Source of the DNA: a virus
Length of the DNA stretch: 40,646 bases
Reading direction: 5' to 3' (one strand)
IMG/VR virus record: IMGVR_UViG_3300028794_000011
Location: 1-40,646 of that record
In this document: piece after piece, positions 1 through 40,646 of the stretch
Position numbering within the stretch: position 1 is the stretch's first letter
How the letters are laid out: every line of letters begins with the position of its first letter
Made by a program: the position numbers and the translations under genes
The notes under the pieces: model-generated
The model's database searches: none
Told to the model about the DNA's origin: nothing
What the model saw: only the letters and a program-made list of their open reading frames with translations

Positions 1-129
1 ATTATCCCATTCTGTACCACTTCGACATTGCCATCTCTTACACCATTCTGCTGTTGCATGGCACATCTGAGCTCCCTGATCTCCAAGTGGAATATCAGTT
101 CTGATTAAGATGTACAGTTTTGCTGGCAT
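1..129 (-). CDS. Pth2-like peptidyl-tRNA hydrolase, truncated by left window edge
   Basis: Only the first 43 residues lie in the window and the frame stays open to the edge. The N-terminus reads MPAKLYILIRTDIPLGDQGA and is followed by QMCHATAEW. This matches the start of the archaeal/eukaryal-type Pth2 family: a K-x-hydrophobic strand, an R-x-D turn, then G..AQ..HA at the head of the first helix. Pth2 hydrolyses peptidyl-tRNA to recycle tRNA. The ATG lies inside the end of the upstream gene, overlapping it by 35 nt, which suggests coupled translation. A tRNA-like gene is nearby. The family call rests on a short but characteristic segment. The missing C-terminus prevents checking the remaining conserved residues. 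Confidence 0.6.
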   Translation of the reverse strand, partial: MPAKLYILIRTDIPLGDQGAQMCHATAEWCKRWQCRSGTEWDN

Positions 130-460
130 ATTTGGCGATAATTTTATCCACCAATTTCTGATCGAAAGTGCATTCAGGGATACTTTTACAGTAACTTGAA
201 TTAGCCCGGCGAAATTGGTGATAGGCAATGTAATGATGTTTAAGGTCATATCTGTTAACAGCATGAGTAGAGGTAGCAAGAGATGCATCCAGTTCTCTCA
301 CAGCAGAAGAAGGAAAATTAACTGTCTTTCTTTGAACTTTTAAATTACTCTGCTGTGTAGAAAGAGTGAGAATTGCTGCTTTAAAGGCTTCTTTTGAAGC
401 CTTATACATTTGTTGAGCTTGAAGCACTTCGGGTGCTACTGATTGTTGTGTGAATTCCAT
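95..460 (-). CDS. Hypothetical protein, 121 aa
   Basis: I do not recognise this protein. It is soluble and mildly basic. Its N-terminal half is rich in Q, K and A and is predicted helical (about residues 8-45). It has no membrane segment or cysteine motif. It starts at an ATG preceded by an A/T-rich leader ending in AATC, the start context shared by many minus-strand genes here. Its 3' end overlaps the start of the Pth2-like gene by 35 nt, so the two are probably co-translated. A role near tRNA or translation would be guesswork from the neighbour only. Confidence 0.55.
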   Translation of the reverse strand: MEFTQQSVAPEVLQAQQMYKASKEAFKAAILTLSTQQSNLKVQRKTVNFPSSAVRELDASLATSTHAVNRYDLKHHYIAYHQFRRANSSYCKSIPECTFDQKLVDKIIAKYASKTVHLNQN

Positions 461-571
461 GATTATAATTTGTAGAATAAATGATTTGGTACCTGTAGTT
501 TGAATGGTACATCATGGAGAGCCGCGTATCTACTTCATAGTATGTAGTTTTAATGTGAACAAATATACAAT

Positions 572-826
572 TTACTCTGGTAAAAGGTAGCATTCCATGA
601 TAGTAGTAGTTTCATTCTTCCATAACTCAGCCATATCTTTAAAGAATGTAACCCTTAATGGCCACAAGCTCTTTGCTTTACAGATAGCATAAAGTTTGGT
701 GAATGATTCTTCCCCAGGCTGTAATTCTTTACCCAGTTTCAATTGTACTTTCTTAACCTTCAATCTTTTACCCGATACTTTGCAGATGTATTGTGCTAAT
801 GATCTGCTAAACGTGATACGATACAC
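572..826 (-). CDS. Hypothetical basic protein, about 84 aa, start uncertain
   Basis: An unrecognised small protein, Lys/Arg-rich in its first half (SGKRLKVKKVQLKLGKE) and ending in MECYLLPE. The annotated start is a GTG at 826. The frame stays open upstream for about 20 codons (reading AEIAYAVTDTKK before the GTG) back to a TAG near 889, without any ATG. The true start could therefore be a rarer codon upstream, or the 5' end may have been lost next to the disrupted tRNA. No domain is visible. Confidence 0.45.
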   Translation of the reverse strand: MYRITFSRSLAQYICKVSGKRLKVKKVQLKLGKELQPGEESFTKLYAICKAKSLWPLRVTFFKDMAELWKNETTTIMECYLLPE

Positions 827-910
827 CTTCTTGGTGTCTGTGACTGCGTAAGCTATCTCTGCCCGACAACCACTAATGCTGCATGTCTATTGCATAGTTA
901 TAAATTTTAG

Positions 911-1072
911 TGCCCCCGGCTGGACTCGAACCGCCGATAAATATCATCTGGAATACTTCCTCTCTTTACAGTTAATTACTCTGTCAGTGTTAGTGCCTCG
1001 TCCTTATCTTCTCTACCATAGTACAACCTTGAGATTAGAATCTCATGCTCTAACCAATTGAGCTACAGGGGC
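911..1072 (-). tRNA. tRNA-Arg(UCU)-like gene interrupted by about 89 nt
   Basis: Read on the minus strand, the 5' part is a good tRNA: acceptor strand GCCCCTG, D-arm GCTC-AATTGGTTA-GAGC, then anticodon arm TGAGA-TTCTAA-TCTCA and AGGTT as variable loop. The loop is 6 nt, one base short, with anticodon TCT (Arg). The 3' part, 911-935, has T-loop TTCGAGT and acceptor strand CGGGGGC, which pairs with the 5' strand over 7 bp with one G-U, then discriminator A. CCA is not encoded. Between them (936-1024) sit 89 extra nucleotides with small hairpins. The 5' side of the T-stem matches only 3 of 5 pairs. It may be a decayed tRNA or an intron-like insertion at an unusual site. Confidence 0.55.
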
Positions 1073-1090
1073 AAGTTGCTTTACAGCAAA

Positions 1091-1675
1091 TTATTGAATA
1101 CGTTTAAATACCATGAGTGAATCTTTGAACCAGGGTAATGAAGTTTGCTCTCGCATATCTCCAGTTATAAATACTGAGCAATCAAATCCTCTCATTTGCA
1201 TACTTTCAAAAATACGTTCAGTATGTTTACAATTTACATGACCATCACCACCTTGACCAGGCACTGCCCAACTCAAAATTATCCAGTCTTTAGCATACTT
1301 CACTACATTATCGAGATATACATCTTCAAACTCAGCAGGAATATGCTCACCAATTTCAAGGGATAATATCAAATCAGCAGGTGGTCTGTTAAATGTCAAT
1401 GGTTTATGCAATTCCGCTGTCCAACAGGAAGGTACCATCTTTTCCTTACTTGCTATCTCAAATGTATTGGGATTACCATCACATCCAATAGCGAATAATT
1501 CAAAGGTTTCTTCATTGAAGAAATTCACATAACTACCATCACCACAACCTAAATCGAGGATAGATGATAGGCCCTGTTCTCTGCAGAATTTCACTATTGC
1601 ACCAGCAAGTTGAGAGTCAAAGCAATGACCTTCATTGGTAGTACTAAGCCATGAACCGTTACCTGCTATTTTCAT
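1091..1675 (-). CDS. Class I SAM-dependent methyltransferase
   Basis: A 194-aa protein with a clear motif I for SAM binding, ILDLGCGDGSY (residues 39-49). An acidic residue at the end of strand 2 follows (IGCDGNP). The motif IV/V region is LILSLEIGEHIPAEF, then IILSWAVPGQGGDGHVNC. The length fits a minimal Rossmann-type methyltransferase of the type 11/12 group. The substrate cannot be read from sequence: sugar, lipid, nucleic acid or protein are all possible. It overlaps the upstream 72-aa gene by 4 nt and ends an operon with a zinc-ribbon protein and a GT25-like glycosyltransferase. A glycan-modifying partnership is plausible but inferred. Confidence 0.75.
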   Translation of the reverse strand: MKIAGNGSWLSTTNEGHCFDSQLAGAIVKFCREQGLSSILDLGCGDGSYVNFFNEETFELFAIGCDGNPNTFEIASKEKMVPSCWTAELHKPLTFNRPPADLILSLEIGEHIPAEFEDVYLDNVVKYAKDWIILSWAVPGQGGDGHVNCKHTERIFESMQMRGFDCSVFITGDMREQTSLPWFKDSLMVFKRIQ

Positions 1676-1890
1676 TCTAATTGTTTTGGGTCTTTAGTTA
1701 ATTCAAGTTTCTTTTCTTCAATAAGATTAATAACAGAGGCCCTTATCCAAACTCTAAAATTTAGAATTGCTAACATGGCTGCTTCACGGTTATTAGTTTT
1801 CAAAGCCAATTCTCTGTATCTCATAGCATCTTCAAAAGATGCATTTTTAACTTGAACTGATTGGCTGAGTACTTTTACTTTGTTTCCCAC
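1672..1890 (-). CDS. Hypothetical protein, 72 aa
   Basis: A small, probably all-helical charged protein with no recognised domain. A central segment (FEDAMRYRELALKTNNREAA) looks amphipathic, and the C-terminus is Lys/Glu-rich. Its start lies 44 nt inside the zinc-ribbon gene and its stop overlaps the methyltransferase start by 4 nt. The strict overlap on both sides argues that it is a real member of this operon and translationally coupled. Confidence 0.55.
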   Translation of the reverse strand: MGNKVKVLSQSVQVKNASFEDAMRYRELALKTNNREAAMLAILNFRVWIRASVINLIEEKKLELTKDPKQLE

Positions 1891-2350
1891 TAATATTAAA
1901 TTGACGATTAAGCTTTAAGAAATTCCTGGTTGTTTCAATAAGTTGCTGTGGAATATCAGAAGGTAATAGTTCTTTACCATTATAAGTCCGTTTGATAAAA
2001 TTTCGTATATAACCATCAGTTAAATTAGTTGCCATACTTTTTAAAGCACTATTGTGCCTTGCCTTTTCGAACTTATCAAATTCAGGATTTAATTTACGTT
2101 TAGCTAAGACTTTAGATCTATACTTATGGTTCTTAGTTATACCTTTTTCCGGTGTATAATGATTTCTATAATAAGCTGCTGAGCAATCTAAACAAACTCG
2201 TCTTACTTTTTGAGGATGTTCTCCTGATGTCGTTAGCCTGCTTTTATCTGCAAAGAGATAAGACCACGAACGGGTACCAGAACATTTAGGACAAGGGCGT
2301 GTTTTGTATCTCTCAATTGCAGCAGCTAATCTTTGTTCAGGTGGTATCAT
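1847..2350 (-). CDS. Zinc-ribbon protein, probably nucleic-acid binding
   Basis: A 167-aa basic protein with a four-cysteine zinc-ribbon: C20-P-K-C23 and C53-L-D-C56. It continues with an Arg/His/Lys-rich segment (YYRNHYTPEKG, then NHKYRSK). The C-terminal part, LTDGYIRNFIKRTYNGKE followed by IPQQLIETTRNFLKLNRQ, resembles a helical tail seen on many small phage zinc-finger or HNH-associated proteins. I do not see a complete HNH catalytic motif, so DNA or RNA binding is a safer call than nuclease. The ATG follows an A/T-rich leader. It lies 3 nt downstream of the glycosyltransferase stop and overlaps the next gene. Confidence 0.6.
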   Translation of the reverse strand: MIPPEQRLAAAIERYKTRPCPKCSGTRSWSYLFADKSRLTTSGEHPQKVRRVCLDCSAAYYRNHYTPEKGITKNHKYRSKVLAKRKLNPEFDKFEKARHNSALKSMATNLTDGYIRNFIKRTYNGKELLPSDIPQQLIETTRNFLKLNRQFNISGKQSKSTQPISSS

Positions 2351-2353
2351 AAT

Positions 2354-2959
2354 TTAACCTTTAAAGATTTCGTATTGCCACAGATACTTATCATTGTTAT
2401 AATCTGTCTGCTGGCAAAGGATGTTGGAATAACCTGGTTGTTGAAGAGCATACATTGGGCGGGCAAGAACAAGTAGAGGTGATCTGCCTGGCATTTTACC
2501 TTCTGGGTAACAGGTTTTACCAATAGCTATATCCAGGTGTTCATCTGCTGACATTGAAAGGAAAGAATTATAGAAATCTTCTTCTACAATATAGCAATGG
2601 GTGCCGGAAATAGTTTTAGGGTAATCATAATCCCCTCTATGCCAAAACTTATGAGTTCCTATACTACCTGCAGTATAAATATCATAATATAGGGATGGTG
2701 GAATAGTATATAGAAATCTATCACAAGCCCCCGATGCAGTAAACATTATATCATCCTCCATTATCCACACAGCAGGCCAGTTCTGATCTTTAGCATGTTG
2801 AACTATAGCTCTATGTGCCAGATGACAACCACGTGCTGGATTTTCTGCATCCATTATTGCGGGCCAGAGTTCATACTGAAACCCCTGTTCTGCTGCTTGT
2901 TGAATGATGTTTTCCATCCGGTCTGTACGGGCTGGGTTATGAATTATCTGTGCTATCAT
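2354..2959 (-). CDS. GT25-like glycosyltransferase
   Basis: A 201-aa protein resembling family 25 (LPS-type) glycosyltransferases. Features: an N-terminal IIHNPARTDRMENI strand-helix in which R-x-x-R follows the first strand; the signature GCHLAHRAIVQHA (residues 44-56), matching the family's 'GC..SH' motif; and the acidic metal/sugar-nucleotide motif WIMEDDI (66-71). These enzymes usually add galactose or a related sugar to a surface glycan. I start it at the internal ATG at 2959 because the extra ten upstream codons overlap the previous gene and look non-native. It may modify the host surface or a virion protein; the acceptor is unknown. Confidence 0.65.
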   Translation of the reverse strand: MIAQIIHNPARTDRMENIIQQAAEQGFQYELWPAIMDAENPARGCHLAHRAIVQHAKDQNWPAVWIMEDDIMFTASGACDRFLYTIPPSLYYDIYTAGSIGTHKFWHRGDYDYPKTISGTHCYIVEEDFYNSFLSMSADEHLDIAIGKTCYPEGKMPGRSPLLVLARPMYALQQPGYSNILCQQTDYNNDKYLWQYEIFKG

Positions 2960-3362
2960 CCGCTGTGATTTGAGGATTAGGAATACCAAGTATCTTCCTG
3001 CATTCTGGCCCGATACCTGTAATGAGTGATAACTTATCTGTTAACTGCCTATGGCATCTGCCACAACTACCTGAATGGTAAATGTGAATAGTATCAGGGA
3101 CTTTCTGCTTTAAAATAGCATTCCACATCCAGGCAAATACTGTAACAGGTTGTCTTACGGGGTTAGAAAATGTACCAAAAAATGTATTATCGTTTCTAAT
3201 AGCTCCTATCCACTCATTATTATAGTAAACCCACTTTTTTCTAACAGTGTAAGTGAATTGATCTTCACTTTTCTTCTTTGGCTGAGTATTATGAAAGGTA
3301 ACAACAGCCTTTCCACTCAGTAGATAATCATAAGCCTTATCCTGGCTAAGTCTGTTGTTCAT
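2937..3362 (-). CDS. DUF6011-like zinc-binding phage protein
   Basis: A 141-aa protein whose C-terminal region, HSGSCGRCHRQLTD followed by GIGPECRK (about residues 96-123), matches the compact zinc-binding signature of DUF6011-type proteins, found often in phages. Likely ligands are C100, C103, C121 and H104. The N-terminal two thirds is a beta-rich domain with several Trp/Tyr residues. Function is not known; such small zinc modules often bind nucleic acid or proteins. Its 3' end overlaps the glycosyltransferase start by 23 nt, making it the first gene of the operon that runs down to the methyltransferase. Confidence 0.6.
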   Translation of the reverse strand: MNNRLSQDKAYDYLLSGKAVVTFHNTQPKKKSEDQFTYTVRKKWVYYNNEWIGAIRNDNTFFGTFSNPVRQPVTVFAWMWNAILKQKVPDTIHIYHSGSCGRCHRQLTDKLSLITGIGPECRKILGIPNPQITADDSTDNS

Positions 3363-3368
3363 GATTAT

Positions 3369-3626
3369 TTAATTGTTTGTGGAAATTGTAATTCTTTTTT
3401 CAGAAATTATAGTTATTAAACATCCATCTACCCAAAGATTTGCTGTAATTAAACTGGTCATTTTTACACTATCACAATATATACTACTATACCCGGTTGT
3501 AGTCCAGTTCATTACTACAAATTTGTACTTATCAGTTTTAGATACAGTATTTGGTTTAATAGTGGGTACAGTACCACAAGATGTCAATAACATAAGAAAT
3601 ACACTCAATACTTTAAAATAGTTCAT
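3369..3626 (-). CDS. Small phage-encoded lipoprotein
   Basis: An 85-aa protein starting at the ATG at 3626. It has a short signal peptide (MNYFKVLSVFLMLLTSC) with a lipobox LTSC ending at Cys17, so signal peptidase II processing and membrane anchoring are expected. The mature part is about 68 residues, Thr/Lys/Ile-rich, beta-predicted, with one further Cys pair candidate (YCD, DGC). A longer reading from 3674 would run through a hairpin region and destroy the signal peptide, so I reject it. Small phage lipoproteins are known to block superinfection by masking receptors; that role is inference here. Confidence 0.7.
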   Translation of the reverse strand: MNYFKVLSVFLMLLTSCGTVPTIKPNTVSKTDKYKFVVMNWTTTGYSSIYCDSVKMTSLITANLWVDGCLITIISEKRITISTNN

Positions 3627-3642
3627 AATTGTTTGAATTAAA

Positions 3643-3748
3643 CCGGAGTGAGAGAGGGACTGTGGTGCCTCCACATAATCCTATCCCTCGTACATCTGCT
3701 CACATTTCTTTTGCACTTGTACTATCAGGCTACGATCCCTCTCTCCGG
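3643..3748. ncRNA. Structured RNA candidate upstream of the lipoprotein gene
   Basis: A 106-nt segment closed by a long stem. CCGGAG plus AGAGAGGGA on the left (3643-3659, with TG unpaired) pairs with TCCCTCTCTCCGG (3736-3748), about 13 bp with a small bulge. Inside are a perfect hairpin TGTGG-TGCCT-CCACA (3661-3675) and a second stem GTACA/TGTAC (3690-3694 with 3718-3722). The shape is a multibranch junction but not a tRNA: I find no anticodon or T-arm. On the minus strand it would form the 5' leader of the lipoprotein gene, so a leader element or separate small RNA are both possible. Confidence 0.45.
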
Positions 3749-3755
3749 TAATGAC

Positions 3756-4187
3756 TTAATTATAATTTGTTCTTACATCTGATGGTATCGAACTATAATT
3801 CTCGACCAATTCTACTACATTAATAGAACCAAGTTCAGTTTCAATATGCTCATTATAAAGCATTATCTCTAATGCCTGTCTCTGCTGCAGATTGAGAGAG
3901 GGAAGAATATCTTCACTATACCCATCTATCTTCAAGCTTACTGATAATATTTCAATTGAAGCATGTTGCTGAAGCTGGCCATCTAAGGCAGGTATACCAG
4001 GTAAGAATGAGTAGCATATTTGCCATAAGCCTATTCCTGCTGGTTTATCTACTGAGAAAATGGATTCATTCTCTTCATCCGCAGCAGAATCATGTTCGCT
4101 ATTACTGCGCCAGGCAAAGATTACTACTAATACCATTCCAATTAACCATAGAATTAGAATTGTTACTGCAATTAGGTGTTCTTTCAT
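3756..4187 (-). CDS. Membrane-anchored hypothetical protein, 143 aa
   Basis: A single N-terminal membrane segment (about residues 5-26, AVTILILWLIGMVLVVIFAW) is followed by an acidic linker (SEHDSAADEENES) and a soluble helical domain of about 100 residues. The topology suggests an inner-membrane anchor. No family is recognised. The start ATG is preceded by a typical minus-strand leader ending in AAATC. It is flanked on both sides by structured non-coding stretches rather than being overlapped by neighbours, which suggests a separate transcription unit. Confidence 0.6.
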   Translation of the reverse strand: MKEHLIAVTILILWLIGMVLVVIFAWRSNSEHDSAADEENESIFSVDKPAGIGLWQICYSFLPGIPALDGQLQQHASIEILSVSLKIDGYSEDILPSLNLQQRQALEIMLYNEHIETELGSINVVELVENYSSIPSDVRTNYN

Positions 4188-4462
4188 GATTTAAGAGTTG
4201 AATTTGATTTAATTAAGTTTAGCGCCCTTCTATGAAGATCTTACCTTCACCTCGACTTGTAGGGGTATTTAAACCTTCCGTAAAGTTGGTTATAGATTAG
4301 GGCCAAGCTGAGAACTCCTTTGCACCAGAAAAGTCGTTGGGATATTGTTTACCCAAACCCTTTGTTCTGAACATAAACTATTGCTTTCTCAAGGCAATGG
4401 TGCATCACGTATTACTACGTGTATCGTTGTTTAAAGTCGTATCGAGGTTCAACGACTGTGTT
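4188..4462. ncRNA. Intergenic stretch with nested hairpins, structured RNA candidate
   Basis: This 275-nt gap holds no convincing gene. Positions 4332-4339 (AGTCGTTG) pair perfectly with 4450-4457 (CAACGACT), closing a 126-nt domain. Inside are a hairpin ATTGC/GCAAT (4380-4384 with 4394-4398) and a perfect hairpin CACGTA-TTAC-TACGTG (4406-4421). A further complementarity TGCACC/GGTGCA joins about 4321 to 4399. The number of nested perfect stems is more than expected by chance in AT-rich DNA. The transcribed strand is unknown; both flanking genes are on the minus strand. It could be a leader or a stand-alone small RNA. Confidence 0.4.
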
Positions 4463-4687
4463 TTAGAAGATACTGTAAGATGGTTCAATATCAGATACAA
4501 GTTCTAAGTCTCTATTATAAAAGTACATAGTGTTCCCGTCAGACTTTTGAAATCGAGGGCATGAGCTTCCATCTTCATGTATAAATGTAAGTATATCTCC
4601 AGCATTTGCATCATCGCCAGTGTAATAAGATTTTACTCTTACAATATCTCCTTCTTTAAATTTATGGTATTCCTGCCCTTGTTCCAT
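4463..4687 (-). CDS. Tagged SH3/KOW-like small protein (array member, type A)
   Basis: A 74-aa protein with the type-A opening FKEGDIVRVKSYYTGDD, typical of small SH3/KOW-like beta-barrels, and a last strand around NRDLELV. A short acidic linker leads to the C-terminal tag EPSYSIF. It is the most downstream tagged gene of the minus-strand array. No catalytic residues are visible; a protein- or RNA-binding adaptor is the natural guess. It sits 10 nt after the untagged 150-aa gene and before a structured non-coding stretch. Confidence 0.65.
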   Translation of the reverse strand: MEQGQEYHKFKEGDIVRVKSYYTGDDANAGDILTFIHEDGSSCPRFQKSDGNTMYFYNRDLELVSDIEPSYSIF

Positions 4688-4697
4688 AGCTTAGAGT

Positions 4698-5150
4698 TTA
4701 GCTTAGTAAAGCCTGCACTTGTTTCATAGCCATTTCCCTTTGATCGGCTTCGCTCAGGAATTTGCTCATGATACCTTCAGCTTCTTTCAGCTTATCAAGA
4801 GTCTCTTTGTGCTCAATGATCTGGCCACGAAGCTTAACATCAGCGATCCAGTCTGCAGCAGTTCCACCGCCTTCATTGAATGGTGCATAACTGGTAATAC
4901 CTGCAAGCTCAGCAGCTTTGTCATACCAGTGTTCTTTGGCCAGAATAACTGAAAGCATTTTCAGTATTACTGACTTGTCAGTTTCTTCTTTAAGACTTCT
5001 GCTGAAACCGGGTACTACACCTGATGTCTTCCATGGCGTATCGTGAATATGTTTCAGACTTTCAATTTTAGCTTTAATTGCAGCTAATACTTCAGGTACT
5101 GGTGTGTTTACTGCCAATGCAGTAGTGGTGTTGGCGTTTTGTTTGCCCAT
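4698..5150 (-). CDS. Conserved-type phage hypothetical protein, 150 aa, untagged
   Basis: A helical, charged protein that interrupts the tagged array but lacks the tag (it ends KQVQALLS). Central features are HDTPWKTSGVVPGF, a KEHWYDKAAELAG helix, and ADWIADVKLRGQIIEHKETLDKLKEAE. I have the impression of a family common in Bacteroidota phages but cannot name it. The C-terminal 50 residues look coiled-coil. The start ATG follows AATTCACAATC, the strongest form of the minus-strand leader motif, suggesting efficient or independent expression. Confidence 0.6.
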   Translation of the reverse strand: MGKQNANTTTALAVNTPVPEVLAAIKAKIESLKHIHDTPWKTSGVVPGFSRSLKEETDKSVILKMLSVILAKEHWYDKAAELAGITSYAPFNEGGGTAADWIADVKLRGQIIEHKETLDKLKEAEGIMSKFLSEADQREMAMKQVQALLS

Positions 5151-5161
5151 GATTGTGAATT

Positions 5162-5449
5162 TTAGAAAATTGAATAATTGTTATCTGTGTGTTGTGTTCT
5201 GAATTCTTCGGGGATTTCTTCTGGTAAAGCTAATCTTAGAAAATCTGATTTTACATTAAATCCTCCATCAGGATTCCCTATATCCTCAGAAAAGAGTCCT
5301 CTTAAAAATAGATTAGTACAATGGGGAGGGGTTCCATTACTCAGTAATACCTCAAAACTAAGACCTACTAATCTATGTTGAAGATTATACTCTGGGTCTT
5401 TTTTAAAAACTTTTACCCAGTTCCCCGCTTTAAAAGATTGAGTACTCAT
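5162..5449 (-). CDS. Tagged SH3-like small protein (array member, type A)
   Basis: A 95-aa protein beginning MSTQSFKAGNWVKVFKKD, the type-A 'FK.G..V' opening. After a beta-rich domain and the strand SDFLRLAL it ends with a polar linker and the tag DNNYSIF. I choose the ATG at 5449 because it restores the family start. The ATG lies inside the end of the upstream tagged gene, so the codons for that gene's Y-S-I-F-stop are read in another frame as part of STQSFK here. The longer upstream reading has no family similarity. Confidence 0.65.
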   Translation of the reverse strand: MSTQSFKAGNWVKVFKKDPEYNLQHRLVGLSFEVLLSNGTPPHCTNLFLRGLFSEDIGNPDGGFNVKSDFLRLALPEEIPEEFRTQHTDNNYSIF

Positions 5450-5654
5450 TTGATTGTGTTTGAGATTCGGAAAATTGTATAAGTTCAAAGAAGTTTTCAT
5501 CATATACTTCAGAGCTATTATCTTCTTCTAAAGCTATTACTCTATCTCCACGCCTCGTAACGTGTTCTTTTACAATGTATATGCCACCTGTTTTAGTGAC
5601 ACCATGATGTGCGACAGTTCTTCGTACCTTATCTCCGGGTTTAAAAGATGTCAT
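5430..5654 (-). CDS. Tagged SH3/KOW-like small protein (array member, type A)
   Basis: A 74-aa protein that starts MTSFKPGDKVRRTVAHHG, then TGGIYIVKEHVTRRG. This is a classic small basic beta-barrel pattern with a type-A 'FKPGD.V' first strand. The last strand ENFFELIQF is followed by a Ser/Gln linker and the tag SNEYSIF. Its start ATG lies inside the tag codons of the upstream gene: the DNA for Y-D-I-F-stop there is ATG-ACA-TCT-TTT-AA here. The arrangement argues for translational coupling. The function is unknown. Confidence 0.65.
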   Translation of the reverse strand: MTSFKPGDKVRRTVAHHGVTKTGGIYIVKEHVTRRGDRVIALEEDNSSEVYDENFFELIQFSESQTQSNEYSIF

Positions 5655-5868
5655 ATATTTCAGATTTAATTGGTGAACTAACTACTTTCCATTTCCCGCT
5701 ATTAAACATTCTGAGAAGGGTAGTTATGGATTCATCATTTGGTTCATTGTCTCTTAGCCTCACTTCATCCACATAAGAAGGATAAACAGTAGTAATTTTC
5801 CAGAGATTACCTTCATACTCACTATGATAAACCATTCCAATTACAATATCTTCTTTAAAATATGTCAT
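5641..5868 (-). CDS. Tagged small protein (array member, type B)
   Basis: A 75-aa type-B protein. It opens MTYFKEDIVIGMVY, contains LWKITTVYP, and has the type-B closing motif RMFNSGKWKVV (compare LNNGNWIV and LNNGHWVV in its siblings). It ends in the tag KSEIYDIF. I moved the start to the ATG at 5868 because the residues upstream only translate the previous gene's end in another frame. The start codon is embedded in that gene's Y-D-I-F codons, and its own tag codons contain the start of the following gene. Confidence 0.65.
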   Translation of the reverse strand: MTYFKEDIVIGMVYHSEYEGNLWKITTVYPSYVDEVRLRDNEPNDESITTLLRMFNSGKWKVVSSPIKSEIYDIF

Positions 5869-6076
5869 AGCTTTGAGCTTGAGATGAAACAATAGGTACC
5901 CAGACATTCTCTAAATTATCGAGTATATTCTTAAAAGTATAAAAAGTAGCTACTTTTTTATCATCATCACCCCAGATTATCTTTGGTTTATTATCTATAA
6001 CAGTTATAGTATAGACTATACCCTTACCATTAATCTGAAACTGTATACTATCAATGTTATGCTTAGAATATGTCAT
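5855..6076 (-). CDS. Tagged small protein (array member, diverged type B)
   Basis: A 73-aa protein beginning MTYSKHNIDSIQFQINGKG, matching the type-B opening M-x-Y-x-K-x-N-I. The closing motif is diverged (LDNLENVWVPIV) but in the right place. A Ser/Gln linker leads to the tag QSYDIF. The start at 6076 is embedded in the tag codons of the upstream gene and its own tag embeds the next start, giving 14-nt overlaps at both ends. Beta-rich, acidic in the middle (WGDDDKK), no recognised enzymatic motif. Confidence 0.6.
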   Translation of the reverse strand: MTYSKHNIDSIQFQINGKGIVYTITVIDNKPKIIWGDDDKKVATFYTFKNILDNLENVWVPIVSSQAQSYDIF

Positions 6077-6329
6077 AGCTTTCAATTTTAGGTGGTTCAA
6101 CATACTTACCGGCAGCAATGCAGGCTTGAAGATGGGCTTTTTGCTCAGAAGTAGTTATTTTAGTGACATGAGCATTAAAAAAGTACAAATTATTGGAACC
6201 ATTTTCTACAAAAGTATAATCCACTATATAAGCGCTTACTTTAACACGCTTGCCATCTAAACCTGTAAATTTAAATAACCATGTATGCCCATTATTCATT
6301 GCATATATCTCGCCGGGTATCAGTTCCAT
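6063..6329 (-). CDS. Tagged small protein (array member, type A-like)
   Basis: An 88-aa protein with a short type-A-like opening MELIPGEIYAMNNG followed by WLFKFTGLDGKRVKVSAYIV, a beta-strand-rich barrel pattern. The region TKITTSEQKAHLQACIAAGKY is helical and resembles the tail of small phage proteins that end a beta domain with a helix. The tag is ESYDIF. The tag codons contain the ATG of the following gene. The ATG at 6329 follows an A/T-rich leader ending in AAAAC. No family name is known to me. Confidence 0.6.
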   Translation of the reverse strand: MELIPGEIYAMNNGHTWLFKFTGLDGKRVKVSAYIVDYTFVENGSNNLYFFNAHVTKITTSEQKAHLQACIAAGKYVEPPKIESYDIF

Positions 6330-6338
6330 GTTTTAAAT

Positions 6339-6578
6339 TTAAAAGATTGAATAATTTGGTTCAGTTTCTACAGGTTTAGAAGTAACAATCCAATTACCAT
6401 TGTTTAGTGCATTCAAAGCATAATTTAATCGCCTATTCTTGAATTTCTTCTCATGTTTATAGAAATGGGTTACAACTATAACAATTAAATCTTTGCTAAA
6501 TTTCTCAATCTTATATATCTGCCCACTACCAGTTTTAGTTTTAAAACTAAAACCAAGTATATTGTCTTTAGTGTACAT
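6339..6578 (-). CDS. Tagged small protein (array member, type B)
   Basis: A 79-aa type-B protein. It starts MYTKDNILGFSFKTKTGSG, then IYKIEKF, and closes with YALNNGNWIV before a linker (TSKPVETEP) and the tag NYSIF. I use the ATG at 6578, four nt after the stop of the upstream membrane-protein gene; the longer reading runs through that gene in another frame. This is one of the clearest type-B copies, 79 aa against 72-75 for its siblings, and very Lys-rich in the middle. Confidence 0.65.
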   Translation of the reverse strand: MYTKDNILGFSFKTKTGSGQIYKIEKFSKDLIVIVVTHFYKHEKKFKNRRLNYALNALNNGNWIVTSKPVETEPNYSIF

Positions 6579-6582
6579 AACA

Positions 6583-6816
6583 TTAAGTTTTATCAGGTAC
6601 AGGATATACAAATGCTTCAACCAGCAGTATAGCTACCCAGAAGCATATCAATGACAGGAAACTGAATAGTGACAAAGCTAACCAGATAAGTATCTGAGTG
6701 AATGTGAATTGTATTTGGTACCGTTTGATAATGAATAGGATTGTTAACACAGCCAATACATAACCAATGAACCAGATTAATAAAGTGAGTGTTATGTTTT
6801 CAAGTATGAGTGTCAT
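6583..6816 (-). CDS. Small two-helix membrane protein inside the array
   Basis: A 77-aa, very hydrophobic protein with two membrane segments (about residues 10-31 and 41-67) separated by a basic loop KRYQIQFTF. It lacks the C-terminal tag and ends YPVPDKT. It lies 1 nt after one tagged gene's stop and 4 nt before another's start, so it is transcribed with the array. Holin-like size and topology are noted, but nothing else supports lysis, and the array location argues against it. It could anchor array proteins at the membrane; that is inference. Confidence 0.55.
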   Translation of the reverse strand: MTLILENITLTLLIWFIGYVLAVLTILFIIKRYQIQFTFTQILIWLALSLFSFLSLICFWVAILLVEAFVYPVPDKT

Positions 6817-6817
6817 G

Positions 6818-7033
6818 TTAAAAGATTGAATAGGTTTCCGATTGGGTAATGAGTTTGAAGTTACATGGCCTTACCCATACTACTTTATTTGTTGGTAATC
6901 TAACTTCAATAGTTCGGTATTCTGTAGAAGTTGCTAAGTTTGTGATAGGTACCTGCTCACCTAAATAACCCTCAAGAGAAGGGTTATCATCAGTCCCAAT
7001 AATCTCTACCATATCACCTGTTTTTGGTTCCAT
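6818..7033 (-). CDS. Tagged SH3/KOW-like small protein (array member, type A)
   Basis: A 71-aa type-A protein: MEPKTGDMVEIIGTDDNPSL opens the barrel, followed by a Gly/Glu turn (GYLGEQVPI) and strands ending VVWVRPCNFKLI. A short linker leads to the tag SETYSIF. It does not overlap its upstream neighbour; 79 nt of A/T-rich DNA lie in front of its ATG. The tag is thus kept even where the overlap that encodes it elsewhere is absent, which suggests the peptide itself is useful. Confidence 0.65.
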   Translation of the reverse strand: MEPKTGDMVEIIGTDDNPSLEGYLGEQVPITNLATSTEYRTIEVRLPTNKVVWVRPCNFKLITQSETYSIF

Positions 7034-7112
7034 ATTTTACGTTTTAAATAATGTTTAATTTTGTACTATAAATTGTAACTATGTGCTGGCCAAATGATTT
7101 CAGTTTGCATAA

Positions 7113-7541
7113 TTAAAAGATTGAGTATGATTCTTCTGCTGGTGATTGAGAAGGCATTTCTACCACTTGCCAATCCCCATTATTTAGAAGTGCTATAACC
7201 CAGTCAATAGAATTTCTATCGCAATATTGCTCATTACCTAATTTATGATTTAATACTACATCACCTTCAATAGCTTTAATTTTCCAGGGTTCAGTTGTGC
7301 CATGTGAAGCTTTAAATACTATACCAATGATATTATCTCTGGTGTATTTTAGCACGGCTTTAGGATACGATAGTTGGCATTCAGCCAACCAGGTAATTAG
7401 CCCATCAGAATTCTTTGTTTTGTAGTTATAAATTGCTTTAGGATTTTGCTCAACCTCAATTATCTCTACTTCACTGCCAACAGGTAATATAGTACCACTT
7501 GCATCTGTAGTAATGAGTTTATCACCAAGTTTGAATTCCAT
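7113..7541 (-). CDS. Tagged fusion of type A and type B array domains
   Basis: A 142-aa protein, twice the usual array size. Residues 1-60 are a type-A domain (MEFKLGDKLITTDASG, then GSEVEIIEVEQNP and LITWLAECQL). Residues 64-142 are a complete type-B domain (LKYTRDNIIGIVFKASHG, then WKIKAIEGD and ALLNNGDWQVV) with one terminal tag, AEESYSIF. There is no tag at the A/B junction. This directly links the two domain types as parts of one system. A frameshift or stop loss between two adjacent array genes would give this product. Confidence 0.7.
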   Translation of the reverse strand: MEFKLGDKLITTDASGTILPVGSEVEIIEVEQNPKAIYNYKTKNSDGLITWLAECQLSYPKAVLKYTRDNIIGIVFKASHGTTEPWKIKAIEGDVVLNHKLGNEQYCDRNSIDWVIALLNNGDWQVVEMPSQSPAEESYSIF

Positions 7542-7551
7542 GTTGTTGAAT

Positions 7552-7773
7552 TTAAAATATGAAATAATCTTGTGCTGAAACTTGTTTTACTATCTCAGGA
7601 TTTAGTACTCCCCATTTACCAAAGTTTAAATTTTGTAATACCCAAACAAGATCTTCTGTTTCCACACTACCATTAGACTTAATTATAACTTCATTACTAC
7701 TTACAGATAATATAAGAAACTCACTAATTATCTTGAACCTTACTCCAACAATATTATCTTTAGTATATTTCAT
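7552..7773 (-). CDS. Tagged small protein (array member, type B, variant tag)
   Basis: A 73-aa type-B protein. The opening is MKYTKDNIVGVRFKIISEFL, the middle is short, and the closing motif is LQNLNFGKWGVL. It ends in QDYFIF, the only copy with Phe in place of Ser/Asp at the third tag position from the end. It lies 10 nt upstream of the A-B fusion gene with no overlap. The typical 'W-x-I' strand is replaced by LILSVSSNEVII, so the central strands are diverged. Confidence 0.65.
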   Translation of the reverse strand: MKYTKDNIVGVRFKIISEFLILSVSSNEVIIKSNGSVETEDLVWVLQNLNFGKWGVLNPEIVKQVSAQDYFIF

Positions 7774-7781
7774 AACTGTGA

Positions 7782-8000
7782 TTAAAAGATGGAATAATTA
7801 GGTTCAGATTTTGGAATTACTACCCAATGTCCATTATTTAGAAATTCTAAAGCATCTTCTAATGGATTACAGTCAGAAGCAGAATTCTTTAAACTTTGCT
7901 GATAAACAAAACTATTTTCTATATATGTTATTTTCCATTTAGATGTCCCGGGTACTAAACTGAATTGCAACCCAATTATGTTATCTGCTGTGTATTTCAT
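7782..8000 (-). CDS. Tagged small protein (array member, type B)
   Basis: A 72-aa type-B protein and the most upstream tagged gene. It opens MKYTADNIIGLQFSLVPGTS, contains KWKITYIENSF and closes with FLNNGHWVVI, then linker PKSEP and tag NYSIF. Its ATG overlaps the end of the upstream membrane-anchored gene by 20 nt. With the 7552 gene it forms a pair of nearly equal length and matching opening, suggesting a fairly recent duplication. Confidence 0.65.
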   Translation of the reverse strand: MKYTADNIIGLQFSLVPGTSKWKITYIENSFVYQQSLKNSASDCNPLEDALEFLNNGHWVVIPKSEPNYSIF

Positions 8001-8373
8001 GATTTAAGATTTGATTGCAATAAGGGCATTTAGCTAATGGAGTATGTGAAAGATCAGTCCATTGCACGCCATTGGTTAGAGTAGGTAGGTTAGTGGGATC
8101 TTCATTTGGATTACTCCCAATAATCCAACACATAGTATCTATTCCTTGATAATCTTCAAGCAGATATACTTGATCCCCAACATGCCAATTACCTTTATTG
8201 CATTTTAGGTAAGCTACTTGGTTTTTTTGAAATGATTTCATTTGCAACTCAATATTCTGCTGTTGAAGGATGGAGAGTTGCTCCTTCATAGAATTATTTC
8301 TTTTATAGAAATAATACATGACAACAATCAGTATCATTAGGGTAATTAACCCATAGATTATTAATTGGTGCAT
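7981..8373 (-). CDS. Membrane-anchored protein with SH3-like region and zinc motif
   Basis: A 130-aa protein in three parts. It has one N-terminal membrane segment (about residues 4-22), then a Gln-rich coiled coil (MKEQLSILQQQNIELQMKSF). A small soluble domain follows, opening KGNWHVGDQVYLLEDY, similar to the type-A array start, with a C-terminal zinc-knuckle-like CPYCNQILNHEIHS (C-x2-C with H-x3-H). It has no Y-S-I-F tag. Being untagged, membrane-bound and directly upstream of the tagged genes, it is a candidate scaffold for the array; that is inference. Confidence 0.55.
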   Translation of the reverse strand: MHQLIIYGLITLMILIVVMYYFYKRNNSMKEQLSILQQQNIELQMKSFQKNQVAYLKCNKGNWHVGDQVYLLEDYQGIDTMCWIIGSNPNEDPTNLPTLTNGVQWTDLSHTPLAKCPYCNQILNHEIHSR

Positions 8374-8645
8374 AGCTTTAAAATTTGATTGTTATAACCA
8401 TTTAGGTGGTTTTTGGGTAGTGGTGGTAGTTTTGTATAAATAAGTACAATAGTAACTATGATTATCATAATCCATGATAAAGTACTAAGAGTACATAGAG
8501 CTATAACGTTTGACCAATTATAAGTTTCACAAGCAATTTCAATATCTCTTCTCATAAGATACCGACAATAATAATAGTTTACTACATACCCAATGGCGTA
8601 GATTATCCAGAACCAAGTTGATTCTGCTGCGGATAGATTATTCAT
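8361..8645 (-). CDS. Small membrane protein, 94 aa
   Basis: Two hydrophobic segments (about residues 10-28, WFWIIYAIGYVVNYYYCRY, and 47-70, VIALCTLSTLSWIMIIIVTI) with a short charged loop between them (MRRDIEIACETYNW). No family is recognised. It overlaps the next gene by 13 nt, so it is probably co-translated with the membrane-anchored 7981 gene. It adds to a cluster of membrane proteins flanking the tagged array. Confidence 0.55.
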   Translation of the reverse strand: MNNLSAAESTWFWIIYAIGYVVNYYYCRYLMRRDIEIACETYNWSNVIALCTLSTLSWIMIIIVTIVLIYTKLPPLPKNHLNGYNNQILKLCTN

Positions 8646-8647
8646 GG

Positions 8648-9025
8648 TTAAATTAAGTTTAGTGCGTGAATTAATGCAGCTTCAGTAGCTTCTTCTGGTG
8701 TAGAATATTTTACTGAATAATCTTTAAGATAGGGGTAACCTTTTCTTCTAATCCCATATTGCCAATATATTCTTTCGTAATCACAAGTAGCGTCTATATC
8801 AATTTGAAAGTTTATTCTCAACCATTTGATGGCTAAGGAGTGAGTTGGTTTATATAAATATCCTGCAGTTTCAATATATTTATAGGACACATTACTTACA
8901 TTACCTGAATATTCCCCCTTGGTATTCATAGTATATCCGAAATTACCCCGTACTGCAAACCCCTTCTCTTTTAGAAGTTTACTTATTTCAAAGCTGCAGT
9001 AGTCTTCTGTGATATTGTTATTCAT
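8648..9025 (-). CDS. Widespread-type Bacteroidota phage hypothetical protein, 125 aa
   Basis: A soluble protein with the pattern CSFEISKLLKEKGF near the N-terminus, a central THSLAIKWLRINFQIDI helix-strand, and YSTPEEATEAALIHALNLI at the end. I recall this arrangement (Cys-x-Phe, 'LLkekGF', 'A.KWLRe', 'peEA.ea.i') from many unnamed Bacteroidota phage and prophage proteins, without a known function. The stop is 3 nt before the ATG of the membrane protein gene, so they form one operon. Confidence 0.6.
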   Translation of the reverse strand: MNNNITEDYCSFEISKLLKEKGFAVRGNFGYTMNTKGEYSGNVSNVSYKYIETAGYLYKPTHSLAIKWLRINFQIDIDATCDYERIYWQYGIRRKGYPYLKDYSVKYSTPEEATEAALIHALNLI

Positions 9026-9377
9026 GACATGAGTTTTTCTGCTGGTGATGAATTAAAGAAGGCAGTTTTTAATGAACTGCCAAACATTACCCTTTAGTAA
9101 AGTTGTTATTAATAGGTAACAACGGAACCACTACATTTCTGTATTTACTATAAGGGATTAATTTTTCCAGATGTGTAAGATAATCTGGTATCTATAAAAA
9201 GGATAAGTATGAAATATCTCGGATCTATCCTGTAGTATTCTAACTGTTTTATATAGTCTGTTCCAAAACATATTTATTGTATTTACTTAAACAATTCCAG
9301 CCAGATCAATGATATGCTCTACATTGCCTTGTTTACCTAAGATATTGGGTGTGATTACTTAGACACTGGATTATTAT
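9026..9377. other. Non-coding stretch rich in perfect hairpins
   Basis: This 352-nt gap contains GGCAGTT/AACTGCC (9061-9067 with 9075-9081), GTTGTTA/TAACAAC (9102-9108 with 9117-9123), CCAGAT/ATCTGG (9167-9172 with 9183-9188) and a GGATA/TATCC stem near 9201-9232. The first hairpin follows a copy of the dispersed element CTGCTGGTGATGAA (9038-9051). A 37-codon minus-strand ORF (9158-9271) is listed separately. The stretch may act as leader, terminator cluster or small RNA for the flanking minus-strand genes; the sequence does not decide between these. Confidence 0.4.
9158..9271 (-). CDS. Possible mini-gene, 37 aa
   Basis: A short minus-strand frame, MFWNRLYKTVRILQ with an aromatic and basic C-terminal half (YPFYRYQIILHIWKN). 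The ATG is preceded by an A/T-rich leader like those of other minus-strand genes here. The composition (Trp, Tyr, Arg, Ile) would suit a small membrane-interacting peptide. It overlaps a hairpin. It may well be a chance frame. Confidence 0.25.
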   Translation of the reverse strand: MFWNRLYKTVRILQDRSEIFHTYPFYRYQIILHIWKN

Positions 9378-9587
9378 TTAAGAGTTCATTACTTTAAAAA
9401 TGAAAGGATACAATATGGATAAAATAGATGCAGTCTGAATAAATGCTGATAGTGTAAAATGCCATAATTTACCAAAGTACTTTTTCTCAGGGTTATAATA
9501 ATCAGCCCAGGTGTATTGTTTATTTAAGAATACATAAATGAATCCTATTAATGGTAAAAATTGTAGCCAGTAGTATTTAAGTTTCAT
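9378..9587 (-). CDS. Small membrane protein, 69 aa
   Basis: A hydrophobic protein with one N-terminal membrane segment (about residues 5-20, YYWLQFLPLIGFIYVF) and a second near the C-terminus (46-65). Between them is a charged, aromatic loop (NKQYTWADYYNPEKKYFGK). It is unrecognised. The ATG follows ACTCACAAATT, close to the minus-strand leader motif. It is separated from the next gene downstream by a hairpin-rich non-coding stretch. Confidence 0.5.
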   Translation of the reverse strand: MKLKYYWLQFLPLIGFIYVFLNKQYTWADYYNPEKKYFGKLWHFTLSAFIQTASILSILYPFIFKVMNS

Positions 9588-9604
9588 AATTTGTGAGTTT
9601 ACTG

Positions 9605-9760
9605 TTATTTGAGTTTGGTGAATTTACCGGTAATACCATTGGCATTTGTAGTGAAGCTTGTGGTAATATATCTGCCTTCTGTAGTGATTATAGTAATGTT
9701 ATTAAAATATCCCAATTTCACTACAGTAATTAACGAGTGTGGAATGAGTGTAGTGCCCAT
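9605..9760 (-). CDS. Small hypothetical protein, 51 aa
   Basis: Starting at 9760 gives MGTTLIPHSLITVVKLGYFN and a beta-rich remainder ending GKFTKLK. I prefer this ATG because it follows ACTCACAACAC, a variant of the minus-strand leader, and it removes an overlap with the upstream gene, leaving a 10-nt gap. The opposite strand is also open here, but it has no leader or gene neighbours. No domain is recognised. Confidence 0.45.
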   Translation of the reverse strand: MGTTLIPHSLITVVKLGYFNNITIITTEGRYITTSFTTNANGITGKFTKLK

Positions 9761-9770
9761 GTGTTGTGAG

Positions 9771-10022
9771 TTAAGAGAATTTTTCAAATAGTTTTATCCT
9801 GACTTTAGCGGGCTCAAAGAACCATATATCACTTCTTGCATCTGTATCAGCTGTTTCTTTATCAATGAGGCCCCATACAGGTATGATACCAAGAAATAAT
9901 CCTATCCATCTATCAGGATCTAATATTGCAAATATCAATTTTCTTCTAAGCCCTTTAGCCAGGCCCGAATTAAAATTACTATTAGAATTCTTACAGCGTT
10001 GAATTGTTATGGTTAGGTACAT
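9771..10022 (-). CDS. Hypothetical protein, 83 aa, first gene of the minus block
   Basis: A basic N-terminus (TIQRCKNSNSNFNSGLAKGLRRK) is followed by a hydrophobic stretch that could be one membrane segment (WIGLFLGIIPVWGLI) and an acidic/aromatic C-terminus. It is unrecognised. The ATG is preceded by AATTCACAATC, the best form of the minus-strand leader motif. It is the first minus-strand gene left of the divergent control region, so its promoter probably lies between 10023 and 10350. Confidence 0.5.
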   Translation of the reverse strand: MYLTITIQRCKNSNSNFNSGLAKGLRRKLIFAILDPDRWIGLFLGIIPVWGLIDKETADTDARSDIWFFEPAKVRIKLFEKFS

Positions 10023-10352
10023 GATTGTGAATTAAGTGGTGAAATTAGTTAATGATTTGTGAAGGAATGAGGTAGTAATGGCAGTCTATTCATATCCAGC
10101 AGAAGAAGGGGAAGAGTTGTTAGGGCTGGATAGAATTGAGTTTAGAAGGTTTGAAGTGAGGTTTTAGAGATGAAGTTAGAGGTGTGAAATGGTTTAGAGG
10201 GGTACGGGCCGTGTAAGTCGGCGATGTACTCATCAACTCTTTCCCCCTTCTTATATAAGGGAAGAGCCTCTCAAAATTTCCCCTGTATCCCTTACTACCA
10301 TTGACTTATGATAAAAAAGACGATGTTGAGAAATGCGCAAAAAAAGAGACAC
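10023..10352. promoter_or_regulatory. Divergent intergenic region, left part
   Basis: About 330 nt between the first minus-strand gene and the repeats in front of the RepL-like gene. It contains an imperfect hairpin in which CTCTTTCCC near 10237 pairs with GGGAAGAG near 10259, and overlapping inverted repeats TAAGGGA/TCCCTTA (about 10256 and 10288). A 29-codon plus-strand frame (10078-10167) starts MAVYSYPAEEGEELLG. It has no support beyond being open, so I do not call it a gene. Promoters for the minus block are expected here, but I see no exact -7 box on that strand. Confidence 0.4.
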
Positions 10353-10450
10353 TTGTTGGAAAACCAGCAAAAATAGGTAGTACTTGTTCATTTTCTAGCA
10401 AGTATGTTCAAATTCCAGCAATTAGTTGTATATTTGTTCAAATCCTAACA
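10353..10450 (+). repeat. Four phased operator/iteron-like repeats before the RepL-like gene
   Basis: Four copies of an 18-nt element close to TTGTTCAAATTCCAGCAA lie at 10353-10370, 10384-10401, 10404-10421 and 10434-10450. Each is an imperfect dyad (TTGTTGG against CCAGCAA in the first). Start-to-start spacing is 31, 20 and 30 nt, close to whole helical turns, so a bound protein would contact one face of the DNA. The last copy overlaps a promoter box and ends 3 nt before the ATG. This fits autoregulation by the winged-helix product or an iteron-type origin. Confidence 0.6.
10429..10436 (+). promoter_or_regulatory. Bacteroidota-type -7 promoter box TAnnTTTG
   Basis: TATATTTG is an exact match to the TAnnTTTG -7 consensus of Bacteroidota primary sigma factor promoters. 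It lies 18 nt before the RepL-like ATG, giving a very short leader, and it overlaps the fourth operator repeat. An upstream TTG-type -33 element is only approximate (ATGTTC near 10404). Confidence 0.45.
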
Positions 10451-10453
10451 TAA

Positions 10454-10984
10454 ATGGTAGAAAAAAGCACAAATCCCTATGTATTTATTACTAATCTGAG
10501 AGTTCCAGTCATCCAGGTGATTAAAGATGTGAAGAAGGATGAGGATACTGGTGAATATCTTATTGATGAGTATTTCTTTGAAGCTGCTGATTACAACAGA
10601 ATATATACCTCACCTACGCTTAGAAACTCAGTATTCTCTCTTTCAGAGAAGGCCAGAGATCTTTATTTGATGATGCTCTACATGATGAATGCTGATTATG
10701 AGTATATCATCATGAGTTATAAGAAAGTGAATGAGCTATACCGTAGTACTGGGGCTAAGAAAGATCTCAATCTGAGGGTATTCAAGGAAACAATGAAGGA
10801 ATTAGTAGCTCATACTATCCTTGATTTAAAAGATAAGGCCAAAGAACAGTATTGGATTAATCCCAATTACTTCTTCCAGGGTGATAGAAGCAAGAAGTGG
10901 CCTGATAATATGGTGATTGTACAGACTATAGATAATAGAAGTGCATTTCAGAAATCATTAACAACCAGTGTTAAATTTAAATAA
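10454..10984 (+). CDS. RepL-like winged-helix protein, putative replication initiator
   Basis: A 176-aa protein. The core reads as a winged helix: FSLSEKARDLYLMMLYMMN, then SYKKVNELYRSTGAKKDLN as a recognition region, and a wing ending in YWINPNYFFQGDR (residues 133-145). The 'INPN.FF.GDR' element is characteristic of RepL-type plasmid replication proteins, and related proteins occur in some crAss-like phages. It is the only gene of its orientation between the two control regions. It is preceded by four phased repeats and an exact -7 box, consistent with a DNA-binding initiator or autoregulator. A transcription regulator is the alternative. Confidence 0.6.
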   Translation: MVEKSTNPYVFITNLRVPVIQVIKDVKKDEDTGEYLIDEYFFEAADYNRIYTSPTLRNSVFSLSEKARDLYLMMLYMMNADYEYIIMSYKKVNELYRSTGAKKDLNLRVFKETMKELVAHTILDLKDKAKEQYWINPNYFFQGDRSKKWPDNMVIVQTIDNRSAFQKSLTTSVKFK

Positions 10985-11074
10985 TTAAAACAACCTTCTC
11001 ACACCTGGTATCTCACAGGTATATTGCCCCAAGATTGTTCCTTACCTAAGACTCGTGAGAAAATTGCTAAAACT

Positions 11075-11152
11075 TTACCTGACTACTAACCAAATCACAT
11101 CTGCTATCACTACAGCAATCAGGAAATACTTGTTAATAGTTTTACTACACAT
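11075..11152 (-). CDS. Possible 25-aa membrane peptide
   Basis: The frame reads MCSKTINKYFLIAVVIADVI and ends WLVVR. This is a short polar/basic head and one membrane-spanning stretch, like known small membrane peptides. The ATG follows an A/C-rich leader (CAACCCATTGCC). Support is only composition and context. Confidence 0.3.
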   Translation of the reverse strand: MCSKTINKYFLIAVVIADVIWLVVR

Positions 11153-11361
11153 GGCAATGGGTTGAAATCGTTAAAAATGGCAGACCTATTCACGAGTTCT
11201 TATGTATTCTTCGCTTTCAGTCTGCCTGATTCTGCTGGTGATGAAGAGTAACTAATGGACTTAACCAACCTGTTAATTCATTCACACCCAGAAGAATAAA
11301 GTAACCTGTTTACTACAGTTCATTAAGATTCAGAACTTGAACCGTCTCAACAGGTACAAAG

Positions 11362-11481
11362 TTACCTCTTCAGGCTTCCAGGTTTAGTTGTACCTTTCTT
11401 AGCCTCAGTACTTAATTGTTCCCAGGCCTGCTGCCTTCCGATTAATAAAGCTTTACGCTTCTTCTGTTTTACGTTACCCAT
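11362..11481 (-). CDS. Small basic protein, 39 aa
   Basis: The frame starts MGNVKQKKRKALLIGRQQAW and ends KPGSLKR. It has strong codon-like composition, a highly basic N-terminus and an amphipathic helix (LIGRQQAWEQLSTEAKK). The ATG is preceded by AATCAACGTACA, an A/T-rich start context like its strand neighbours. It may bind nucleic acid. It is the most convincing of the three mini-genes in this region. Confidence 0.5.
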   Translation of the reverse strand: MGNVKQKKRKALLIGRQQAWEQLSTEAKKGTTKPGSLKR

Positions 11482-11587
11482 TGTACGTTGATTTAATGAT
11501 GACAAAGTTAACCACTGTCTCTACACAGCAGATGAATAAATAGCTGCAGACCAAGAGTATTCCTCTCAATCCGCAGCAGAGCTATTG

Positions 11588-11704
11588 CTACCCTGTTACA
11601 TTAAACTCTTCCCCATTCACCCACACACTCTGTCCTACACTGAAGTTAAGAGTTGTAACTAAGGTTCTTGCCCATTTGATGTTTTGAATGATGTACTTCT
11701 TCAT
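11588..11704 (-). CDS. Small protein, 38 aa
   Basis: The frame starts MKKYIIQNIKWARTLVTTLN and continues FSVGQSVWVNGEEFNVTG before a TAG stop. The pattern 'F.VGQSVWVNGEEF.V' looks like the first strands of an SH3-like barrel, similar to the type-A array proteins. A leader with ATTCACAATC lies about 26-17 nt upstream of the ATG. Its size is below a normal fold, so it may be a remnant or a true mini-gene. Confidence 0.45.
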   Translation of the reverse strand: MKKYIIQNIKWARTLVTTLNFSVGQSVWVNGEEFNVTG

Positions 11705-11884
11705 TTGAATTAAGTTGTATTGATTGTGAATTAATAATCCCTCTGTATTCTGCTGGTAATGGAAGGGTTACGTTCCCTTACTCATTCGTTACTTACCGGA
11801 TTTCACGAAGCTTAGCGTACTAAGTCGGCTGAATCACACTATTAACAGCAGCCTCACCTTGGGAATGAGGAATGATACATTAAT

Positions 11885-12044
11885 AATCTGCTGGTGATGG
11901 AAGAAATATGGTTATAGATTACCTGTACGTTGAAACAGTTACCATATTTACCTCTACTATTTCGGATGGTCTTAGACCATTGATTCCATAACACGCTCTG
12001 AGGTTAACGCGCTTTTACCATACCCCTTCCATCACCAGCAGATT
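11885..12044. repeat. 160-nt element closed by a 19-bp perfect inverted repeat
   Basis: AATCTGCTGGTGATGGAAG at 11885-11903 is the exact reverse complement of 12026-12044, and pairing continues imperfectly inward through TATGGT/ACCATA. Inside, AAATATGGT (11904-11912) can instead pair with ACCATATTT (about 11941-11950), and TGGTC-TTA-GACCA forms a hairpin near 11968-11980. Two mutually exclusive pairings of the same strand suggest a switching RNA or a cruciform. It lies directly downstream of the minus-strand 12062 gene. Confidence 0.5.
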
Positions 12045-12061
12045 AATTTGAATTAAGATCT

Positions 12062-12289
12062 CTATATAAGCCCAATGGTGATACCAAGCCCAATGGTGAT
12101 ACCTATTGTCAGGGCATTATTTAATGTTAGCTCACCTACAGATGTGATTGTCATTACTTGAGTCATTAGTTTTGGACTCACAATCTCAATAGTAATGCCT
12201 TCAATAGAACCAATACCTCTTTGTAATTGATTTATCTGGCCCTGACTAAGCCATGAACCATTGCTGAATGTGTGAGTAATAACACTCAT
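12062..12289 (-). CDS. Hypothetical protein, 75 aa
   Basis: Starting at the ATG at 12289 gives MSVITHTFSNGSWLSQGQIN, then a Thr/Val/Ile-rich region ending in the duplicated GITIGL-GITIGLI. The duplication is visible as a DNA direct repeat (12066-12101), so slippage is likely. A longer reading from 12364 would translate straight through a strong terminator hairpin and an A/T-rich leader, so I reject it. The stop is TAG. Function is unknown; the C-terminus might insert in a membrane. Confidence 0.45.
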   Translation of the reverse strand: MSVITHTFSNGSWLSQGQINQLQRGIGSIEGITIEIVSPKLMTQVMTITSVGELTLNNALTIGITIGLGITIGLI

Positions 12290-12309
12290 AATAATTAAGT
12301 TGATTGAAT

Positions 12310-12347
12310 TAATAAAAGATAGCACCCAGACTATTACATCTGGATGC
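12310..12347 (-). terminator. Intrinsic terminator after the ssDNA-binding-like gene
   Basis: Read on the minus strand, GCATCCAGA (12347-12339) pairs with TCTGGGTGC (12330-12322) over 9 bp with one G-U and an 8-nt loop, followed by TATCTTTTATT. It lies 17 nt downstream of the 12364 stop. Confidence 0.7.
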
Positions 12348-12363
12348 CATGTTACCTGAACCA

Positions 12364-12933
12364 TTAAGCTGTAACTACATTCTCAGCAGTTACTGCAGTG
12401 GATGGTGCAGCTACCTCACCAAGTAAATCGGTGATGTTGAACTTCATCTTCTCAACTGCAACTGGTGCTTTGTACCTAATGTTGTTAACAGCTAATGCCT
12501 TGTGACCAGCTTTAGTGTCAACTTCTTCAACTACGCATGTTACCATATCACCATCTTCCAGTTTGCGTACCCCTGGACGTGTGATAAGGCTGAAGCTCAC
12601 CTGAACAGCATTCAGGTAGTCATTGAACAGTTTACCTGCTTCGTCAGTGTTACCTGCTGCTTCAGCTTCCATTGCTTTCTTCAGCAGTTCTTTGTTCTCT
12701 TTACGGCCCATAGCTTCAGTGCTGTTAGCTTTCAGGTTGTAAATGTACTGGTCAAAATACTGGCTGCGACCTGGTGTACGAACAGCTTGCTCTGCTGCTG
12801 ATTGGTAAGTGCCATTACCTTGAACCTGTAACTGTACCTGACAGTTGATGTGAGTCCTGTTGATTGGCAATCTGCTGTTGATGATTGCTACTGCGCGTGT
12901 TGCATCGATTACGATGTTGTTTGTTGTGCTCAT
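12364..12933 (-). CDS. Conserved-type phage protein, possibly ssDNA-binding
   Basis: A 189-aa protein starting after ACTCACAATC, a strong minus-strand leader. An N-terminal beta-rich part (NCQVQLQVQGNG) and a helical insert (GRKENKELLKKAMEAEAAGN) precede a region FSLITRPGVRKLEDGDMVTC, then VEEVDTKAG and ALAVNNIRY, that reads like an OB-fold. GC content is higher than its surroundings. A dedicated promoter region on one side and a terminator on the other suggest strong monocistronic expression. That would suit an SSB, which crAss-like phages encode in this neighbourhood. The assignment is tentative. Confidence 0.4.
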   Translation of the reverse strand: MSTTNNIVIDATRAVAIINSRLPINRTHINCQVQLQVQGNGTYQSAAEQAVRTPGRSQYFDQYIYNLKANSTEAMGRKENKELLKKAMEAEAAGNTDEAGKLFNDYLNAVQVSFSLITRPGVRKLEDGDMVTCVVEEVDTKAGHKALAVNNIRYKAPVAVEKMKFNITDLLGEVAAPSTAVTAENVVTA

Positions 12934-13278
12934 GATTGTGAGTTTAACTGTGAATTAATGAGAGATTGATGAATTAATAAGGCTGAATTAACGAGTCGCT
13001 TTATAAGGCAGACGGGTACATTCAATGCCCAAAGCTTAGCGGGGGACTCAACGGGAGGTGAAGGTGTCAGCGGGGGACACACATTAATTTTCTATATTTT
13101 ATAAAAATTTTGTCGCGCACTTGTACACTAATCCACCCAAGGGGGGGGGGGGTACAACTAAGTTCTTCACTATCGCTCTGAATCAAAGCTTAGTTCTAAA
13201 TTATATTTTATAAAATTTTTCAAACTATACTATCTTCACAACTCAAAGCAGGAACTGGCTAAGCAGTTTACAAATATT
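12934..13278. promoter_or_regulatory. Divergent control region with duplicated AT blocks and G12 run
   Basis: This 345-nt region separates minus-strand and plus-strand genes. It contains AGCGGGGGAC-n-CA twice (13038 and 13069, 31 nt apart) and AAAGCTTAG twice (13031 and about 13187). An AT-rich block close to TATATTTTATAAAATTTT also occurs twice (about 13092 and 13202), containing the palindrome ATTTTATAAAAT. A run of exactly 12 G lies at 13141-13152. AACTAAG/CTTAGTT form an inverted pair around 13157-13196. Bidirectional promoters and a possible origin are the likely contents. No exact TAnnTTTG box is seen. Confidence 0.45.
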
Positions 13279-13758
13279 ATGAGTAGTAGACTACACAAGA
13301 TTGATCCCATCAATCTATTCGGAACATCAACATTTCAAATTACAGAAAGAGATTTAAACGGCTTACCTACTAAAGTTAAATGTCTTATAAAAGATACTAC
13401 TTGGGGCATAGGGGACTATGTAACAAATGGTACCAAAATGAAGGGTAAGATAACAGGATTTGAATTCTTTGTTAATGAATCTTCAAGTAACATTAGTTGT
13501 TTTGTTACACATACATGGTCAGGAATATGTATGGCTTTGGAAAATCTACAGATTGTTATACCAATACCAAGTATGTTCCAGGTAGGGGATGAGTGTGCAA
13601 TTAAATTTGAAAGTATAAAAGTTCCAAAGGCTACAATTCAGGCAGTGCACTTTTATGTGGATAAAGTTAAGTATGATCTTGAAATAGCCATATCAACCGA
13701 TTTAATGCTAAAGACAAGAATCTACAATGTAGATGCATTAATCTGTCAGCTTCCTTAA
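13279..13758 (+). CDS. Two-domain SH3-like protein, untagged
   Basis: A 159-aa beta-rich protein that appears to hold two related halves. The first is WGIGDYVTNGTKMKGKITGF, then EFFVN and a closing strand ALENLQIV. The second is FQVGDECAIKFESIKVPKAT, then IQAVHFYVD and a closing strand NVDALICQL. Both start with 'G-D-x-hydrophobic' like the type-A proteins of the minus-strand array, but there is no Y-S-I-F tag. It is the first gene of the plus-strand block and is followed by a terminator, so it forms its own transcript. The role is unknown. Confidence 0.6.
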   Translation: MSSRLHKIDPINLFGTSTFQITERDLNGLPTKVKCLIKDTTWGIGDYVTNGTKMKGKITGFEFFVNESSSNISCFVTHTWSGICMALENLQIVIPIPSMFQVGDECAIKFESIKVPKATIQAVHFYVDKVKYDLEIAISTDLMLKTRIYNVDALICQLP

Positions 13759-13780
13759 TCCACAGCGGATGAATTTATTT

Positions 13781-13809
13781 CCCCTTGGTATTCTTACCAG
13801 GGGATTTTT
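13781..13809 (+). terminator. Intrinsic terminator
   Basis: CCCC-T-TGGT (13781-13789) pairs with ACCAGGGG (13796-13803) with one bulged T, followed by ATTTTTATT. It lies about 22 nt after the 13279 gene's stop. Confidence 0.75.
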
Positions 13810-13851
13810 ATTGAAATAATTCCACACGTATTCCAATTCCATGTATCTTAG

Positions 13852-13872
13852 CTGTATAAACAACTATACAGT
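13852..13872 (+). promoter_or_regulatory. Perfect dyad containing the CTATACAGT leader
   Basis: CTGTATA (13852-13858) and TATACAG (13865-13871) form a perfect 7-bp dyad with a 6-nt loop ending 1 nt before the ATG at 13873. It includes the leader motif shared with other late genes. It could hide the start in RNA or be an operator. Confidence 0.45.
13864..13872 (+). repeat. Late-gene leader motif CTATACAGT(A), first of several copies
   Basis: CTATACAGT(A) sits directly in front of several plus-strand genes: 13864-13872 (before 13873), 14192-14201 (before 14202), 21295-21304 (before 21309) and 24148-24157 (before 24160). A variant ACTTACAGTA lies at 37476-37485 (before 37486). Distance from its end to the ATG is 0-4 nt. 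None of the minus-strand genes has it. It could be a translation-initiation element or mark short-leader late transcripts. Confidence 0.5.
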
Positions 13873-14151
13873 ATGAACACAGAACAACCACAGCTGACAA
13901 GAGGTCAGCAAGTAATGTCAGTAAGTTTCAATCCCGGTCAGAGGGAAGATGTAGCAGCTATTAAACAAATATTTGCTGATGCCTTTGATGCAATTGATAA
14001 GTGGGTTAATTTAAAACTACCTATGAATCCGGCTACTGGTTTTGAAGAGCAGGCTAAACAGGCAACTGCAGATGTACATCACTTAGCAGCAATTGCTAAA
14101 ACTAATCTTGAAACTGCTCAGATGTACGCGGTGAAAGCTATCACCCGTTAA
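13873..14151 (+). CDS. Acb2/Tad1-like hairpin-domain protein, candidate anti-defence sponge
   Basis: A 92-aa protein. An N-terminal strand VMSVSFNPGQREDV (residues 14-27) leads into a helix IKQIFADAFDAIDKWV. A C-terminal helix HHLAAIAKTNLETAQMYAVK (69-88) ends the protein. The order 'V.FNPs...V..IK...A..ID' and 'A.A.T.L..A.M.AVKA' matches my memory of the Acb2/Tad1 hairpin-domain family (DUF7681-type). Members of that family bind cyclic nucleotides and block CBASS or Thoeris defence. The size fits Acb2. It is flanked by its own leader hairpin and terminator. The ligand cannot be inferred. Confidence 0.5.
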   Translation: MNTEQPQLTRGQQVMSVSFNPGQREDVAAIKQIFADAFDAIDKWVNLKLPMNPATGFEEQAKQATADVHHLAAIAKTNLETAQMYAVKAITR

Positions 14152-14159
14152 ACCTTACT

Positions 14160-14182
14160 GGCAGACTAACCATCTGCCTTTT
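14160..14182 (+). terminator. Intrinsic terminator
   Basis: GGCAGA (14160-14165) pairs with TCTGCC (14173-14178) around a 7-nt loop, followed by TTTT. It lies 8 nt after the Acb2-like gene's stop. Confidence 0.7.
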
Positions 14183-14201
14183 ACATTTAAACTATACAGT
14201 A

Positions 14202-14450
14202 ATGAAGAAAATATCTATCATCCTTGGTGCACTTATTCTACTATCTTTCGAGGCAGATCAAAACTTTACAGTAAAGTTTTCTGCTCCTTCTATTGAATAC
14301 CACTGGAAGAATCTTAACACTATCAAACAAATAGTGGATGAAAGTAACCTCTCTCACCAGCAGGTGAAGTTTATTACCTCAGCCATTGACAGTATACAAA
14401 GAGATATTAATGCTCATGGCCAGTTAGACACAACTAAAATCAGGAAGTAA
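14202..14450 (+). CDS. Small exported or membrane-anchored protein, 82 aa
   Basis: The N-terminus MKKISIILGALILLSFEADQ is a signal peptide or signal anchor with a KK start and a hydrophobic core of about 13 residues. There is no lipobox Cys. The rest is helical (NLNTIKQIVDESNLSHQQVK, then ITSAIDSIQRDINAHG). An envelope location and possible lysis-related role (spanin-like size) are conceivable but unsupported by neighbours. The ATG directly follows CTATACAGTA. It ends where the nuclease gene starts, so the two are probably co-translated. Confidence 0.55.
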   Translation: MKKISIILGALILLSFEADQNFTVKFSAPSIEYHWKNLNTIKQIVDESNLSHQQVKFITSAIDSIQRDINAHGQLDTTKIRK

Positions 14451-15242
14451 TTGAATCTCCAACATTTACCAGTAGATTATAATGATGCCCTTCATAAGTA
14501 TTCATTGAATGGTACAGGTTATACTTCAGCTTCACAGTTGGTAGAAAAGTTTACCAATAAGTTTGACGCCGCTGCTGTAGCTGAAAACTATGCAAGGAAG
14601 AATGGGCAGACTGCTGCGTATTGGATAGAGCAGTGGGCTAAAAAGAATAGTGCTTCTCTTGAACGGGGTAACAGGATACATGATGCTAATGAAATGGCAC
14701 TTCATGGTAGAATGATTGATACAGTTAATGGCCAGCAGATGCCCGTAATTGGTGAAGTAATTCAGGAAACTATTCCCTGGATTGAAAGACCTGATGGGGT
14801 GTACACGGAAAGAAAGCTTTGGCATCACGGGTATAAAATAGCCGGCAGGGCTGATAAGATTATCCTGCTGACCGAGACTGGTGGAAATATGCTGGCTAAA
14901 GAGTTTGCTAATAACTATAGGTATAGAATTGCCAATATAGAGGATTACAAAACCAATGAGAAGCTGAATTTTGAGTCTTACCAGTACAGAGATGGTAACC
15001 GTAAGATGATGCTTAGGCCGCTTACTTATATCCAGGATTGTAATTGGTTTCATTATTGCCTGCAGTTGTCTACTTATATGTTCATGCTGGAATATCAGGG
15101 ATTCATTCCCGGTACTATGCACATAATACATTATCCTCACCCAACAGCAGAAGAACCTAATCCTCAAAAACAGAGGCATGAGGTACCTTACATGAAGAAA
15201 GAAGTCATTGCAATGTGTAACTTTATCAATAAAATCCTATGA
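14451..15242 (+). CDS. PD-(D/E)XK family nuclease
   Basis: A 263-aa protein with the RecB/Cas4-type exonuclease layout. It has a G73-x3-H77 helix motif (ERGNRIHDANE), E120 before the core, D135 in AGRADKI (motif II), and D165-Y-K167 in IEDYKTN (the D-x-K motif III). The motif LQLSTYMFML (Q205, Y209) packs behind the active site. Such nucleases are a hallmark of crAss-like genomes and act in DNA processing or recombination. It starts with TTG immediately after the previous stop. An ATG would lie too far inside, so the TTG start is accepted with moderate confidence. Confidence 0.75.
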   Translation: MNLQHLPVDYNDALHKYSLNGTGYTSASQLVEKFTNKFDAAAVAENYARKNGQTAAYWIEQWAKKNSASLERGNRIHDANEMALHGRMIDTVNGQQMPVIGEVIQETIPWIERPDGVYTERKLWHHGYKIAGRADKIILLTETGGNMLAKEFANNYRYRIANIEDYKTNEKLNFESYQYRDGNRKMMLRPLTYIQDCNWFHYCLQLSTYMFMLEYQGFIPGTMHIIHYPHPTAEEPNPQKQRHEVPYMKKEVIAMCNFINKIL

Positions 15243-15466
15243 CATCTGACTATAAGGACAACTTTAAGATAAGAACAGAATATTTTACTACTACAGTAAA
15301 TGAAGTAGTTTATCATTTTTATGCATTTCATTTATACTTCAAAGGTAAATTTCTATTCAGAGATACAAGCACTATAGATGGGATTCCAATGAAAAGTGAG
15401 GCACAAGCTATGAACCAGGGAAAGTTAAATGCTGATACATTATTGAGATTAAAGTTAGTTATATGA
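15239..15466 (+). CDS. Hypothetical protein, 75 aa
   Basis: A small beta-rich protein: KIRTEYFTTTVNEVVYHFYA, then HLYFKGKFLFRDTSTIDG and a charged helical tail. No family is recognised. It overlaps the nuclease stop by 4 nt (ATGA) and its own stop overlaps the IHF-like start by 4 nt (ATGA), so all three are translationally coupled. Confidence 0.6.
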   Translation: MTSDYKDNFKIRTEYFTTTVNEVVYHFYAFHLYFKGKFLFRDTSTIDGIPMKSEAQAMNQGKLNADTLLRLKLVI

Positions 15467-15801
15467 GAAGATTTCAAGGAGTACATCCGAGTGCTCATAT
15501 CGACCCTAAGTATGTTGAAAAGGAATGCAATACCAGGTTGATTAAAGAGGTAGCCGCTGAGAATAATATTACACAGGAACTGGCTACGGCCATGATAAAA
15601 AGCACTACTGATTTCATGAATTTTACAATAAGATCAGGAAACCTTGAAGGAATAAGGCTACCTTACCTCGGGGCATTTCAGATAAAGGTCAGGTCACAAC
15701 AGTATAAAGATTTCCTGCACTCACTTGGTTCAGGTATGAAGCAAATATTCAAGGCTAATAAGAAAGGCTTTGATGCAATTAACGAAAACCTGGAAGGATA
15801 A
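15463..15801 (+). CDS. IHF/HU-like DNA-binding protein
   Basis: A 112-aa protein with an HU/IHF-type core. Helices NITQELATAMIKSTTDFMNF are followed by the strand pair GIRLPYLGAFQIKVRS, where 'L..LG.F' is the family's signature turn. The beta-arm proline region is not clear, and the N-terminal 25 residues (with HIDPKYVEKE) are an extension. crAss-like phages carry IHF-like genes near their packaging genes. It may bend DNA for packaging, replication or recombination. The TGA of the preceding gene overlaps its ATG. Confidence 0.65.
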   Translation: MRRFQGVHPSAHIDPKYVEKECNTRLIKEVAAENNITQELATAMIKSTTDFMNFTIRSGNLEGIRLPYLGAFQIKVRSQQYKDFLHSLGSGMKQIFKANKKGFDAINENLEG

Positions 15802-15802
15802 A

Positions 15803-16477
15803 ATGAGACTATTTACAATCAATGAGAACTTCCAGGTAGAGTTGAATAAACCCTGGATAATGCTGGTACCTGAATTCGCTAATCTGCTGCGAAGGGATAA
15901 GGGATCGGAAGGGGATTACCGTGGGGATAAGAAATTAAAAGCTACAAAAGAATTTACCTTTATCTACTTTGATCTTGACTTCACCAGTCCTATACGTGAG
16001 TGGGAAGATTTTGAGAGAAGAGAAGAATCTATGAGATATGCAGGATTAACTGAAGCAGATCTTGATGATAAAGTAATGGAAGCACACGCCCACTATGATA
16101 CTATGCTCTTAGGCAGCAGCAGAAGCCTTAAAACTCTAAAGGCTGTAGAAACATCTCTCGATCAACTTGACAGTTACTTTGAGAATATTGATTTTTCCCT
16201 CACTGATAAGAAAGGTGAACTATTACACAGTGCCAGTCAGTACCTTACCAACCTTGAGAAGTTAGGTAAAGCTTATTCTGCTGTTGAAGCATTCAAGAAA
16301 CGTGTAGCTGAAGAACTGAAAGGGGATGCATCTATACGGGGCCAGAATACTCTTGGTAGAAAGGAAAGCGTTAAACGTGAGCCTTGGGCTGAGAAGATGA
16401 GTAGTAAACCTGTTCACATCCAACAGACGAGTTTTAGTGATCTTGCTAAGTTACTTGGTGAGGATGAAGAAGAATAA
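15803..16477 (+). CDS. Conserved-type protein upstream of terminase, 224 aa
   Basis: The N-terminus MRLFTINENFQVELNKPWIM, then LVPEFANLLRRDKGSEGD, leads to FTFIYFDLDFTSPIREWEDF. A long helical region (residues 60-180) follows with coiled-coil character, and the end is basic then acidic (LAKLLGEDEEE). I recall similar proteins next to the terminase in crAss-like phages. A head-assembly or small-terminase-like role is possible but unproven. I start at 15803, 1 nt after the IHF-like stop, because the longer version overlaps that gene and adds unrelated residues. Confidence 0.6.
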   Translation: MRLFTINENFQVELNKPWIMLVPEFANLLRRDKGSEGDYRGDKKLKATKEFTFIYFDLDFTSPIREWEDFERREESMRYAGLTEADLDDKVMEAHAHYDTMLLGSSRSLKTLKAVETSLDQLDSYFENIDFSLTDKKGELLHSASQYLTNLEKLGKAYSAVEAFKKRVAEELKGDASIRGQNTLGRKESVKREPWAEKMSSKPVHIQQTSFSDLAKLLGEDEEE

Positions 16478-16486
16478 ACCCATAGC

Positions 16487-16717
16487 ATGACACATAAATT
16501 TGAAACAGCTACCCATTACATTTATTATATAGTTAGTATAAGATGTACAGAACCTATTTTACAAACTACGGAACAGATACTAACTATAATAAAGCAACTT
16601 AAATCTAATGGGAATATAACATTAGGAAATCCAACTTTAGTTAATAATAAACCGGAGAGTGAATTACTCGAACACTGGAAGCAATATAATGTTTGTACCT
16701 ATATTGAAAGCTACTAA
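16487..16717 (+). CDS. Hypothetical protein, 76 aa
   Basis: An aromatic, beta/alpha small protein (HYIYYIVSIRCTEPILQTTE, then LTIIKQLKSNGNI) with no recognised domain. It ends with TAA overlapping the terminase ATG as TAATG, so translation of the terminase is likely coupled. Its size and position could fit a small terminase, but it shows no helix-turn-helix pattern, so I leave it unnamed. Confidence 0.55.
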   Translation: MTHKFETATHYIYYIVSIRCTEPILQTTEQILTIIKQLKSNGNITLGNPTLVNNKPESELLEHWKQYNVCTYIESY

Positions 16718-18810
16718 TGGGATTTCATAACCTTGTTAATACAGCCCAATTTTCATATACAGCCCGTGACTTTAAAAAACAGGGGGATAAGTATTGCCTT
16801 GCCCCAATAGGTAGCAGGGAATGGACTGAGTTCTGGACAGAAGAAGAAAGGAGGTGTAGAGAAGGGTATTCAATAGGGGATTTATGGATACCGGGCCGAC
16901 ATTATTTCTACCTCAACTTTACACAGATAAAGATGGTTGATCCCAGAATTTCTGTTCAGGCTTATCTTGACAGGAAGAATGGGGTTCAAATGAATAAGAT
17001 TACTGCTGCTAAGGATATGTATTTCCCAAGATTTTATGAAGTGGATTATGAATGGTTTAATTTCAAGCACATAGCATGGCATGGTGGGGAATTCATGGGA
17101 GTTAAAAGTACAGGGGCTAAACACATCTGCTGTGGAAAGACGAGGGGGGCAGGGTTTTCATATAAAGAGGCAGCAGATGGAGTATATAACTTCTTTTTCA
17201 TAGATGGTTCAAAAAGTTACTACTTCGCTGGTCTGGAACAATACTTAATTGTGGATGGTATTCTAAATAAAGTTCAACCCATGTTGGATTTTATTAATGA
17301 CCATTGCGTAGATTGGAAAAAGAATAGACAGAAGAAGAATACTCTGATGCATCAAAAAGCAAGTTATATAGATGCCTTAGGTGTAGAGAGAGGTAGTATG
17401 TCAGAAATCATAGGTCTTTCAATTGATGACCCTGATAAAACCCGTGGAAAACGTGGGGAGAAGATTGTATTTGAAGAAGCAGGATCATTCAGAGATTTAA
17501 AGAAAGCCCTGAATGTATCTAAAGGTTCTATTGAAGATAATGGTATAGTGATAGGGCAGATAAGTGTATTTGGAACTGGTGGGGAGGAAGGTGCAGATAT
17601 TGAAGGACTTGAAGATATATTCTATGATCCTGATAGTTTTGATATGCTGGCATTCCCTAACGTATGGGAAAAAGGGTATGAGGGAACTACTTGTGGTTAC
17701 TTTGTTCCCATATGGCGGATGAAACCTGTGTTTACTGATGGAGAAGGTAATGCTGATATAGTGGCAGCTATCAATGATGAAAAATCTATCCGCAGGCAAA
17801 AGAAGAAAGCTAAAGATCCTAAAGTACTTGATGGGCATAAGGCTGAGTACCCATTCAAACCCAGTGAGATGTTCAGGCGTATTCATAAGAATATGTTCGA
17901 TGTCGCTGAAGTTGAAGCCCAAATACGAAGAGTTGAGTCGCAGCAGAGTATCGCAGGCATGCTGAGGTATGGTCAGCTCAGACGCAGTGAGGAAGAAGGT
18001 GTAATTCTTATACCAAAATCTAAACATGATGCTAAACCGGTGGATGTATATCCACACTCATCTAAAGATGATCTTGAGGGATGCGTAGTAATATTCGCCC
18101 GACCTTACCTGGATCAGAAAGGACAGGTACCTTCAGGCATGTACCAAATTGTAGTTGATCCATACTATAAGGAAGAAAGTGAAGATCTCACTTCACTGTT
18201 CTCGGTTCAGGTATGGAAACAGTATAATATGATTGACCCTAAGGATGAGGCATTACCAATAGCATGGTACACTGCCCGCCCACAGCAGTTGAAGACAGCT
18301 TATGAAACATTATTCATGCTTGCTGATATGTATAATTGTACTATACAGGGTGAGATAGCTGGTGGAGGACAAGGGATAGTTGATTACGCCAAGATGACAA
18401 GGCAGTTACATAAGCTCGAACGGGAACCTGAGATGCTTGGTAACAAAGAATATGCTTCATCAGCATCTCAACGTAATAAGAGCATGCTGATGAATATGCC
18501 TACCGAGAAGAAAAGACTCGGACTTACTTACCTGGCCAACTGGCATACAGAGCAGAGGGGAGTTACAGAAGATGGTAAACCTATTCTTAACATTCACAGG
18601 ATATATGACCTTGGTCTGCTGAGAGAGATGAAGAGGTACAATCCTGATAAGAATGCTGATAGAATTTCGGCAGCTATTATAGCCATGTTTATGCTGAAAG
18701 AGAATGCTTATAAAGAAGAAAAGAAGATTAGCAAAGAGCAAACTTTTTTCAAGAAACCACTCTTTGGTGGTGGACAAGCTGTACAAGCAGGTACCACCGG
18801 ATTTTACTAA
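16717..18810 (+). CDS. terL: Large terminase subunit (TerL)
   Basis: A 697-aa packaging motor with both expected domains. ATPase: Walker A variant C-C-G-K-T-R-G-A-G-F-S (about residues 138-148) and Walker B IVFEEAGSF (250-258) with the catalytic Glu at 253/254. Nuclease: D481 in YQIVVDPYY, E546 in CTIQGEIAGGG, and D648 in KNADRISAAI, the RNase H-like metal triad. The 'GKTRGAGFS' Walker A and overall length match crAss-like TerL. It pumps DNA through the portal and cuts it. The TAATG overlap couples it to the previous small gene; the portal gene follows after 28 nt. Confidence 0.9.
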   Translation: MGFHNLVNTAQFSYTARDFKKQGDKYCLAPIGSREWTEFWTEEERRCREGYSIGDLWIPGRHYFYLNFTQIKMVDPRISVQAYLDRKNGVQMNKITAAKDMYFPRFYEVDYEWFNFKHIAWHGGEFMGVKSTGAKHICCGKTRGAGFSYKEAADGVYNFFFIDGSKSYYFAGLEQYLIVDGILNKVQPMLDFINDHCVDWKKNRQKKNTLMHQKASYIDALGVERGSMSEIIGLSIDDPDKTRGKRGEKIVFEEAGSFRDLKKALNVSKGSIEDNGIVIGQISVFGTGGEEGADIEGLEDIFYDPDSFDMLAFPNVWEKGYEGTTCGYFVPIWRMKPVFTDGEGNADIVAAINDEKSIRRQKKKAKDPKVLDGHKAEYPFKPSEMFRRIHKNMFDVAEVEAQIRRVESQQSIAGMLRYGQLRRSEEEGVILIPKSKHDAKPVDVYPHSSKDDLEGCVVIFARPYLDQKGQVPSGMYQIVVDPYYKEESEDLTSLFSVQVWKQYNMIDPKDEALPIAWYTARPQQLKTAYETLFMLADMYNCTIQGEIAGGGQGIVDYAKMTRQLHKLEREPEMLGNKEYASSASQRNKSMLMNMPTEKKRLGLTYLANWHTEQRGVTEDGKPILNIHRIYDLGLLREMKRYNPDKNADRISAAIIAMFMLKENAYKEEKKISKEQTFFKKPLFGGGQAVQAGTTGFY

Positions 18811-18838
18811 ATAGATTACAAATCTCATCTTTACTACT

Positions 18839-21286
18839 ATGCCCAACCAGTTACCCGAGGAAAGAAAGAGAACAGCCCCTACAGGTAAGCCGCTACAGCG
18901 ATTATCCTGGACAGAGAAGGTTGCCAAAAACTATGACTGGTTTAAACAGAATATAGATTACAGGATTGGTGCATCTAATCTCGGGGCTGCAAGTACACAA
19001 AATGCCTCAAGTTCATCTAAACGTGACCTCAGTGTTCTATATGGGGTTTACAATAATCAGTTCCCTCTTGCATGGTTTACGCATATTACTGATCCGCTTA
19101 ACGCCGTAAACCCAAATCATAAGAATTATCCGGCTAAGGTACGGCCAACAGGAATGTTAAGGACTAACCTTGATCTGCTGTTGGGTGAATACCCTAAGCG
19201 GCCTTATGTATACCAGGTAGCGAATATGGGTGAGGAAGGATACAATACATTCCTCGATGAAATGTCTAAAGCCATACAGAGTAATGTACAGGAACATTTT
19301 CTTGCCATTGCTCAACAGAGTATGAAAGCTGCTGGGCATGAAGTGGAAGAAATCCCACAGGATGAAGAAATACCGATGCCGGAATCTATCAAGGACAGGT
19401 TTACTTCAAGTTACAAAGATAACCTTGCACGCAGGGGGCAGCGCTGGATTAAACGGGCTATACGGGAATATAATGTACGTCAGAAACAGCTGAAGATGTT
19501 CAAGGACTGGCTGATAGTAGGTATGGCCAGAAGCTATAAGAATATTGAGAATGGTAATTTTATATACGAAAGGGTTCCACCTCAGGAAATAGACTTTGAT
19601 AAGAGTCCTAATGTGGAATTCATTGAAGATTCTGAATGGGTGATAAGAAGGCAGTTGTTAACTGTTAGCGATGTAGTGGATAAATTCTACGATGAATTAT
19701 CTGCTGCCGAGCATGATGAGCTGGAACGTAACAGCTTTGTATCCCCATTGTCAATGTATAATTATCTTGATACTACTTACAGTACTCAAACCTCTTATGG
19801 TAAGGTGCCGGTGTATCATATACAATGGAAAGGTAAGAAGCCTATAAAGTTTTACACTTACACTGATCCACTTACAGGTGAAACGCAGGAACTGCAGCTT
19901 GATGAAGATGTGCCGGCAGATGATAGCCTGGTACTTAACAAGACTGAGTGGGTAAATGAAGTTTATGAAGGATGGCGGATTGGTGATAACATCTTTGCAC
20001 GTATGAGGGCTTTACCGGTACAGAGGAATGAAATGAATAATTTCTCTTCCTGTAAATTAAGCTATAACGGTAAGAATTATAGTGATACACATGCAGAGAA
20101 TATCTCTCCTATGGAAATGGGTATTCCCTATGCGATCATGTACATGATTACAAACTTTACACTAGAAAAAACTATTGCTAAGAATAAAGGTAAGATTACC
20201 CTGTTCGATCAGAATGCTATTCCTAAAGGTGATGGGTGGGATGAAGAGAAGTTCTTCTACTACGCAGACGCACTTGGGTATATGATGCTCAACCGTAATC
20301 AGCAGGGTGTAGATAAAAGCTGGAACCAGTACACTACACTGGATATGTCTTTGTTTGACCAAATCAAGAACCTGATTGAATTAAGGGACAGTTTCAAACA
20401 TGATTGGGATGATCTGTTGGGTATTAGTCCACAGCGTAAGGCACAAACGAATAGCAGTGATGGATTGGGAACTACTCAGACCAACCTGTTTCAGTCTTCC
20501 CTTATGACTGATATGATATTTACCCTGTTTGAAGAATTTACTGAGAAGGATCTGCAGGGAATGCTGGATTATAGTAAGTTCATTAATGTAGATGGTGTAA
20601 GAGCTATTTACAATGAAGATGATTACGATAGGGAACTACTTGAAATTGACCCTAACAGCTACTGCTCAGCAGAGCTGGGATTATTTATCAAACATTCAGC
20701 AGAAGAGCAGCAAACGCTTCAGCAATACAAGAATCAGGTTCAGGCAATGATTCAGAATGGTGTGAAACAATCCACTATTCTTGAGATACAACAGGCTAAT
20801 AATGTAGCTGAATTAATGGGTAAATTAAAACGGATTGAAGAGATTGAAGCTCAACAGGCTGCTGCTGAAGCAGAGAATGAACATGAGAGGGAAATGGCTA
20901 TTGAACAAACTAAAGAGAAGTTCCTTAGATTGCAGTCTTTATTAAAGCAGGATGAAATCAATGTTGAGTATGACAGGAAAGAATCCCTGGCTATGGTTGA
21001 AGGAGAATACAACCTGTTTGGCTTTGGAGGTGATGGTGACAATAATGATAATGGTATTCCTGATGCAGTAGAGATAAGTAAGAGGGTTATTGCCCAGCAG
21101 AAGATATTGGCAGATGAACGTCATACTCAAATGGAAATTGGTTCCCGTGAACGGATTCATAAAGATCAGATGTCTCTTCAACAGCAGCAGATGAAACTTG
21201 AAGACAAGAAGATTGAAAGTAAAGAACGTACAGATATGGCTAAGGTCAAAGCAATGAGGGCTAAGGCAAAGAGTACTAAGAAATAA
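18839..21286 (+). CDS. Portal protein
   Basis: An 815-aa protein directly after TerL. The N-terminal region contains PTGMLRTNLDLLLGEYPKRP followed by YVYQV, typical of crAss-like portals, then wing and stem regions (NGNFIYERVPPQEIDFDKSP; GISPQRKAQ). The last 200 residues are a long charged coiled coil. At about 729-745 lies an acidic loop GDGDNNDNGIPDAVE that looks like a calcium-binding thrombospondin-3/EF-type turn. Twelve copies would form the vertex ring for packaging. The ATG follows a CTTTACTACT leader. Confidence 0.85.
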   Translation: MPNQLPEERKRTAPTGKPLQRLSWTEKVAKNYDWFKQNIDYRIGASNLGAASTQNASSSSKRDLSVLYGVYNNQFPLAWFTHITDPLNAVNPNHKNYPAKVRPTGMLRTNLDLLLGEYPKRPYVYQVANMGEEGYNTFLDEMSKAIQSNVQEHFLAIAQQSMKAAGHEVEEIPQDEEIPMPESIKDRFTSSYKDNLARRGQRWIKRAIREYNVRQKQLKMFKDWLIVGMARSYKNIENGNFIYERVPPQEIDFDKSPNVEFIEDSEWVIRRQLLTVSDVVDKFYDELSAAEHDELERNSFVSPLSMYNYLDTTYSTQTSYGKVPVYHIQWKGKKPIKFYTYTDPLTGETQELQLDEDVPADDSLVLNKTEWVNEVYEGWRIGDNIFARMRALPVQRNEMNNFSSCKLSYNGKNYSDTHAENISPMEMGIPYAIMYMITNFTLEKTIAKNKGKITLFDQNAIPKGDGWDEEKFFYYADALGYMMLNRNQQGVDKSWNQYTTLDMSLFDQIKNLIELRDSFKHDWDDLLGISPQRKAQTNSSDGLGTTQTNLFQSSLMTDMIFTLFEEFTEKDLQGMLDYSKFINVDGVRAIYNEDDYDRELLEIDPNSYCSAELGLFIKHSAEEQQTLQQYKNQVQAMIQNGVKQSTILEIQQANNVAELMGKLKRIEEIEAQQAAAEAENEHEREMAIEQTKEKFLRLQSLLKQDEINVEYDRKESLAMVEGEYNLFGFGGDGDNNDNGIPDAVEISKRVIAQQKILADERHTQMEIGSRERIHKDQMSLQQQQMKLEDKKIESKERTDMAKVKAMRAKAKSTKK

Positions 21287-21308
21287 TTTCTCATCTATAC
21301 AGTAAAAC

Positions 21309-22475
21309 ATGAAACACAATTTAATTACACGCTATCTTGATGATGGCAACAATAACGGTGGTGGGGGTAATGCACAACCTACACTTGATGATCTGACAAA
21401 TCCAAACTATGTACCCCCTGCTGGCGAACAGAATAACGACTTGGATGCAGCAACTCAGAAAGCCGCTGCTGATAAACTTGTTGCAGAACAGGCTGAAGCT
21501 GCTGAATATGGAGAGTTAGTAAAAGCAGCTAAGAATGATGACGGTAGCCTGAAAGAAGGGTATCTTGAGATAGATGGTAAAATTACCAAAGACCCTAATC
21601 ATCAACCTACAGCAGATGATACTGACGACGACCCTGAAGAATTCTTTAAGGATGTAGATAAACTTCATGGCCAGGAATTGAAGATAGAGTATCCTGATGG
21701 AGTAGATCCTTTCACACCTGAAGGGGTACATTTCAGAGATAAAACTATGATGGAAATTGGTGCTGAGAACTTTGAAGCTTATTTAAAGAAAGCTGATCCA
21801 CAATCTTATGCATACATGCTTCATAGACAAGCAGGAGGAGATGATTCTACATTCTTCACTAATAAAACATTTAGCTTGCCTGAGTATGATACTTTCAAGG
21901 ACAATCAGGACTTGCAGGTTAAATTGTATAAAAGCTCTTTGGTACTAAAAGGATTAGATGAGGATACAGCCCAGCTCGCTGTAGATAAGGCCATTAAAGA
22001 TGGTGTACTATTTACTAAAGCTGATGAAGCCTACAAAGCAACAGAGAAATCTCATGCAGATAACCTAAAAGCTATTGAGGCCCAGCAGACTGCTGCTGAG
22101 AAAGAATATCTTTCATCTATCAATACTTTAGATCAGAAATTAACTACTGCTATTTCAGAAGGTAAAGGAATGAAATTCATTATACCTGATACTGAAAAAG
22201 CATTATTCACGAAGTTCGTTAAAGAACATCTTGAGTATGACAATCCCAGTAAGAAGTTTCTGATCGTTCAGAAAGTAGAAGACTCTCTTGAAAAGCAACT
22301 GGAAGCTATGTACTTATTGTATAAGAAAGGTGATTTAACCGGCCTGATACAGCGCAGTGCAGAAACTAAGATTGTTAGCCGTTTTAAAAGAACGGTAGAT
22401 AAGAGCAAGAGTCAACAAGCTTCATCAAGTGCAACACCAACAAATAAAGGATTTATAGCGCTTGGTGATTTATAA
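21309..22475 (+). CDS. Scaffold-like head assembly protein
   Basis: A 388-aa protein between portal and capsid genes, the normal place for a scaffold. The first 110 residues are Gly/Asn/Asp-rich and acidic (DDTDDDPEEFFKDVDKL). The middle has a helical repeat (YKSSLVLKGLDEDTAQLAVD) and a coiled coil (ATEKSHADNLKAIEAQQTAA). The end is basic (SRFKRTVDKSKSQQ), as in scaffolds that contact capsid protein. No protease motif is visible. The CTATACAGTA leader precedes its ATG by 4 nt. Confidence 0.65.
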   Translation: MKHNLITRYLDDGNNNGGGGNAQPTLDDLTNPNYVPPAGEQNNDLDAATQKAAADKLVAEQAEAAEYGELVKAAKNDDGSLKEGYLEIDGKITKDPNHQPTADDTDDDPEEFFKDVDKLHGQELKIEYPDGVDPFTPEGVHFRDKTMMEIGAENFEAYLKKADPQSYAYMLHRQAGGDDSTFFTNKTFSLPEYDTFKDNQDLQVKLYKSSLVLKGLDEDTAQLAVDKAIKDGVLFTKADEAYKATEKSHADNLKAIEAQQTAAEKEYLSSINTLDQKLTTAISEGKGMKFIIPDTEKALFTKFVKEHLEYDNPSKKFLIVQKVEDSLEKQLEAMYLLYKKGDLTGLIQRSAETKIVSRFKRTVDKSKSQQASSSATPTNKGFIALGDL

Positions 22476-22497
22476 CCCGACTAAATAGTAACCCAAT

Positions 22498-24051
22498 ATG
22501 TCACAACCAACTCCCGGCCTAAGGTATAGAGTATCTGAAGGCATTTTTGATGGTAAGTCCATGCTTGATGAAACCAACTTCTATCACCAGAAACAAGGTG
22601 CGCCAAGTGAACTTACCCGTAAACTCACCTATATTATGGGTGATTATACAAAGAATTACCCTATCTCTCTGATGACCCTTGGTGGTATTGGTTATGAAGG
22701 GGACGCTATGAAACGTGCTGCTGTTGAACTGGATGATGTTCAGTTCACCTACCCTGTAATGGGAAGGATTGACAAGGCATGTATTGTATCCCGCAATGGT
22801 TATACTACAGGGGATAAACCTGGTTTGGGTAACACTCAGTTCAAACTGTATTTACAGGATAACTGGATTAAACGTTACTTCATTATCCAGTCTGCCCGTG
22901 GTATTCAGGCTTATGTGCATGAAGATCCAAAACCTGCTGGACTTGATGGTTACGAATACACTGTATCTCTTAATGCCGCACTTCCTACGGATTTCTGTCC
23001 TTTGACAGAACTGGATGGTGGTAATGCATGGATAGATATTACTACTGCTGTTGCAGAGAGTGAATCACGTACTACTGAAAGCCGTATGGCAATGCCGGGA
23101 ATGTTCAAGAACCAAATGGGCTTTATGCGTCATGGTTTCTCTTGGGCTGGTAATGCTGCCAACAAAGTAATGAAAATCAAAGTGGGTACCGATAAGGGCG
23201 AAACTGAAGTTTGGATGGACTTTGCAATGTGGCAGTATGAAATGCAATGGCTTTCTATCTGTGAGCATAACTACTGGTACAGCCGTTACAATAGGGCCGC
23301 CAATGGTGAAATTGCATTGAAAGATATGCTTACCGGTAAGGTAATCCCTACTGGTTCAGGTATCCTGGAACAGATTCAAAATAAGAGTTCTTACTCTGAT
23401 CTTACCTATGACTACTTGGTTAATCAAATCGGTGATGCATTGTTTGGCCAGTCTGATACAGCAGGTATCAGTATTACCTTACATACAGGTCGTGGTGGTA
23501 TGAGGTCTTTTGATCGTGCTATCAAACGTGCAGGCGGAACTATCGTAGCTAATATCCTTGCCAATGGTGGTGGTAACATAGCGGATAAGTTTGTCTCTGG
23601 TACTGGCCATCATCTTGCCCTTGGTGGATTCTTCGATACTTTCTATCACATTGATGGTTACACTATCAAAGTGAAACATAACCCAATCTTTGACAGCGGT
23701 AAAGTAGCTATTGCTCAGCAAGCAGCAGGTTACATTCACCCTGAAACTGGCTGGCCTCTGGAAAGCTACCGTATGGTGTTCATTGATGATACTGATTATG
23801 ATGGTCAACCAAACATCCAGCACGTTGCACAGAAAGGCCGTTCATTTAAACATGGTGTTATTGCCGGTTTAACAGATATGCCTAAATCACTTCAGGTAAT
23901 GTCAGGTAGCTTTAACCTTGATAATGAAAGCAAGGCAACATTACTGGCTACTGATATTGATAAGAGTGCATACACCCGTTTCAAATCAGCAGGTATTCAG
24001 ATATTAAGGGCCAACAGGTGCTTTGATATGCAGTGTACTGCAGGACTATAA
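22498..24051 (+). CDS. Major capsid protein
   Basis: A 517-aa protein just after the scaffold-like gene. Its GC content and codon use are the most regular in the window, as expected for a highly expressed gene. It starts MSQPTPGLRYRVSEGIFDGK and contains MAMPGMFKNQMGFMRHGFSW and GRGGMRSFDRAIKRAGG. It ends with a beta domain (SGSFNLDNESKATLL). The length suits crAss-like HK97-fold capsid proteins (about 490-520 aa). A hairpin and an intrinsic terminator follow immediately, consistent with strong, separately ended transcription. The gene's position is the main evidence, supported by the general family look. Confidence 0.8.
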   Translation: MSQPTPGLRYRVSEGIFDGKSMLDETNFYHQKQGAPSELTRKLTYIMGDYTKNYPISLMTLGGIGYEGDAMKRAAVELDDVQFTYPVMGRIDKACIVSRNGYTTGDKPGLGNTQFKLYLQDNWIKRYFIIQSARGIQAYVHEDPKPAGLDGYEYTVSLNAALPTDFCPLTELDGGNAWIDITTAVAESESRTTESRMAMPGMFKNQMGFMRHGFSWAGNAANKVMKIKVGTDKGETEVWMDFAMWQYEMQWLSICEHNYWYSRYNRAANGEIALKDMLTGKVIPTGSGILEQIQNKSSYSDLTYDYLVNQIGDALFGQSDTAGISITLHTGRGGMRSFDRAIKRAGGTIVANILANGGGNIADKFVSGTGHHLALGGFFDTFYHIDGYTIKVKHNPIFDSGKVAIAQQAAGYIHPETGWPLESYRMVFIDDTDYDGQPNIQHVAQKGRSFKHGVIAGLTDMPKSLQVMSGSFNLDNESKATLLATDIDKSAYTRFKSAGIQILRANRCFDMQCTAGL

Positions 24052-24090
24052 TTTAAGAAGCTACTGTATAGAGGTTTCTTAATCTCGGAG

Positions 24091-24114
24091 AGCCCCATTT
24101 GGGGCTTTCTTATT
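24091..24114 (+). terminator. Intrinsic terminator after the capsid gene
   Basis: AGCCCC (24091-24096) pairs with GGGGCT (24101-24106) around ATTT, followed by TTCTTATT. Just before it, TTAAGAA (24053-24059) pairs with TTCTTAA (24076-24082), with CTACTGTATAG in the loop. Confidence 0.75.
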
Positions 24115-24159
24115 ATACAGAAGTTCATATATTTACACATCTTAAAACTATACAGTAAA

Positions 24160-25086
24160 ATGATTACGACTCAGAAACACCCTAACAGTAGAATTATCAA
24201 GATTTACCAGAAGAACTCTTTCATTCAGGATGCCCAGCAGAAAGGTGCACCGGAATTTATGAGTATGGCCAAGAAAAGTATTGGTTCCTTTTGGGAAAAC
24301 AGTTATTCAAAAACAGTTGGTACCGGTTTAACATTTACAGAACAGAAATTTCTAATGCCTGCAATAGTAGATTGTGAAGTAACTGACCGTGACTTCAGAG
24401 CTAAAGTAACGAACTACTTTGCCAGTATGAAGACACTGGTACCTTATGATAAAGGCCGTGAGCTTGAAATTGGTTTAGAGAAAGATAATTTTGCACCGGT
24501 ATCAGAGATTAATGCGCCCCTTAATATTGCTGACTACCTTGCCTATCGCCATGCTGTTGCACATCCTCAGGTTGCAGCAAGTAAACAGGATAGTGAGAAT
24601 AATATGCTGAAAAGCTTTTACATCTTTGATGGCCAGGCCCAGGAAGACCATGAATTGAAAACTTCACAAGATAAGGATAAGGCATTGGAACTTTACCTGA
24701 CCATGAAGAAAACGCCGGAGAAGATAGATCAATTACTTACTCTGCTGGATGTAGATCCACGTACCTTTAAAGGTAAGAATGGTGAAGCATTGAAACTTGA
24801 GAAACTAAAGAGTTTGTGCGAAACTGCTTCTGATAAAGTGGTAACCCTGTCTGAGAACAAACTATTTGAAGGGATGTACATTGTACAAACCATGATTAAT
24901 ACCGGTATTTTGCAGAAGATTGGTGAAAAGATTATTAACCCTGATAATGGTGATACCATTGGGCATGATATGGTAGAGGCTGTAGCCTGGACTAAGGATA
25001 AGGCCAATTCTGAAAAGATGGTAATGATGAGGGCCAGGATGCAGGAAGGATTAAAAGTAATCCCTGCCACTTCTAAAGCAAGATAA
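24160..25086 (+). CDS. Virion protein candidate after the capsid gene, 308 aa
   Basis: A mostly helical protein: KSIGSFWENSYSKTVGTGLT, EQKFLMPAIVDCEVTDRDF, then a long charged helical half with YLAYRHAVAHPQVAASKQD and KEKIINP-like segments. I have the impression of a crAss-like structural family but cannot name it. It could be a head-completion or neck component from its place between capsid and connector genes. It starts 2 nt after a CTATACAGTA leader and follows the capsid terminator, so it opens a new late transcript. Confidence 0.55.
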   Translation: MITTQKHPNSRIIKIYQKNSFIQDAQQKGAPEFMSMAKKSIGSFWENSYSKTVGTGLTFTEQKFLMPAIVDCEVTDRDFRAKVTNYFASMKTLVPYDKGRELEIGLEKDNFAPVSEINAPLNIADYLAYRHAVAHPQVAASKQDSENNMLKSFYIFDGQAQEDHELKTSQDKDKALELYLTMKKTPEKIDQLLTLLDVDPRTFKGKNGEALKLEKLKSLCETASDKVVTLSENKLFEGMYIVQTMINTGILQKIGEKIINPDNGDTIGHDMVEAVAWTKDKANSEKMVMMRARMQEGLKVIPATSKAR

Positions 25087-25109
25087 TTTAACACCTTAAA
25101 CCTTTCCTG

Positions 25110-26159
25110 ATGACAGTATTCGAGCAGCACTTAGAAATAAGACAAGCATCTCAAAATATAGCGGCCAATGTAAGGCGTAAGCTATTACCTCAAGAAATTG
25201 ACTGGCTTCTTAACAAGACTCAGGAAAGGTTTATTCAATCTAAGGTCAAATCACGAAAAGATGGTTCTGGTGGTTTTGAAATTGACCAGCTTGATGTAGA
25301 TTCTATCAGGACTCTGCTGGGTAGAAAGGTAGTAGAAGTATTTATCTCTGATACTGACTATGAATGTCAATTACCAGCAGATTACAGCTATCTTATCTCA
25401 GATGATAGCAAAACTATGATGTTATGTGGCACTACCAAAACACCAGTAAATGTTACAGAAACTTCTGTTGTATTACCACTATTCACTACAGTTAAAAGTT
25501 CAACTAATTATTATCTTACAGTAGTATTGGTAATTGGATCAGTTACTATCCAACTTTCAGATATTGTATCCTTCTATCGCAGCAGCTATACAGGATTGCA
25601 ATCTAAAGATGAGAAGTATGTGTTGAGAGATGCATTTCTATGGTATATCCGTAATGTACTGAATATTGAAGTGTACTGGGAGCACTACAAAACTATTATA
25701 GCACCATACTCATTCATATTTCCAGGATATTCAGCGGGTATTATTATTATTGATGGAACTCTATTTACAGGTACTACACGAACAATTACCAGCAGTAAAT
25801 ACTCAGAGGCTGGTACATGGACACCTAACAGGCTTACTGCTTCTAACCAAGTCTCAACTATGCTGGTTACACCTTGGGTTAAAAGCACTGGTAAAAGTCC
25901 TATTTCTGAACTATCAGGTAATAAACTTATAGTTTATGGGGATTCGAGCTTCATAATAAGCGGCTCAATTAGTATAGATTATGTGAAAAAGCCGAGGAAA
26001 ATAAATCTACTTTTAAATCAGGATTGTGAGTTACCTGAAGAGTTTCATCAATCAATCTGTGATCTTGCGGTTGAGTATTTCAAAGCAATGACAGCAGATC
26101 CTAATTGGGAAGTGAAACTCAAAGATAACGTTACAAGAAATGTAAACATTAACCCGTAA
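25110..26159 (+). CDS. Connector/ring-type virion protein, 349 aa
   Basis: The N-terminal helices (MTVFEQHLEIRQASQNIAAN; LPQEIDWLLNKTQERFIQSK) match adaptor-type proteins that dock on the portal. The middle is an extended beta region. The C-terminus ISIDYVKKPRKINLLLNQDC followed by ELPEEFHQSICDLAVEYFK is a pattern I recognise from podovirus-like and crAss-like connector proteins ('DYVK.P..I......c.LPe..h..I..lav'). It likely forms one of the ring layers between portal and tail. It is spaced 23 nt from the gene before and 11 nt from the one after. Confidence 0.65.
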   Translation: MTVFEQHLEIRQASQNIAANVRRKLLPQEIDWLLNKTQERFIQSKVKSRKDGSGGFEIDQLDVDSIRTLLGRKVVEVFISDTDYECQLPADYSYLISDDSKTMMLCGTTKTPVNVTETSVVLPLFTTVKSSTNYYLTVVLVIGSVTIQLSDIVSFYRSSYTGLQSKDEKYVLRDAFLWYIRNVLNIEVYWEHYKTIIAPYSFIFPGYSAGIIIIDGTLFTGTTRTITSSKYSEAGTWTPNRLTASNQVSTMLVTPWVKSTGKSPISELSGNKLIVYGDSSFIISGSISIDYVKKPRKINLLLNQDCELPEEFHQSICDLAVEYFKAMTADPNWEVKLKDNVTRNVNINP

Positions 26160-26170
26160 ACATAACATTC

Positions 26171-27151
26171 ATGTTAAACAAGAACAGGTACTGGAAGGCA
26201 ACCCTCGGCATATTTGCTGATGTGTTAATAGCTAAACAGGTAGATTATTCAGGTACAGGCGCAGCCACCGGTGTAACAGATTTTCCAACATTTGTTTCTA
26301 CTGCTGTAGAAGGAGAGTTTGCTTTCTTCAATGCAGATACTTTAGCCCTTATTGCAGGTACCACCTCTGGTTCACCGGCAGCAGTAACAGCAGTAGGCTC
26401 AACTACTTGGATCTTTGGTGCTTTAAAGCGTGATGGGTATGTAGAAAAAACTCTAAAGTTTCGTGCATCTGACTATGAATACAAGCGTCAGGCATATTCT
26501 GCACCAGTTGCGGAAGTAATGACAGCCACCTTCGCAGGTACGGCAGTTGCCGGTAGCTTCTACTCAGTGAGTGTAATTGAAACCACTCCTGGTTACCAGG
26601 CTTTCCCACGCTGGGAATATGGTGTAACAGTTAAAGCCAGTGAATCACTTGCTACAGCATTAGCACGCATCACCGCCTTGATTAATGACCAGACAAATAT
26701 CATTAACAAAGGAACTGATCCTATTGTGACTGCATCATTAAGTGGTACAGTAATCACTATCACTGCAAATGCCGGAGGCCCAACTTTCAGGTTATCCTTC
26801 AGTCGTGCAGCTTTGGAAGAAGTAGGTGCAGTTGCAGCTCAAACTGTAGCAGCATTCTGGGGTAATGGTACTTATGCACAGGTTGCAGAACTTGAACAGG
26901 AAGCAGATGTTTACAAAGGCGTGGGTACCCAGTATCCTGATCATAGTATGGCTAACGCTGCTGACTTTGGTGCACCTTCTGTATTTGCTACAAGCGGTGC
27001 TACATACAGTATTTATATCCTCCGTGGTGTAAAAACTGAAATGAGCCCAACACCGGTAGATCAGCATCAACAACCACATACAGTTATCCTTGCTATACCT
27101 TCTAATGGTACCAATGCTGAAGCAGAGGTAAAAGGTATTCTTGGATTATAA
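26171..27151 (+). CDS. Virion structural protein candidate, 326 aa
   Basis: A Thr/Ala/Val/Gly-rich, beta-predicted protein (ATGVTDFPTFVSTAVEGEFA, VTASLSGTVITITANAGGPT), acidic and without membrane segments. The start MLNKNRYWKATLGIFADV resembles 'tail tube or head decoration' type openings. It has a higher GC content than neighbours, like the capsid gene, suggesting high expression, and it is followed by a strong terminator. A decoration, head-fibre or tail-layer protein is likely. I cannot decide which. Confidence 0.55.
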   Translation: MLNKNRYWKATLGIFADVLIAKQVDYSGTGAATGVTDFPTFVSTAVEGEFAFFNADTLALIAGTTSGSPAAVTAVGSTTWIFGALKRDGYVEKTLKFRASDYEYKRQAYSAPVAEVMTATFAGTAVAGSFYSVSVIETTPGYQAFPRWEYGVTVKASESLATALARITALINDQTNIINKGTDPIVTASLSGTVITITANAGGPTFRLSFSRAALEEVGAVAAQTVAAFWGNGTYAQVAELEQEADVYKGVGTQYPDHSMANAADFGAPSVFATSGATYSIYILRGVKTEMSPTPVDQHQQPHTVILAIPSNGTNAEAEVKGILGL

Positions 27152-27181
27152 TTCTCTCATAAGCAGTTAAGTTTTGGTAAC

Positions 27182-27210
27182 GGGATTGGATTTTTATCCG
27201 ATCCCTTTTT
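27182..27210 (+). terminator. Strong intrinsic terminator
   Basis: GGGATTGGAT (27182-27191) pairs with ATCCGATCCC (27196-27205) over 10 bp with one G-U, around TTTT, followed by TTTTT. Confidence 0.85.
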
Positions 27211-27240
27211 CATATATTGCATCCTGTAATCCTTTCCCAC

Positions 27241-27870
27241 ATGACACCTAATGAAATCACAACGCTTATAGCTACTAATCTTCAAAGGGAATTGGATATA
27301 CCTTTCCGTTTACAATTAATGGAACGTGTAAAATACTGGCGTAGTAGATTGATTGCAAATTCACTTCAAAAGAAACCTGCAGAACGTATATTCTTTCGCC
27401 AATCAATCTATTTGCCTATGCGTACAGCTTTCGCAGCAGACTGCATTGCAGGTATCGGTGACAAGCAATCCATTACTACTGTAGAAGTTCCTCTGCTGGT
27501 GAGAGAGGTTACACTATTTGACTACATCGGGGGGATTGACGGGAAGAGTCCATTCAGAAGGGCAATTGCTGGTACCCAGAATTACCTGGATACAGGAAAG
27601 TTTGCGGGTATGTTTCCATACTATGAGTTTGTAAATCAAATAGTATATGTAGGTAAAACAGGACTTCCCAAGATAAGAATTGATGCAATCTTTGATGATC
27701 CTATGGCCGTAAAACTTTTAGATTGTGCCTGTAATCATACTACTGATTGTGATACGTGGGATATGCAGTTTCCATGCAGTGGTGATTTGATGCAATTAAT
27801 TGTACAATCAATTCTAAATGTAGATTATAACAGACCAAGTAATAAACCAACGCCGGAAATACCGGTATAA
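27241..27870 (+). CDS. Tail/connector virion protein, 209 aa
   Basis: A protein with RLQLMERVKYWRSRLIANSL followed by QKKPAERIFFRQSIYLPM, then LFDYIGGIDGKSPFRRAIAG and a Cys-containing segment (LLDCACNHTTDCDTWDMQFP) before a C-terminal helix. I recall this order ('R.....L..kP..R.FF.Q.lY.PM', 'DYIG.iDG...f') from crAss-like virion proteins near the tail hub. I start it at the ATG at 27241 rather than the in-frame TTG at 27217, which abuts the terminator. It is 5 nt from the next gene. Confidence 0.6.
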   Translation: MTPNEITTLIATNLQRELDIPFRLQLMERVKYWRSRLIANSLQKKPAERIFFRQSIYLPMRTAFAADCIAGIGDKQSITTVEVPLLVREVTLFDYIGGIDGKSPFRRAIAGTQNYLDTGKFAGMFPYYEFVNQIVYVGKTGLPKIRIDAIFDDPMAVKLLDCACNHTTDCDTWDMQFPCSGDLMQLIVQSILNVDYNRPSNKPTPEIPV

Positions 27871-27875
27871 TCGAT

Positions 27876-28547
27876 ATGCCTAAACCAATTAAAGAGCTAA
27901 AGACTCATACGTTAAAGACTATGTACCAAGAGTACGTTACACGGTTATTGAAAGATAATCCAACCTGGTGGGGTATAAGAGATGAAGGAATACGAATGAA
28001 GAACTATACCATTTATGCCAAGTCTACAAAGAAGAAAAGCAAATGGGTACAAACAGGTGATGAGGAAGAAGGTGATATTGTAATAAAGATGAGTTGGCCA
28101 CTGTACAGAACTGTAGTTGAAAGTTATTTCCATAAAGCAAAAGATGCCATTATACAGGGGGAAAGTTTAACACTTACAGGTGTAGGGAAGATCAGGGCTA
28201 TACGGGCACAGCGAAACTTTAAGAAACCTACCATTGACTGGGCCGGAACTTTAAAGGACAAACAGGTAGATGAAAAAGGTAAGACAATATTTGTTTACCA
28301 TACAAGTGAAGATTACTGTAAAATTGAATGGGTGAAGGATACCAGTTCTGCTGGCGGGAATGTGAGAAGTTACCACTTCATGCCAGCAAATGGCAACACA
28401 TTAAACAAGAAAGGTTTTAAGAAAGAGTTCACGACTGCTCTAATGCGCGATCCGTTATTAAAATACAGGTATAAATACAATCCTTTACTGGATATAAAAG
28501 CTTTAGCATTATGCAATACCAATACACCAGTCTCAGAACCGTTATAG
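27876..28547 (+). CDS. Conserved-type crAss-like protein, 223 aa
   Basis: The central block SWPLYRTVVESYFHKAKDAI, then GESLTLTGVGKIRAIRAQRN followed by FKKPTIDWAG, is highly distinctive and resembles a protein widespread in crAss-like and related phages that sits beside the tail hub gene. The helix-then-strand layout with 'G.GkIRaiR' weakly recalls HU/IHF domains, so it may be a DNA-binding virion or packaging factor. The basic N-terminus (YAKSTKKKSKW) supports nucleic-acid contact. It ends with TAG and overlaps the next gene by 37 nt. Confidence 0.6.
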   Translation: MPKPIKELKTHTLKTMYQEYVTRLLKDNPTWWGIRDEGIRMKNYTIYAKSTKKKSKWVQTGDEEEGDIVIKMSWPLYRTVVESYFHKAKDAIIQGESLTLTGVGKIRAIRAQRNFKKPTIDWAGTLKDKQVDEKGKTIFVYHTSEDYCKIEWVKDTSSAGGNVRSYHFMPANGNTLNKKGFKKEFTTALMRDPLLKYRYKYNPLLDIKALALCNTNTPVSEPL

Positions 28548-29359
28548 GTAATGTAATACGCAATACCCGTGTACAGGATAGCTCATTCATTGCTGATATA
28601 CATGAGTGGCTCTATGAAGCTATGGATATGATGGAAACTCAACTTACACTTGAAGGTAAGTTTGAACATCTGTGTATTGATTTTCATAAAGTAAAACTAC
28701 CATGTGGGTTAAGATGGATTGATGCTGTTGAAGTTAACGGTCACAGGTTACGGGAAGGTGGGGGTTCAAGACCTGTACAGATGAATAAAATGATTCAGTA
28801 TAACAACAACTTCAATAGTACTGTTATCAAAGAAACGTTTAACGGACATGCTCAATATATTTCTCAAATCTCTGCTGTACAGCAGCTTCCCTGGGGGTAC
28901 AATGAATTCTATTATACAGACATGGGATATATCAATACCTCGTTTTGTGACGGGGAAATAGTAGTTTACTACCGTGGTGTAAAAGTAGATGAAGATGGTT
29001 TCCCAATGATTCCTGATAATCAGAATTATAAACAGGCGCTTTATTGGTACTGCAGGGCAATGATGATTGGGGCTGGTTATGAAGATAAGATATTTACTTA
29101 CGATCATTGCTTTACCCAGTGGGAGCAGATCTATGCTCCACGAGCCACAGCAGAAATACGGATGCCTTCCCCTGAACAGATGCAGCACAGAATTAATACA
29201 TTCGTAAGATTCATACCTGATAGTGCCTACTACGATAACTTTGATTATACTTCTCATAAAGAAGGAATGTTTGATTTAAGAGGTAGGAATACCGGTGGTA
29301 ATGTCAATGCAGGTCTTAATGTTCAACAGCCCTACATAGTAGGAACTAAACCTGAATAA
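28511..29359 (+). CDS. P22 gp4-like tail hub/tail tubular protein
   Basis: A 282-aa protein. The start YQYTSLRTVIGNVIRNTRVQ, with SSFIADIHEWLYEAMDMMET, is the N-terminal helical part typical of gp4-like adaptors in crAss-like phages. A beta domain (IDFHKVKLPCGLRWIDAVEV) follows, then ALYWYCRAMMIGAGY and a C-terminal arm (YTSHKEGMFDLRGR). It joins the portal-bound connector to the tail muzzle. It overlaps the previous gene by 37 nt and its TAA overlaps the next ATG as TAATG. Confidence 0.75.
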   Translation: MQYQYTSLRTVIGNVIRNTRVQDSSFIADIHEWLYEAMDMMETQLTLEGKFEHLCIDFHKVKLPCGLRWIDAVEVNGHRLREGGGSRPVQMNKMIQYNNNFNSTVIKETFNGHAQYISQISAVQQLPWGYNEFYYTDMGYINTSFCDGEIVVYYRGVKVDEDGFPMIPDNQNYKQALYWYCRAMMIGAGYEDKIFTYDHCFTQWEQIYAPRATAEIRMPSPEQMQHRINTFVRFIPDSAYYDNFDYTSHKEGMFDLRGRNTGGNVNAGLNVQQPYIVGTKPE

Positions 29360-32300
29360 TGGATAAATTCAACAAGTTAAGTAGAGATACTCGGCCACAG
29401 GAACAGCCTCAGGGTACCTATCCTTTTGCTAAGAATGGAATACAGGATTATATTAAGCGCTCGGTCTTTAATGAACCGGGCTTTTTACTGTCCGATGCAT
29501 CTATACCTTATACACCAATGGGGGTACTGGAAACTGATAAGTACCCAATTATCTTTTCTACCAACAATACTAATTCAGCTATTGGGTATTATGACTTTGA
29601 CAATGATATTTACACCCCTATCCTTGATGATATAAGCTTAGGGTTTAAGTTTAATTTCTCAACCAACCGCCCAATTACAGGGCAAGCACAGAGAAATTAT
29701 AAGAATGAAGTAGTGGGAGCTTTCACAGATAAATTCTTAAAGCCCTTTTATCTGAATTTTGATAATCCTCAGGTGACAGTATTGGATGATATGCTGCTGT
29801 TCGTGAAGGCAATACCTCCTGATATTAATACTACAGTGGTAAGCGGAGGTACATTACTCCCAGGGGCTTACTATGTATCTGTAAAATATTTAAAGAATGA
29901 TGGCACTGAAAGTAGTTATCTCACAGTCAGCAGTCCTGTAGTAGTTACAGGAACTACCGGTACTGTTTCAGATAAAGCACTTCAAATCCAAATTAATAAT
30001 ATTGATCCCTCATGGAATAAGGTACAGATAGCTATCATCTCTAAAATCAACGGGGTAATAAGTGCAGTACAATTAAGCAATACCATCTCAGTCAGCAGCA
30101 GCACTACCTATACTTATAATGGTGCTGAACTTACAGAGACAATTACCCTTGATGAGATATTCGTAGTGATGAGACCTTATGCAACAGTAGGTACTATTGG
30201 TCAGTTAAATGATGCTCTGTACATAGCTGACCTTACCAGCAGGCCGAGATACGAGATGCAGAGGTACGCTAATCTTGCCCGTATTAAATGGACGAGTAAG
30301 CTGGTAACTACTGATGATAATCCAGCTAACCTTATGCATACAGGGGAAGAGAAGACTTTCATGCATGAAGAAGTGTATGCTTTTTATATCAGGTACAAAA
30401 TAGTTGATGGCACAAGTACAGATGCTTTCTTCTTAACTGGGCCAGATCTAACTTCAGGAGACAGGGCTACCAGTACTGTAGCCTCAGGTAAAGGTATAAC
30501 TGCAAAGAAGTACCAGGTTGAGGATACTATACCTCTGTTTGATGCGGTAAATAAGAATGGATATTTTGGTAAATGGGAAAATGAGAATGAAGTATACCCT
30601 TCTACAGCGGATTTCGATTCATCTGCTGTTGGTGGGCAGGATCTGAGGGGGCAGAAAGTTCGTCACCATAGATTCCCATCCATTGCATGGTGTAAGGATA
30701 ATTTATATCAGGGAACCACTAATTATGGTAAAGATACTCTTGATATGCTGGGAATCAGTGTAGAGAATGTAATCATTCCCTCTCAATATGCAGCAGATAT
30801 AGTTGGATGGGAAATATTTTACGCTAAACGAAATCTCAGTAATAGTACTGTAGTAGGGCAATCAGCTCTTCTCTTCGGGGCTATGAGTAATAGAGGTGGA
30901 CCAACAAGATATTCTACAGGGGGTAATTGGAATGGTAAAGTAGAATTCAGAACTTTTGACCATTCTGCAGCTATGCTTACGACAACATTGTTTCATTTCC
31001 ATAGTTTTGATATGTTGTTTAATAACCCCTCAGTAAGTCCACAGTATCTTTCCCTGCAATTAAAAATGCAGCAAACAGATCTACGGAATACTGCGGGTTT
31101 AATTTATTCAAGACCTTCTGCAGATGATACAGATGCGGGTTCAGTTGAAGTATTGATAGATTATTTAGCTAAGGGTATACCACCTTCAACTACAGCCTAT
31201 AAATTCCAGGCAATAGATCAGGCTAATGCAAATAAAGCGGGCTGGGTACCTAATAATATTCTTTTAGGTACTTGGGATAATAGATTTATTGAGCGGATGT
31301 TTGCAGGAGTTATAGTTTCACCGGATAGTGGGCTACAACCCTCTATTGCAGGTAATTCATTGCTATTGAAAAGGAATAGCAGGTGGGATATAACCATGCC
31401 TGATGAGATAACCTATCTGACAAATTTAATGAATCTCAGATCGGATTTATTTGTACCATTTGCAGGACAATCTCTTGTTAGGGCGGCCAGTAGTAATTCA
31501 ATTATAAATACTACAGCTTTTTATCATGGTGATACTTATATCTGTGAATATACATTTCATACTTATGGTAGTTTTTCAGCTACCGGCCCTGGGCCTAATC
31601 TTGAAGCTAATAGGGATAACGGAGTAAGAGTAGCACGAAGAATTATATGTGAGACAGCATCAAATCTTTACAGCAGGTTTGAAGATGTGGCTAAACCATA
31701 CTCAAAATATTATCCTAAAACACCATTAACAGTTGCAGATAGAAATAATTATCTTGCAATATTCACAAGGGATTATGATCCTAATGATTTTGGGTACACT
31801 AAGGATTCAAACGCATTGGATGATTTGATTATAGCTAATATTTATAATACCTTCAGTGAAGATCTTATCAATCATCCCTATCGCATTCATAGAAGTGGTA
31901 AGCTTAGCCGGCAAACCAAGTTTCGTTCATGGCGCTCATTCTTACCATTAGATTATTATGAAGCTCAGAAGAATATGGGACGCATTATTCATCTTGAAGG
32001 AATGGATGATAGATTACTTATTCACCATGAAAATGCTCTCTTTCTTACTCAGGATAAAACCAAGCTTGAAAGTGACATTATCGCTATAACACTTGGTAGT
32101 GGGGACATATTCCAGTTTCAACCACAAGAAGCTATGAGTGCTAAGCTGGGGTATGCAGGTACACAACATGAACTTGCCTGTGTACGGACACCTGCAGGGT
32201 ACGTGTTTATAGATAGTAAACAGGGGCAAATCTTTATTTATAAGGGGCAGCTTGAGCTAGTAAACAACATGCTCAACACATTCTTTAAAGAATACCTCAG

Positions 32301-34146
32301 ACTTAAAGAAACCAATGTATTTATTGGTAATGGATATACTATTGGCTACGATAGTAAGTATAAGAGAATTCTGCTGACGGTGAAGAATGAAACTTTACCC
32401 TCTCAAACTGTATTACCATATCCGGAAGATTTATCAACACTTACAATTGGAGATATAGTTTATAAAGATGGGCGATATATCAGATTTCTCGGGGCTAACA
32501 CAAGCCCTGACTATGAATGTCCTATACTTCCTGAGCCAGCAGCAGAAGACTTTGAATTTACAATAGCTGAAGATGTGCCTGTTGGAACTGTGGTAGGTAC
32601 TGTAACTGGTACTGATGTAGATAATTTCTTTATAGTAGGGGGCTCAATTCCATTTAGTTTAAATCCCACTGCCGGTGTAATTACTGTAGTAGGGCCATTA
32701 GATTTCTATATAGAAGATGAGTATGTATTTAATGCAATAGCTTCTAACGATAACGGCTCAGATAGTTTTACAATTACTATAAATCTCACTGAGGTAAACA
32801 GGGCTCCTATAGTTTATAATCAAACTGTTACCATTCCTGATACTACTGTAACAGATGCAGAAATACACACAATGATTGCTACTGACAGGGAAGGCGATAC
32901 ATTAACTTTCTCTATCACAGCAGGTAATTTAGGGACAACCTTTGCTATTAATAGTGCAACAGGGGTTGTAACGGTGGTAGACGGTAGTTTATTAAATGGT
33001 ATTGATAACCCTGTTTATATACTTACAATTTCTGTATCAGATGGAGTACTAACTTCTACTGCTATGCTTATAATTAATGTAACCCATGTAAATATTCAGC
33101 CAACAGCAGATGATCAGTTATTTACTATACTTGATAATTTTAAAACCAGTAATACTGATTTGATTATAGGAACAGTAATTGAAGCTATAGATCCTGATAA
33201 TGACGAGGATGATGCTATGGACTATAGTATAGTGGCTGAATACCCAACTACAAGTAATCTGGAACTGGATACAGATTCAACCAGTGCTACATTCATGCAG
33301 TTAAAACTTAAATCTGCTGTAACGCTTGATCCATTAACAGCACCATATTATAGTATCATTATAAGAGCTACTGACAAAGGAGTACCAGTATTGTATAAAG
33401 ATTTTGAAGTAAGGGTAGATGTATTATATAATACAGCTACTCTTGAGAATATTCCTTATACTTCTATGTGCACCGAAGAAGTAATCATTGAAGATTTTGA
33501 TTTCCTTGCTGTAAGGTATGGATGGTTAACCGGAGCCGGAACAGATTTAGATACCGGGACGGGTTTCACCGGATTTACTACAGGGAATGCAGAGATAGAT
33601 GGTATATTCCTTGGATATGGGTTCAATAGTGGTAGTTATGTAATGCCTACTTCAACTACCCCTAAAGTAATGCAACATGGTGGGGATAATACCTCTACGG
33701 GTGGGGAAATGGTATTGATAGATTTCTTTAATTTAGAAACACTGTACCCATCTATTCCTACTTCACTCACAGCAGACTTACTCGGGTTGTGGTATGCAAG
33801 TATTGGGGCAGGTGCTGGGGATGTGTTACCGGGACAAGTGACTTTTGAATTGATTGCCTGGAAAGGTGGGGCTATGGTAAAAGGTACTAATAGCAGTCCT
33901 ACTACACTTTACGATCCTCTTGCAATAGCAGCAGATACTTCTACCTTTGACTGGAGTAATCCTACAGCGGATCTATTAGTATTCCAGCAAACATTTACTA
34001 AGCAGATATTATTCATGAGAACAGGAGCTACTAATAGCAGTGGGGGACCGGTAACTGACGGTACTTCAGGTGTAGCGGCTACTTATGGCCCGGTTGGACA
34101 GGTAACATTTAACAGAACAACTAAGAATGCAACTTTAACTTTTTAA
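29359..34146 (+). CDS. Giant tail muzzle/stabilisation protein with cadherin-like repeats
   Basis: A 1595-aa protein. The N-terminus (RDTRPQEQPQGTYPFAKNGI) is characteristic of the crAss-like tail stabilisation/muzzle protein. The first about 1050 residues are a beta-rich tail core. From about 1055 to 1375 there are three cadherin-like domains: edges at ITINLTEVNRAPIVYN and VTHVNIQPTADDQLF, with acidic loops MIATDREGDTLTFSI and AIDPDNDEDDAMDYSIV. The last about 215 residues are Gly/Thr/Ser-rich and beta. The repeats may bind Ca2+ and project a receptor-binding tip. It is coupled to the gp4-like gene by TAATG. Confidence 0.7.
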   Translation: MDKFNKLSRDTRPQEQPQGTYPFAKNGIQDYIKRSVFNEPGFLLSDASIPYTPMGVLETDKYPIIFSTNNTNSAIGYYDFDNDIYTPILDDISLGFKFNFSTNRPITGQAQRNYKNEVVGAFTDKFLKPFYLNFDNPQVTVLDDMLLFVKAIPPDINTTVVSGGTLLPGAYYVSVKYLKNDGTESSYLTVSSPVVVTGTTGTVSDKALQIQINNIDPSWNKVQIAIISKINGVISAVQLSNTISVSSSTTYTYNGAELTETITLDEIFVVMRPYATVGTIGQLNDALYIADLTSRPRYEMQRYANLARIKWTSKLVTTDDNPANLMHTGEEKTFMHEEVYAFYIRYKIVDGTSTDAFFLTGPDLTSGDRATSTVASGKGITAKKYQVEDTIPLFDAVNKNGYFGKWENENEVYPSTADFDSSAVGGQDLRGQKVRHHRFPSIAWCKDNLYQGTTNYGKDTLDMLGISVENVIIPSQYAADIVGWEIFYAKRNLSNSTVVGQSALLFGAMSNRGGPTRYSTGGNWNGKVEFRTFDHSAAMLTTTLFHFHSFDMLFNNPSVSPQYLSLQLKMQQTDLRNTAGLIYSRPSADDTDAGSVEVLIDYLAKGIPPSTTAYKFQAIDQANANKAGWVPNNILLGTWDNRFIERMFAGVIVSPDSGLQPSIAGNSLLLKRNSRWDITMPDEITYLTNLMNLRSDLFVPFAGQSLVRAASSNSIINTTAFYHGDTYICEYTFHTYGSFSATGPGPNLEANRDNGVRVARRIICETASNLYSRFEDVAKPYSKYYPKTPLTVADRNNYLAIFTRDYDPNDFGYTKDSNALDDLIIANIYNTFSEDLINHPYRIHRSGKLSRQTKFRSWRSFLPLDYYEAQKNMGRIIHLEGMDDRLLIHHENALFLTQDKTKLESDIIAITLGSGDIFQFQPQEAMSAKLGYAGTQHELACVRTPAGYVFIDSKQGQIFIYKGQLELVNNMLNTFFKEYLRLKETNVFIGNGYTIGYDSKYKRILLTVKNETLPSQTVLPYPEDLSTLTIGDIVYKDGRYIRFLGANTSPDYECPILPEPAAEDFEFTIAEDVPVGTVVGTVTGTDVDNFFIVGGSIPFSLNPTAGVITVVGPLDFYIEDEYVFNAIASNDNGSDSFTITINLTEVNRAPIVYNQTVTIPDTTVTDAEIHTMIATDREGDTLTFSITAGNLGTTFAINSATGVVTVVDGSLLNGIDNPVYILTISVSDGVLTSTAMLIINVTHVNIQPTADDQLFTILDNFKTSNTDLIIGTVIEAIDPDNDEDDAMDYSIVAEYPTTSNLELDTDSTSATFMQLKLKSAVTLDPLTAPYYSIIIRATDKGVPVLYKDFEVRVDVLYNTATLENIPYTSMCTEEVIIEDFDFLAVRYGWLTGAGTDLDTGTGFTGFTTGNAEIDGIFLGYGFNSGSYVMPTSTTPKVMQHGGDNTSTGGEMVLIDFFNLETLYPSIPTSLTADLLGLWYASIGAGAGDVLPGQVTFELIAWKGGAMVKGTNSSPTTLYDPLAIAADTSTFDWSNPTADLLVFQQTFTKQILFMRTGATNSSGGPVTDGTSGVAATYGPVGQVTFNRTTKNATLTF

Positions 34147-34147
34147 G

Positions 34148-34690
34148 ATGGGTAATAAAGTATGGTTAACAGGAGCAGTACGTTCCACTAAATACAGCAG
34201 GATAGTTGAAATCTACCCTAACAGTACTACTTTAGGTACTTTTCAAACAGGAACTATAGGGGAATTTGGTCATGCATACTATCCAACCGAAGTTGATTCT
34301 GAAGATTGTGCTGTAGATAGTGATCCAGGGGGAAGTTTTACTTATACTGCTGAGCATGATACAGAAGTACCAGCGATGCTCATTATTAAAATAGGGGACG
34401 ATATTGCATTAGCAACTACAGCTAATGCATCTTCTATTACACCTATTGGAGTTACTGCGGATACAAATATTTATAGTGAGATTAAAAATTTTCAACCCTT
34501 AATACTTGAAGAAGGTAGAATAGGTAAGTTTAAAATACTCATTACTAATATAACGGGTGCTCCTGCAGTGATAATGGATCAGGTAGTGACTGTTTCAGAT
34601 ACAACTACTACCAGTACAAATTATTCATTCCTCGCAGAAGCAGAGAATACCTACACAATAGAATTATCCACTTATATAATTGAACCATAA
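34148..34690 (+). CDS. Tail-associated beta protein, 180 aa
   Basis: A beta-rich protein (KVWLTGAVRSTKYSRIVEIY; MLIIKIGDDIALATTANASS) ending in strands of Thr and Tyr (YTIELSTYIIEP). No family is recognised. It starts 1 nt after the muzzle gene and ends in a TAATG overlap with the next gene, so it belongs to the same tail operon. Its composition resembles the last domain of the muzzle protein, so a tail fibre or tip accessory is a fair guess. Confidence 0.5.
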   Translation: MGNKVWLTGAVRSTKYSRIVEIYPNSTTLGTFQTGTIGEFGHAYYPTEVDSEDCAVDSDPGGSFTYTAEHDTEVPAMLIIKIGDDIALATTANASSITPIGVTADTNIYSEIKNFQPLILEEGRIGKFKILITNITGAPAVIMDQVVTVSDTTTTSTNYSFLAEAENTYTIELSTYIIEP

Positions 34691-35445
34691 TGACAGCAGG
34701 ATGTACAAACCCTTCAGCAGTAAACTATGACCCATCAGCAACTTCTGAAGATTATAGTTGTCTGTACCTTGTAAAGCAAGGTGAAACCTGTTATGCCTTT
34801 GAGGATGCAGATTATGAAGAAGTTGTTAATAAATCTTATACCCTATCATTCTCATTAGATCAGAAAGATTGGATATTCTTTCATGGGTATTTTCCTGATT
34901 TCTACTTTTCAGGAAGAGATCAGCTATTTAATCTAAAAAACAGGAAGATTTACAAACATAATTTAGGAGCGCCTGGAGTATACTATAACCCTGCCCCACA
35001 ATCATTTTTTGTAGATGCTGTATTTACCAATGATACTGAGATGATATTAAACTCGCTCAATTGGTTAAGTGAAGTGTTCTCAACTAATGAGCAGGAGTTT
35101 AGTACCCTTACTCATATTACTGTATGGAATAATCAACAATGCACAGGAAGAATTACATTATCACAAATGTTTCAGGGTTTAAGTTATGAAGTAAGGAAAA
35201 CTCAGGCATTATGGAACTTTGACACGTTCAGAGATGTAGTTAAAACTTATGGTACAACTTTCCTCAAAGATCTCTTCAATAATTTTGCTGTAGATACTAC
35301 AAACATTGACTTGAATAAGGCTTGGTTTGATCAGGATTTAATGCATGATAACTTTTTTATAGTTAGATTTGAATTTGATAATCTGAGCGGTAATACTATC
35401 TACCTTCATGGTGCTGGTATAGACGCTTCTAAATCCTACAGGTAA
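34690..35445 (+). CDS. Tail-tip protein with Bacteroidota-type Cys motif, 251 aa
   Basis: It begins with GCTNPSAVNYDPSATSEDYS followed by C. This is the repeat often found in secreted Bacteroidota proteins ('GCtDp.A.NYdp.A..dDgSC'), here with the two end cysteines intact (C5 and C24). A globular domain with repeated Phe/Tyr/Asp follows (WIFFHGYFPDFYFSGRDQLF; LNSLNWLSEVFSTNEQEF). No enzyme motif is visible. It overlaps both neighbours as TAATG. A role at the tail tip, perhaps mimicking host surface proteins, is inference. Confidence 0.55.
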   Translation: MTAGCTNPSAVNYDPSATSEDYSCLYLVKQGETCYAFEDADYEEVVNKSYTLSFSLDQKDWIFFHGYFPDFYFSGRDQLFNLKNRKIYKHNLGAPGVYYNPAPQSFFVDAVFTNDTEMILNSLNWLSEVFSTNEQEFSTLTHITVWNNQQCTGRITLSQMFQGLSYEVRKTQALWNFDTFRDVVKTYGTTFLKDLFNNFAVDTTNIDLNKAWFDQDLMHDNFFIVRFEFDNLSGNTIYLHGAGIDASKSYR

Positions 35446-36215
35446 TGACTCTACTCAAACGATACAAAAAGTATCAATATGGTTCTTCTATAGATGAAAG
35501 GGATGCTGGTATGGGTATATCTGCAGCTGGAACGGCAGTGATGGCAGGGGCAAGTTCTATTCCGGGAATAGGACAAGTCATAGGGACTGCCAGTTCACTG
35601 GGAACAGGTTTGGTAGATGCTATAGACCCTGTTGATAAATATGGTAATCAGTCCTTAACAGGAAGTCTTATTAAAGGCAATTTACAAGGGGGAACTCTTG
35701 GATTAATTGGAGCTGCTATATCTTATAAAAGCAAACAACGGGCAGCAGAAAGACTAAGACAACAGGAAATTACTAATAATATTAGAATGGTTCAAAATCA
35801 ATCTGCTGCAAGGGTATCCTCTGATCCTACTGCTGTAACTGGGAACTTAGCAAGTCAGTATTTTGCTAATGGGGGCCATCTCAATATTTCTCAACAGCAG
35901 ACTACCGGCGGTAAAGCGCAACCTCTCAATGATTCCGCAGCAGAATTCAGTGGTAACACTCACGCTGAAGGAGGTATTCAATTACCGGGAAAAGGCGTAG
36001 AAGTTGAGGATGGTGAAACTACTAATGGAGATTATGTATTTTCAGAAAAGCTTGGATTTGCTAAGTTGCATAAACCTATTGCTGCTGCTATTGGAAAGAT
36101 AGAGAAGAAAGCACTGTCACCTGAGCGGGTTACCAGTATTAAATTGCTGAAGGAGAAAGAGAATAATCTTAAATTATCACAAGAGTACATCAAACAGATG
36201 CACGGCTTAAATTAA
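35445..36215 (+). CDS. Virion-associated protein, cargo-region start, 256 aa
   Basis: A short basic start (LLKRYKKYQYGSSIDERDAG) is followed by a Gly/Ala/Ser hydrophobic stretch (MGISAAGTAVMAGASSIPGI, then GQVIGTASSLG) that could insert in a membrane. A Gln/Asn coiled region follows, then GNTHAEGGIQLPGKGVEVED, with GETTNGDYVFSEKLGFAKLH. The 'H.eGGI.L.g.g.EVE.GE' block is familiar from crAss-like genes between the tail and the large cargo/RNA polymerase genes. It is probably packaged in the virion. Confidence 0.6.
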   Translation: MTLLKRYKKYQYGSSIDERDAGMGISAAGTAVMAGASSIPGIGQVIGTASSLGTGLVDAIDPVDKYGNQSLTGSLIKGNLQGGTLGLIGAAISYKSKQRAAERLRQQEITNNIRMVQNQSAARVSSDPTAVTGNLASQYFANGGHLNISQQQTTGGKAQPLNDSAAEFSGNTHAEGGIQLPGKGVEVEDGETTNGDYVFSEKLGFAKLHKPIAAAIGKIEKKALSPERVTSIKLLKEKENNLKLSQEYIKQMHGLN

Positions 36216-36220
36216 TAACC

Positions 36221-37468
36221 ATGCCAGAGAGAAGAAAAGTTTATGGAAATGGTACTATCAAGAATGGTAAACCTGTAGATAGCAGAGATAGTCTGCTGGG
36301 TGTGAAGGGATTGAAGTCTGACAGGACTCCTTTACCTGAATGGGCAACAGACCGTGAAGCAGTAGGACGATACCAGGATTATATCAATACTCAGGAAACT
36401 GCTACGGGTAGAAAACCACCTATTACTAATTTCGGTTCTACTGGTTATGATAAAGGAAGGTATGGCCCCCAAACTGCATCTACCTATGATACCTATGGTA
36501 AAGCTTTTGAAGCTCAGGATAAGAAGCCAACTCAGAGCACAGTCTCAGGACGTACTCCTGCCTTTCCATCACCAGCAGACGGAAGTCCTAAGCCCATAGA
36601 TTTCAACTTTGGTGTACCTAAAGCGCCAGGTAGCGATACTGTACCCACATATCTTCCTGCATCAACAGATAAGAAGTTTGGTAGAGAAGATGCTGCACCT
36701 GAAAGAATTAATTTTAAGGAACCTCAAATGAACATGGGTACTCCTAAAGCTACAGAACTAAGTATTAAACCACAGGGAACTACCACCATTACAGGACGTA
36801 AAAAAGCATTCGGTAGCTTAGGAGATATAGTTCCATACATTTCTAATATAGCAAATAGTTTTCGTAACGTACCTCTTCCATCAGCGCCAGGGATGATTAA
36901 TCCTGTGGCCAGAAGGCAAGTGAATTATGATGCACAAAGAGTAGAAGCTGATAGACAAATGAGGGGTGCTAATGGTAATGCTGATAGAATGTTGGATGAA
37001 AATACTTCTGCTGCGTACAAGGGATCAACCCTTGCTTCAAATATCCGTACTAAGAATTCTATCTCTGAAGCTGAAACTAATACTAACGCTCAGCTTGGAA
37101 TGCAGACAGACCAGATTAATGCTGGTATTGAAGGGCAGAATGTAGGTATGATGAATCAGTGGAAGAATGATTTGGTTCAAGGGCAGGTGGCACAGCAACG
37201 GGAGCAGTCCGCCAATCTTTCTAATGCAGCAGATAAATATATCATGCAGCAGAACGTTAATGGCCAAAGAGATTTAGATAGGAAGAGACTTGGTATTTAC
37301 AAAGGTCTTTATGAGAATAGTGGGGTGATGGATAGAAGGATAGATGCTTATGATAAGTATCTTAATGAAAATGGGTACAATGACGATGTTATACTGCCTA
37401 AGAAAGTTAATAGCAGAACTGGTACTGTTCTCAGGTATGGTGGTAGTATGAGAAAGAAAGTTTACTAA
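36221..37468 (+). CDS. Virion/cargo protein candidate, 415 aa
   Basis: A low-complexity, basic, proline- and glycine-rich first half (TASTYDTYGKAFEAQDKKPT; TFSG-like spacers) followed by a Gln/Asn/Ala-rich helical half (NDLVQGQVAQQREQSANLSN). The C-terminus ends LRYGGSMRKKVY. No family is recognised. Its long disordered start and coiled end resemble internal proteins ejected with DNA. It is 5 nt after the preceding cargo-type gene. Confidence 0.55.
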   Translation: MPERRKVYGNGTIKNGKPVDSRDSLLGVKGLKSDRTPLPEWATDREAVGRYQDYINTQETATGRKPPITNFGSTGYDKGRYGPQTASTYDTYGKAFEAQDKKPTQSTVSGRTPAFPSPADGSPKPIDFNFGVPKAPGSDTVPTYLPASTDKKFGREDAAPERINFKEPQMNMGTPKATELSIKPQGTTTITGRKKAFGSLGDIVPYISNIANSFRNVPLPSAPGMINPVARRQVNYDAQRVEADRQMRGANGNADRMLDENTSAAYKGSTLASNIRTKNSISEAETNTNAQLGMQTDQINAGIEGQNVGMMNQWKNDLVQGQVAQQREQSANLSNAADKYIMQQNVNGQRDLDRKRLGIYKGLYENSGVMDRRIDAYDKYLNENGYNDDVILPKKVNSRTGTVLRYGGSMRKKVY

Positions 37469-37485
37469 AATTCAAACTTACAGTA

Positions 37486-39513
37486 ATGGGATTATACGAT
37501 GGGTATAGGTTAGCTAATAGCCAGCAGGTTAAACAATATGAAGGTAGTGTTGTACCTGAACTTGTGCAGGTTAGCCAGGAGATGCAGAAACGCTATGACA
37601 CTTCTCTTGACCAGCAGGATTATGTCGGTAGATTTATGAATAGTATGAAAGCATTACCACAGGATCAGTCTGCACTCGAAGAAGTTAAGGGACAGTACAA
37701 GACTAAGTTGGATACTTTATCTAAACGACCAGATCTTGAGAATGCTGTAAGGGAAAGCACAATGCTTGCCAGGGAATTACCTGCTGATTATGCTGGATTT
37801 GCTCAGCGACAGCAAGACTTTGCTCAGCGGCAGGAAGAGTATAACAAGAAGGTTTCAGAAGGTAAACTTAGCCCTGAAGAAGCACAGTCGCTATTGAGAA
37901 GAGATATACATCAGGATAAAGGTATTCAGAAAGATCCTTCAAATGGTAAATACTCGGGAAGATTCAGTGGTCAGCAATATGTAGAGACTTTTGATATGCA
38001 GAAAGCTGTAGATACTATTATGGATAAACAGTTCCCACAAACTCAGGGATGGTCTAAAGAACAGGTTGGTGACCAGTGGATATTCAAGAATGGACAGAAA
38101 ACTGTTAAGATGCCTGCTGAAAGGATACAGCAAATTGTATCATCCGGGTTGCAAAACGATCCACAGGCCATGAGTTGGATTGCCCAGCAACAGAATCTTG
38201 GTACTTACAATATGGATTACTCAAAGGTTGATCCGTCAACTGTAAAATCACCATTAATACTTGAGAGATTAAAACGTGGGAAAGATCTTACTACTGCTGT
38301 GAAAGAAGCAGTAAGTGAAGGAATAGGTAAGAATTTGCTACAGAAAGCTCATGAATATGCTGTAAGTAAATACTATCGTAATGATACAGATACTGACCAG
38401 GGGGTGAAGGAAAATCCTTACTACAAATGGAATGAGGATAAGAAGAAAGAGAACATGATGTTACAGGTGGCATCTACTATGACTCTTGGAGGGGCTGATG
38501 TAAATAGTGTTAATGATTTTGAAGATATTAAGAAAGAAACTGGTGATGCCACAAGGTCAGCTATGGCTTCTTATTCTGAATGGACTAAGGGACTTAAAGA
38601 TGGTAAGGCTAAGATTGATCTTGGTAATGGTAAAGTTGGTTATAAAGATGAATCTGGAAAGATCGTTGATGTAACTGATGATGCGAATGCATTCCGACAG
38701 CAGATAGCTTACGCTAAAGAAAAGCAGCAACATCTTTCTGCTGTAGATGAGGCAGCAAAAAGAGCAGCTAACTTCAAGATTACACCTGAGCTTAAAGCTG
38801 AGGCACAAAAAGCTTATGATAAGGAAATGAGGTTTAATGCCCCTGCAGGTTCAGTTGCTTCTGCTGGTGGTAATAAGAAGGTAAGGGCTCAGAAAGCTTA
38901 CCAAGATATAATAGAAGCTACACCTCAATTCAGAAAATACCAGGAAGAACTTAAAAAAAGAATGGCTGGTACTACAGTAGGTTCAGATTTGTTTGCCTTT
39001 ATGAATGAAAAAACTGTAGATGGCATTTCTAAAAATGTTGAAGGACTTGTATCCAGTCTTGGATTAAAGAATGGTGCAATACCTGTACAGGATAAGAATG
39101 GCCAGCAGTTATCAGCAGACCAATGGGATGAACTGAAAGGTAATATGAGAGCTATTGGGATAACCTATACTGGTGACCCATCTTCACCTATGGCCTTGGT
39201 AGTACGTGCATTTAAAGATGTAAAAGGTAAGAAAACAAGTGGTGAGGATATGATAGTTAAATTACCTAATACGAATATCCAGGCAATAGCTGAACAGGGA
39301 ATGGATGCAACTCAGAAGGATTACATGAGAAGAGCTGCAGGACTTGCAACTTCTCTGAATAATCTTACCCGAAGTTTTAACAATAATGGAGTAAGTATTA
39401 AAGCCAATACTGAAGACCAAAGAGGTGGTTGGACTGTGAAGGTAAACGATAAGGAAAAGACTGCTTACAGTTTCAAAGATGTATTTGAATTCTTAGATGT
39501 AAATCATAAATGA
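37486..39513 (+). CDS. Large virion cargo-type protein, 675 aa
   Basis: A mostly helical, Lys/Glu/Gln-rich protein. The N-terminal 120 residues (MGLYDGYRLANSQQVKQYEG; SQEMQKRYDTSLDQQDYVGR) are like crAss-like cargo proteins. The middle has repeated QRQ-type coiled coils (FAQRQQDFAQRQEEYNKKVS), and the end is a beta domain (GGWTVKVNDKEKTAYSFKDV). No enzymatic motif is visible. It starts right after an ACTTACAGTA leader, a variant of the late-gene motif, and is followed 1 nt later by the next large gene. Confidence 0.6.
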   Translation: MGLYDGYRLANSQQVKQYEGSVVPELVQVSQEMQKRYDTSLDQQDYVGRFMNSMKALPQDQSALEEVKGQYKTKLDTLSKRPDLENAVRESTMLARELPADYAGFAQRQQDFAQRQEEYNKKVSEGKLSPEEAQSLLRRDIHQDKGIQKDPSNGKYSGRFSGQQYVETFDMQKAVDTIMDKQFPQTQGWSKEQVGDQWIFKNGQKTVKMPAERIQQIVSSGLQNDPQAMSWIAQQQNLGTYNMDYSKVDPSTVKSPLILERLKRGKDLTTAVKEAVSEGIGKNLLQKAHEYAVSKYYRNDTDTDQGVKENPYYKWNEDKKKENMMLQVASTMTLGGADVNSVNDFEDIKKETGDATRSAMASYSEWTKGLKDGKAKIDLGNGKVGYKDESGKIVDVTDDANAFRQQIAYAKEKQQHLSAVDEAAKRAANFKITPELKAEAQKAYDKEMRFNAPAGSVASAGGNKKVRAQKAYQDIIEATPQFRKYQEELKKRMAGTTVGSDLFAFMNEKTVDGISKNVEGLVSSLGLKNGAIPVQDKNGQQLSADQWDELKGNMRAIGITYTGDPSSPMALVVRAFKDVKGKKTSGEDMIVKLPNTNIQAIAEQGMDATQKDYMRRAAGLATSLNNLTRSFNNNGVSIKANTEDQRGGWTVKVNDKEKTAYSFKDVFEFLDVNHK

Positions 39514-39514
39514 T

Positions 39515-40646
39515 ATGCCAGATAATGATTGGTTAAAACCAACTCCGAAACAAGATACCTCATGGATGAAACCTGCCACTACTAAGAATAGTGGCAGTGT
39601 TGTAACTGTAGGAGGTGTTCAGCAGAACCTACAGGATAGTCCTGATAAATATGATTTTACACCAAAGTTTGGACAGAATAATGAGAAATTAAGGGCCCAG
39701 GATCAATCATGGTTAGCTCAAGCCGGGCTTACACTTGGTAATGGTGCTTCTAATGTAATCACTGGCTTGGTAGAAGGTTTTGGGTATATACCTGAACTCT
39801 TTGATGATGCTAATGACTACAGTAATGCACTTACCCGTACAATACAGAAAGCTCATAATCCTCTTGGTGAAATTTATAGGGAAGATCCTAACAAAACCTG
39901 GGATTTGACTGACCCCGCATGGTGGTTTGAGAATACACAGCAGCTTGTAGAGAGTGCCGGTGCATTTGCCCTCGAAGGAGCAGGACTGGCTAAGCTATTT
40001 GGTACTGCTGCTAAAGGTGCAGGGGAGTTGCTACAGCTTGGTAAGAAAGGGTTGCAGACTTCACGGGCTCTAGCTCAAACTCTTACTGCTGGTACACTTG
40101 CTTATACTGAGGGGGCAATGTCCGGTTATAGAGTTTATGATGAAGTTTATAAAAAGCAATATGATAAAGCACTAAAGGAAGGTAATAGTCCCGATGCAGC
40201 AGATGGCCATGCTAAACAAATGGCGGGTCAAGCAGCAGCTACTACAGTAAGAATGAATACTATCATGAACACTGTACTTAATCTTGGTGAGGTAGCACCA
40301 TTCTTTAAAGAACCTTCTGATGAAGTACTTACCTGGTTTAAGACTCAGGGTAGAAGGGCTGAAGGGGAAAGTCTTAGTGCATGGAAGAACAGGGTACAGA
40401 CAGCATCATTAGAAAATCCTGAACTACGAAAAGCAGTGATGGTCAGACATGGGCTAACATCCAGGTTAGCAGAAGCAGCTAAAGAAGGTATTGAAGAAGT
40501 GAATACCCAGTATGCTGAAGAAGAAGGTAAAAGAGTAGGAGATGGTAAGAACAGAACTATGTTATCTGCCCTCAGTGACTATGAACAGTATTTTAATGAT
40601 GTTACTAACCAGGAAGGTGGACTAAACTTTGTGCTAGGTGCCTTTG
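39515..40646 (+). CDS. N-terminal part of a large virion/cargo protein, truncated by right edge
   Basis: The frame opens at the ATG at 39515, 1 nt after the previous stop, and runs 377 codons to the edge with no stop. It begins MPDNDWLKPTPKQDTSWMKP, with proline-rich motifs, followed by Gly/Ala hydrophobic stretches (SWLAQAGLTLGNGASNVITG; SAGAFALEGAGLAKLFGTAA) separated by charged helices. In crAss-like phages this position holds very large multidomain cargo and the virion RNA polymerase genes. No polymerase motif is in the visible part. Confidence 0.65.
   Translation, partial: MPDNDWLKPTPKQDTSWMKPATTKNSGSVVTVGGVQQNLQDSPDKYDFTPKFGQNNEKLRAQDQSWLAQAGLTLGNGASNVITGLVEGFGYIPELFDDANDYSNALTRTIQKAHNPLGEIYREDPNKTWDLTDPAWWFENTQQLVESAGAFALEGAGLAKLFGTAAKGAGELLQLGKKGLQTSRALAQTLTAGTLAYTEGAMSGYRVYDEVYKKQYDKALKEGNSPDAADGHAKQMAGQAAATTVRMNTIMNTVLNLGEVAPFFKEPSDEVLTWFKTQGRRAEGESLSAWKNRVQTASLENPELRKAVMVRHGLTSRLAEAAKEGIEEVNTQYAEEEGKRVGDGKNRTMLSALSDYEQYFNDVTNQEGGLNFVLGAF

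Follow-up and report, generated by a model that had tools for sequence, protein, structure and literature searches.

A C-terminal Y-x-I-F ending shared by eleven small proteins of a crAss-like phage: a candidate docking peptide

Why should eleven small proteins encoded side by side, among them bodies without detectable mutual homology, finish in the same few residues? The question is raised by positions 4463-8000 of a 40.6-kb IMG/VR record (IMGVR_UViG_3300028794_000011; the whole stretch of 40,646 nucleotides is called the window hereafter), which is a fragment of a crAss-like phage whose major capsid protein (MCP) is about 30% identical to those of many Crassvirales. The nearest record is one of 91 kb (L002, contig G001), with an MCP 79% identical. 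The plus strand of the window carries structural genes from about 13 kb onward and the tagged array occupies a divergent, non-structural region of the minus strand; no polymerase was recognised in this fragment. Genes outside annotated records were predicted as ATG-to-stop frames and passed through a greedy overlap filter.

A preliminary description of this DNA had announced eleven minus-strand open reading frames with a common Y-[S/D/F]-I-F end, and all of them are present, with their stop codons where it had placed them. It had also sorted the bodies into two types, A and B. Following the minus strand, the array starts with two type B proteins of 72 aa (7782-8000, ending NYSIF) and 73 aa (7552-7773, DYFIF), followed by a 142-aa protein (7113-7541, SYSIF) whose N-terminal half is of type A and whose C-terminal half is of type B, and by a 71-aa type A protein (6818-7033, TYSIF). 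After a 77-aa untagged protein that looks membrane-like by eye because of its long hydrophobic stretches (6583-6816) there is a 79-aa type B protein (6339-6578, NYSIF). The next three genes each overlap the following start codon by 14 nt: an 88-aa protein (6063-6329, SYDIF) and two type B proteins of 73 aa (5855-6076, SYDIF) and 75 aa (5641-5868, IYDIF). A 74-aa type A protein (5430-5654, EYSIF) overlaps the following start codon with its last 17 nt; that gene encodes a type A-like protein (5162-5446, NYSIF) for which the internal ATG at 5446 was used, the longer frame opening at 5503. The array closes with a second untagged gene, which encodes 150 aa (4698-5150), and a 74-aa type A protein (4463-4687, SYSIF), downstream of which 275 nt contain no gene start.

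The division into two body types thus stands for most of the genes, with two exceptions: the protein of 6063-6329 belongs to neither type by sequence and represents a third body, and that of 7113-7541 is a fusion of both. Between types A and B no profile similarity is detectable and their N-termini differ, whereas the type B members are clear paralogues of one another. AlphaFold2 models built from paralogue alignments predict that type B forms a barrel of five strands, the last of them preceded by a helix (pLDDT about 88-96; about 90 for the type B half of the fusion). For type A they predict an SH3-like barrel (pLDDT about 80 when modelled alone and about 57 in the fusion). In both models the tails are of low confidence and predicted to be disordered. 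Foldseek relates the barrels to SH3, Tudor, CPH and KOW domains, at E values no better than 0.003. The SH3/KOW-like character first proposed for type A is therefore supported by the model and by these matches, and type B is likewise predicted to be a small SH3-like barrel; the confidence in the fold assignment of both types is moderate.

When the eleven proteins are aligned from the stop codon, Y at -4, I at -2 and F at -1 have zero entropy (11/11), position -3 is S in seven, D in three and F in one, and from -5 upstream the entropy rises to about 1.9-3.3 bits, so that there is no conservation in the linkers ahead of the tag. Among the 2,030 distinct predicted genes in all sequences fetched by that stage, only 15 end in Y.IF: ten belong to the array (the eleventh, 5430-5654, had been removed by the overlap filter), three to a second phage treated below, and two are strays from loci that had themselves been chosen by a tag pattern. 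Lone YxIF genes in the loci L071 and L068/L085 were isolated and were taken as chance. A chance origin of the array tag is excluded.

A common ending could nevertheless be a by-product, either of recent tandem duplication or of a DNA signal, such as the start of the next gene or a terminator, whose translation gives YxIF by accident. The paralogy of the type B members and the four tags that overlap a following start codon would agree with it. However, the tag is written with different codons at every position (TAT or TAC for Tyr; ATC, ATA or ATT for Ile; TTT or TTC for Phe; TCA, TCC or AGT for Ser) and its DNA context is not constant, the mean pairwise identity being 0.64 over the last five codons and dropping to about 0.28 within 30 nt upstream; it is therefore not a copied DNA element. 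Neither is it a start-site or terminator signal, since no gene start lies within 275 nt of the 4463 tag or 79 nt of the 7113 tag, and the untagged gene 4698-5150 stands as close ahead of a tagged gene as the tagged genes themselves do. Besides, unrelated bodies share the tag, which recurs on other bodies in the second phage. This explanation is largely refuted, and we regard it as very improbable.

The overlaps are informative in themselves. Y-D-I-F occurs in exactly the three genes whose TATGAC holds the ATG of the next gene; in the fourth overlap (5430) this ATG sits earlier and S is retained. The seven tags that overlap no next gene are all Y[S/F]IF, and D is found only where the following ATG forces a G, so that the free variation which would have spoken against a protein signal is not seen. 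The tag is thus selected as protein, and selection on the protein ending is strongly supported.

The same ending was found in a second phage. IMG/VR was scanned with a DNA pattern that required two tags at a spacing of 205-235 nt and had been validated on the window, and of the 40 loci obtained only one (L093, in the 28.8-kb contig G020, which like the window is a genome fragment) has real gene ends at the tags. Here the tag is carried by three neighbouring genes, of 71, 94 and 75 aa, which end in NNDYNIF, INNYSIF and NNNYSIF. The type A profile aligns with the first of these bodies (hhalign 75%, E 2e-5), and the other two match neither type A nor type B; no further tagged genes occur among the predicted genes of this contig. 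The next gene, at 1610-2044, is untagged, and its product shares 38% identity with the 150-aa protein of the window over 132 aa (E 6e-31). The pattern had asked for two tags, neither for a third nor for the 150-aa homologue. The two phages are apparently unrelated. The second one encodes a family-B polymerase with relatives in many phages, and no structural genes were recognised in its fragment. The proposal that the ending is a shared protein-level signal is strongly supported by the invariant Y.IF, the varied codons, the unrelated bodies and this recurrence beside the same partner gene.

That partner, the one soluble untagged protein of the array, belongs to a family with relatives elsewhere. 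Both members match the profile of phrog_2574, a family without assigned function from large Bacillus, Clostridioides and Synechococcus phages (E 4e-4 for the window protein and 1e-7 for its homologue), and the two families align with an hhalign probability of 98.1 over 121 columns. The phrog_2574 proteins, for instance that of Bacillus phage vB_BcoS-136, are thus homologous to the 150-aa protein over about 120 columns. They differ from it in coming after a conserved protein of 340-430 aa, to which the third body type shows no homology, and neither YxIF nor another shared C-terminal tag was found near them in the stretches examined; the wider family therefore does not need the tag. Among 45 viral records, a close 150-aa homologue was found only in the second phage and a distant one in contig G417, with no tag beside it. 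The homologue is absent from the tag-free relatives G001 and G004 and from 395 Bacteroidota genomes, and the family gave no match among PDB sequences or in NCBIfam.

Since two apparently unrelated phages have the tag and this gene next to each other, the 150-aa protein is the best candidate receptor. From the sequences we infer, with a probability of roughly 45%, that Y-x-I-F is a C-terminal docking peptide for a common receptor, most probably the product of 4698-5150. On its flexible polar tail the tag would be a short linear motif, through which the small proteins, mostly single SH3-like barrels, would attach to one receptor; assembled on this hub, the barrels would then serve as exchangeable modules with binding or effector roles. 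For the receptor itself the confidence is at most moderate, because the association comes from two phages.

The linkage to the 150-aa gene also bears on the idea that the tag is a degron or a protease ligand, read by a Tsp/Prc-type PDZ protease or by ClpXP or FtsH, which would make the early proteins short-lived. A free hydrophobic C-terminus on a tail predicted to be disordered would be appropriate for this, and S or D at -3 with a terminal F would suit a PDZ ligand. As a rule, however, the sequence of such signals is loosely defined, and here Y, I and F do not vary in 11/11. A signal read by the host would need no linked gene, whereas the tagged genes of both phages are found on their contigs only beside the 150-aa gene. 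We consider a degron quite unlikely.

Another possibility is that the tag binds a sliding clamp, namely the host DnaN, and so anchors the small proteins on DNA that is being replicated. The likeness to the bacterial beta-clamp motif QL[S/D]LF, pointed out in the preliminary description, is real as far as it goes: x-Y-[S/D]-I-F fits the hydrophobic half of the motif, with a hydrophobic-Phe end and S or D likewise in the middle, and S/D-I-F is present in 10 of the 11 tags. What fails is the first position, since the Gln of the clamp motif is missing from the window (S, N, E, I, S, S, N, T, S, D and N, from 4463 to 7782) and from the second phage (D, N and N), that is 0/11 and 0/3. Furthermore, the second phage keeps canonical clamp motifs separately from its tags, with its family-B polymerase ending in NKQLELF and another protein in QLPLF. 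A precedent does exist in T4, where gp43, gp55 and gp33 carry similar, interchangeable C-terminal epitopes for one clamp, gp45, after a divergent linker (PMC2988020). As in the array, short hydrophobic C-terminal epitopes are placed on different proteins behind flexible and divergent linkers; the T4 system differs in comprising three replication and transcription proteins instead of eleven small ones, in the acidic nature of its epitopes and in having a known receptor. A gp45-type clamp (Pfam PF02916) was found neither in the second phage nor in G001 nor in G439, the contig described below. Clamp binding is unlikely on this evidence.

Some relatives carry homologues of the barrels without the tag. 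The best match of the type A barrel profile outside the window is a multi-SH3 protein of the nearest record (G001, L031:4457-5188; E 0.0027), a result with which the reverse search agrees (E 0.015), and its gene is in a syntenic place, with glycosyltransferase and methyltransferase genes downstream of it that correspond to those of the window. Proteins of N4-like phages also match type A (E 1.8e-10), and when the type A, type B and third-type bodies were compared by tblastn with 50,697 phage records, only the type A body of 4463 gave a match, in N4-like Enterobacteria phages. No YxIF tag was found on these SH3 homologues of G001 or the N4-like phages, nor in 18 related records, where the search used a DNA pattern covering only the TAT-TCN spelling and the C-termini of predicted genes. 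Untagged copies of the same domains in related phages, which the preliminary description had named as evidence against its interpretation, are thus seen in part, among distant homologues; the tag has accordingly been added to the domain and does not belong to it. It is lineage-specific, being absent from the crAss-like relatives examined. Scans of IMG/VR and GTDB with single bodies or with the alignment A3 gave no true homologue; an acyl-CoA dehydrogenase-like protein and a Legionella protein were dismissed as chance matches. The eight matches to a pattern combining the tag with an MKYT start came from a single phage gene, unrelated and read in the wrong frame, and anchoring on neighbouring genes retrieved one 142-kb phage without the tag.

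The multi-SH3 proteins (that of G001 and Ithacavirus P0001) have barrels homologous to type A; they differ from the array in that their barrels are covalently joined and bear no YxIF tag. If the tag is a docking peptide, the tagged barrels of the window may stand in for the covalent multi-SH3 proteins of G001 and the N4-like phages.

Among these relatives, G001 counts against a signal for virion loading, by which the tagged proteins would be packed in the head and injected. In T4, several small internal proteins, partly dispensable, carry one short terminal tag that targets them to the capsid (PMC9958956), and crassvirus heads and tails do contain cargo proteins (PMC10172136). The T4 tag is, however, N-terminal, about 10 residues long and removed by gp21, whereas the array tag is C-terminal and belongs to genes in a divergent minus-strand region, apart from the structural genes. 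The known crAss cargo consists of large proteins, and G001, despite its MCP 79% identical, has no tag, so that the capsid is not adapted to the tag across the lineage. Virion loading seems rather improbable.

A third instance, with a different tag, came from a general scan for shared C-termini, which flagged the locus L102 in a 297-kb contig (G439). Here 30 of the 495 predicted genes share the ending R-[F/L/other]-x-I-L-D-L. It varies slightly, in that one protein has M as its last residue and the I may give way to Y, W or L; R, D and the L at -3 are the same throughout the set, in the case of R owing to the way in which the set was chosen. The tagged genes form clusters at about 15, 28-33, 50-52, 62, 161-167 and 286-294 kb. 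Most of their bodies are mutually dissimilar: some open with YKVGDKIKIK, like type A, others are membrane-like or zinc-finger-like (both labels given by eye, apart from one protein that Pfam matched weakly to a zinc ribbon), and a possible metallopeptidase contains HELCH. This phage encodes its own DnaN, DnaX and an intein-containing DnaE, the C-terminal part of which ends in TVDLFA and not in the shared tag, a further argument against clamp binding. Since it has a shared tag and no close homologue of the 150-aa protein, its receptor must be a different one. Shared C-terminal tags therefore recur among phages, which speaks in favour of docking as a strategy.

A broader reading, which we put forward only tentatively, is that lineage-specific C-terminal tags constitute a general recruitment code of phages, read by a dedicated phage-encoded receptor. 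Each phage would have its own tag (YxIF in the window and the second phage, R[F/L]xILDL in the third) on many unrelated small proteins, and the cargo would include soluble, zinc-finger-like and membrane-bound proteins. If this is true, it would be a previously undescribed targeting system, and dozens of unrelated proteins bearing one tag in a single phage would represent a new level of organisation of phage early proteins.

Phages make many small proteins to which no function has been assigned, and a common tag shows which of them cooperate. As it also points to a receptor, their function can be tested by group and not singly, and the tags themselves could be used directly as recruitment peptides. 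Shared tail-tags seem to be a real and little-noticed route by which phages send many proteins to one partner.

The window also carries a glycosyltransferase family 25-like gene and a methyltransferase-like gene (2354-2989 and 1091-1675), which remain adjacent in its nearest relative, G001, at 55-57% identity, and a DUF6011 protein (Pfam PF19474; 2937-3362) that is conserved in G001 and in another tag-free relative, G004. Several SH3-like barrels are found in a single chain in two phage proteins: one from G001 (L031:4457-5188) and the Ithacavirus protein P0001 (L039:3764-5017), which has an additional stretch annotated as ribosomal protein L7/L12-like in a relative.

In large phages, genes of phrog_2574, the family of the untagged array protein, are directly or nearly preceded (at L105, L111, L112, L113 and L114) by the gene for a conserved, uncharacterised protein of 340-430 aa that has the motif M.F.P..I.VGYQ.R..TYTGKLAYVIY. 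This is a second conserved pairing for the family.

Canonical clamp-type motifs are located C-terminally at L107, in the second YxIF-tagged phage: the family-B DNA polymerase ends in NKQLELF (L107:2365-4236), and another protein has QLPLF close to its C-terminus (8027-8743).

A 297,710-bp phage contig (IMGVR_UViG_3300035698_029839), covered entirely by loci L119-L134, encodes a split, intein-containing DnaE together with a DnaX-like clamp loader and a DnaN clamp (L120:11623-13032, L120:16338-18185, L126:1666-2781 and L126:3861-5174). In this contig, 30 small proteins in several clusters (one at L102, 5168-6820) have one C-terminal tag in common, R-[F/L]-x-I-L-D-L. Their bodies are mostly unrelated, being of SH3-like, membrane-like and zinc-finger-like kinds, and one is a 263-aa protein with HELCH. 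Compared with the YxIF set, the tag is different and the set is larger, but the phenomenon is the same.
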